DNA from: Selaginella tamariscina
Lineage: Eukaryota > Streptophyta > Lycopodiopsida > Selaginellales > Selaginellaceae
Reading direction: 5' to 3'
Assembly (NCBI GenBank): GCA_003024785.1
Contig: PUQB01000052.1
Location: 1-64,000 of the forward strand
Length of the DNA: 64,000 nt
Below are positions 1-64,000 of this stretch, in pieces. Numbering within the stretch: position 1 is the first letter of the stretch; every line of letters begins with the position of its first letter. The notes below the pieces were generated by a model. That model searched no databases, had not been told where the DNA came from, and was given only the letters and a program-made list of their open reading frames with translations. Made by a program: the position numbers and the translations under genes.

Positions 1-33
1 AACACACACATTATTGAGTGCATATATTATAGC

Positions 34-3000
34 AGGAGAACGAAAGAAATCACTCTCGCAAAAGCTTAAGGAGAAGAAGACAGCCAATTCTGGTGATGTT
101 ACGAGTGAAATCGAGCAAACTGAAGAAGATATTGAAAACGTTGAGGTTAGTGCTATTTTTATTTCTATTTTTTTATTATTCTTTTTTATCATGAGTAATG
201 AATATATTAATTAGAATAGCACATTTGAAGAAATAGTCTATGATTAAGTTATATTAAATAGGTGTATGCAATCAGGTGACGGAGAAAACACGATCAGAAG
301 ATATCGTGAAAACCATGCCATCAATGTCCAAGGCCGAGGTATTTAGTTATTCATATGTTGAATATAATATTTTAGTAAATAAATATTTGAGTAATTAATA
401 TATTACTAAAATATTTACAGGATGAAGCATCAACAAATTCATCAAAGGATGTTAAGCAACGTGAGGTTGACTATGCATTGGCAAAGCAGAAAATAGAGGA
501 AGAAGTAAAGAAATATTCATCAGAGAAACAGAACGAGAAACTAACAGAGGTAAGTTGCACACGCGTGATATATGTACTGTCACGTTCCTTGCATGAGATT
601 GTATAGTCATTTATACTATAGTGATTCATATGCATACATGTATACATGTACACTTGCACACATGCGTCCGTAAGATGAGAGATATCTAAGATATATATGA
701 GCAGGGGCTTAAATTAACTGAAGATCTGGAGGCAACTCAAAGAAGAGAGCAAGAGTTTGAATTAATGATGAAAGAAGAAGCAAAGAAAAGAAAGAAAAAA
801 GTAGAAGAGGAACTAGCAGCAGCAAGGTAAGTTTATTTAACCAATTTAGTATATGCTTAATACATATCCTTCATCATTGTTAAGTGCCGTAATCTCTCTC
901 TCTCTCTCTCTCTCTCCATGTGCCTTTATGCGATAGATAAACATTGTGTAGTATCTATTTATCATTCATCGTTGGAGCTCTCTGTATATATATAGACACG
1001 CCTGTATATATGTGTAAGTGTGCTGATTCATATATGTATATGTGGACATTATATATACACACTGGTATCTTCGTAGATGGAATAATAGCTATTTAAATAT
1101 ATATATTTCACACAATTGCGTCACACACATACACACACACACACACACACTCGTGTAGGCAAAGGGAGATTGAATTAAAGGAGAAGATGGAGAAAAGGAA
1201 AAAGTTAGAACAAGAAGCAAGGCTTGCTATTGCGAGAGAGAGGGAAAGGGTGGCTAAGGAAGAAGCGAAGAAAAGAAGATTACGAGATTAGCAGAGTTAA
1301 ACACGTCAAGGTTAAGCAAGATGTTTTATTATCCTCAGAAAGTCGAAGCCAGCGCTCAAGTTGAGATATTCTTCAATAAGGGCATTACAGTGTTGGCTGA
1401 ACAAGAAGCAGTGCATATTCTCTACTCGTTTAACGGCTGGAGGTATGTGTGTCTGTGTGTTTGTGTTTACATGTAGAGATAAATAATTATCTGTTTATGT
1501 ACAATATACTGTTTACATATATACACATTTTAGAGATATTTTCAATGTACTATCAATCTTCCTTAGACATATTGTTAATGTACTGAATCACTCTTGCCAC
1601 CTATCGACACACATTCTTTATAAATACCTATGTCACTTTGTTTTCATTGTGCATATGCATGAGAGAGAGCGAAAGAGAGAGAGAGAGAGAGAGAGAGTGC
1701 GAGCGTATATCACACGTATATATACTGTTTTTTTCAGGTGGCAGTCTTTTACTTCGAAGCTTGAGAAGAATGACGTGGCAGGAGGAGACTGGTGGAGCTG
1801 CAAGATAGATGTGCCACGAGAAGCTTACAAGATAGACTTTGTATTCTTCAATGGAGAGAATGTGTATGAGAACAACGAATCAAACGACTTCCACCTTTTT
1901 GTTGAAGGTGGGATGGATGAGCAAGAGTTCGAAGCCTTCCTTAGCTTGGAAAAAAGGAAGGTATATACATTCATCACCTTCTCTTTGTTTATAGATACAC
2001 ATTCATTAGAAATGTACAGGCCACAATGTATAAAATTACTATATATGTACATCTAACACACGACGACCATACAATGTACGTGTGTTACACATAATACATA
2101 AGTACTAACTTGCATATATATGTATTAGGAAGCAGAGAAGATTGCGCTAGAACAAGCAGAAAGAGACAGGGCTGCAGAAGAAGCACGAAAAAGGGCAGAA
2201 ACGTTGGCTTCTGAAGAAGCAGATAAAGCTGAAGTAAAGAAAATAGTCTCTGAACAGAGGGAATGTGCACATAAGCTCATGCAGAAAGCGGTAAGAACAG
2301 CATATATCACACTTATATGTACCCACATATGTGTCTATATTTTATTGTACTATGTAATATATGAATCTATGTACGTTATGAAGAAAACAATGACTACTAT
2401 GTAGGCGAACAGTATTCCAGGAGTGTGGGATATAGAACCAGCGAGTTTTAGAGGTGGGCAGACAGTTAAACTCTTCTATAATCGAGGTTTAAGACCGCTT
2501 AAAGACTCCTTGGAACTTTGGATACACGGAGGATATAATAACTGGAAAGAAGCAGTTTCCATAACTCGTAAGCTTTCTAAGGAGGATTCAAGGCCTGGAG
2601 ACTGGTGGTCTGTTGAAGGTATGTGTATACACATATACACATGTACGTACATAATGTGTGCTTTATGCAGTTTATGTACCTAAATCAGCGTTTATGTTAA
2701 ACTGGGTATTTGCTGATGGTCCACCGGAGAAGGCAACTATATATATAATAACAATTATCAGGACTTTCATACTGCTGTTCCTGCACCTATACTCGAGGAT
2801 CTATACTGGCTGACGTGGAAGAGAAAGTATACTCGGATTTACGTAAGGAACGTAAAACACGTGAAGAGGAAGCCCGTAAGAAGGTTAGTAATAAGTATCT
2901 ATTATACACACGTGTTTACACACATCCATATGTATTTGTTATTACAGGCCGAGCTCAAAGCAAAGATGAAGGAGGAAATGAAGCAGAAAGCCAGACGGGA

Positions 3001-3226
3001 ATTTCTACAGTCCCAGTCCCATATTTACTATACAGATCCCATGGAAGTCCGAGCTGGGAAACGTGTTTCTTTGCTATATAATCCCTTAAACACGGTCTTA
3101 AATGGTAAACCGGAAATTTGGTTAAGACATTCGTTTAACCGCTGGACACATTGGTTAAACCCGTTTCCGCCTATTAAGATGGTTGGGGCACCCAACAGTT
3201 CCCATCTTAAAGCAACACGTACGTTG

Positions 3227-3304
<78 letters not shown>

Positions 3305-6300
3305 ATATAGAGGCACACTAAGTAGTTGATTTATGTGCAGTTGAAGTTCCAAAAGATGCATATATGATGGACTTTGTGTTTTCTGAGAGAGGAGATGAAC
3401 TTGGTGGTGTATATGATAACAGAAATGGATTTGATTATCACATTCCAGTTATGGGGAACCACTAAGGAGCCACCAATGAGTATTGTTCATATATCTGTTG
3501 AGATGGCTCCCATCGCAAAGGTATACACATATACATATACATGCATACGTATATTACATACTTATGTCTGGATACGCACATACAGATTCATATACATAAA
3601 GAGTTACTCTTCTTATTCACTTCTAAGTATATGTATATTGACTTATATATACAAATACTTACGAATACTTACACATACACAGACATGCATATAGTTATCT
3701 TTCCTCATTTTTGTTTTTGGGGGATGGTCCTAAGGAGCCATCTTTTACAGGTCGGTGGCTTAGGTGACGTTGTTACAAGCCTTTCACGAGCTGTTCAAGA
3801 ACTTGGGCATAACGTGGAGGTTATTCTTCCCAAGTATGACTGCCTGAAATACCATCATGTAATATATGTGTGTGCGCGCGTGTTTGCTGTATGTGTATGT
3901 GTGTGTATTTATCAAGTTTTGAACAGGTACAAGATCTGCAAGAGAAAGAATCGTTTGAGTGGGGGAACGAGGATTCGTGTATGGAATGGGAAAGTTGAGG
4001 GCCTGAATGTTCATTTTATTGAACCAGAGAACGGGTATATATAGTATATACTAAATGATATAGATATATACACAATTACTGTACTACATGCAATTATATA
4101 GTATAATATTATTATACAAGTATAGATATTAGTAATAATTCTACTAAGTAAGACTATATTTACAGGCTCTTTTGGGTTGGGTGTATATACGGCCGTAGAG
4201 ACGACGGAAATAGGTTTGGTTTCTTTTGTGGTGCTTCTCTGGAATTTCTATTACGAAGTGGAAGACACCCGGTAATTAATTAACTAAGTCTGAATATGAT
4301 AGAAGTTATTTTCTATTGTTTCAAGTTATTATAGAAGTATAATTTTCTAGTTGACCATGTAAGTAAAACCATTTATCATAATAGTTTAAGTATATTAACT
4401 TATCTTAAATTGAAATTTAGGAGTTATTCACTATTGGTTCAAGTTATTGTAGAAGTATAACCTGACATTTATCGTTATGCATAAGTAGACTAAACTTCTA
4501 TGAATAACAGGACAACCTAAGAAATATATTTTTGTTATAGTGTAGTTTATTGGTCAGTAGAACCTGTGTAAATTAATACTATGTGAATTAATAACCTCTG
4601 TTAATTAGTATAAAAGAACAGTGTTAATTAAAATAAAATGCTGGTCCCGATGATATTGTAAGTTTACTATTGTTTAAGTGTAATTATCAACGTTATTTAT
4701 CACATATAATTGCAAAAGGTCTTTAAAAGTTAGAATGAATAGTAGATAACTCACATCAAAGTATTTACTGCTTTATAATTCACAATAATGCTATATATTA
4801 CGTAGTATTGTACTTGTTAACACACACACACACACACACACAGGATATCTCTTTACGAGTTTATCAATGTATAAAGTATGACGATCAGATAAAGTCACGG
4901 TAAACTACATGTACCAACATGAGATTTATTGATTATAACTCGGAGATAATAATAATACTGTTTTATTTATTTTAACAGGATGTTATACACTGTCATGATT
5001 GGTCGACCGCTCCTGTGGCATGGTTATTTCAAGAGAGTTATAAACATTACGGGCTTTCAAATGCAAGAATTGTTTTCACGATTCACAATATGGAGTTCGG
5101 AATTGCACAGATTGGCAAGGCAATGGCAAATGCTAACATGGCAACAACTGTAAGTACGTTTACACATATATACACATTTTAGTGCGTATTTATGTACGTA
5201 TATGTGTGTACATACATGTGTATATGTTGTTTGTCTATACATACACACACATATATGCAGGTTTCACATAGTTATGCACAAGAGGTTTCCGGGAATCCAG
5301 CAATCTCTCCTCATCGTGGCAAATTTCACGGTATAAGGAATGGTATCGATCTTGACATCTGGGATCCGTTTGACGATCCATATATTCCTGTAAGTACTTA
5401 TATATACAACGTGTGTAGGTGTGTTTATACGTATACGATATACATGTGCATGTGCGTGTGTGTGTGTGTGTGTGTGTGCGTGTCTAAATGTATGATGTAT
5501 GTTATCATAGTGGTTTATTATATGTGTCTTTATAGGCATCTTATACGGCAGATCAAGTTGTAGAAGGAAAAGGGGCTGCAAAAGTCGAGCTGCAGCACAG
5601 GTAAAGAATGTATAATTAATACAAGTATAATTTGTATGTAGTATGGTTTATATTCTGTAAAATATATTAATTACAGGCTAGGTTTGCAAAGAGTGGACAA
5701 ACCTCTTCTCGGAATTATCTCGAGGCTTACTGCACAAAAAGGAATACATCTTATTAAGCACGCTATATGGCGTACACTTGATCGTGGTGGGCAGGTGCGT
5801 ATATACATACTATACACACATATCAAATGCTGTAGATATATGTTTTTGAATTTTACTTGTTTATATATTAACTGTGATGATTAATGTTAATTTAGGTGGT
5901 TCTTTTAGGATCCGCTCCTGATCCAAGGGTCCAAAATGATTTTGTTAATCTCTCAAATCAGCTGAGTAACTCTCATAATGATATGGCAAGGCTTTGCCTT
6001 ACTTATGATGAACCATTATCTCATTTGGTAAACGCAGTCTCTAACACACACACACACACACACACATACCACGTGTGTACGTGTGTATTAATATTGTATT
6101 TCAGATATATGCTGGAGCAGACATCATTCTGGTTCCTTCTATATTCGAACCATGTGGTTTGACACAGTTAATTGCAATGCGCTACGGTGCAATCCCGGTT
6201 GTACGTAAAACGGGAGGTATGTACTGTATGTATATTATATATCAGTCTATCTATTGTGTGTGTGTGTGTGTGTGTGTGTCTCTAGATAGATAGATAGATA

Positions 6301-7035
6301 AATAGAGAGAGAGAGAGAGAGAGGTGTGTGTGTGTGAAATATACACAACCGTGGAGTAACTATCATGTATACAGGATGGGAAATATATAATTTTACAATA
6401 TCCTATATATATTTTATACTCATTAGTAAATCCATCTCACTTTTGAATATAATTAATTGAACTCAGTTTAATTATTACAGGATTGAATGACACCGTATTT
6501 GACGTGGATCATGACAGGGAAAGGGCTCGATCTCAATGCTTAGAATCTAATGGGTTTAGTTTTGAAGGAACAGATGCAGCCGGAGTAGATTATGCTCTTA
6601 ACAGGTTAGTAAAAACACCAACATCGTGTGTATGTGTGTGTGTGTGTGTGTGTAGAAGGTCCCGTTGTAATCGGTTTCATCGTTGCATCCGTTACATATA
6701 AAGTTTAATATATATGGTTTTAGTAATATATATTTTACAATAACACATTGTATATGTTTATAACGTATCACTATAATATAAGAATAGTTTAATTTGGTGC
6801 GTGCGTGGTTTTGTTGCCATAATATATGGTTATAGTAAAATATATTAGTATATTTTATTCATATAACCTTTTAAGAGACTTAATTTAATGTATTATTATT
6901 TTCAGGGCATTGTCTGCATGGTATGAAACGCGGGACTGGTTTAACTCGCTAAGTAAGAAGGTTATGGAGCAAGACTGGTCATGGAACCGCCCTGCTCTTG
7001 ATTACGTGGAGCTTTACTATGTAGCTAAGAAATGA
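34..7035 (+). CDS. SS3: Starch synthase III (soluble, plastidial), 5'-partial
   Basis: Transfers glucose from ADP-glucose to alpha-1,4-glucan ends during starch synthesis in plastids. The 5' end, with the transit peptide, lies outside the window. In order I see: charged coiled-coil exons (about 34-1290); a first CBM53 starch-binding repeat (about 1330-1960, with [11 protein letters not shown] and FNG); a coil (2130-2290); a second CBM53 (2405-2800, [18 protein letters not shown]); a third (3000-3440, [19 protein letters not shown]); then the GT5/GT1 catalytic core. The core has KVGGLGDVV split by the intron ending at 3750, the [15 protein letters not shown] region (4980-5030), [20 protein letters not shown], and [13 protein letters not shown] with VRKTGGLNDT. 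The protein ends in [12 protein letters not shown] and a TGA at 7033-7035. Frame breaks are needed near 1280, 2745 (TA repeat), 2815 and 3445 (G run). Several introns carry CA, TC or TG microsatellites. Family assignment is very secure. Confidence 0.95.
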
Positions 7036-7882
7036 AAATAGGTATTTTAAAAACATTATTTAAATAATATATGCTATTTATATTTAAATGGGGTATTCAT
7101 TAAATTCATCTAATGTATGGATTCATTTCTATTTATTATTTAAATAATAATTCTTTATTTCAATGTAATTAATTCACTGATTTGATTTAAAGCATTTCTA
7201 TATCCATTTAATTATTTTATTTTATTATTATACCACCGTTAAGTTGCACTAATTTAGATTGCTGATAAGATATACGGAGTGTCCTCAACGTTGCTGTATT
7301 TTATATTTATTTTAAATATATATTTAGTGTTCCTTTATTCCTTAGATATTTTCCTTTATTTTAAATATGCAATTAAATAATATTTAAGTATTAAATTAAG
7401 TGCAAAAGAGAATATTATTTAATGATATTGCTTTGAGTACGTTTCACGGATCATCAATGTTCTTTATAATAAAATATGGGCGTTTATTTGTATACATACA
7501 TACATGTATAGATATCAAAGTATTATATACGTGCATATGTCAGTCAATACATATATATACATATATTTTGCATGTATATATACAGAAGTATTACATATGT
7601 GCGTATGTTAATATACATACGTATATTTGTATAGAGTATCATACATACATGTATATATATATTACACGTGCGTATGTATACATAACACGTATGTAACAAG
7701 CAAGAACTGTGCGGGGTGTGTGTGCGTTGAGAGAGAGAGGGAGACTTCATACTTAGTATGAACGTTTGTTTTAAATTAGCTATTTTAGTTCAGTTTCCAT
7801 ATGTACAAACAAATACCCGCAGTGCAGGGTGACTCCCTATAAACAATCCATCTTGATATGTACATTGCTAAGTATATGCAAC
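7036..7882. other. AT-rich convergent intergenic region
   Basis: Lies between the 3' ends of the starch synthase gene and the minus-strand BBD gene. It holds AT-rich sequence with alternating ATACATA/GTATGTA stretches (about 7490-7690) and a short GTGTGTG-GAGAGAG tract near 7715-7741. I see no convincing coding sequence. Translated frames here are low-complexity I/Y/T/H runs. Confidence 0.6.
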
Positions 7883-7929
7883 CTAAGCCTGTAATCACAC
7901 ATTCTCAACAGTTTCACACACACAACTCT

Positions 7930-7961
<32 letters not shown>

Positions 7962-9760
7962 GCACACACGCACGCACGCACAGGTTTGCTTACCTCTTGT
8001 TGGCGCTTTTTCTCTGACCTAAACTTGCCTAACTGATCTCTCAGACGTGCTGTCATTAAAAAGAACCAGTATTTATAGAGGAGAGTTATTATCATGATAT
8101 TAAAGTATGATGAGTAACATATATATACAAACTTAATTACCTGCATCGTTATAACGTTCCTCAACTGCTGCAACCATCATGCTTCGAATTAAAACAAATT
8201 CTTCTGCTTCTATACATGATCCTGCTTCCGGCCTGTAAAACCAATAAAATATTAGATATATTAAATATTCTACACACACATACAAACACGCATCAATATG
8301 CAGCAACAAACAATATAGATATAAACATGTAACCTGTCCAATGAAAGTCCTTTCAGGGACTTGTAAGACGGCAGTTTAACACGTTCCTGAACCATTCTAA
8401 CTCCATCTCCACGTGCAAGTTGCTTGTTCACTTGGATAGGAACCTGTGGAACAACACACATGAGAGAGAGAGAGAGAGAGATTATGTTACCTTGCAACGA
8501 ACAGCAAGATTGATTCCATCTGAAGGGCGTACATCCAAACTACAAATCTTTTGTTTTCCATCTTCATCCTGTTAAAGAGCAAGTAGACATCAATGACATA
8601 GCATATAACACAAACACACACACACACACACACAAGTTACTTACCTTAGCAAGGTACAATCTAGCAAAATAAGCTTCGTGGACCCGTTTGGTAACACGTA
8701 CTAGCTTAGGCTGTGAAATATTCAACAGTGATAATAATGTCTAGCAGAAAAATAGAATATTAACAAACCTGGTACCCCATCAAATCAATCATATCCTTCA
8801 TCACATTATATACAGTTGGTCTCGCCTGCAAGAACAAATATATAAATAGAAAGTATTAATAAGGTGTGCTGTGAAGGTCTTATGAAGGATAAATAAACCA
8901 AATACAAAAACTTACAATTGGAACGTTTCGTACTGCTTCCATGAGCATTGTGCATGGCAATTCCACTAGAAATACAAAGTCATTAAATACATAATATGTT
9001 ATATGTACATTATATTTATATGAATAAGTACTTACAAACAATTATAGGTAGGAGGAGGTTGCTATCATCGTCCATCTTAAGAACAATAGCCGGCTGAGGT
9101 GCATAATCTGGTAAATGTCCGCCATCAGTTTTGTTATGTTCACATTTTATGTGTCTTCCATCTCTCTCTTGATCATGAACCCATCAGACCCACTCTTTAC
9201 TTCCACTGCACACGAATATATATTCAGTAACAAATATCAATACTGTGTGTGTGTGTGTGTGTGTGTGTTGACCAATCTAAATATTATCGAACAAAGCGAC
9301 AATACATTGCGTGCTAAAATGAAATATAAGAAATTTACCCATAATTGTGTGTTTGAGTACTACAGATATATAAGACAAATCCCACAAAAAAGAAAAAGAG
9401 TTTTAATGTGTCAGGCAATGTATGATAATTAACTAAATAAATCATGGAAAACTTACCTGCTTCTAAAACAGTAGAATTCACGTAATTGTCGTCATCCTCA
9501 ATGAAATCCTCAGCCAGATTCCCGTCACTGAAGAATCCTGCAGCGCACTTCACAGACCTCCTCACGTTGCATACAGAGTACCTCGAAAAAACCCCACAGG
9601 GACGCACACCCAGCAGCCTGCTCTTCAAAATCCCCCTCGCACTGCGGCGCCAGACAGAACATTCGAATATTCCTGGTTCAGGACCCCGCCTGTATGCACA
9701 GCAGATGCAGCATTCATCACCGGACTGTTCAGTGCCACCGCCATTCAGATTCCTATGAAA
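7883..9760 (-). CDS. BBD: Bifunctional nuclease (BBD) family protein, BFN/DUF151 domain
   Basis: Matches plant basic-leucine-zipper-associated bifunctional nucleases (BBD1/BBD2), reported to have RNase and DNase activity and roles in wounding and ABA responses. Reading the minus strand, exons give: a basic N-terminal part with YVNSTVLEAG (9630-9450); DYAPQPAIVLKMDDDSNLLLPIIV (about 9105-9040, the BFN core); LPCTMLMEAVRNVPIARPTVYNVMKDMIDLMGYQ (8960-8770); VRVTKRVHEAYFARLYLAK; SLDVRPSDGINLAVRCKVPIQVNKQLARG (8570-8410); and a C-terminal EERYNDA with LRDQLGKFRSEKKRQQE. That last part resembles the UVR-type tail of the family. The final exon is tiny: a splice at 7888/7889 gives GA then TAG at 7883-7885. 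No in-frame ATG lies in the exon ending at 9760, so the 5' exon is missing from this call. It may lie between 9880 and 10230, probably hidden by a frameshift. Confidence 0.85.
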
Positions 9761-9769
9761 ACAGGGCAG

Positions 9770-10858
9770 ATTCTCAAATTATATTCTAAATTGAGGAAAA
9801 ATGGCAGATTTTCACAGGAAATTGATTTTTTTCCGCAAGAAATTGAGGAGAAAATGCAGATTTTCATCAAAATTTCTACACATACCTGTGAATGGAGATC
9901 GAAGCGGCCGGAAGAAACTCGCCGGATTACAAGAAAACCGCAGCTGAATCCGCAATCCGGCACCGGCAAGGCGATGAATCGACAAACCCTACTCGGTTTG
10001 AACGAGGGCGCTTATCTGCACGGAAACCTTGATCAACAATATAGGAAAATATATAAAAATATAAAGATGGATAGGAATATACGCATTGAATATTCAGAGA
10101 ATCATCATATTGGCGGCGACAAAATGTGCGGCTTAACTGACGGGAGTCCAACAGAATATGCTTATTCATGAGAAAATTTGATGGAATCTGCCTTTTGTCC
10201 AATAATTGTGAAGAGATTTCCTCAGCCATTAGTTTTCTTTTGTTCTTTTCTCCCTTTTCTTAATCTTTTCCTGTCCAATCATATCATATCGATTCATCTG
10301 CACAAAATAAGTACACTCAATAATTTGTTTTTATATCAACTTGCATAGATATAAATACATATATAATAATATATTTATATATTTATATATTAGTGGATAA
10401 ATGCCGTTTTCTAAGTTTTCCATACTTCTACATCCATTAGCGTGTGTGAGCGCGTGCGCGCGCGTGTGGGCGTGTGTTTTACGCATATACAGAAACATGT
10501 ATGCATACATATGCATGCACATGAAAACTAAATAAAATATTGTATAATGGTAGAGAATCATTCACGGTCTTGTAAGATGTGTGTGTGTGTGTGTGTGTGT
10601 GTGCGTGCGTGCAGAGAGAGAGAGAGAGTTCGGATGTCCATACGCTCTCTCTCTCACACACACATAGAAACGTTTATCCTGACATTGTGCACATGAAGCT
10701 AATGCAAACCAAATATAATATAAACTATAGCTAAATAAATACGTATGTATATATTGGTGTCATAAGACAGAATAATGCACAGTCTTATAGGATGTGTGTG
10801 TGTCTGTGCGTGAGAGAAAGAATACACCCCCGCCCACACACACACACACACAGCGTAC
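9770..10858. other. Region upstream of the BBD gene; probable 5' exon or leader
   Basis: The stretch 9880-10230 is GC-richer than its surroundings and ends in a good minus-strand splice donor (CATTCACAG/GTATGTG near 9886). It is therefore probably the 5' exon or leader of the BBD gene, but no frame joins cleanly to the next exon. 10330-10860 is AT-rich with TG/AG microsatellites (for example 10578-10628). It may contain the last small exon or 3' UTR of the permease that follows; I could not place it. Confidence 0.4.
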
Positions 10859-11513
10859 CTGAGCTTCTAGGTGTTTTAAGGCGTATCTCAGCAACCACAA
10901 GGCGTGTAAGAAGCAAGCCAGCCATAAACGAGGAAAGAATAAGCATATAAAACACATGATCCCAGCTCTTTGTAGAAAGATAGCCCGTCAAGAGTGGACC
11001 AATAGCAGCTCCGAGCGAACCACAGCCGTCGATTATCGACGTCACCGTTGCCAGAGCCCGTGAATCCCCGTTTAGGGAGCTATGTGTTCCCAGGTCAGCT
11101 GAAACTGCAGTAGTTATCAAGGCGTACGGCCCATTAACCAGCATCCCAGTAAGCATCATTAGAAGTACACTCGCAAGCATTGACGCCGAACCGTATATAT
11201 GGTACAGTATGAGTGCCGGTATTGCACAGTATGTCATGGTTGCCGCTGTTATTGCTCTCGCTTTCAGGCGGTCGGAAATGTAGCCGGCTAGAATTCCTCC
11301 TACCACCCCCCGATGTCGAATAGTGTGGATAAGTTTCCGGCTGTCCTTTCCGTTATCGTCCTCCCTGCATACCTGTGTAACAAACAATGTGTGTGTGCGT
11401 GTGAGAGTGTGTGTGTGAGAGAGAGAGAGAGAGAACCTCCAGATGTATAGGCCTGTGTTTGTGTACATATTGTATCTACATATTCAATACACATCGTTCT
11501 AGTGCTGTTACTT

Positions 11514-11547
<34 letters not shown>

Positions 11548-13074
11548 TTACCCGTTTGCTTGATGTAGAAAGGAAGCCAGTAAAGGAAAGTATAGGCAAC
11601 AAGCTTGCAGAAGAACAAGCAAAAGGCAAAGGGTGCCACGCCAGGTATCTTCCAAGCCTGTAAAAAGGCGACAGCTGGACCACGTTCCGGACTCTTGCCC
11701 CTCTCGAGGAAAGGGGTTTCCAGATCCCTTGGTTGCTCACTTATACGCAACGAGCTTGGTTTACTGACTTGACCAGCTGCTTCCACCTCAGCTGGTGACG
11801 GTAAATCCACGTCAGCAGGCTCCACAACAAGAAACAGGAAGACGAAAACTCCAGCTACGATTATCAAGATGCCCGGTAACAGGAAGGAATATCCCCATCC
11901 AAACCCCAGAGCACCAGCTGCCAAGAGCGAGCCTATTATGTTTCCCACCGAAGTGTGTGCATTCCACACTCCCATTATCAATCCCCGTTTTGATTTCCCA
12001 AACCAGTTTCCCACTATTGCCACCACTGACGGCCATCCTGTGGCCTGAAAAAGACCAGCCATTACCTGTGTATACACACACACAATTAGTAGACGTATCT
12101 ATGTATATGCTCTACGTATACACCTATATTACCTGTACAAACATGAAGTAGTAAAAGTCGTGTATTCTCCACCAGTAAGCCATTCCGAAGAGACAAACGA
12201 AGACACCACTAGCAATCATACCAATGCTGAGGAATACTCTCAGGTCCATGGAGTCTCCTAAATGACCAGCGAAGAACATTGCAAATGCATAGGATGCTAA
12301 GAAGGCTAAGTCGATCTGTCCAAGTCTTGCCCTCCCGTCCTTGCCATTGAACGGATGCCAACCTGGTCACCAGTTGCACTTACACGTGTGTGTGTGTGTG
12401 TGGAGAGAGGAGAGAGAGAGAGATGTATGGGCCTGAACAGATACTGTGCTTATGTGTACATATTGTATCTACATATTCAATACACATCGTTTACTTTGAA
12501 ATACTTAAATAAAATTTAACCTATGTTCATATCAAGAAAAATCTTTATATTAGGTATACGTCTATATATGTGTGTCCGTGAGTACTGAATGTACACACAC
12601 ACCTTGTATATGTGTTTATATTTAAGATGTATACACAAACTTGCATACCATATTGTGTCTCTGTATGTATATAATAGAGAGAATAGATTGTTGGGTAATA
12701 AATCAAGATATATTATATCTATCTATCTACATGTATACATATACATATCTACATACGTATATATGTATACATATATATAGATATCTATATATACATGTAT
12801 ACATATGCATATACAGACACACACACACCACACAGTGTGTGTGTGTGTGTGTGTAAATACCAACCTGGTTTGGAATCCTCGGATCGAGCACGCTCTTGAC
12901 AATACTGGGCGGTTTTCTGGAGGCGTGGAAGCAGGCGTATGCAAAGAAGGTGAGAACGAGAACGAGGGCACGGTAGAATCCATACTGGAATTCCCTGCCA
13001 CGTAGGCTTCTGGAGATTACAATGCCTGGCGGTGTTACCCTCTTCCTGGATGTCAGTGATGCACACGGCTCCAT
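10859..13074 (-). CDS. G3Pp: Glycerol-3-phosphate / sugar-phosphate permease (MFS, SLC37-like)
   Basis: A member of the plant putative glycerol-3-phosphate transporter family, related to bacterial GlpT and animal SLC37: a 12-helix MFS carrier exchanging phosphorylated C3/sugar compounds for phosphate. The minus-strand ATG is at 13072-13074. The first exon has FYRALVLVLTFFAYACFHASRK, the family signature. The next (12375-12130) has WHPFNGKDGRARLGQIDLAFL and AGHLGDSMDLRVFL. 12070-11550 has GLFQATGWPSVVAIVGNWFGKSKRGLIMGVWNAHTSVGNI, a hydrophilic central loop and FAFCLFFCKLVAYTFLYWLPFYI. The last exon (11320-10859) has VGGILAGYISDRLKARAI and GPYALITTAVSADLGTH. A single base is missing from a C run at 11306-11311: the frame switches inside DIGGVVGG, and a seventh C would restore it. 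The very end after 10859 was not found. It is divergent with the methyltransferase gene. Confidence 0.9.
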
Positions 13075-13403
13075 TTACGAATTCCGAACCCTAAAAAACG
13101 CTCATTTGTGCGCCCTTTGAATCTTGATCTTCCTCATTGGATATTCCCCAACGGTATATACTCAGTGCACAATTTCATACCTCAACCATCGCCATTTGAT
13201 CTTCTGCATTTGAAATTCTCCTCTTTGTAAATATATTTTTTGTGAGGCATGCTGACACTCGGCATCGAAATGCTGCCACTTGTACGGATCTGATTTCATT
13301 GTGCGTTGCGTAGCGTGTAAGCAATTCAATTTCTCCATACTCTATATAATTGCAAAACCCTAGAAAAAGAGGATTAGGGTTTAAGCACGTTTAGGGTTGT
13401 TCA
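13075..13403. promoter_or_regulatory. Divergent promoter with telo-box motifs
   Basis: The 329-bp interval separates the start codons of the permease (-) and the methyltransferase (+). AACCCTAA occurs at 13087-13094, AAAACCCTAG at 13354-13363, TTAGGGTTTA at 13374-13383 and TTAGGGTT at 13391-13398. Such telo-boxes are common in plant housekeeping promoters. A TATA-like CTATATAAT lies near 13341. Confidence 0.55.
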
Positions 13404-15504
13404 ATGCCGGAAGAAGAGGAAGAGGAGCCGGCGATCTACGGGAACTATCACGGCTACTACGGGTACAGAGTACAGGGCGATCACTGTAAGCAGGACCCTA
13501 GAGTGAGTGTTTTCAGGCGAGAATGGATCGAAAACAGGGATTGTTTAGATATCGGATGCAATGAAGGGCATGTTACAATCGCAATAGCGGCTAGGTTCTG
13601 CTGCAAGAGCATGGTGGGTGTAGATATAGATTCCTCACTCATACATAAGGCGCGGGGTAACTTGCGGACATGTGTGGGGAAGGGGAAAGCCCCAGAAAGC
13701 AGTAAAAATCGTAGGTTGGGAATGGTTCGGAGAAATGCAGGTACTTGTTTATCATAGTAGATAGTTATATGCACATAAATATTCCATATCGGATCTCTAG
13801 TTAACTATTATATATAACATACACGGGTAACAGGGAAGAATGCGTTGAAAACGGGGAAAGAGCAGAAACAAACCTGAAGAACAGTAAAAGTTGCTGCTGG
13901 GGTTCGTCTGAAGAAAAAACTGTTGATGGTATCTCTGAAGCTAAAGAAACAGTTGAAAAACCGTTGTCGTGGAGAAATGCAGGTACTCTCTCTCCTCTCT
14001 CTGACTCTAGTTTACTCTCTCTCTCTCTCTGTATATATATATATATATATATAATATATTATTACACAGGCCAGGGACGAATATGGGAGAATGTGTGGAG
14101 AAGTGGGAACCTGCAGGGATAAACACGACAAACACTAAAGATTGCTGTTCAGCTGTCTATGAAGAGAAGACAGACCACGAAAGGATTAATGGTTTAACCG
14201 AAGTCATAACTTCAACAGAAGAAACTGTGGGGATATCCAGGTACACACACGAGAGAGAGGGGGAGGGAGGGAACAGTTCATTGGATAAATATACTGTGTG
14301 GTTTTATACAATAATCTATGCTTCGAGTATCTAATTCTCATGTGATATTGAATTATAACTCTCTACATATTATATTTATAGTACACACGATATACCTATG
14401 TACAAGTATTCAAAAGTACAATGTATAAATACATAAATATATAGTAATAACTTAGCGATAGGAACTGATATAGGTGGGTTACTTATATACAGGTTAGGAG
14501 AATATGTAGAAAGGGGGCAAAGTGCAGAAGCACACACGAAGAACATCAAGACTAGTTCGTCTGATGAGATGATTAACCTAACGGATGGTCCGTCCGAAGC
14601 CAGAGAAATCGTAAGTTCAACTAAAGAGACGAATGCTGAAGAGAGATGCAGGTATTTAGATACATCAACATACAGACAATTATATATGCATATATAGAGA
14701 GCGCGCACACACACACATCTGTATTACCCAGAAATTTGTCCGAATCAAAGGGCGCAACACATACGATCAATTCTCACGTGATTCAAGCAATGGAGCCACT
14801 GTCAGTTACTCTGATTTCTGGGACTTACGTGGAATATAAGCCAAACTTTAGATTTATACTTGCATACATATGTATGTGTTAAGACATATACATACATACT
14901 GACCATCTTGGCTTTACAGAGTAGATGAGGAGATTGTACCTAGAAAACTAAGTCAAGAAGAGCTTTCAGAAAGGGTAACCTTTAGGACAATGAATTACCT
15001 GGAGTCTCGAGCTAGATTAGAATCATACGACACAATCCTCTGTCTGAGTATTACCAAATGGATTCATCTCAACTGGGGCGACGATGGCTTACTCGAATTC
15101 TTCGCAAAAATCTTTAGAGAACTTCGACCAGGTATGTATAAATGTGTATACGTATTACCCACACAGACCACAAAGATGCATGTATAGCGTTCCTGTAGTA
15201 AGCTCGAAACTGAGTACGTACACTTATAACTGTGACAAAACCTCTCCGCCCCCCGCACACATTTCATATCGTGATTACAGGTGGTATTTTAATACTGGAG
15301 CCACAACCATGGGATTCATATCGTAAGAAATATAAGATCTCAGACTCATTAAAAAAGAACTATTGGAACTTAAAAATACGGCCAGATATGTTCACGAGCA
15401 TTTTGACTGAGAAGACCGGGTTTCGATCCTGTGAAGAAGTAAGTGCTGAGCTTCCGAGTGATAAATCGGGCTTTCGACGGCCTTTATTCATTTACCGCAA
15501 GTAA
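13404..15504 (+). CDS. Bin3/MePCE-type RNA methyltransferase with duplicated linker exons
   Basis: Resembles plant BCDIN3-domain proteins (7SK methylphosphate capping enzyme family), which use S-adenosylmethionine to methylate the 5' gamma-phosphate of small RNAs. From ATG 13404: an acidic start (PEEEEEEP), [12 protein letters not shown], then the SAM motif [19 protein letters not shown] (about 13540-13600) and [13 protein letters not shown]. The second half has [23 protein letters not shown] (15030-15100), [20 protein letters not shown], and the end [11 protein letters not shown] with TAA at 15502-15504. Between them lies a variable linker encoded by 149-166 bp exons that are diverged copies of one another (13834-13982, 14075-14240, 14493-14651), plus a partial copy at the end of exon 1. 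Joining of the exons at 14739-14935 is uncertain. The catalytic parts are clear; the RNA substrate is inferred from the family. Confidence 0.88.
13668..14651 (+). repeat. Tandem array of duplicated coding exons (four copies, first partial)
   Basis: Copy 0 ends exon 1 (about 13668-13740, [13 protein letters not shown]). Copy A is 13834-13982 ([20 protein letters not shown]), copy B 14075-14240 ([20 protein letters not shown]) and copy C 14493-14651 ([20 protein letters not shown]). Each of A-C shares an E-C/Y-V-E start, a T-N/K-K core and a Glu/Lys/Thr-rich end ([60 protein letters not shown]), and each is followed by its own intron. Confidence 0.8.
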
Positions 15505-15772
15505 CAAGGTTAGTAGTATTATATATTAGCAGTATTATAATACTGATATACAGCGAGAATTGTACTTGATATATTAATGTGCACGTTTTGATATTATTGT
15601 ACCTAATAATGTATTTTGTCATGTCAGGTGGTGTTTTTTATATATGCAAGGAAATATAAGGACAGTTAGTGATTTACTAGAACTACACTACCTTCACACA
15701 GTAAGAGATTAAAATTTTGCTGTTAATATTTGCTATAAGTCCTATTGGTGATCCCTTTTCTCTGCTAATGTT

Positions 15773-15829
<57 letters not shown>

Positions 15830-16376
15830 ATGTGTTATTGTGTGTGTCTGTGTATTGTGTGTTTAATCTGTGCTTAATTTAGCTTAATTATATAGTTATA
15901 TACTGCTACTTGTATGTGTCTAGAGTTTGTGTTTTTTTTACATAATGTGGACTTAACTAAGTTAATACCGCACCTACGTTATTTTAGCTAAATAAAATAT
16001 CGTTATGTTATCTAACTGTACTATTAATATATGTACGTATGCCTATATTTTCAACATAGGTACGTGCATACTGTATATCACTTTATACATATATATGTAT
16101 ATGTCAACAATTGTATACAAATTTCTGTACTTGTTTGGACAGGTATTCTCTAACTTTGAGGCAAATAATTTTAAGTCTTATCATATATATGTATATGCGT
16201 GTGTGTGTGTGTGTAAGAATATTCTGATGTGAACAAGAATTTCATAATACAACAGAAAGAATGTGTCTTATTTCTATAGAGATTCAAGAGTCCCGTGTGC
16301 AGGAGGCGAACTAGGACGAAAACTAACAGTTGTATAGGTATGGTTATTCCATAAATATATATATATATATATACAC

Positions 16377-16407
<31 letters not shown>

Positions 16408-19400
16408 TTCGTAACACATATGTGTGTCATAGTTTGTCGATTGCTCACCGCCTTGGCTTTGTCTGATGCACCTTATTCGGACACATATGGATTTGTAAGC
16501 ACTTGTTGAATTTTTTGCTAGTTTGGTTGTTTTTAAATGTTGGATTTATACTTCACGAGCATCCACTGTGTACATGTATTCGTACACTGTGTACACGTGT
16601 ATGTACGTATGTATGCATAGATACATACAGTATATCTTTCTGTTTATACATCTCTCTCACACACGCATACATGGGTGTGTATATGTACTTTGTACTTGGT
16701 ACGTACACGCATGCTCAAACACATGCCTACACGTGGTAGTGCATCTAGGCAAGTACATGTGTGTATGCATAAAACAATACATGGGTATGTTGCAGCGTGT
16801 GTGTGTGTGAGAGAGAGAGATGTAGTAGGATTTCTCATATAGAATCTGGAAGCACACGCGTGGTGTGCATGTATGTCTCACGTGGCAACTTCATTTATAA
16901 TTTGTCTTATTAAGTCATATTTGAACTGTTACACACACACACACGTGTGTGTGTGTGTGTGGTGTGTGTGTAGTTTTGGCATTCTATATAAGTAGAGTAT
17001 AAATGTAAGGTCAGAAACCCAGGATTCAGGCTCTTGACTTTGGAGATAGTGAAACAACTTAGCACCTTCCTATTTAAACAAATAATTTAATTAATGTGAA
17101 GACAAACAATATAATAAATCAAGTTTAAAACAAAGTGAGCGGGTCAAATGGATGATATCACCGTATAATCATCATGTATATACACACATATATACATAGT
17201 CTATACTCTCAGCATCAAACTATAATAACTATATTTTATATAGTTTTTAACTAAGTTGAACTGAGTTCACTTTCATTACGTAATCGAGATTAATAAACAT
17301 TATAGAAGATGGGCATAAGTCATACTATACGTATTATTTTTATATCTTACATTGTTGACTTTACTAGACGTGTCCATGTGTACGTATATCTTAGTTTATA
17401 CCCAATTGTATTATTATAACATACGTATAACTACTGTATACGTGTACACACGTGTATGATGACGTGTATAGGAGCTATGCATGTATATATAATGTTGTAT
17501 GTATAGCTGTAAACCGTAGTGTATGTACAAGCTGTTAACCAGCAGTTGACTAATGTAGAAAACAGTAATGTTGGTATCAGTCTGTTTGAATTCTTGATTT
17601 TGGAGAGTGTAATCTATATTTGACTTTTAACATTATAGAATTATGTAGTTTAATAATGATATATTTTATATGGTTTTAAACATTGTTATGAATTATATAT
17701 GAATCATAACTAGAATGGACTTTTCAACAGCAAGGGTTTGGTAAACCTTTCCCTATTCTGAGAGCATAGATTTTCAGGAGGGAAAAATTATAAATATAAA
17801 ATATAAAATTAGGGCTTGACCATAACCTACCAAGGTTTGACCCTCCCTCCACGTGGCAGAGGGATGTTGACACGTGTCATCGGCTGACACCTTCCAAATA
17901 TTCCTGACGAATTACTGACGGGCGCCCGTCATCAAGGAGCTCTTTACACACATGTGCCCCTTTGTTCGCGCCGGCTGCCCGTCAGATGAGGTCAACCTTG
18001 ACGTTTCGTTTTTTATTTTGATTTTGTATTATTTTTTTTTTCTTTCTGCATCTGCCTCTTTTGTCGGTGCATGAAAATGACGACGGGTGGTTTTTAGGGT
18101 TAGGTAAGACCTATATACCACACGCGCGAAATTTTAAATTTAAATTCAAAAACTAGCCTAATTCATACTTGGGGTTTAGTTAGGTGATACTTCAACATGT
18201 GGACCAACCTTGGATTGTCAATATACACATTATGTGTGAGTGAGACCAAACTTAGTTAAGTTATATAGTTAAAACTACATAATATATTATATTTAATTAG
18301 AGAATTAAGAGAAATGTAGACTTAGAAAGACTCATGTTCTAGTGAACTTAATAAAATGTTATATAGCATGTTGTTGGTGGCAAATCTAATCTTATAAGGT
18401 CAACCACAATATATAAAATGCCGGGTTTGGTGGCTCCTTGTCTCGTGGCATGTTTATCATCTCCGCGATCCTTGATAATCGTTATCAGTCAACTGCTTAA
18501 TTTATATCAAAAATCTCACCTTAGTCAACATTATCATCATTCGCATATTCCTCTCTCATCCTCCGTACGCCGTTCGTACATCATTAGATATCAGATATAT
18601 ATTAAATACTTATATATATTAAAACAATATAATTGAAGTGAAGGGTAAAAATTTCTACAATGCATATAATGAATCATTTCGGCATTTCTCTCATGAATGC
18701 ACTAGAGAAGACATTACACGCCGTCAGATGGCGCGTACGAGCGGATGAGATGTTGCCAGCTCAGCGCATTAGAAATCACTTGGCACCGAAAGCACACAGC
18801 CCGCGTATTCCATGACTAAAAAAGCGCCACCCGTCGTACAGTACGACAGAGTTTTGGGCCCCACACGGTTGGGCCATGTACATACATTATATCTCATGGT
18901 CCCATGGAGTCATCAAGTTTAATTAATCCAAGGTTTAACCATGTGTATACATCACATGATAACACGCTGTTCCCTAGTGTAGCCTCTCTTTTTATACCCT
19001 TGAAAAGTAGACGTTAATTAGAAATTAATTACTTGTTAAACTCCGTTTTTAATCCACTGTGTGTGTGTCTGAATCTCATACGTATACAGTACACTTTGTG
19101 TGTGATTCTCCTGAAGAACAGTTTGCCTTACGTGACCTGCAAGGCAGTGGTTCCTTCTTAATTAATCATTTCTTAAACATCTTGTTAATTACATACCTCC
19201 ATTTGAAGCAAAGGTAGGAGGACACAGCCTTTTGTCGGCTGCATATATATCATCAGAGAGCTTCTTATGATGGAAATAGTTACTAGCAGGATCGATGAAT
19301 TGTGCGGTTCACATTCCACAATGGGGACAGTGCATCGAGTGTAGTGTAGAGAGAAAATATATATATATTTTCTTACATATATACTAGTCGTAGACTTATG

Positions 19401-19449
19401 CATAGAATCAGGTGTTTCTGGAATGCATTTGTGAGCATTTCCCAGTTCA
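15505..19449. other. Long AT-rich intergenic region upstream of the bHLH gene
   Basis: About 3.9 kb without a supportable gene. It holds TG/TA microsatellites (15774-15835, 16195-16214, 16360-16405, 16930-16970), a CpG-richer block at 17840-18080, and a second block at 18710-18860 containing the near-palindrome GTCGTACAGTACGAC. A TATA-like TTTTTATACC sits at 18989-18998, about 450 bp ahead of the bHLH ATG. Confidence 0.6.
17840..18080. promoter_or_regulatory. Cluster of ACGT-core and TGACG-type elements
   Basis: In an AT-rich desert, this CpG-richer block holds CCACGTGG (17849-17856), ACACGTGT (17870-17877), a perfect 16-bp palindrome TGACGGGCGCCCGTCA (17916-17931), and further TGACG/CGTCA cores near 17905, 17975, 18000 and 18078. 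These are typical bZIP (ABRE/G-box and TGA) sites. It is a possible distal control region of the downstream bHLH gene; function is inferred only. Confidence 0.4.
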
Positions 19450-22092
19450 ATGTGGCAGCAGAACGTTTCTCTGGATTCTAGACTGCACAGTATAGATTAC
19501 TGCGAGCCTCTGCCACAGAGGCTGTTCCTGTGGGAGTGTGCAGCGGGCCTTGTACAGAGCCCGGCGAGTACAAACTCTGAGAGCAGCTCTACTTCCACTC
19601 CTGATCAATGTCCGACTTCTCCAGCACTCACCTTCTGTGAAATGTAAGTGTGGCAATTTCAGTGTCCATCGCTATATCTTCTTGTATTTCTCAGGCGGAA
19701 TGGAAATTCTATGAGACCGACTTCAATGTGGAGCTCAGTTAAATCTTCTTCTCCTGACAGGGAAAACACCATATGGAATCCAATTCTGTAAGTGGCAGAT
19801 GAATTCCATTACAGGTCTTTAAGAATCTCATTTATTGCACTGCAGTAACTCATTGTTTGAAACGTGCAGGAATCAACCGAGTGCAAGCTACAATTCAGTG
19901 TCGCCGAAGCTACCCAGCAGCGATTATTTCACATACCCAGTAGAGAATTTAAAGCAGGAGCAGCAACAGGAGGAGTATTTCCTGGGAGGACGAAACGGGC
20001 GAGTGATAGACGAGAGTGTCATCGCACTGCAGGCATCCAGGAACTCATCGGGCAGCGGCGCATCGAAAATTGGGAACTTCATGAACCTGTTAAGGCAATC
20101 TGACAGGCCGATACACGACTGTACAACGGCAGCCGCAAGTTGCAGTCATCTCAGCCAGCTCTTAACTTCGCAGGAAGCCCCGGAGATGTGGATTGCGCAC
20201 TCTAGCAGGCTGCCGGCTATGTTGTCCGAGGTTTTACCAGGGAAATCTAGCGAACCCGAGCACAGGCATAAGAGGAAGCTTTTAGAGGATGTTGATAGTG
20301 TGTCTACTGTTACCAAGGCGAGTAAATACGTAAAGATAGTATAATATTGCATTCCATTAGTATAATGTTTTACTAACATGTGCAGTGCAGGAAGAGGAAG
20401 AGGCTTTGAGTAGTGAGAAGGCAACCAATGATTCTGAGCTGTTCTCGAAAAGAACCAAGTTTGAAAATAGCAAACGTTCCCTTTCAAGGTAGGTGCCTCA
20501 GATAGACTCCTGAACATCTCATTAACTGCTTGGGAATCCTGCCTGTACCACTTGACTAATTAACTTGTCCTAGATGACTACTTTCTTATTAAATACACCT
20601 ACACATACACATGTATACACATATCACGTGGAATGTATGTGTGTGTAGATGCAAGTGAGGAAAGAGAAACTTGGAGAGAGAATATCTGCATTGCAGCAGC
20701 TAGTGTCCCCATTTGGAAAGGTACTTAAGTGTGTGTATTGCTTCTATTGGAGTTTAAAACTAACCAGGATGGTGCTTACAGACTGATACTGCGTCTGTCT
20801 TGCTAGAGGCGATTGGATACATTAAGTTCCTGCACGAGCAAGTTCAGGTACGTGTGTGTGTGTGTGTGTGTGTCCCCCATACACATATAATATTGTGTAT
20901 ACAATCTATCACGTGTTTGATGCTTACTATACACACTGTACTTCTAAAGGTTCACGTGCATTCTTTTATTAGATTAAATTACTTATAAAATCTAATTATT
21001 GATTAATTATTACACTTGAATTATAGTTTATTATAATCTACCTAATATTCTAAATAATTTAACAATAAAGTAGTGTTCATAACTCCAATAAACTATGAAC
21101 AATAGTTTATTCATAAACTTATAAGCTATATTTATATAATTCATATATAAAACCTGCAAGAAATAAATAAAAATTAGTTTTTTGCAAGTGTGATTTTATA
21201 TATGAATATATAAATTTAAATAGGAATCGACATATGCAAACCATTATATATAAATATGTATTTATTTTTATAACATGGATTTTAAAAATAATGAACTAAT
21301 ATAATAAGTGTCCTTTGTTAACATGTGAAGGTGTTGAGCTCTCCGTACATGAAGTCCCCAGGCACGAGTAGCGGAAGGCATATTAATGTAAGTACAACAG
21401 AAGTTTTTTTCATATATATACACATCAATGCACACACACACACGCACGCACACGCACACAAACACACACACACACACATCGATGCTCTCTCAATACACGC
21501 AGACACACACATGGACATCTCTATCTCTCTCAAAACACACTCACACACATGGACATCTCTCTCAACACACCACACACACATGGACACCTCTCTCTGTCTC
21601 TCAACACACACACACACACACAGACACCTATGGACATCTTTCTCTCTCTCTGAACACACACACACACACACACATATGGACATAACACACACCACACACT
21701 TCCATACATCTTTCTCTCTCTCTCTCTATCACACACACACATGGACATCTCTCTCTCGCTCTCTCTCAACACGCACACACACACACACATATGGACATCT
21801 CTCTTCTATCTCTCTCAACACACACACATCCATACATACATCTCACAACGACAGTTCTCTCTCTCAACACATACACACGCACACACATATGGACATCTCT
21901 CTCTCTCACAAGCACCCACGCACACACATGTGTATATATTCATATTTGGACTTACAGGAGGCGGGAAAAGAGACAAAGCAAGATTTGAGAAGCAGGGGAT
22001 TATGTTTAGTACCAATATCATGCACACTCCAGGTGGCGAACGACAACGGGGCAGATTACTGGACGCCTAGTCTTCATAGTGGACTCAAGTAG
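19450..22092 (+). CDS. bHLH transcription factor, bHLH68/110/112/123-like, atypical basic region
   Basis: A nuclear transcription factor of the plant bHLH group whose basic region lacks the E-box-contacting Glu. ATG 19450 ([12 protein letters not shown]) is the first convincing start. A long serine-rich exon (about 19870-20340) follows. The HLH is split over three exons: [20 protein letters not shown] (20655-20717), then [22 protein letters not shown] (20782-20847), then [11 protein letters not shown] (21330-21362). The C-terminus has the family's conserved [14 protein letters not shown] and [10 protein letters not shown], ending in TAG at 22090-22092. These motifs match the family closely and in order. 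The intron before the last exon contains a large CA/TC minisatellite (21427-21935). Upstream, ACGT and TGACG elements lie about 1.6 kb away. Confidence 0.9.
21427..21935 (+). repeat. Intronic CA/TC minisatellite
   Basis: About ten imperfect repeats of roughly 40-60 bp, each with an ACACACATGGACATCT core followed by CTCTCTC and CA runs. It lies inside the last intron of the bHLH gene. Open frames on both strands here are artefacts of the repeat. Confidence 0.85.
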
Positions 22093-23029
22093 AAAAGAGT
22101 ACATGACAACCTCAAAAAAAAGATAATTTTTTTAGAGAGGGAAGTTTAAAAGAAGATTAAGCAAAACTATGTACAGATGTTTTAATATCTGTGAGAGCCT
22201 AACTTAAACTATGCTGTAATTAACTCACTACACATGACATCTTGTAATCCAGTTAATTGAATAAAAACTGACCATTAAATTAATTAAACGTAAGTATCGA
22301 AGTCCCTGTTAAAACACACACACACACTCATATTATAAATATAATTTGAATATATATATTATTATATATTAGTTGAGCTATATATTAAAATATTAAAGTA
22401 AAGTGAGCGAGCGATCTACAGAAAGATTGATTTCGGTATGTATGTACATAAAATTTTATTTTTTAAGATATATAATTTTCTAAGAACAAATAGATCAATC
22501 TAGCATTGATCTAGATATATAATTAATCTGTGAATTTAAATTTGGACGTGTAGATATGGATTTGGAATAACGTAAACATTTTCATATACATTCTCTAATT
22601 GTTTACACTAGAAATGTGAACATGTTGAATGTTATGTTATACTCCTAGATATACTCAAATATATTAATATTAAACTATTTTAAATCAATAGTTAAATCTA
22701 TATATACATAATAGTGTACCCTATCAGTACGGTTAGATGTGCCCAAATAACACAAACAAGAAATAATATTAATATATTCTCATTCTATGACTATTTATAA
22801 CATGCAATCTCTTTATATTTTTTATTTTTTAAAACATACTTAAATATCTTATTAATATATATTATCTTATATTTAAAATCATATTACTAATTTCAGAATT
22901 GAGTTTATAAATTATAAAATTTTGAATCTTAATTTTAAAACAACAATGAGATAAAAATCAAAATGTAAGAGTTTTAACTCGAACACGGCAGCATGTGACT
23001 ATTAAGTGATTTTTCAGTTGTCATCACCA

Positions 23030-23345
23030 TGTGTGAGTATGCTAAGTTCCTAAGGTGATCCCAAGAGTCAAACTCAAATGCTTAGTTAGGCTGAAGACTT
23101 ATAAGTGCCTTAGAATGACCATCTCATAAACCCTAAAAAAATAACTCTTAGTAGACCTATAGAGGCTCATGCCTTAACCCTATAGAGAAGATGTGTCTCA
23201 CACATGCCCATATGACAAAATTAAGACATTGTTACTTAACCCTTAAGAAATCACCCTCATCTGACTTTTAGGTTGACAATGCTTAAGGGTAAACCTAGGG
23301 CTAGTACTTAACAAGGACACAAATTCATATGGACGTGCTAAAGGT
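23030..23345 (+). repeat. Dispersed repeat family R1, copy 1
   Basis: Shares ordered words with the copy at 24770-25100, including CATGCCTTAACCC (CATGCCATAACTCC there), the GTCTCACACAT word and AAGACATTGTTACTTA/AAGACATTATTATTTA. Differences are largely C-to-T or G-to-A, suggesting old methylated repeat DNA. Element class unknown. Confidence 0.6.
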
Positions 23346-24639
23346 TATTGAAAATAAATTTGCAAGAACTGTAATTTACAATTTTTTGGTGCACCACAAA
23401 AAATATAAACACACCTTAAATATTCTCATGTATTAGAGAGAATTCCTTAAATGTGAATATGAGTCTTACATCAAAAAAAAATTCATTTATGACTAAGGAT
23501 TACTTTTTAATATATTATGTAGTCTTTTATGAAATAAGATATTGTTAAATGAAGATGAAGATGAAGAATTAATTACATTTTAATTAAGTTTGTGATTAGT
23601 AAATATTAAACTTAATTAAATTCTTTAATTGTGTTGCATGTATCGGATACAATGGATTGATGTATAAGTATGCATACCCTTGTACTCTTGAAACTTCAAA
23701 AATATATAGGGTATAATGCTAAAGTTTAATTGTGTGAAGGAAAAATAATGAAGAAGAACATGGATGCAATAATGATCTCGAGTTAGAACTGCACATATAT
23801 TAAAGTAATGAATAACATAAAAGTGTAAGATTAATTAATTTAACAATGAAAACAATAGATTTTTTTATTTAACAATATAAAAAATTGGGTCACACATAGG
23901 TATAATAATTAAATATGAAATAAATATAATTAAAACATTATATATAATCACAAATTCTAAAAAAGTACATTTTTTAAACTAGTTATTATTAAAATCATAA
24001 GGTTTTAAATTATGGGTTGAATTTAAAAGGTCAATCAAGGAAACAACGTTAGACATATAAATAAATAACAAATAAGCCAAGCTAAGGGTGTGGGATTAAG
24101 TCAACTTTATTAATGTTCACTATCATATTTGACATGTAGAACTGTTTAAGAATTTAAATATGGATTTGGTATGTTTGATAAAAGAAAAAAAAAAAAAGTT
24201 TAACAAAAATGAAGTCCTATGTACAACTAAAACTTAAATGCAATAAACATGGGCTTTTTTTACTACATTAGAGGCTTACTTACATGTTTTAGTCATTTAA
24301 AGGAAAAAGTCATATAAAAATTATAATAATGATAGTGTATATGTAATCCTTTTTCCTTTTAAATCAATAAGAAAATCACGAGAGATTCACTTATTGTAAA
24401 TCTTATATGTCATGTGCATATATAACATAAGCCCCTGAATTAGACCCCCACTTACATGTAAAATTTCACTTACAGAATAATCCTTATACTTACTTAAATA
24501 TTTGAAGTAAATTAAGTTGACCCCCAAACCAAATATTTACAAGTATTTTTATTAAAATTAAGCTTAGAAATATGCAAAAGTACTAATCTATATGTTTTAA
24601 TTAAACAATACTTAGAAAATACTATATATATATATATAA

Positions 24640-25440
24640 AATAGTTCTGGCAAGCCCAATAGGGTCAATGTTAAAGTTTAACCTCAAAGGGTCAACACAT
24701 GGTAACAAAAGGATGTTAAGTGGTCATTTAACATTAATACCATGTATAAGCAACACTAAGTCTTTTAAAACAACCATGAGAGTTTAACTTAAATGCATGA
24801 GATTTAAAATTTAATTCTAAGTCCTTTAAAATGATTATCCCCCGAATTCTAAAGGATAATCCAAATAGACTTTAGGGTTCTACTAAAAGACATACATATT
24901 CATGCCATAACTCCACCAATAAGACATGTCTCACACATATCTCGTGACAGAGCTAAGACATTATTATTTACCTAAGGACCTTGACCCACAACTAACCCCT
25001 AAGGATTTGCAAGGCCAAGTTATACTATAGTCTTAGGGTTAGTCTTAGTATCAACATGAGTGTGCCTAAGGTGGACACAAATATTGTGTTAAACAAATAA
25101 GTTTGGAGAACCCTAAATGTGCAATTACACGAGTCATAAAAGGGCTCTTACTAATGAGTTTTAAATTGTTCAACTTCTTATACAACCTTAAGAAGAACAG
25201 CCCTAGCCAAGTGTGCTTGATAGCAAACTTGGTTATGAGACCTAATCTCCCTTAAGCGAATATCTAAAATTTATCACCCTAATGCATAAGAGCAACTAAC
25301 CCCTCGATGTTAAACCCATGACACAACCCTAAAGAGTGTACCTTGGACATTGTATCGTGTGTCATTTAGTCTAATGTCACACATTCAAATAAATGATATT
25401 ATTTTTTAAAATGTATTATCTCACTATAGCCCTTTAGACT
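24640..25440 (+). repeat. Dispersed repeat family R1, copy 2
   Basis: Contains the same ordered words as copy 1 and an extension (CCCTAGCCAAGTGTGCTTG, AGACCTAATCTCCCTTAAGC) that matches the copy at 58380-58490 (CCCTAGCCATACACACCC, AGACCTAACCTCCCTTAGC). No open frame or terminal repeat found. Confidence 0.6.
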
Positions 25441-25905
25441 CAAAAGTTACACTTAATATCATGAATATGACTTGCAAATGCCAACTTTAAAATTGTTTAT
25501 GAACCCTTATGAATTTAATAAAGAGATTATGTTAATTAAGATTCCACGCCCACAATTTAACAAAAACACAAATGTGTCTTGATTAGCTATAAGTGATGCT
25601 TTTAACTTAATATAGAAAAGACAACATGAGACATACTTCAACCTCTATGGTCATAGTTTTTACTATGACTCGACCCTTTACTTTGGACGTTAATTGTTGT
25701 TACTTACTGTACTATGTTGACGGATCCTAGATATAGTGAGAAACAGCCCTGCTTAGTGCACTTAGGTGTTTAGGGGTAGTCCGGCTAGCTATCTTTAGAT
25801 GTTGCGAGAAACTCAAAGCGAAGGTAGCACTTACCTTCTAGAAAACCCACCCCTGATTTTGACGTCCTAGTAAGATGAGTTTGGTATGTTAAATAGGGTT
25901 AGGAA

Positions 25906-26438
25906 TGTCAAGCCACGATCTAGGAACCAGGAAGAGAGCAGGATTCCAAGAACAAGAAAGCTTGACTCAAGAGCAGGACAGGAACTAGGAACTTAGGAGC
26001 AAGACCAAGTGCAGGACAGAATCTAAGAGCAAGACAGGAACAGGATAGGATCCGAGAGCAACACATGAAGGCGTAGGACAGGATCCAGGAACAAGACAGG
26101 AACAGGACAGGATCCGAGAGCAAGACAAGATCCAGGAGTGAAAGAAGCAAGATAAGAACAAGACAAGACAAGATTGATTGTAGTAAGACTGGTGTTGATA
26201 GTAACTAATTGTACAACAATTAGGTCGGAACTTTTATGCTCACAACTCCAAGAGCTAATCTAGGCATGAGTGCTAAAAGTGGTTGCATGCATCTAAAAGT
26301 GGCTGCATGCATGCAGAGGCTAAGATGAGTTCACATGTCCCTTATTCTCTAGGCATATCCTGTAAGAATATTCGGTAGAAATATCCTGTAACCCATATCC
26401 TGTATCCGGAATCCTGTATCCTGTATCGGGTCGTGACA
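25906..26438 (-). repeat. LTR1 (3' LTR of element A)
   Basis: 533 bp, TGTCA..TGACA. It holds the purine-rich CAGGATCC-type tandem words, a TATA-like box (ATAAAAG on the minus strand) and the putative transcript start TAGTTACTATCAA (minus strand, 26205-26217). Confidence 0.88.
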
Positions 26439-26449
26439 GCACCTCCTCC

Positions 26450-29400
26450 CTAAAGACGAGTTCCACGAGTCTTGGGACCTGGTTTAGCAGGATAATGCCG
26501 ATGGAAGGCAGCAACCTTGGAAGAAGCATGGAGTAAGTTGGATGCAGGTTCCCAAGTGCGATCAGTAGGCAAATAACCTTTCCAATCCACCAAGTATTGG
26601 AGTTGGCGGCGATGAAGACGAGAATCAAGGATGGCTGCAACTTCGTACTCAGGTTCATTCAATGACCACATAAGGGGGAGGAGAAGAAGCACGACCAGGA
26701 AGAGAAGAAGGATGATACGGCTCCAACAAGGAGGTGTGAAACACAGGATGAAGTTTCACCGTAGATGGTAACTCGAGTCGGAAAGCTACAGGATTACCTC
26801 TGCCACGATCCTGTAAGGGCCCAATCGTTGAAAATCCAACTTAGAAGAAGGCCTGTTGGTGCGAATGTGTCGACGAAGAAGCCACACGAGATCACCAATC
26901 TTGTATGCAGGTGCCGACTGACGGTGAGCATCAGCATGATGCTTGTATCGTTCCTGTGCCTGTTGAAGATGAACCTGGAGATCATCCTGTACCTGACGAA
27001 GATGCTGAGACGATCCTGTACTGCAGGAGCGGAAAAGGAGAAGCAGGAGGAGCAAAGTCAAAACGTGGATGGTGGCCTGTAAGAGCAAAGAAAGGTGTCT
27101 GGCCTGTAGATGCGTGAACGGAGTTGTTGTAGGCAAACTCCGCCATTGGAAGAAGGTCCAACCAGTTGTCCTGTTGGTAACTGATGAAGCAACGAAGATA
27201 TTGTTCCAAGGTCTGAATTGTGCGTTCTGACTGCCCATCAGTTTGCGGTGATATCCTGAAGAAAGATCCGCTTTAACCTGTAGACTCCGAAGAAGCTCTC
27301 GCCAAAACTTGGACATGAATTGTGGACCTCGATCGGAAACAATGCTCTCAGGAAGACCATGTCGGAACACTTCACGGATCACCAACTCAGCAGTTGTCTG
27401 ACCTGTAGCTGTCTTGTTGCAGGGTAGGAAATGAGCCTGCTTGGTGAAACGGTCAACCACCACAAGAACTGCATCGAATCCACGAGAAGGAGGAAGATCT
27501 GTGAGGAAATCCATAGAAATGGATCTCCAAGGAGCAAAGGAACAGGAAGAGGACGAAGAAGACCAGAGGGTGCATGACAGGCATCTTCGACCTGTTACAA
27601 GTGTCACAACTCCGTACAAACCTTTCCACAAAACCTCGCAACCCAGGCCACCAATAGTTGCGAGTCACCAACTCCACTGTCTTGGCCACACCAAAATGTC
27701 CTGTAGCCGGGGTATCATGACAATCCTGTACCACACGAGTCCTGGAAATACCAACAGGAACGTACAGGAGACCTTCCGGTACAGGAGTCCATCCTGTATG
27801 GAACAACTTGTAGTCTAACGGGAACTGGAGGAAGAGGAACTTGCAACGTCAGGATGAATGTGTGAGAACACATTCTTTGCCAAGTCGTCTGTAGCCAACT
27901 GCGAACGGATGTCCTGTAGGAGTGTTGAATTTGCTGGAGCCTGATGAACCTGTAGTGCCGCAAGCCGGAAATCGATCAGGACCCAACAACACTTGCCTTT
28001 GACAGTCAATGCAGGATCGCCCGGGTCGGTGCAAGGTAAGAGCGCCTAGACAATGCGTCCGCCTTGCCATTTAAAACGGGCCTGTAGACGATGACGAAAT
28101 CAAAACGTGATAGGAACTCTGCCCACCTAGCCTGTCGCCGACTGAGAACTCGAGCCGTTTGAAAATACTCCAGGTTCTTGTGATCCGTAAGAACTTGTAA
28201 GGATGCGCAGACCTTCCAGGAAATGCCGCCACTCCTCGAACGAATCCACAATGGCCTTGAGTTCCTTGTCATGAATCTTATAATTGATCTCCGCCGAAAG
28301 GAACTTACGAGAGTGAAAAGCTACAGGATGAAGCAACTTGTCTTCTCCAACTTGTGATAGGACGGATCCTACTGCAAAATCCGAGGCATCTGCTTCAACA
28401 AAGAAGGACGAGAAGGATCAGGATGTGCTAAAATCGGAGCTGTCGTGAAGCGTCCTTGAGTGTTGTGAATGCATGTTCCGCCTTGTCGGACCAAGAAAAA
28501 ACCCTGTGCGCTTGGTGAGTTCCGTGAGTGGAAGTACACGCTTGGAGAAGTCCTGTATGAACCGCTGTAGAAGTTTGCAAAGCCAAGGAAACATTGTATC
28601 TCGTACAGACTTGGGCCTCTCCCACTCCACGATGGTCTTCACCTTGTGCATGTCCATGGAAACGCCAGCAGGAGAGACGATGTAGCCCAAGAACTCCACA
28701 GAATCCCTATCGAAAAAACACTTCTCCAACTTCGCGTATAGGCCATGCTCGCGAAGCCGTGTAGAATAATCGTACATGCTTGTCATGTGCCGCCTGGTCC
28801 TTGGAGAAAATCAAAATGTCGTCGAGGTAGATCACCACAAACTGGTCCAAGAAGTCACGAAAGATGTCGTTCACCATGTGTTGGAACACGGCTGGGGCAT
28901 TGGTAAGGCCGAAAGGCATCACCGTGTACTCGAAGTGTCCATACCTTGTACGAAAGGCAGTCTTCCACTCATCGCCTGGACGAATCCGTACAAGGTTGTA
29001 GGCCCCTCGTAAGTCGATCTTCGTGAACACCTTTGCTCCTCGCAGCATCGAGAAGTTCCGGGATCAATGGCAACGGGTACCGATTCCGAATGGTGACTTG
29101 ATTCAAACCCCTGTAGTCCACAACCAAACGTAAACTCCCATCCTTCTTCTTGACAAAGAAGATAGGCTCCTGCAGGGGACTTTGAGTGACGAATGAAGCC
29201 GGATGCCAAGTTGTCCTCGATGTACTGACGAAGAACCTCCAACTCTGTGGTGACAATGCATAAATCGGTCCGAAGGTGGAGTCTTTCCTTCCGCAAGATC
29301 AATAGGACAGTCGTAGGACCTGTGAACAGGAAGAACTGTAGCCTTGTGCTTGTCAAAAACGTCCTTAAAGGTGATACTTGGATGGTAGGGAAGAAGGAGG

Positions 29401-30352
29401 AGAAGGAGAGGAGAGGGATTGAAAAACAGGAGAGTCAACACAGGAAAGGTAGAAGAGGACGTAGGAGTTACTTGAAAGGCAAAAAGGTGGAAGGAGCAGG
29501 ATCAGTGGCAAGTTCATGCATGGTAGTGGTAAGAACTCGGAGAGGAGAAGGAGGGAGCTGTGATGAAAAAGAGGAAGGATCTTGGGGGTGGAATAGAAGC
29601 AGAGTAACAGAAAGAAGGATTGGAAAAAACCTGTGTGGATGTTGACGAGTGTACAGGATTGGAAGAATCCTGTACAGGAGTCCGTGGTTGCCAGGAGTGG
29701 GAAGCCTGCGAGTGTGCTGACGAACCAACAGGAGGTGGATCCTGTTGAGGATTCGACACTGATACAGGATTGGAAGAACCCTGTACAGGAACCGCAAACT
29801 TACAAGTGGAGAGAACCTGCGGATGTGCTGAGGAACACATGAGGTGAATCCTGTCGAGGAGGAGTCTTCAACACTGGTACAGGAACAGGCACGGTCAATC
29901 CTGTAGCTTGTACTGCCTCAGATACTAAGGATGTATCCTGCACAGGAAGGTACAGGATTGATCCTGGCTGCGAGAGGAAAACGTGAGCGTCCTAGACCTC
30001 CAGTCGATCTGCGGATTTGCAACAATGAACCATGGCATGCCCAAAATGATGGGAGTCGACCGAGTCTTGATCAAGTTGAAGGAAATTGAAAGTTGAATGT
30101 GCCATGACTGCAAGAGAAGGTTCGGTAGCATGGGTAACTGCGCCAAAGCAATCAGAGCCATCGGCCACCTCTACAGGAACTGCACGCTTCAACTTCACCA
30201 CGAAATGCCATGTTGAGTTGCAAATGTGTCATCCATGAAGCATGCATTTGCACCAGTGTTAACAAGGCAAACTCCTTGAGCTCTCGATTATTAAGATGAA
30301 TGTGTACAGAAAACTTAAGTGATGGAATGGTATGAGCAGCACTAATGGAGCC
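26450..30352 (-). pseudogene. pol: Protease-pol remnant of element A
   Basis: Holds a partly deleted protease (30352-30150), RT (29256-28707, with YLDDILIFS at about 28815), RNase H (28390-28127), integrase (27806-26786) and chromodomain (26692-26450). It is nearly identical to element B in base substitutions but carries many 1-4-base indels, so no long frame survives. The near-identity contrasts with the more diverged gag of the same element. Confidence 0.85.
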
Positions 30353-30912
30353 TGTCAAGCCACGATCCAGGAACCAGGAAGAGAACAGGATTCCAAGAGC
30401 AGAAGGCTTGACTCAGGAACAGGATCGAGAGCAAGACAGGAACTAGGAACAGGAACAGGATGGATCAGGAGCAAGACAGGACAGGATAGGATCCGGGAGC
30501 AAGCAGGAAGGTAGGACAGGATCCAGGAACAAGACAGGATCAGGAGCGAGACAAGGAAAGAACAAGAAGCAAGAGCAAGAACAAACAAGACAAGATGATC
30601 GTAGAAGACTGGTGTTGATAGTAACTGATTGTACAACAATTAGGTCGGAGCTTTTATGCTCACAACTCCAAGCTAATCTGGTCATGAGTCTAATCTAGTC
30701 ATGAGTCTAATCTAGTCATGAGCTAAGAATAGTGTCCCTTATCCTCTAGGCATATCCTGTAGCATATCCTATAGGCATATCCTATAGGAATATCCTATAG
30801 GTATATCCTGTAGGAATATCCTGCAGGCATATCCTGTAACCCGTATCCTGTATCCGAAATCCTGCATCCTGTATCCTGTATCCGGAATCCTGTATCCTGT
30901 ATCGGGTTGACA
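30353..30912 (-). repeat. LTR2 (3' LTR of element B)
   Basis: 560 bp, TGTCA..TGACA. An array of about 12-bp units ATATCCTGTAGG occupies 30743-30905, upstream of the TATA-like box at 30651-30657 in the sense direction. The putative RNA 5' end CAGTTACTATCAA is at 30615-30627. Confidence 0.9.
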
Positions 30913-30926
30913 GCACCTCCTCCCTA
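30913..30926 (-). promoter_or_regulatory. Polypurine tract of element B
   Basis: On the minus strand AGGGAGGAGGTGC directly precedes the TGTCA of the 3' LTR. This fixes the element's orientation and is the expected plus-strand primer. Element A has the same sequence at 26439-26452. Confidence 0.75.
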
Positions 30927-32346
30927 AGGACGAGTTCCACGAGTCTTAGGACCTGGTTTAGCAGGATAATGCCGATGGAAGGCAGCAACTTTGGAAGAAG
31001 CATGGAGTAAGTTGGATGCAGGTTCCCAAGTGCGATCGGTAGGCAAATAACCTTTCCAATCCACCAAGTATTGAAGTTGGCGGCGATGAAGACGAGAATC
31101 AAGGATGGCTGCAACTTCGTACTCAGGTTCACCAGCAATGACCACAGGAGGGGGAGGAGAAGAAGCACGACCAGGAAGAGAAGAAGGATGATACGGCTCC
31201 AACAAGGAGGTGTGAAACACAGGATGAAGTTTCACCGTAGATGGTAACTCGAGTCGGAAAGCTACAGGATTACCTCCGCCACAATCCTGTAAGGGCCCAA
31301 TCGTTGAAAATCCAACTTAGAAGAAGGCCTGTTGGTGCGAATGTGTCGACGAAGAAGCCACACGAGATCACCAATCTTGTATGCAGGTGCCGGTGACGGT
31401 GAGCATCAGCATGATGCTTGTATCGTTCCTGTGCCTGAAGATGAACCGGAGATCATCCTGTACCTGACGAAGATGCTGGAGACGATCCTGTACTGCAGGA
31501 GCGGAAGAAGGAGAAGCAGGAGGAGCAAAGTCAAAACGTGGATGGTGGCCTGTAAGAGCAAAGAAAGGTGTCTGGCCTGTAGATGCGTGAATGGAGTTGT
31601 TGTAGGCAAACTCCGCCATAGGAAGAAGGTCCAACCAATTATCCTGTTGGTAACTGATGAAGCAACGAAGATATTGCTCCAAGGTCTGAATTGTGCGTTC
31701 TGACTGCCCATCAGTTTGCGGGTGATATCCTGAAGAAAGATCCGCTTTAACCTGTAGACTCCGAGAAGCTCTCGCCAAAACTTGGACATGAATTGTGGAC
31801 CTCGATCGGAAACAATGCTCTCAGGAAGACCATGGTCGGAACACTTCGCGGATCACCAACTCAGCAGTTGTCTGACCTGTAGCTGTCTTGTTGCAGGTAG
31901 GAAATGAGCCTGTTGGTGAAACGGTCAACCACCACAAGAACTGCATCGAATCCGAGAAGGAGGAAGATCTGTGAGGAAATCCATAGAAATGGATCTCCAA
32001 GGAGCAGAAGGAACAGGAAGAGGACGAAGAAGACCAGAGGGTGCATGACGAGGCATCTTCGACCTGTTGCAGTGTCACAACTCCGTACAAACCTTTCCAC
32101 AAAACCTCGCAACCCAGGCCACCAATAGTTGCGAGTCACCAACTCAACTGTCTTGGCCACACCAAAATGTCCTGTAGCCGGGGTATCATGACAATCCTGT
32201 ACCACACGAGTCCTGCAAACACCAACAGGAACGTACAGGAGACCTTCCCGGTACAGGAGTCCATCCTGTATGGCAACAGGTTGTAGTCTGACGGGAACTG
32301 GAGGAAGAGGAACTTGCAATGTCAGGATGAATGTGTGAGAACACAT
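30924..32346 (-). pseudogene. Integrase with GPY/F module and C-terminal chromodomain (element B)
   Basis: The zinc-binding N-terminus reads HDTPATGHFG and FVRSCDT. The catalytic core spans several frames: LVVVDRFT, the region matching ISDRGPQFMSKFWREL, then [20 protein letters not shown] (31715-31660), giving the D,D,E set. The chromodomain is intact at 31150-30950: EYEVAAILDSRLHRRQLQYL and VDWKGYLPTDRTWEPASNLL, with the aromatic cage residues visible, followed by a basic tail. Chromodomains tether chromovirus integrases to modified histones. Confidence 0.88.
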
Positions 32347-32473
32347 TCTTTGCCAAGTCGTCTGTAGCCAACTGCGAACGGATGTCCTGTAGAGTGTTGA
32401 ATTGCTGGAGCCTGATGAACCTGTAGTGCCGCAAGCCGGAATCGATCAGGACCCAACAACACTTGTTTGACAG

Positions 32474-33735
32474 TCATATGCAGGATCGCCCGGGCGGTGC
32501 AAGGTAAGAGCGCCTAGACAATGCGTCCGCCTTGCCATTCCGAAAACCGGGCCTGTAGACGATGACGAAATCAAAACGTGATAGGAACTCCGCCCACCTA
32601 GCCTGTCGTGAGAACTCGAGCCGTTTGAAAATACTCCAGGTTCTTGTGATCCGTAAGAACTTGTACAGGATGCACAGCACCTTCCAGGAAATGCCGCCAC
32701 TCCTCGAACGAATCCACAATGGCCTTGAGTTCCTTGTCATGAATCTCGTAATTGATCTCCGCCGAAAGGAACTTACGAGAGTGAAAAGCTACAGGATGAA
32801 GCAACTTGTCTTCTCCAACTTGTGATAGGACGGATCCTACTGCAAAATCCGAGGCATCTGCTTCAACGAAGAAAGGACGAGAAGGATCAGGATGTGCTAA
32901 AATCGGAGCTGTCGTGAAGGTGTCCTTGAGTGTTGTGAATGCATGTTCCGCCTTGTCGGACCAAGAGAAAACCTCTGTGCGCTTGGTGAGTTCCGTGAGT
33001 GGAAGTACACGCTTGGAGAAGTCCTGTATGAACGCCTGTAGAAGTTTGCAAAGCCAAGGAAACATTGTACATCTCGTACAGACTTGGGCCTCTCCCACTC
33101 CACGATGGTCTTCACCTTGTGCATGTCCATGGAAACGCCAGCAGGAGAGACGATGTAGCCCAAGAACTCCACAGAATCCCTATCGAAAAACACTTCTCCA
33201 ACTTCGCATACAGGCCATGCTCGCGAAGCCGCTGTAGAACCAATCGTACATGCTTGTCATGTGCCGCCTGGTCCTTGGAGAAAATCAAAATGTCGTCGAG
33301 GTAGATCACCACAAACTGGTCCAAGAAGTCACGAAAGATGTCGTTCACCATGTGTTGGAACACGGCTGGGGCATTGGTAAGGCCGAAAGGCATCACCGTG
33401 TACTCGAAGTGTCCATACCTTGTACGAAAGGCAGTCTTCCACTCATCGCCTGGACGAATCCGTACAAGGTTGTAGGCCCCTCGTAAGTCGATCTTCGTGA
33501 ACACCTTTGCTCCTCGCAGCCGATCGAGAAGTTCCGGGATCAATGGCAACGGGTACCGATTCCGAATGGTGACTTGATTCAAACCCCTGTAGTCCACAAC
33601 CAAACGTAAACTCCCATCCTTCTTCTTGACAAAGAAGATAGGTGCTCCTGCAGGGGACTTTGAGTGACGAATGAAGCCGGATGCCAAGTTGTCCTCGATG
33701 TACTGACGAAGAACCTCCAACTCTGTGGGTGACAA
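32474..33735 (-). pseudogene. pol: Reverse transcriptase and RNase H of element B
   Basis: A long open stretch at 33735-33112 carries RT motifs in order: [69 protein letters not shown] and the catalytic [11 protein letters not shown] (YLDD). A frameshift near 33190 is followed by the RT connection and RNase H (33098-32598): [37 protein letters not shown] and [19 protein letters not shown], with the expected Asp/Glu residues. The RT is closest in wording to Tf1/sushi elements. Confidence 0.9.
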
Positions 33736-34502
33736 TGCATAAATCGGTCCGAACGGTGGAGTCTTTCCTTCTGCAAGATCAATAGGACAGTCGTAGGACC
33801 TGTGAACAGGAAGAACTGCAGCCTTGTGCTTGTCAAAAACGTCCTTAAAGGAGTGATACTTGGATGGTAGGGAAGAAGGAGGAGAAGGAAAGGAGCAGGA
33901 GAAGGAGATTGAAAAACAGGAGAGTCAGACACAGGAAAGGTAGAAGAGGACGTAGGAGTTACTTGAAAGGCAAAAAGGTGGAAAGGAGCAGGATCAGTGG
34001 CAAGTTCATGCATGGTAGTGGTAAGAACTCGGAGAGGAGAAGGAGGGAGCTGTGACTGAAAAAGAGGAAGGATCTTGGGGGTGGAACAGAAACAGAGTAA
34101 CAAAAGAGGCAGGATTGGAGAAACAGATGTGGATGTTGACAGTGTACAGGATTGGAAGAATCCTGTACAGAAGTCCGTGGATGCACAGGAGTGAGGAGAG
34201 CCTGTGAGTGTGCTGACGAACCAACAGGAGGTGGATCCTGTTGAGGAGGAACCTTCGACACTGATACAGGATTGGAAGAACCCTGTACAGGAATCCGCAA
34301 ACTTACAGGAGTGGAGAGAGCCTGCGGATGTGCTGAGGAACTGACATGAGGTGAATCCTGTCGAGGAGGAGTCTTCAACACTGGTACAGGAACAGGCACG
34401 GTCAATCCTGTAGCTTGTACTGCCTCAGACACCAAGGATGTATCCTGCACGCAGGAAGGTACAGGATTGATCCTGGCTGCTGGAGAGGAAAACGTGAGCG
34501 TC

Positions 34503-34883
34503 CTAGACCTCCAGTCGATCTGCGGATTTGCAACAACGAACCATGGCATGCCAAAAATGATGGGAGTCGACCGAGTCTTGATCAAGTTGAAGGAAATCGA
34601 ACAGTTGAATGCGCCATGATGCAAAGAGAGGTGTGGTAGCGTGGGTAACTGCGCCAGAAGCAATCAAACGACCATCGGCCACCTCTACAGGAACTGCACG
34701 CTTCAACTTCACCACCGGAATGCCATGCTGAGCTGCAAAAGTGTCATCCATGAAACATGCATTTGCACCAGTGTCTAACAGGGCAAACTCCTTGAGCTCT
34801 CGATTATTGAGGCGAATGTGTACAGGAAACTTGAGTGATGGAATGGTATGAGCAGCACCAATGGAGCCTGCACCTACGTCCAA
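34503..34883 (-). pseudogene. Retroviral-type aspartic protease region of element B
   Basis: Minus-strand frame with LKEFALLDTGANACFMDDTF; DTGA is the catalytic Asp motif of retropepsins, and flap-like text follows (VEVADGRLIASGAVTHAT). It lies between Gag and RT as in Ty3 elements. Protease cleaves the Gag-Pol polyprotein. The target site of element B in element A corresponds to the start of this region. Confidence 0.8.
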
Positions 34884-34929
34884 CTTCGCGGCTCCTAGAC
34901 GAAGTGGACATTGAAGTTTTCCGACTGAA

Positions 34930-35856
34930 CTTCAGCTTCGGCTTCACGTCTTGAACTTCTGGCTTTATTAGGACATTCCGCCACCTTGTGTCCTGCTTCA
35001 CCACAATACAAGCATAGGTTCTCACCCGACGACGTTGCTTCTCAGCAGTTGAAAGTGGGCCACGCTTGGATTGTTAACCTCCATAGGAACTGCTCCAGAA
35101 GGTGTCGTAGGAACATGTGCTACGGCTACAGGATTGGCTGGCAGGAACTGCTGACGGAATTTTTCCTGACGGCGCTCGAACAAACGGTTGTCAGCGAACG
35201 GCCTGTTGCATGATCTCCGCTAACGTTTGAGCATCCGGTAACGTAAGGAGAAGGTCCTTCACGTCATCCCTCAGCCCAAAACGGAAGTGTTCGATCAATG
35301 CAGTCTCGTCCCATGGAATGTTCGTGCACAATTGCTGAAATTCGGATGCATAAACGGAAGCTGGTCTGGATCCTTGTGTGAGCCTCGTAACTTTGTGCAT
35401 GCAGAACGGTACTTATCAGGATCTCCAAAGCAGGCTTCAAAGGCAGCCACGAAACCTTCAAAGTCTTCCATCAATGGGTCGTCACGCTCCAGCAAGGGGC
35501 AACCCAAGCCGTGGAGATCCACTTAGTAAGGATGCCAAAAGGCCAACCTTTTGTGCATCCGTCGAGTAGCGGCGTGGTTGCATGCGGATCAAGAGCCGGA
35601 TCTGATTCAGGAAACCTTGGAAATCGGCGATTGCCACTGAACTTTCTGGCATGCTGATCTTCGGCTCCGAAGAAAAGTTCGATGAAGAAGGAACCACCGA
35701 TGCCTGAGAGAGAGCCTGCGCAGCAGCCTTGGAGGATGCATCAGCAGCTGCATGTGCCGCATGGTGGAACCTTGCAGATCTGACCACTTGGCGCAAAGTG
35801 GCCAGCTCATGAAGCAACATTTGGTGCTCGCGTTGAAAGTGCTCAAAATCAGCCAT
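34930..35856 (-). pseudogene. gag: Gag of element B (frameshifted), with CCHC zinc finger
   Basis: Structural protein forming the virus-like particle. The minus-strand ATG is at 35854-35856 (MADFEHFQREHQMLLHELAT), a coiled start typical of Tf1/sushi Gag. Capsid-like text follows in shifting frames: FEGFVAAFEACFGDPDKYRS, RLTQGSRPASVYASEFQQL, ALIEHFRFGLRDDVKDLLL. Near the end the zinc knuckle LCLYCGEAGHKVAECPNK (about 35010-34955, Cys-X2-Cys-X4-His-X4-Cys) is visible. At least two one-base shifts interrupt the frame, so it is called broken here, although sequencing error in repeats could explain them. A second, more diverged copy sits at 36517-37524 in element A. Confidence 0.8.
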
Positions 35857-35930
35857 GATCTATGAAAGAAAAAAGAGAAAAACGAAGGAAAAAACAAGGA
35901 AAAAAAAGTAGCTGGAAACGGAGCTATGAA

Positions 35931-35946
35931 GCAGTTACTATCAAAC
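35931..35946 (-). promoter_or_regulatory. Putative self-priming primer-binding site of element B
   Basis: On the minus (sense) strand the sequence just inside the 5' LTR reads GTTTGATAGTAACTGC. TTGATAGTAACTG within it is the exact complement of CAGTTACTATCAA in LTR2 (30615-30627) and matches 12 of 13 bases in LTR3. It does not resemble the initiator-tRNA-Met site (TGGTATCAGAGC) common in plant LTR elements. Confidence 0.65.
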
Positions 35947-36516
35947 TGTCAAGCCACGATCCAGGAACCAGGAAGAGAACAGGATTCCAGAACAGGAAGG
36001 CTTGACTCAGGAACAGGACGAGAGCAGGACAGGAACTAGGAACAGAACAGAGGATCCAGGAACAGACAGGATCAGGAGATCCGGGAGCAAGCAGGATCAG
36101 GACAGGATCCAGGAACAAGACAGGAAAGGACAGGATCCAGGAACAAGACAGGAACAGGACAGGATCAGGAGCAGACAAGAAAGACAAGAGCAAGACAAGA
36201 ACAAGAACAGACAAGAATGATCGTAGAAGTGGTGTGATAGTAACTGATTGTACAACAATTAGGTCGGAGCTTTTATGCTCACAACTCCAAGCTAATCTGG
36301 TCATGAGTCTAGTCATGAGTCTAATCTAGTCATGAGCTAAGAATAGTGTCCCTTATCCTCTAGGCATATCCTGTAGCATATCCTATAGGCATATCCTATA
36401 GGAATATCCTATAGGTATATCCTGTAGGAATATCCTATAACCCGTATCCTGTATCCGAAATCCTTGCATCCTGTATCCTATATCCGGAATCCTGTATTCT
36501 GTATCGGGTTGTGACA
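35947..36516 (-). repeat. LTR3 (5' LTR of element B)
   Basis: About 570 bp, paired with LTR2 by shared sequence and by lacking the GCATGCATG segment of LTR1/LTR4. The TATA-like box is at 36270-36276 and the putative RNA start at 36235-36246. Length differs from LTR2 mainly through tandem-unit number and small indels. Confidence 0.9.
36235..36276 (-). promoter_or_regulatory. LTR promoter: TATA-like box and putative RNA 5' end
   Basis: On the minus strand ATAAAAG (36270-36276) is followed, 30 bp from the start of the box, by CAGTTACTATCA. That spacing is normal for TATA-directed initiation and places the first transcribed bases exactly on the sequence complementary to the primer-binding site. 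The same arrangement exists in LTR2 (30615-30657). Confidence 0.6.
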
Positions 36517-37524
36517 GAGCCTGCACCTACGTCCAACTTCACGGCTCCTAGACGAAGTGGACATTGAAGTTTCCGACTGCATTTCAGCTTCAACTTCACG
36601 CGTCTTGAACTTTTTAGCTTTAATAGGACATTCTGCCACCTTGTGTCCTACTTCACCACAAACAAGCATAGGTTCTCACTGAGGCGACGTTGCTTCTTAG
36701 CAGCAGAAAGAGAGCCACGTTTGGATTTCTCAACCTCCATAGGAACTACTCCAAAAGGTGGTGCAGGAACATGTACCACAGCTGCAAGATTGGTTTGCAG
36801 GAACTACTGACGGAATCTTTCCTGATGACGCTCAAACAAACGGTTGTCGCAATGAACAGCTTGTTGCATGATCTTCGCTAATGTTTGGGCATCCAGTAAC
36901 ATAAGGAGAAGGTCCTTCACGTCATCCCTCAACCCAAAATGGAAGTGTTCGATCAATGCAATCTCGTCCCATGGAATGTTCGTGCAAAGTTGCTGAAATT
37001 CGGATGCATAGACGGAAGCTGGTCAGGATCCTTGAGTGAGCTTTTGTAACTTCGTGCATGCGGAACGGGTACTTATCAGGATCTCCAAAGCAGGCTTCAA
37101 AGGCAGCCACGAAACCTTCAAAGTCTTTCATCAATGGGTCATCACGTTCCAACAAGGGGCAACCCAAGCCCGTGGAGATCCACTTAGTAAGGATGCCAAA
37201 AGACCCACCTTTTGTGCATCAGTTGAGTAGCGGTGTGGTTGCATGCGGATCAAGAGCCGGAAACTGATTTAGGAAACCTTGGAAATCGGCACGATTGCCA
37301 CTGAAACTTTTCTGGCATACTAATCTTTGCTCCGAAGAAAAGTTCGATGAAGAAGGAACCACCGATGCCTGAGAGAGAGCCTGCGCAGCAGCCTTGGAGG
37401 ATGCATCAGCAGCTACATGCGCCGCATTGGTGGAACCTTGCAGATCGGTGACCACTTGGCGCAAAGTGGCCAGCTCATGAAGCAACATTTGGTGCTCGCG
37501 TTGAAAGTGCTTAAAATCAGTCAT
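36517..37524 (-). pseudogene. gag: Gag remnant of element A
   Basis: Minus-strand text parallels element B Gag: MTDFKHFQREHQMLLHELAT at 37524, MGCPLLERDDPLMKDFEGFV at 37167, CGEVGHKVAECPIKAKKF at about 36660. It differs from B by many C-to-T and G-to-A changes and several indels, consistent with an older, methylated copy. It stops at the GAGCC duplication where element B is inserted. Confidence 0.82.
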
Positions 37525-37618
37525 GATTTATGAAAAAAAAAGGAGGAAAATGAAGGAAAAGAATTAAGGGAAAAAAAGTAGCTAAAAACGGAGAGCTATG
37601 AAATAGTTATTATCAAAT

Positions 37619-38146
37619 TGTTAAGCCACGATCCAGGAACCAGGAAGAGAGCAGGATTTTAAGAACAAGAAGGCTTGACTCAAGAACAGGACAGGGGAGC
37701 AGGACAAGAAACAAGGAACTCAGGAGCAAGGCCAGGTGCAGGACAGGATCCAAGAACAAAACAGGAACAGGATAGGATCCGGGAGCAAGACAGAAGGCGC
37801 AGGACAGAATCCAGGAACAAGACAAGAGCAGGATAGGATCCGGGAGCAAGACAAGGAGAGAATAAAAAGAAAAGACAAGAACAAAACAAAACAAGATTGA
37901 TCGTAATAAGACTAGTGTTAATAGTAACTGATTGTACAACAATTAGGTTGGAGCTTTTATGCTCACAACTCCAAGAGCTAATCTAGGCATGAGTGCTAAA
38001 AGTGGTTGCATGCATGTAAAAGTGGCTGCATGCATGCAGAGGCTAAAATGAGTCCACATGTCCCTTATCCTCTAGGCTATCCTGTAGGAATATCCTGCAA
38101 CTGTATCCTATATCCGGAATCCTGTATCCTGTATCGGGTCGTGACA
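37619..38146 (-). repeat. LTR4 (5' LTR of element A)
   Basis: 528 bp, beginning TGTTA (C-to-T change of TGTCA) and ending TGACA. Paired with LTR1 by the GCATGCATG-containing segment. Confidence 0.88.
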
Positions 38147-41075
38147 GAAGCACTTGCAAGGTCATGTACTTAGGGTTTTCCAAACCTAGCCTTAAGGAGT
38201 TTACTTAATAAAACACTCGTGTCCGCCTATGACGCACACTTGTCCTCATTAAGTACTAGCCCTAGGTCTAAGGTATGATGTGGCCACCCAAACCCTTAGG
38301 GGTTAGTCGTGGTTCAAGGTACCCTTTGTTGCCCTAAAGGGGTTGTACTCCCGGATGAGGGTGATTCCTTAAGGGGTAAGTGACGATGCCTTATCTTTGT
38401 CACGAGGGTATGTGTGAAATACATCTCCTTTGTGAGGTTAGGGCATGAGCCTGTCTAGGTTTACTGGGAGAGATCCTAAAGTCTACTTGGGTTATCCTCT
38501 AGGGTTCAAGGGATGGTCATTATAGGGATTTAGGGTAGGACTCTAAGTCTTTGCCTAATTAGGCCCTGAGTCAGACTCTTAGGGTTATCTTAAAAGATTT
38601 ATTGTTGCTCACATATAGTGATGATGCCGAATGGCCACTTGGCAGCCATGTGTTGCCACGTGTTAGCCCTTTGGGTTAAAACTCTGACACTTTAATCAAT
38701 GAAATATGTATTTTGATATGACCTCCTCCCAAAAGGGTGTGACGTACCCTTATTGGCTAGAATTTAAAATGTGCCTTAATATATGTAACAAAGGCGGCCC
38801 TTCATGTGTTTTCAAAGTAAACTAAATTTTAATTCTCAATAAAAAAACTATAAGTGGTACATGACCTTAAGACGGGGGTTAGGGCATGAGATAGGTTAAG
38901 TGTTTTTAATTATTATTGATGAAAGTTAGCTTTCTTAAAATTTCTTAAATATTTAATAATACCCAATTGAATATTATAAATATTCAAGTGCATTAAATGA
39001 GTTTAATAATAGTCATAATAAAAATTATGATAATCAATCCAACACATTCATGTTCAAGATCTCATCAAAATCTATTTCATTACAAACTTAATAAAATGTG
39101 CAATTCTATCTAATGCACATAAAACCCATTAATCTTCTTGTAATAATTAATTAAACATCATCTCCATCGTTCACCCCATTTTGCATAAACGTAGCTAGCC
39201 GTACGTATGAAATACAAATCCTAAATATATCCATGGGCTTGTGCATATCTGAATAAAATACAAACAAAAAACCATAGTTAATACGCACACATGGTAAATA
39301 CATGTTTTGAACACTAAACTCCCCTTGAAAATAGGCATAGGGTTTTAAAGGTTTATGATATAATACAACACATATGATATATATAAAAATTATATCTTCT
39401 TTACTCAATTGATTTTCATTTATTAAAACTTACATTAACGTTTTTATATTCTTTCCTTTCCAAGTCTGTGTACTAACAATTATTAAACAACCCTAATTAT
39501 AACCTTGATTATTTCAATCATTGAAATATACTAAACTTTTTAAAATTAAAATATCCTATTTTATTATGTAATAATATATTAAAACCCTTACAAAATGTTC
39601 ATATTAAAATGTGAATCGATCCTTGTACCTTAATTTTTATTCTGTAACAATATACAAGTTAAAATTATACTTGGTTTAAGACAAGTATTAATAATGAAAA
39701 TATTTATCTTAATTGGGTTATTTATTATTTATTCTAATTTAAATCATTCTAATGATTTTTTTTAAATAATGTAATTGTATCTATCCTATATCCTTAATTT
39801 CATGGCTATTTTAATTTACACTTTATTCTAAAATTTTGTATTAAATTCGATTGGATATACCTTGATTAACATATTAAGTTTTATTAAAGACACATGGGTA
39901 CGTGTGCATGTGTATTTATTTAAATTATATATGTTATATAACTGTTTAAGGTGAGTGCTCCTTTATGCATTTGGATAGTTCATGCGGAAAAATGTGTTTC
40001 AATATTTAAATTTTTTAGAAATATATATATATATGAATATACATATGTACACTTTACCTACATATATAAATATATTTAAACATAAATGACATCTTATCCA
40101 TCTTCATTGTAATAGTATTGTCCATCTGCACATTACTTATCAACATTTAAGATTTAAAAGTGTCACTTGCCAATGCAAACATGTATAAATGAATAACATA
40201 TGAAAGCATATACATATACATATGCATATAATATGGATAAAACATGTATATGTGTACATAAATACAAAGTATATACTTACCATCAGGGTCGCAGGTACTA
40301 TGGTGTTTTCTAGCCGTCTTCTAAAGGCATATTCGGTTCAAATACATAATATATATATGCACGTATACTCGATGTATCCATCATAACACACACACATAGA
40401 GAGAGAGAGAGGCATATAAAATTAAATAATAATTTACTTCATTAATTAAAATCTAATTAAATTAAACAAATATCCCATTTAAATATAAACAACATTTAAA
40501 TATAAAATAATAAAGTACAAAAAGCTTGACCCAAGGGATCCATACTTCATTTGACACGTATTCATATATATATATATATATATTATTGCATTTAATTTAG
40601 AAAACGCTATCGTGCATATAGAAATGCAAGAGTTTGAATACCTATTTGTATATGCATACAATCTTCCACATTCTTTTAATTTTCCTTCATCACAATTGAG
40701 AATTGCATACTAGCATATGGAGATGCTTGTAATATGCTTATACATACGGTGAGATGTATAATATATTATTATTAGTTCACATTATAAACTACATTATTAA
40801 TATAGCAATATACTTACTCACAAGGAATACAGTAACCTGGCTATATAAGGGAAAAGGTTCCTAAATAAAGAGTATATCCAATATACACCGTGATTAACCT
40901 CCATATTTACCGTGGTTACTATTATATCCAAGTAGTTCCATCACAAATATGACTATTCCACACTCTGTCTCTAGCGTGCACGCTCACGCACACGCACACG
41001 CACACGCACACGCACACAAAGAGTACTGGGTTAAAATTATCTATTTGGTATAAGATCAATCACATATTAAAAAAG
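38147..41075. other. Intergenic region with inverted dispersed repeat and AT-rich DNA
   Basis: 38160-38780 is an R1 repeat copy in inverted orientation relative to those left of the retrotransposon (CCCTTAGGGGTTAG, GTATGTGTGAAATACATCTCC). The rest is AT-rich with TA and AC runs (for example 40978-41018). No gene is supported. Confidence 0.55.
38160..38780 (-). repeat. Dispersed repeat family R1, copy 3 (inverted)
   Basis: Reverse complement shares ordered words with copies 1 and 2, such as the TAGGGTT-rich block, GGGCATGAGCCTG and AAGTCTACTTGGGTTATCC (compare GGATAATCCAAATAGACTTTAG at 24855-24876). It is less decayed than the left copies. Confidence 0.55.
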
Positions 41076-43232
41076 TCACTCACTCTTTGGAGCGCAACCA
41101 GCATGATATGCAGCATCGGCATCCATCTTTGAACCATCGAATCCACGAAACGCTCTAAACGTAGGAGGAAGCAGCATATTCGATGCCGTATCCAGTGCCA
41201 AAACCTTATTGCACTGCCTGCACACACACACATACACACATCACAGCTGTATGTGTATATATATTTATTGTATGCACCGACACGGTTTACCTGCACGGCT
41301 TAGAATAAAGCGTCCTGTAGAAAGAGAGCCAGTGCTGCACAATAACATAACATTTATGGTTATACAGTGTTAAATATATAGTCTAACATTGACATTATTA
41401 TCCTCTCTCTCTCTCACACACACACACAAACACACAAACGTTGTGCTTAGCCAGAGATTAATCACTAACAACATACAGAAAGCGTATTAAGTACAAAACA
41501 ATGGACATTTGAAATACGTACCAACAGCGGCATCAACGCAGATGACTTATTAGTGCGTGTGAAGTAGTCTAACGCGTTGGACGCACATTCCTGTGCAAAA
41601 GCATGCACACACTCTATATATATATGTATATATAATGACAAGCTTACAGAAATCTTTTGGTAGGATTGGTAAGATGACGATTCCCAGGCATCATTAAATT
41701 GTACCTGAATCATACAGAATAATATATAGCGCCCATGCACAACATGTATATGTAAGATTTCTAATGTGTATAAAAGAGCTTTGTGATCAGAATTAATAGA
41801 AGTATGTGTATGCTTCACTTATAAATAAAATGTACGCACGCACGCACGCACCACACACACCACACACACACACCTCATTAGGAGAATATACGGCAATAGC
41901 ATCAGGATTGGTAGAACCCACCGGTAAAACTGAAATAACCGCACGTAAAACATCGGGAATAATAACTTTCACCAATGCAGCAGTATGTGAGACAACTTTC
42001 TCCCGTTTACAGCGCGCACACACCACTACCAACATGCCGGGAAAATGCTCCTGAACATGCTTAGGAATATCCAGAAGAGGACAGTCTCGGTCCTTGCTCT
42101 CACTGATCTTTTAGAATCTGTCTCGAATTCGATGTGTAAAGAAACGCTTCTTTTGCTCACAAAAAAGCTTTGAGAGCTAATCTGGTTCTGTCCACCGCAG
42201 ATGCAGCTGCCTGTATATGCATATATAATAATACAGAGGGACGGAGAAGTAATATGCATGTAACACGCACACGCACACGCACACGCACACGCACACGCAC
42301 ACGCACACGCACACGCACACGCACACGCACACGCACACGCACACGCACACGCACACGCACACACACATACTTGTCCGGCGATTTGGCGTTTCCAGGAAAT
42401 GCTACAAACTGCCCCATCTGGGCATACAAGGGGCATATGCAATCCCCACGGTTGGTTATCTTGGTATCTTTGTTGCGCACCGATTAACACACCCGAGGCT
42501 TCCAGTTCCTTGGCTGTAAGTGAAAACCATGTTAAAAACGTGCGTGCGTGCGTGTGTAAACTACAAGTTAGAGCAGATCAAGGCATTTTTATATTAGTAA
42601 TCGGTACATTTGAGATATGTAAAAATGTGTTGATATGTATGAAGCTTAATCAGATATATATGTATATGAGTTTTGTACGAACATGTCAAGCTCATCTGAT
42701 ATTTCATGTGTCTATATGTATGTCGATGTATATATGCTTATGTCTGTGTTGTGACTGTAAAGAGGAGCTTAAGCTGCGGTTCTCCACAAGGCATATATAA
42801 ATCCTATGTTAACGCACATGCACACACACACAGAGACACACAGAAACACACACACACACACGTGTAAACTAGTAGAGCAAGACATACTAGAAGCTACTGG
42901 GTATTGTATATTTAGGATGTATGTTCCAAATATGTATGTGTCAGTAAATCTGTACACACACACACACACACACACTATATATATAGGTCATGTGTGTGTT
43001 GGGTATATATTATACCTGTAGAACGGAGCTGATCGAATGTGCGCCTGACAGATTCTACAGAATGTGCCACAATCTGTGCCGGCTTATTGGGATCCTCATT
43101 CGTTAGCACACCGCCACTCTCTATCGCCTCCAACAATCGCTCCCCACCGGATCGCACATCCCCAATTAGTGTAATAGCCCTGTTCAGCCCTCCAACGGCA
43201 TTCGCCAATTGCTTCGGTGGAGCCTCGTTCAT
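41076..43232 (-). CDS. MED27: Mediator complex subunit 27
   Basis: A subunit of Mediator, the nuclear coactivator bridging transcription factors and RNA polymerase II. The minus-strand ATG is at 43230-43232 (MNEAPPKQLANAVGGLNRA). Exons then give LEASGVLIGAQQ and WGLHMPLVCPDGAVCSISWK with QIAGQ (42500-42380, the family's best-conserved block), ASAVDRTRLALKAF then EQKKRFFTH, ALVKVIIPDVLRAVISVLPV with GSTNPDAIAVYSPNE (41990-41873), later exons with ALDYFTRTNKSS and HWLSFYRTLYSKPCR, and a C-terminal exon with YHAGCAPKSE and a TGA at 41076-41078. Two lesions are seen: a frame change in the six-A run at 42161-42166 (between LALKAF and EQKK) and a stop at 42111-42113 in the variable linker. Both could be sequencing errors. 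One intron holds a long GTGTGC hexanucleotide repeat. Confidence 0.88.
42268..42366 (+). repeat. (ACACGC)n microsatellite in a MED27 intron
   Basis: About 16 near-perfect hexanucleotide units, read ACACGC on the plus strand. Long Thr-Arg or Arg-Val frames over it are artefacts. Confidence 0.95.
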
Positions 43233-43317
43233 CCCAAAACAGGGGAAATGATGAACCCTAAAACAGGGGAATAGATTTTAGCAAGCCCTAACACATTAGG
43301 TTAGGGTTGATGTGAAA
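43233..43317. promoter_or_regulatory. 85-bp divergent promoter with telo-box motifs
   Basis: Separates the MED27 and CAND2-like start codons. It contains AACCCTA (43254-43260), GCCCTAA (43285-43291) and TTAGGGTT (43301-43308). No TATA box is seen. The two genes must share 5' control or have very short leaders. Confidence 0.55.
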
Positions 43318-44791
43318 ATGGCGGTCTGTTTGCTCTCAAGGATGGAGATGGTGGGCGATCCAGCGCCGGCGGAGGATGCTCCTCACAGAAGCTATGGATG
43401 CCTGGCGTTTGCCGAGATCGGATGCGCATCATGGATTTCTGTACAATTTGGTCATGCTCCTGCCTGTGCTCGCCTTCACGGGGTTTCTTGTTGCTCGGGC
43501 TCGCCATAGCTTGAGGAAGCTATCTCAGAATCATCGCCCATTATGGCTACTTACTATGCTTTTCTATGGATCATCTCCTTTCTCACATAATTTGGTGCAT
43601 TCTTGAGGTATGTGACACGTTTGGATATCCCATGAATAGATAACTTCTGCAAATAGGTCTGCACACACACACAGACACATACATGTGTGTGTGTGTGTAC
43701 ATACATACATAGATAATGTTTTCTTACAGATGAAGCATTCAAGCAGCACGCCTTGGAATTTAATATCACTAATAACAAGGTTTGGATGGTACTATTGGAG
43801 GTCAGTGTTGTGGTATTTCTATCACAAGGATACCTTACAAGTACATGGGATGCTTTGGTTCGAACCTTAGGCTTCTCAGGAGTTGTTGCTACATTCGATG
43901 CTCTCATAAAGGTGCATTGTCATTAAAAGTTTCATAATTTATGTTTTGTTAATTGATAATTGATTGTTATTTCGCTAATCTGTAGGCTTTTATCATATTC
44001 CGGGTGGGTGTACCTTTGTTCGTAACTGGGGATGATGCAGGGAACTGGGCTAAATGGAGCTTTTGGCTTATCCATGCTGTCATATTCGCTGGAATATACT
44101 TTTTTCATCCTCATCCTTCCGTTTACTAGATGGCGTTGATCATCTTCCTGGTAAAGTCTATGTGGGTGTGTGTGTGTGAGAGAGAGATCCTTTTGTACCG
44201 TCCTGATTTATATTTACGTAAATATTATGTATAGTAAGACTACGTGAACTATTGTTTATAATATATTAATTATTTTCGTTTACTTATTGTAGCCAGACCA
44301 GCATTTTACAACTATGTGCTAGCGTTGTTTTGTGCTGAAACTAATGCTTTGGGAAGCTTTATACTCGGCTGTGGAGCAGAGTTTGGCTATTGGTATTTAT
44401 TTCTTACTACACACACACACACACAACATATATATGTATGTGTGTATCTCATCTATCTATATATAACATGTTAACAATAATTAGTTTAAAGTACTACAAT
44501 GAATTATACTTAATGTATAAACACAGCAGAACTTTGTGGACTTACGTTGTGTATGTGGACTACAGCATTTACAGCTTTACGAACTATGCATATTACGCAT
44601 TGTATCCTCCACTGTTATATGTTACCTTCCTGGCCGACTATTTCAAAGTAAGTTCAATATATAACGAAACACTCACTTTATAGATATGTATTAACGTTTC
44701 CTTGTGATTACAGGAAGAAGCTTTCCAGCTTGAAGATGTATACTACTCAGAAATGAAAGATGCGGGATATTTTGATGCTGATTGGGATTAA
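43318..44791 (+). CDS. CAND2/TPRA1-like seven-transmembrane protein
   Basis: Matches the plant candidate G-protein-coupled receptor CAND2 family (TPRA1-like): seven predicted helices, probably in the plasma membrane; ligand unknown. From ATG 43318 the text includes GFLYNLVMLLPVLAFTGFLV and RARHSLRKLSQNHR (43430-43535), ATYYAFLWIISF then HIIWCILE, VWMVLLEVSVVVFLSQGYL (43780-43840), IIFRVGVPLFVTGDD, WAKWSFWLIHAVIFAGIYF, LPARPAFYNYVLALFCAETN (44293-44345), PPLLYVTFLADYFKEEAFQL and the C-terminal signature YYSEMKDAGYFDADWD, with TAA at 44789-44791. At least four one-base frame changes are needed (near 43540, 43580, 44102 and 44137). Either this is a pseudogene or the sequence is noisy; I favour noise because splice sites and motifs are intact. 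Confidence 0.82.
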
Positions 44792-46400
44792 GGTCAGAGT
44801 AATTAAAAGCTAATATTAACACCACATTTTGTGATCATTAAATCAATTATTATTATTAGGATTAATAACATATTGAATACTCAATCATCTTCTAATAGTA
44901 ACGAAAGTAATTTAGTCGTTTAACTCTCGGTGAGATATTCATGCGATTTAATCTTTTAAACAAGCCTTTTTTCCTTAATCTATTGCATTCGATACTGGGG
45001 TAGTCACGTGTCATCGTGTTTTACCTGTTCAAACAATGCTACAGTGTGAATCCCATTTGTTCTTATATCCTTACAACTTTGTTTGAAGAGTTGTAGGGAG
45101 AAATGATGGGCTAGATAAGAGAGGTAATACGTGTGTGTGTATATGTATGTTTATGTAGGCATGTTAAACAACTACAATGAAGTATATATTTATTATATAA
45201 ACACCATAATTTATATGTATTACTCTTTATAACCAGAAGCTTTCCAGGTTGAACATGCGGAAAGACGTGGGATATTTTGATGCTGCTCAGGACTAAGGTT
45301 AGATTAATGTACCTGTAAATCATACTTTGTAGTCGTTAAATCGACATATGCTGGGTATATTCGTAAATACTTAACATCCATAATAACATCTGAAGTTTTA
45401 AATATGCTTCTGCTAGTGAATAACAGTAATAAAATTATTACTGTTATTATTATTAAACCCAAAACCGTTAAATATCTCCAATAACCTGTGTGTGTGTGTG
45501 TGTGCGCGCATGCAGCGCGCGTTCATATTTAAACATTGTGTTCACCATCAAAATAAATATACATATGTACATGCATACATTTAATATTTTAATATAAAAT
45601 GTGTGCTGCGCTTCCAATATGTTATATTAAATTCTTTTAGAAAATAAAACCTTAAAATTTAATAATATAAATTTAATTTTAAACACACATGTTATGTATA
45701 TACGGTAAACACGAAGTTTTAAACAGCTTGTTTAGGATTAAGATTAACTTGTAAACAAAAAACCTGTAATTGTTAAATCAGCTATGGTACATTTATACAA
45801 AACGTATACATTACATAAACTTTAAATATATGACAGGTTTAAATTAAAACATATTGATAATAATATATAGTACATTTAACATATATATATAATATAATTC
45901 TTAATCATATTAATTTTGAAAACATTATTATTTACGTGCTTATTAAATATTGGCAAGTATATATACAGATATATAATTAAAACTGAAATTGTAAACCACT
46001 AACACAATTTGGATATCAGTACCCAAAATCAACTTTTCAAAAGCTTTTTCCGGCGCCCGGCTGCTGTTTAATTGTTATTTTGAAATATTAAATTTTTAAA
46101 ATTTTGGTAAGTTATACAAACTTATTTAAAACACTGTGTATTTATATAAATTAATTAGAAATGTAAATAATAATAATACTAATCATATAGATAATGCATA
46201 TGGAAAATTTACAACTTAATATTAAGAAAATTATGCTATGCACATGGAATATATGTGTATAGCACCACATTTATAATTTTAAAAATATAAAAAAATAATA
46301 TAAAAATTTTAAATTATGAAAACATGCATTATGAAATAAATATATTCTAATTTAACCTTTAATTCGATATGATATCATTCAAAATGTATGCACATGTGTA

Positions 46401-46454
<54 letters not shown>

Positions 46455-46550
46455 AAACAATGCTGATTGATTTTAAGTTAAATGATTTAAATGGGAAAAT
46501 CAATTCTGTTATTTATAATGATAATATTAATAATAATTTAAACATAGTAA
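44792..46550. other. AT-rich intergenic region between CAND2-like and hexosaminidase genes
   Basis: Apart from the duplicated exon fragments at 45230-45360 and about 45725-45790, it holds only AT-rich sequence and a TC-then-AC compound microsatellite at 46398-46452. Confidence 0.6.
45230..45360 (+). pseudogene. Tandem duplicate of the CAND2-like terminal exon and 3' UTR
   Basis: AGAAGCTTTCCAGGTTGAAC..GGATATTTTGATGCTG with a TAA near 45296 matches the true terminal exon at 44715-44791 (AGAAGCTTTCCAGCTTGAAG..GGATATTTTGATGCTG). An internal deletion removes the YYSEMKD codons. The following 3' sequence is also similar (GTCGTTAAATCGACATATG against GATCATTAAATCAATTATT), and a fainter third trace lies at 45725-45790. 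Confidence 0.7.
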
Positions 46551-46745
46551 TTACTGTTCAAAACATGAACCTGGGTAGGGAGGTGAAACCCGGCCAAGCT
46601 CATCTAGAGGAGCCGCTGGAATTCCTCTCATGTTAAGAAGGACCCTAAATGCACTCAGCCTCTTATGTGCCTGTGAAGACCCTTCATCTGTATAACTCCT
46701 TGGACTCCACAAGCGTTCTATATTAGTAAGAACATATGAGTGTGC

Positions 46746-46798
<53 letters not shown>

Positions 46799-48219
46799 GG
46801 TTTAAGGTTTGTGTTTAGCTATATATTTGAATACATACAGATCTCTCTCACTCTCTCTCGCACACTCACAAATATATACATACAAAGCAAACACATCTCT
46901 CTCTCTCTCTTCTCTACACACACCACACACACACTCTCTCTCTCTCTCTCTCACCACACACACACCACACACACTCTCTCTCTCTCTCTCAAATATATAT
47001 ACATACAGAAGCAAACACATCTCTCTCTCTCTCTCTCACCACACACTCTCATTACTTACTATAATCTATAAATATATACATACTAAATATATATATATAT
47101 ATATATATATAATATAATATATATATATATATACATACAGAATCTCTCTCTCACACCACACACATTCTCAATATATACATACAGAAGCAAACACATCTCT
47201 CTCTCTCTCTCACCCCCCTTTCTCTAATATTATATAAGAAACCACACATCCATACACCCACGCGAGTGCAGTAACACACCGCACGCGCACGCACGCGCAC
47301 GCACCTGCGGCAGCAGCTGCACGTGGCCAGATGGTCTGGTGTATATCACTGGCATCCACAGTTTCACCCCACATACAGACCTCTCCTCCTATGATTAACT
47401 TTTGGTGTTGAGCTCCTGTTATGTTGTAGTGGCTCGTTTTCATAGAAACTCTGCCATGGAACATCCAGATGGTCCAAATACCACACGTCCTGGTCACTTA
47501 CTATACATCTGAAACTGCTTCAACCACCAGCGGTGCTAAACCAGGGCCTATCCTGTTAATTATTAAACTACTAATATTAATTATTAATTTAAAAGAGTTT
47601 AATTACCAATTATGAACGATAGTCTGGTTATTTAATTTCTTTCCAAAGTTGTTGAATGTCTCCTCCCTGAGTATTATTAATAATTATATGTAAACATTAA
47701 TGTAATTAGTATATACCAGTTTACTGGAGTATATCCATTTTAAAGCAATCTCCTGTCCCCGAAGAACAAAATATTCATAAGCATTCTTTACTGTGAGATT
47801 GTTATGTGCAAGCCTGCAGTTATCAATACACACAATAGTATATATATATTGATTTATATAATTTACCATCTATTTATTGGCGCGTAGTTTCCAGCAAACC
47901 TAATAAAATATTTAAATACGAAATTAGTAATATTATTTAAAATATTTAATATATTAAATCTTACTTGTGTCGACTTCATCGCCACCAAGATGAATAAACT
48001 TAAACGGGAAAGCTTTCGAAAAATCTGCATGAAAAGTTAACAATAATAAATTTAGCTAATTAAAAAAATTAATTACTAATTATTTAAATTAAAAAAATAA
48101 AATAAAACTTGCCTGAAATAATGCCTTCAACAACCTCAAATGTGAAGTTGCTACTCACGTCTAGAGGCTGTGTGCAATTCTTAGAAGCCATATTCCGGGT
48201 AACCAACACCCCTGTATAT

Positions 48220-48295
<76 letters not shown>

Positions 48296-48798
48296 ATATA
48301 TATATATATATATATATCTGTGGTGTGTGTGTGTGTACTTACCAGGAAGCGGCCGTGACAGGAATATCCAGCTCTGGCATTAATTTATTCCCCTCAGTCT
48401 TGCATACCTGCGGTATTAATTAGTTTTTTAATAATAATTAAACTTATTTAATAATTATTTAAATATTTAACTTACTCAACAATTCCTTGGCATCTTCTAA
48501 TGTGTAACGTTCGGCCCCGGAGTATGCCCCTTCCCACAAGTATGGATATGAAGGTATCTCGATAGGGAAAGACTGTGTGTCCACTATGTGCCATGTAAAA
48601 CGTTTCTTTAAAATTAATTAAATTAGTAAAAAATAATTAAAATTATTAAAAATTATTAAAACTATTAAAACTTTTAAGAATTTTCAAAATTAATAAATTG
48701 TTTAAGTTTTTCTTACAAGCTTGGCATATGCCATGGAATCGATCACTTCTCAATCTTCAGAGGCTCGTAATGCCTTGAAGTGTCTATAATACATACAT

Positions 48799-48830
<32 letters not shown>

Positions 48831-49743
48831 ACACACACACACACACCATATATATTAAATCGTTAGTTAAACATAATTATATTTTAACGTAAAATAAATA
48901 AATACCATTAAAAGGCCCCTGTATTCGAACCTCGGCTGGTCAATAATATTCAATGGAACCTGCCTTCACTTCTGTATGCTTTGTGGTGAAGTCTGTACCC
49001 ACAAAGCTGGCTAAACGTCTGTATAAACCAAGCTAATTAATATATTTTATTTAAATTAATTACATTTTATTAAAAACAATTCATTTTATTAATAATAATT
49101 ACATTTTATTAATAATAGTTACATTTTAAGTTTACCTCAAGTCCATGCAAAGCTCCATATACAGTAGCTGCCTGCATTTAATTATTAAAACTAAGTGGTT
49201 AATTAATTGTTAATTAAGTAGTTAATTACCGATAATAGTCCTGTATTGGCATTGTCTGGGTCTGGAATCTGCAGCTGGTATGACTCATCCACCCCCATTT
49301 CAACTGTGAATAAACTGATAAACACCATAAGGAAATCTATGCATAGTTTAATTAATAATTTATTTATTTATAAATTATCAATATCAAAATTTACTATTTT
49401 ACATTATCTAAATAACCATGAAAGTATTTATCAATATCAAAATTTTACTGTTATATATTTATCTAACTAACCATGAAAGTATTATAATATCAGAATTTTA
49501 CTATTATACATTTATTAACTAACCATGAAGTATGCAATCAATATCAAATTTACTGTTATACATTATTTATGTAGTAATTCATAATAAAATTTTACTGTTA
49601 TACATTTATTTAACTAACCATGAAGTAATTATCAATATCAAAATTACTGTTAACTTATAATAAATAATATATATATTAGAATAATGCATCTGTATTACAA
49701 TGATACCTCAATAATTACAAGTATACGCTACACATGATGTGTA

Positions 49744-49788
<45 letters not shown>

Positions 49789-50162
49789 TTCACGTTCTCA
49801 TCTGAGGAGGAGACTCGAACTGTGAGAGACTGTAAACCGTAGGATGCAGATCTACGGTTGAGAAACAAGCTATGGTGAAGAAATATAGTTTCATAGTATC
49901 TCTCAAATGCCTGTGTGATATGCAGCTCCTTCTCTCCTTTGAATGTGAAATTCTCGGACAAAGGAATTGAACCCGTGCCAATTTCAATAATCTTTTCTGG
50001 CATCGGCCATACATTGATCTCCCATGAATCCCAACAAGAACCTGCAACATAGATATGTGTATACACGCACACACGCACGCACACACACACACACACGCAG
50101 GAAATATATATAATTCACTACCTCACAGAGGAGAAGAAAACTGTAGCTTTACAGAACGTCAT
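46551..50162 (-). CDS. HEXO: Beta-N-acetylhexosaminidase (GH20)
   Basis: Removes terminal N-acetylglucosamine from N-glycans in the vacuole or apoplast. Minus-strand exons in order: a possible ATG at 50160-50162 (MTFCKATVFFSSV, a plausible signal start); WEINVWPMPEKIIEIGTGSI and HITQAFERYYETIFLHHSLF (50030-49790); GVDESYQLQIPDPDNANTG; ATVYGALHGLE (49170-49139); LETFSQLC-like text then QPRFEYRGLLM; DTSRHYEPLKIEK and VIDSMAYAKL; FTWHIVDTQSFPIEIPSYPY (48602-48540); LMPELDIPVTAASW; QPLDVSSNFTFEVVEGIIS; the catalytic FKFIHLGGDEVDT (about 48010-47965); AYEYFVLRGQEIALKW; EETFNNFGKKLNNQTIVHNW; DVWYLDHLDVPWQSFYENEP; KLIIGGEVCMWGETVDASD; and a last exon ERLWSPRSYTDEGS..GIPAAPLDE with TAA at 46551-46553. 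Small frame breaks lie near 47415 and 48752. The last intron (46718-47290) is largely simple repeat. Confidence 0.92.
46845..47215 (+). repeat. Compound minisatellite in the last hexosaminidase intron
   Basis: Repeats of AATATATACATACAGAAG, then CAAACACATCTCTCTC and CACCACACACAC recur about four times, with a long TA tract at 47088-47132. It is preceded by a GT-then-GA tract at 46749-46795. Confidence 0.85.
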
Positions 50163-50195
50163 CGTGTTTGCTGCAATACTTTGATATGCCTATAT

Positions 50196-54821
<4,626 letters not shown>

Positions 54822-55213
54822 ATTGTCATACGTTAGGGTCTGATCAATCACATTTTAATTTAATTATTATTTAGAATTTCCTGGATTTATTAATCAATAA
54901 TTAATATATAATCAAAATATGCTTCTTAGATCAATACACGTATATGTATGTACGGTGGACCGTATATATGTGCAGATTTATGTGTTTAAAAGTCAATTAA
55001 TATTTATATAATTATATATTGATCAGAATATTTTTTAAAACAGCTCTATTCATATTTATATTTATATATAAAAAATTGTTTTTAATTCTTAAATTCGGTC
55101 TGTTGAATTTTTTGTAACTGATTACATTTAAAAAATTTGAATACTATTTTTAAAATTCATAAAAAGAATAATGCTTAAACCCTAACAAAGCCCTAGAAGG
55201 TTAGGGTTATTGA
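54822..55213. promoter_or_regulatory. Divergent promoter of MutS2 and OEP24 with telo-boxes
   Basis: The 392-bp AT-rich gap between start codons contains TTAAACCCTAAC (55175-55186) and TTAGGGTT (55201-55208) just before the OEP24 ATG. No other feature is seen. Confidence 0.5.
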
Positions 55214-55553
55214 ATGGCGAGGGATGCTCCGGCAAGAGCTGCAGTGCGGAAATGTCCCGCTAGGGCATTCTTCAAGACACGGATCGATGCGGCGTCGCGA
55301 TCTGCAGTCGGCGTCCTCACTGTGGAGTCCGGCGATCTCCTTCTCCGTGCTTCTTGCTCCGATGATACGTTCGTCAACGGACCGTCCCTCCAGGGGCTCT
55401 CTGTCGCCTAGAGAAGCCGGGTTCTTTCTCTTTTGATTACGATCTCTCTCCAATGCGCCCAAATTCCAGTTTTTCAGCTCCGCCAAGGTAAGTGTAATAT
55501 GCATGTTCATATATCAATTACAATTGATGAATAAGCATCAAAGCCTATACAGA

Positions 55554-55596
<43 letters not shown>

Positions 55597-57016
55597 CACA
55601 CACAGGGAGGGAGGGCCTATGTGTTGAATTGCCCACATAATGTGTCAAATATATGCAATTTTATATCTTTTCATATAACTCATATAGATACGTGTACAAA
55701 ATACAAGTATTTGTTTCGATTATAATAAATTAGACTAAATCTACATAGATACATTAATGTATGTACATTGGTGATATAAGTAATGCAGGACTCAATATAA
55801 TAATGCATGTACATCCTGAAAGTCTTATGTGTGTATATATAGAACTGCCTGTGTATGTGTATACGGAGTTCGTATGTGTGCAACTAGTGTTGAATATACA
55901 TATATATAAATGTTTTGAAATATGTCCATCTTTTCATATAATATATAATTCAGTAATAGATGGTTTTCGAACCAAGGCTAAAACTACATAGAAATACATG
56001 TGCATTGTTCTAAGCAGTAACGTATATACATTTGTGATATAAGTAATCTTAGACTACTTCTGAAACTTCATGTACATTACGAAGTTTGAAACTCTTCTCT
56101 GTGTGTGTTGATATATATTCGTTATAGATGTGCATTACAGTTCAGTAGCCAGAAGCGAAGGTGTGTGTGTACAGAGTACATCATACATATATGCAGAATT
56201 ATGCGTATACATGTGTGTATGTGTATGTCTGTGCACATCACATACATATGTTAATATGCGGATATATGTAATGTGCATCTACTACTGGCACGTCTTTATG
56301 CAACTCCTTTGCTACGTAGATAATGGGCTCCAAAACCTTTAACCTCTGCTACACTCATCACCAAAAGGACCCTGCATCAACCAATGTGGAAACAGCACTC
56401 ACCATTGATGGCCACAACAAGGTTGCATGCAGCTATGACTTCTCATCACAATCTGGTGGCATCAAGTACGCATACTCTCGTGATGATGGTACAATTCTTG
56501 AGCCAGCTTTCCACCTAGTAAGTATATATATTTGTTTGTGCGTGCGTGTATATACCTGTGTACATTGTTTAGTAAGTATATGTGTACATATACGTGTTTG
56601 TATATGTGTGTACCATGGAATGATCAAAGTACTATGTCTGATGCTGGATATCACTGTGTTTTCACCACTCTTTAGTAAACTACCTGTGTATGTGTGTGTG
56701 TTTATACGGGCATTATATATAGTCGGTATACATGTGTGCGCACGTAGTGAAGTTATCTCTCTCTCTCTACACACACACGCACACGTGTCTTACAAGGGAT
56801 ACAGGGGAGCAAGACATGGGATTTTGCTGTGTCACGAAAGGTGACGAAGGATGACAGTTTTAAGGGCATATATAAGGGCATGGAGAAGAGCGTTGGGTTG
56901 GAATGGATAAGGGCAAGTAGAGACGGGATGGACCTTTTAAGATAAGTGCAGATGTGCCGATTGGGGATGCAAGCAAGCCTCCTAAGTTGATGATGGAGAA
57001 GACTTGGAGCTACTAA
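55214..57016 (+). CDS. OEP24: Chloroplast outer envelope pore protein OEP24
   Basis: A beta-barrel pore of the plastid outer envelope permitting flux of triose phosphates, sugars, dicarboxylates and ATP. From ATG 55214: ARDAPARAAV, then SAVGVLTVESGDLLLRASCS, DDTFVNGPSLQGLSV and KPGSF (55290-55435). The middle exon (56325-56520) has KTFNLCYTHHQKDPASTNVE, ALTIDGHNKVACSYDF and GGIKYAYSRDDGTILEPAFH. The last (56816-57016) has WDFAVSRKVTKDDSFKGIYK and VGLEWIRASRDG, then PFKISADVPIGDASKPPKLM and EKTWSY with TAA at 57014-57016. The order and wording fit the roughly 210-residue family. One-base frame changes are needed near 55407 (between SLQGLSV and KPGSF) and near 56928. Introns hold long AT-rich and CA/TC repeats. 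Divergent from MutS2. Confidence 0.9.
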
Positions 57017-57123
57017 GGTACATTTTTTTGCTGTTGAGTTTTCTTTCATGCGAGGTCATTTTTGTTCATAAAATGTTTAAGCTCTTTCCTTTTCACTTTG
57101 TATGTGTATGTGTATGTGTCTGT

Positions 57124-57173
<50 letters not shown>

Positions 57174-57218
57174 ATATATATATCACGATTTGGTATCCAA
57201 CAACAATATATTCCCAGA

Positions 57219-57258
<40 letters not shown>

Positions 57259-59160
57259 GCGTTTTGGAAATACAAACCAAATATTGAAAATATACAACAT
57301 TTTGATTTACTGATGACACCCTTTATATGCCGTTTTAAGATCAGTTAATGAATCTGTGTTGAAGGATTAAATTATATTGTTGTATTTGTTATATAATTTT
57401 TAAACACTGGACATGGGAGCTAATTAGGGCACACAAAATGGACAATTACAAGCACTTAAAAGGAGTTATTAAGGGGCACTTTTACATAGGAACAAGGTTG
57501 CAAAGGAGTGTGGATGGGAAAACATATTTAAATATTACACTCTAATTTCAAGGAATAGTTATACAAAATCTAAAAATTAGGTTTGAAGAAGCAAATATCT
57601 TTAAGAATTTCAAAATTTTGAGCCTTTTATAAATGTTAATAGATTTTTAAAGAGTATTCATGAGAAGATAAACAAGCTTATCAAGAAAAGCAAGTATAAA
57701 AGACATATCCTTGGTGATAAATTAGACCAAAGGCTACCACCTCCAAGGTTCACACTTGTCTTGGCTTCTTATTAATTGCCCAAAGGCAAGCCCATTACTT
57801 CACACATGTATTCCCAATGTGTGTGTCTCTTCATATGATGTAATAACCAAAGATATTCATTTGTCCCGCAAAAATGTCAATGTTCTTTTGAGGCTCCATC
57901 TACACCCTTGACAAACCTTCACATTTCTATGCTATATAGTGTGCCCTTCGCAAGAAGAACCATTACTTGAAACATTTTGGCTCCTCCATCATCTCCATAA
58001 CTCTTTCAAATCAAACACTAGTTGTGTATCCCCTATTGCATAAACTTACCACTAGCCTTTGGACCAAGGATATTATTCTATACCATATTGACTTGGCCAT
58101 TCTACAATCCCACAAGTCTACACATGTCATACATGCTTGCATTGGTAGCCCCCAAACATTTGCACGTACTACTAGAGTATCTTAAAGAAAAAACCACTTA
58201 AAAACCATGATTTCACCCCTTGACCCGCCCCATGTTTTGTGTATAAAACAAAGGATGGTCATTTAACATCATTTAATGCAAAATCTTTAGGGCTAGGCTC
58301 AAATGCCTATGTTCAAATGCCCAAATTAAGGATCTTCCTTAAGTTAACTACTCACAATAGAACCACAAGACTTAATGACCTAACCTGATGAACAACCCTA
58401 GCCATACACACCCTGAAATGAACATTTATAATTAAGTGTGCTAGCAAAAACACCTACTTACAAGACCTAACCTCCCTTAGCAAATGCCCACGTGTTAGAG
58501 TTCTAATTTGGTGCATGCGGAGTGTTGCCAAGTAAGCACCAAGTAAAACTTATTCAATTCACTTTCTTATTAAAAATTGAATAAAGAATTAAACTTTGAA
58601 CAATCCAACAAACCCTTAAAAGACCTTTATAAAAACATGTTCCTGGTTTGATTCACTTTCATATTAGAAACCCCTAAGGTCTCTAAGGAAAGTGAATCAA
58701 CCCTAATGTCTGTATTTTAATGAAACTAACTAATAAGGAATTTAGTTTAGACCATCCTAAAGGTTCTGAACTACAATAATTTGAATCATTCAACAAATTC
58801 TAAGGTTTTCAAATAAAAAATTGAACTTAGTAATTTGGACCATCCAACAAATCCTTAAAGTTTTCAAATAAGGAACTAAATTCGGTAATACAACAAACCC
58901 TTAAAGTTTTTAAATAAAATGAGCTCAATAGTTTAGACCATTAACAAACCCTTAAGATTTTGTTTTATATCATATTATTATTTATTTGTCATTGAATTAT
59001 ATCATTTCTAAAGCACGAAATACGTGTGTGTTTTCATAGTCATGTTTTGATTATTTATGCCATGCCATTGATTACACACTTGAATCTATATTAAGCTAAT
59101 ATTTGTTATTCAACAAGTTAATGAAGTATTAAACATTAAAATTATATCTCTAATGGATAA
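57017..59160. other. Intergenic region with R1 repeat copy
   Basis: TC/TA/CA microsatellites at 57127-57262, then AT-rich DNA, then an R1-like repeat (58240-58960). An ORF at 57967-58185 has no recognisable motif and is not called. Confidence 0.55.
58240..58960 (+). repeat. Dispersed repeat family R1, copy 4
   Basis: Shares GGTCATTTAACAT, CCCTAGCCA, AAGTGTGCTAGCAAA and AGACCTAACCTCCCTTAGC with copy 2. Beyond about 58600 it contains a locally repeated word (CAACAAACCCTTAAAG, CAACAAATCCTTAAAG, TTAACAAACCCTTAAG), pointing to short internal tandem units. Confidence 0.55.
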
Positions 59161-59223
59161 TATCAGAGCCAGGTTTCGGATCCTGGGACCTATGGGTTAT
59201 GTGTTCTGCTGCGCCACTCTGAT
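59161..59223 (-). pseudogene. Degenerate initiator tRNA-Met relic
   Basis: The minus strand reads ATCAGAGTGGCGCAGC at the 5' end and CCTGGCTCTGATA at the 3' end, the plant initiator tRNA-Met acceptor and T arms. Acceptor stem pairing ATCAGAG/CTCTGAT is intact and a CAT anticodon is present in CACATAACCC. It is only 63 nt: about ten bases of the D/anticodon region are missing and the T loop has one extra base, so it is probably not functional. Confidence 0.75.
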
Positions 59224-59450
59224 TACACATTTAAACATAACAATATAAAATCTATTTCAAAAAATTTCCCTTTATACGGTTTTAAGGAAGGAACCTTAAA
59301 ATTGCATAGTAAGTCTTACTTTTGCCCTTCTTGCAGGGCAAAAGTGCCTCAGGTCTTCAAATGTATGCACTGATTTGAACTATTGTGATTTATAATACAA
59401 TTGTCAATACAAATTGTAGTTTTATACAAAAACAGTTATACCCTCGATTA

Positions 59451-62160
59451 TTAACCTCTTTGATTAACTTCAGTCTTGGGTTTAAGCAGCAGCAGCAGAC
59501 ATGGCAAGAAATCAATAATAACTTCCAAAGGCATCCCCTTCGTCTCAGGAACTTTCAAGAAAGTAAACACCCACGCTGTTAACACCAATATTGCAAAACA
59601 CCCGAAAATCCCAGCAACCCCCATCTTTACAAGCAACGTTGGAAACAAGTTGGTAAGCAATATATTGCAACTCCACATCGTAATCTAAACGTTCAACATT
59701 AGCTTTATGTGTGTGAGTGCGTGCGTGCGTGCGCGTGTCTGTAGAGAGAGAGAGAGAGTATACCTGGCATATACCAATGCAAACCCCACGGACTCGAGTT
59801 GGGAATATTTCAGAAGCCAAGATGTTGGGAATGGACCAAACCCCATCCCAAACGTAGACATATAAAGAATAACACCTGCTAATGAGATTGTCGACTGTGC
59901 AGCTCCCGCTGGAAGTATACCATTCGAAAATATTATTATTAATGAAACGAACAGTAGTGGTAGTGTTGTCAGCAAAATTTTCCTGCAAAAACAACAGTAA
60001 TCTCTCTTCTCTCTCTCTCTCTCTCTCTCTCTCAACAACAAACCTTCTGCCCGTGTGGTCCATAAGACGCATAGCCACTACAATGGAAGGAAGCATGAAC
60101 AAACAAGCAAGTCCACTACCAAGTATCGAAGCCGAGTCGGCATCGAAACCGGCCTTAGAAAGTGTATAAGCAGCACCGGATTGTTGAAGTATTTGTGGTA
60201 CATAATATAAAACTGCATTGATTCCACTTAGCTGTAATAAAAACTAGTATTAACACACGCGCGCGCCACGCGCGCACGCACACCTGTTGGAGGACTTGTA
60301 AAACAACACCGACAACAAGTGCTCGACGAACACCTCCTTCGAGAAGCTCGGACCAAGCAGGTCCCTTAACAGCAGTTTCAACAGGGTGCATCATAGCCGG
60401 ACCGACAATGCGACTTCCGGCAAGCGCGTTAACTGACGACTGAGCCGGTTGCCCCACCAAAGGCAGCAGCCTGAATAGATTCTCCGGCTGCCGGTAGTGA
60501 TATAGTTGAACCCCCATAAGTCTCCTGTGTGTATATATATATATATACACATGAACACACCACACACACACACACATGTACCTGGAGTAGAAAGACTCGT
60601 TTAAGGCTGCCTTCTTCTCTTCCCTTGTTGTTCTTCCCATTGCCAACCTAATTGCCAGCCACCGCCTATTCCCACACTCGGTATCACAGATTGGTCACCA
60701 TGGTGATAACTTCCGTAGTTTACGAACTTCCCATTTTGTTTCAGGCCCTTTGATAGCACTTCAGTGCTATCCGGACTAATACACAAAGTGTCAACACATC
60801 TCTCTCTCTCACACACACACACACACGCTTACATGTTCTCGTTGGTAGTCTCAGTGGATTTTCTACGTAAAAGAGGAGCTTTGAGCTGATCCTCATCAAA
60901 ACTCTCCAATGAGACTCTCATCAAAGTCGCAGTTACTACTACTGTTATGATGCTGGTCAGGCTCAGCGAAAATCTTCATTCTGTAAGCTCTCATGTGCGG
61001 ATCGAACACTCCCACAGAGCATAACAACAGGATCGACCAGCGAACCGATTGTGGGTGCATCTGCCGTGGTTTGCCTGGATAATAGTCGTTATATTGTGAC
61101 TCGTCCGAGACCGGGCTGGCTATCCACGACACGTTTGAGTCTTGGTCCGGTCCGAGTATGCTTAATACTGAGCTTTTCCTCGAGTAGGAAGACTCTGCCC
61201 GTTCTAGTACCCATTCTTGTAGTGATGTCTCAGCTCCCACCCCTAGTCCTTCCACCAGAAAGTGCCAACTCCGCTGCAAACACAAGTTTAGTTGCGTGTG
61301 TGTGTGCGTGTGTGTATGTGTGTGTGTGTGTGAGAGAGAGAGAGAGCACACACACATGCGTTTCACGTCCTATCAAATGAAACAGTAAGGCTTACGAGTC
61401 ACGTCTTGTCTATTCCGGAGTTGCTGTAGAACGTCCCTGGCCTGTAGCATCTTCCCCTTGCTAACAAGCCACCGAGGCGACTCCGGCAAGAAGAACAAGC
61501 CAGAAACCAAGAAAGCCACGGATGGCAACAAGAGAACAGACAGCATGAACCTCCAGTGAGGAGTGTTGACAAGAGAGAAACAAAAGCACACGACATACGA
61601 TAGAAACAAGCCACCAGATCCCATAAACTGCGGTAAGGTAGATAGCTGCCCGCGTATCTCCGCAGGCGCAATCTCAGCTATGTATATAGGAACTATGGTT
61701 ACCGCTATACCGACTCCGACTCCTACCAACAGCCTGGCTGCAATAAGAACTGGTACATTGGGTGACCACAGCATGACGCACGACGCGAGTGTGTAGAAAA
61801 CTGCTGAGATGCACAGTATGGATCTCCTTCCTATCCAATCTGCAGCCGGACCCGAACAAACTGTGCTTATCCATGCTCCTATGAGTGAAGACGCTACCAG
61901 AAATCCCTCCACAGATGGTTTCCTCTCTAATGAAAAACTCTGGCTTCAGGTAGAGCAGCGCACCTATGAAAACATCGCCATGTTGAGAGAGAGAGAGAGA
62001 GAGATTATGGGAAAGAACACTGGGATCAAGTACCATGAATTCATATAGTTTTATGTGAGAATGAATGAACCTGCAATTGCAGCATTGTCCCATCCTTGAA
62101 GGAGGTTACCGAGTGCAGCAGCGATGGCAACGGAGCGAGCAGATGGCTTTGCCCTTAATG
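59451..62160 (-). CDS. MSSP: Monosaccharide-sensing protein / tonoplast sugar transporter (MSSP/TMT type)
   Basis: A 12-helix sugar/H+ antiporter of the vacuolar membrane with a long central loop. Minus-strand text in order: ALGNLLQGWDNAAIAG (62120-62075), LYLKPEFFIRE, VEGFLVASSLIGAWISTVCS and DWIGRRSILCISAV (61912-61800), ARLLVGVGVGIAVTIVPIYI, EIRGQLSTLPQFMGSGGLFL, FFLPESPRWLVSKGKMLQAR (the PESPR signature). The loop follows with VEGLGVGAETSLQEWVLE and IGGGWQLGWQWEE (60700-60655). The second half has RRALVVGVVLQVLQQ, MLPSIVVAMRLMDHTGRR, IPNILASEIFPTRVRGVCIG and FLKVPETKGMPLEVI, ending near LKPKTEVNQRG at 59451. The long loop between helices 6 and 7 separates it from ordinary hexose carriers. 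Frame breaks lie near 61915, 61000 and 59830. The N-terminal Met was not found in frame. Confidence 0.92.
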
Positions 62161-62485
62161 GATTGAAGCATATCCAAAAGGGTGAAAAGGGTGAGTATAG
62201 CTCCCCCCATCTGAGTCAGCAATTGCCGTGCAAATAAAGTGGACAGCTCATATGCCTCGTTCTGTGGTCCTCTTATACTTGTTAAGACCTCTATTGATGC
62301 CACGTATGGTATAGCGACAAGCTTCGGTGCCACGTATTATCAGCTTTGCGTCATTGTTATGATTAATCAAGGTTTTAATTCACATAAATTATGAACACAA
62401 TTTTATGTTAAATAAAATCATTTAATTAAAAATATATATAGATGTCCCGATTACAACAAGTGATTGTATGCGAACACTCTTTTTT

Positions 62486-63341
62486 TTAAGTCCTAATGAA
62501 GGCCCCAAAGCTCTTAAGATTTCCAAATGCAATCTGCAGCAAATCCACAATTAACATAAGAAACATATACTACGTATATGTGTGTGTGTGTGTGTGATGC
62601 CATGTCCATATATAAGATAACTTGTGTATAAAATGTACAAGATGCATCCTCTCTCTCTAAACACACACAGACACAAACAAAGCTTATGTATGCGTAACGT
62701 ACACATACAACACATACACACATATACAAACATAGATATGTAATTGCGTGTCATACCTTCTGGAATCGCTGGCTGTCGTCTCTTTCCCAAGGGGCCTTTA
62801 CAGAAACAGCTCTCTGGTTCTGTAATTACATAAACAAACAAACAATTTATTAAATATAAAAATACAAATTCAAAAATATTTATATAATTAATTCCTTTTT
62901 TAGTAAGAAATATATATGGACACACCTGCACAGGAACATTGTGGGCAGTGCCAAAAGGGGCGGTCTTCGTAGATCCAGGGGAATCATTCTTGAGAGGGGT
63001 ATATTCCACTCGAGCCACTGTTCTGGTCTTCTCTGGAGGGGTATACTCTGCTCGTGAACACGTGGCTCTCTGTGAAATCTCGGCTGTCGGAGGTGCAGTT
63101 TGGTCCTTGTTAGATTGCACATTCTTTGAATTGCTGCCCACATTCGAAAGAGGACTCCTCTGTAAATACATATATACATACACATACAGAGTGTGTGTGT
63201 GTGTGTGTGTGTGCGTGAGAGAGAGAGAGAGAGAGAGACCTTGACTGTTTCTTTCTCCCATGGAGCTGGATCGACGGACTTGATAATCTTTTGCTTGGGC
63301 TGATTATGCATCGTTCCGAAGGGGGCCTTAGAAGAAGCCAT
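62486..63341 (-). CDS. Small four-exon protein with internal duplication, function unknown
   Basis: Not recognised. Minus-strand ATG 63339-63341; exons 63240-63341, 62926-63159, 62757-62819 and 62486-62533, all phase 0 with GT..AG introns, give 148 residues without a frame break. It starts MASSKAPFGTMHNQPKQK and PAPWEKETVK. Exon 2 has a Ser/Thr/Pro-rich part with EYTPPEKTRTVARVEYTPLK and ends STKTAPFGTAHNVPVQ. Exon 3 is NQRAVSVKAPWERDDSQRF, and exon 4 ends IAFGNLKSFGAFIRT. Thus APFGTxHN and APWE appear twice in the same order. It is basic, with no membrane segment or signal peptide, and is predicted to be disordered. Intron 1 begins with the donor inside a CT tract (GTCTCTCTCT). It could be a linear-motif scaffold or microtubule-type protein; no evidence decides. 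Confidence 0.75.
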
Positions 63342-63870
63342 GAAACAGATCTGAATAAGCAACACAGAGGGAAGATGTACAGACCCGTGAAGAACAGCGC
63401 ACTTTTATGACGTGCGGAGGGAATTTGAATTTGGAATATTTTAGAATATTCGTATGTCACGTCGAGAGTATGAATTTTATTAGTATAGTTTATAGTATCT
63501 CTGATACCAACGGTAACTGGCACACACAAACGGAATAAATTAACTTTGTTGACTGACTGTTATATTGTTTTATAATGTTATATTTTAAATATTTACGTAT
63601 TTAGGTGCATGTGCCACGATAACTATATAACAGTATTTGGAATATGCTAGTATTATAATGGTAGCTGTTGACTTGTGAAATATAAAATAATAAATTATAA
63701 ATTATATAAATATACATGTAATTATATAAATACATGCATATACATAGAAACGTGCTCTTGCAAGAAGTTCAACAAAATATGAATATTATAATAAAAGTTT
63801 GGTCATTATTTATTTTCCAAACAAATACTTATCACGTTCTAAGTGTACATGATCTGGAGGTGGTGTGTGT

Positions 63871-63925
<55 letters not shown>

Positions 63926-64000
63926 TGATATACATTAATTCTGTGTTTGACACTGAAACTAAGTTTACATTTTAAGCATCTAATAAAGAATCTTTGGTCA
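63342..64000. other. Upstream region of the small two-repeat gene
   Basis: AT-rich DNA with a TG-then-AG compound microsatellite at 63859-63924. No second gene is visible to the window end. Confidence 0.55.

Follow-up and report, generated by a model that had tools for sequence, protein, structure and literature searches.

Element B is a retrotransposon in the window analysed here, a stretch of 64,000 nucleotides from Selaginella tamariscina (contig PUQB01000052.1). It very probably belongs to a high-copy, recently active family of Ty3/gypsy chromoviruses that prime their own reverse transcription in the manner of Tf1. The sequence TTGATAGTAACT, which stands 2 bases inside the 5´ LTR, is complementary to AGTTACTATCAA, a stretch within the LTR. 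Across the genome this complementarity has a sharp edge after position 12.

Element B and its candidate primer site

Element B is inserted within another, older retrotransposon, element A, and has the following parts.

30353..36516, minus strand: element B, Ty3/gypsy chromovirus (LTRs, 5-bp TSD, pol domains)
35947..36516, minus strand: 5´ LTR, 570 bp, TG...CA ends
30353..30912, minus strand: 3´ LTR
30348..30352: TSD GAGCC, left
36517..36521: TSD GAGCC, right
30913..30926, minus strand: likely polypurine tract, a purine-rich stretch adjoining the 3´ LTR (sequence inspection)
34506..34931, minus strand: protease-like segment (PF13650, E 4.4e-6)
33112..33735, minus strand: reverse transcriptase segment (PF00078, E 6.8e-36)
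32598..33098, minus strand: RNase H segment (PF17919, E 1.7e-34)
31861..32346, minus strand: integrase zinc-binding segment (PF17921, E 9.1e-17)
30969..31121, minus strand: chromodomain with Y, W and Y of the HP1 aromatic cage (PF00385, E 2.1e-14; PDB chromodomain alignments)

Both features that define a chromovirus are present, a Ty3/gypsy pol (reverse transcriptase, RNase H, integrase zinc domain) and a Chromo match in Pfam. In the PDB alignment, E-Y-E-V and Y-L-V-D-W-K-G-Y of the chromodomain align with CDY/HP1-type chromodomains; the three aromatic residues are those we take to make up the cage. A 125-aa piece at the gag position within the window has no match to a Gag family in Pfam. Stop-to-stop frames of the family pol reach 1361 codons. 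In the one copy examined for it, the gag position holds a stop-to-stop frame of 326 codons that differs from the pol frame, whereas Tf1 has a single ORF. The two LTRs of element B diverge by K2P 0.0136 or 0.0173, depending on the LTR end chosen. The window also contains segments of a starch synthase and of transporters.

The signals relevant to priming are these.

35933..35944, minus strand: candidate self-primer binding site TTGATAGTAACT, 12 nt (boundary from genome-wide variant counts)
35945..35946, minus strand: GT, the 2 nt that separate the LTR end from the primer binding site
30615..30626, minus strand: primer sequence AGTTACTATCAA in the 3´ LTR, putative R start at 30626
36234..36245, minus strand: primer sequence in the 5´ LTR, 11/12, last base C
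30651..30658, minus strand: TATA-like box CATAAAAG of the 3´ LTR, beginning 32 nt upstream of A (counted from the sequence)
36270..36277, minus strand: TATA-like box CATAAAAG of the 5´ LTR, beginning 32 nt upstream of A

An earlier note on this DNA had described the arrangement as a pairing of 13 nt. Both of its stretches are where it placed them on the plus strand (CAGTTACTATCAA at 35932-35944, TTGATAGTAACTG at 30615-30627), as is the 12/13 match in the 5´ LTR copy (36234-36246), and counting reproduces its 30 bp between ATAAAAG and C. The 13-nt complement thus exists, but we dropped it in favour of 12 nt as the constrained length, because position 13 varies and position 12 is almost fixed. 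With its own 5´ LTR, element B pairs at 11 of 12 bases. The mismatch falls on the would-be 3´-end base of the primer and is probably a change that arose after insertion.

The pairing can also be recognised, in decayed form, in element A.

37604..37616, minus strand: decayed primer site, 2 mismatches to the 13-mer
37918..37930, minus strand: primer stretch in the 5´ LTR, 1 mismatch
26195..26207, minus strand: primer stretch in the 3´ LTR, 1 mismatch

The first two lie where the earlier note had put them; the 3´ LTR partner is at 26195-26207 and not at 26205-26217.

The 12-nt boundary across the family

The 300.7 Mb genome contains the 13-mer 2482 + 2468 times and the reversed control 7 + 1 times. 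Judged from sequence, the family is high-copy and recently active, with over a thousand sites in the genome. With the remaining 21 bases of the pattern kept constant, position 12 of the site is T in 1154 cases and non-T in 2, and position 13 is G in 1154 and non-G in 398 (398/1552); among the 100 matches listed, the non-G base is mostly C. A count by eye gives the same picture: position 13 deviates in 7 of 68 exact-anchor rows, positions 1-12 jointly in 2 of 816 cells. Such a sharp 12/13 boundary suggests a primer of 12 nt and an RNA whose first base is the A of the CA initiator.

Twenty-one copies were examined individually. This sample is not random, since deviant primer sites were the reason for choosing 14 of the 20 copies fetched. 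The distance from box to A is exactly 32 nt in 18 of the 21; the three exceptions are L041 and L050, where the script matched no box, and L046, where R is deleted. Pairing within the copy is 12/12 in 11 of 21. LTR divergence is known for 13 copies, and the two with the lowest values (K2P 0 and 0.003) both pair 12/12. Two copies are tied at K2P 0.0136; one of them pairs 12/12 and the other is element B with its 11/12.

One could argue that the match arose by chance and was spread by common descent with a successful family. R is indeed nearly invariant (2712 exact 29-mers in the genome carry C at -1 and 265 another base), so that a single ancestor could account for most copies. We saw no compensatory change between R and primer binding site in the copies reached, where R hardly varies, and for this reason conservation by descent is incompletely separated from constraint. 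Neither did we recognise a separate family suitable for the same comparison among the 150 matches listed with the more distant reverse transcriptase P0015 (62-71% identity); many of the P0015 matches are places already found in the earlier reverse transcriptase search. There are two points against chance. Firstly, when the 3´ LTR was shuffled 4000 times (Markov-1) and set against the 20 nt following the 5´ LTR, a complement of at least 12 appeared once and one of at least 13 never, while 12 (5´ LTR) and 13 (3´ LTR) are observed. The resulting figure of about 1 in 4000 ignores placement after the TATA box; a 12-nt LTR complement at that very place is improbable as an incidental match. Secondly, 2 variants at position 12 against 398 at position 13 are unlike a neutral relic. 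We regard descent from a chance match as extremely unlikely.

Position 13 was also considered as a compensated pair. In 10 copies with a non-G base there (all C), matched by eye to an R within about 350 bp among the matches listed (100 per list), R(-1) is C six times and T four times, and G does not occur; half of the T cases show up only in the list of non-C rows. As none of these 10 copies has G at R(-1) opposite C, compensation was rejected. We have also entertained the idea that the edge after position 12, with its 398 of 1552 non-G bases, preserves in the genome the place where the primer RNA has its 5´ end, and regard it as unlikely. If it were true, the edge would mark the stop of plus-strand copying at a capped primer, followed by strand transfer, and C at position 13 would be the base that a polymerase puts opposite the cap guanosine. 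Use of a capped self-primer in a plant would then be on record in the genomic copies themselves, with no need of an RNA experiment.

Competing roles of the site and the proposed mechanism

Mature tRNAs end in CCA. None of the 21 copies has TGG within the first 16 bases that follow the LTR; GTTTGATAGTAACT and close variants stand there instead. As the earlier note had it, element B has no initiator tRNA site. The comparison with tRNAs that it called for gave a best match of 8/12, internal or at the 3´ end, among 40 of 62 listed genes (isotypes Asn, Arg, Ile, Lys and Cys; Met not included). Two other Ty3 families of this genome, L060 and L061, provide a contrast. They come from a PF24626 search for further Ty3 families, from which a copy of a third family, L059, was set aside as its sequence was largely masked as N. 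The one copy examined of L060 and of L061 carries TGGTATCGGAGC, the complement of a sequence that is found 6 times in the genome and resembles the 3´ end of an initiator tRNA. This fits tRNA priming of L060 and L061: TGG together with a complement to a tRNA 3´ end, the mark of a tRNA-primed chromovirus, is found in these two copies and is missing from the 21 copies of the element B family. Could a tRNA, or a half-tRNA (a fragment cut within the tRNA), nevertheless prime here, the LTR match being incidental? Half-tRNA priming has been reported for plant Ty1/copia lineages (PMC6317226), and the set compared covers 40 of the 62 genes. Given the lack of TGG, the poor best match, the initiator-type end that fits other families and the improbability of an incidental complement right after the TATA box, we consider this extremely unlikely.

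Alternatively, the complementary stretches could form a leader hairpin whose function is structural or regulatory (translation, packaging or dimerisation) and not that of a primer. Leader hairpins are common in retroelements, and the duplex is present in the best predicted structure of 11 of the 12 leader RNAs folded (12 of the 21 copies). Constraining the fold to include it brings no energy penalty for 11 of 12 leaders, and its mean pair probability is 0.73-0.98. Any 12-bp complement should fold in this way, and so the prediction, made without shuffled sequences for comparison, carries little independent weight. A hairpin of this kind is very unlikely in our opinion: the site lies 2 nt inside the LTR, which is the position of a primer site, no alternative primer site is seen at that position, and the 12-nt boundary coincides with the CA initiator that follows the box at 32 nt. 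Further, self-priming is also the reading given to the related Tcn1 and Tf1/Sushi elements (PMC6317226, PMC4600332).

Our model of self-priming starts from what is directly seen, that is, both sequences, their fixed spacing, the sharp boundary, the in silico folding and the lack of TGG. The transcript would begin 32 nt downstream of the TATA-like box, with the A of the CA dinucleotide as its first base. Its leading 12 nt, AGUUACUAUCAA, would loop back and pair with the primer binding site, 2 nt in from the 5´ LTR, and the RNase H of the element would cut after nt 12. The freed 3´ end might then be extended across GT and U5. Plus-strand copying of the primer would rewrite the site of the new copy from the first 12 nt of R, and so R and site would stay in step.

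Relatives and significance

Element B is best read as a self-primed chromovirus of the Tcn1 type, a placement made by features. The earlier note had regarded a self-primed plant chromovirus as unusual. This is not borne out, and we rejected the notion of a first case in plants, because most plant Tcn1-clade chromoviruses (moss, club-moss) were found without a tRNA-type PBS and predicted to self-prime (Neumann et al. 2019, PMC6317226). The test in that work asks for at least 10 bp complementary to the 5´ LTR, beginning 0-5 bp after the LTR. Element B offers 12 nt from 2 nt after the LTR, 11 of them paired with its own 5´ LTR. It thus resembles the plant Tcn1 clade of REXdb, as described in the available part of that paper, in being a Ty3/gypsy chromovirus with a caged chromodomain, no tRNA-type PBS and, close behind the 5´ LTR, a site complementary to the LTR, and a like test predicts self-priming for both; in this comparison by features no difference was established. 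The aromatic cage is kept in 95% of Tcn1, 59% of Chlamyvir and 56% of Galadriel chromodomains (PMC6317226).

Tf1 of Schizosaccharomyces pombe and the Tf1/Sushi elements, including Tj1, share the Ty3-type pol, and their RNA 5´ end is complementary to a site inside the 5´ LTR (PMC4600332). Element B has this arrangement in its sequence, with an RNA start predicted from the TATA-like box 32 nt upstream; priming was demonstrated experimentally for Tf1 (PMC4600332), whereas for element B it is deduced from sequence. SM-Tcn1 of Selaginella moellendorffii is a chromodomain element of a non-seed plant, with two frames of 323 aa (gag) and 1238 aa (pol), comparable to 326 and up to 1361 codons here; in the available text, a tRNA site and self-priming were both looked for in vain by those who described it, whereas the self-primer site of element B is clear (Novikova et al. 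2010, PMC2864245). Self-priming in plants was also proposed for the TAR lineage (Houba, Osr-1), which is Ty1/copia and not Ty3/gypsy and is likened here by description (PMC6317226). Among the 120 relatives listed for the reverse transcriptase, the one that bears an organism name is from the fern Adiantum nelumboides (69%); a scan of viral contigs found no relatives. PDB matches of the reverse transcriptase include Ty3 and are uninformative as to clade.

Taken together, the signal is real and sharp, and the proposed mechanism is one already predicted for moss and club-moss elements. In the literature available to us, self-priming in plants is a prediction from sequence (PMC6317226, PMC2864245). 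A genome that holds over a thousand sites of one family, along with apparently tRNA-primed Ty3 families, would be a good system for a direct test, with the expected RNA start and primer length fixed to the base. The result also bears on the horizontal transfer of Tcn1-type elements into plants, for which self-priming is one of the arguments (PMC6317226).

A nested chromovirus and its family

Element B is a Ty3/gypsy chromovirus that sits, in the same orientation, inside an older relative, element A.

30353-36516, minus strand: element B, with LTRs and target duplication
35947-36516, minus strand: 5' LTR of B
30353-30912, minus strand: 3' LTR of B
about 25906-26438 and 37619-38146: LTRs of element A

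The target duplication GAGCC flanks B on both sides. Because repeats are common to B and both parts of A, the nest (25906-38146) represents one family inserted into itself. LTR divergence is 0.091 for A and 0.0136-0.0173 for B, the LTR end being placed slightly differently between the two estimates. The reading frames of B are interrupted; its pol pieces, read separately, match protease, reverse transcriptase (RT), RNase H, integrase zinc domain and chromodomain. In alignment with CDY/HP1-type domains, its chromodomain has Y, W and Y conserved, presumably the aromatic cage positions. Short related units form arrays within the LTRs, AGGACAGGATCCAGGAACAAGACAGGAAC-like (read on the plus strand) near the U5 end and ATATCCTGTAGG-like in U3 (35947-36230, 30353-30600 and the LTRs of A), and these arrays are probably the source of LTR length differences between copies.

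The RT of B gave about 13,500 first-look candidates in the genome searched (300.7 Mb, 1391 contigs), of which 150 were scored. Many of the RT matches listed have long open frames, and the family looks very large and recently expanded.

Twelve paired positions

The 5' LTR end of B is followed by GT and then by TTGATAGTAACTG, the presumed primer binding site. Its complement lies within the LTRs, exact at 30615-30627 and with one mismatch at 36234-36246. The earlier note placed this complement 30 bases past the start of an ATAAAAG box, and the count is borne out on B's sequence. As had been claimed, element A retains the pairing in decayed form, here with one or two mismatches, though its partner stretch lies at 26195-26207 and not at 26205-26217. 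When the 3' LTR was shuffled 4000 times under a Markov-1 model, at least 12 bases complementary to the first 20 nt past the 5' LTR turned up once, and 13 never; the 13-mer itself occurs 4950 times in the genome, versus 8 for the reversed pattern.

Genome counts with the remaining LTR end and site held fixed draw a sharp boundary. Site position 12 is T at 1154 places and non-T at 2, whereas at position 13 (35932 in B) 1154 places have G and 398 another base. Among the 100 non-G rows listed, C is much the commonest, with 15 A and 8 T counted by eye. A flank-anchored search found 658 places; the 100 rows listed include all 68 with an exact anchor, in which, by eye, 7 rows deviate at position 13 and 2 of 816 cells across positions 1-12. 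Just before the inferred RNA start, the LTR has C at 2712 places and some other base at 265; the 100 non-C rows listed comprise 95 T and 5 G. Ten pairs with C at position 13, matched by eye from partial lists, had C at this LTR base six times, T four times and G never. The paired and constrained unit is thus AGTTACTATCAA with TTGATAGTAACT: twelve bases of the 13-base pairing proposed earlier stand, and the thirteenth is variable. Judged from sequence, the RNA most likely starts at the A of a CA initiator; in 18 of 21 copies this A lies 32 nt downstream of the box's first base. Some copies have apparently lost the G of position 13 and others carry a substitution; a tentative explanation is that copying reached the RNA cap.

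The 21 copies comprise B and 20 fetched loci, 14 of them picked for a deviant site, so the sample is not random. Fifteen copies have a perfect 12-nt site and the other 6 a single change; in 11 copies the LTR stretch is perfect as well as the site. LTR divergence was available for 13 copies, some values coming from partial, script-set alignments. The two least diverged, at 0 (624 sites) and 0.003 (340 sites), both pair 12/12. At a tie of 0.0136, locus L054 pairs 12/12 and B 11/12 with its own 5' LTR. The youngest copies therefore keep the complement, B being a slight exception. Forcing the duplex cost no energy in 11 of 12 leaders folded (from 12 of the 21 copies; mean pair probability 0.73-0.98), which lends self-priming slight support, as such a fold, run without shuffled control, is expected of any 12-bp complement.

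tRNA-type sites in the same genome

No TGG occurs within 16 bases past the LTR in any of the 21 copies, and the best tRNA match to the site is 8/12 among 40 of 62 listed tRNA genes (Asn, Arg, Ile, Lys and Cys; Met not among them). By contrast, TGGTATCGGAGC follows the LTR in the single copies taken from two further Ty3 families: L060, which has a chromodomain and an RT 46.5% identical to that of B, and L061, whose RT is 49.7% identical. The reported lack of an initiator tRNA-Met site in B thus holds. The complement of TGGTATCGGAGC is CGAAACCTGGCTCCGATA plus CCA, present six times in the genome, which we take to be the 3' end of a putative initiator tRNA-Met; against the 40 fetched tRNAs, the L060 and L061 sites matched only 8/12. 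If this reading is right, a tRNA primer is available to Ty3 elements in this host, and the site for it is absent from B's family. The LTR pairs of L060 (C627) and L061 (C302) are 98.7% and 95% identical; tRNA-type copies coexist with the presumably self-primed family.

A probable priming cycle and known systems

The sequences, their spacing and the boundary are observed; the priming steps, drawn in part from Tf1 self-priming work as cited in PMC4600332, are most likely these. The first 12 nt of the RNA would pair with the site, as in Tf1, and RNase H would cut after nt 12. The freed fragment would be extended across GT and U5, with the 3' R serving strand transfer. The site of the next copy would be renewed when the plus strand copies the primer, and this renewal would explain why the first 12 positions of the site are rigid while the thirteenth varies.

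Self-priming is also noted for TAR Ty1/copia elements of plants in the pertinent section of Neumann et al. (2019, PMC6317226). In the portion of Novikova et al. (2010, PMC2864245) dealing with SM-Tcn1 of Selaginella moellendorffii, neither a tRNA-type nor a self-priming site was found, whereas B has an LTR-complementary site. Skipper chromoviruses, as described in PMC5006619, lack both TGG and a self-complement. Our literature searches yielded no further report on plant self-priming recognisable by title. Of the 120 RT relatives listed, just one carries an organism name, that of the fern Adiantum nelumboides (69%), whereas the Tcn1 hosts given in PMC6317226 are moss and club-moss only.

In the sequence features tested B fits Tcn1, to which it likely belongs. 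What is added here is a base-level boundary from genome-wide counts, together with a same-genome contrast with tRNA-type Ty3 families.
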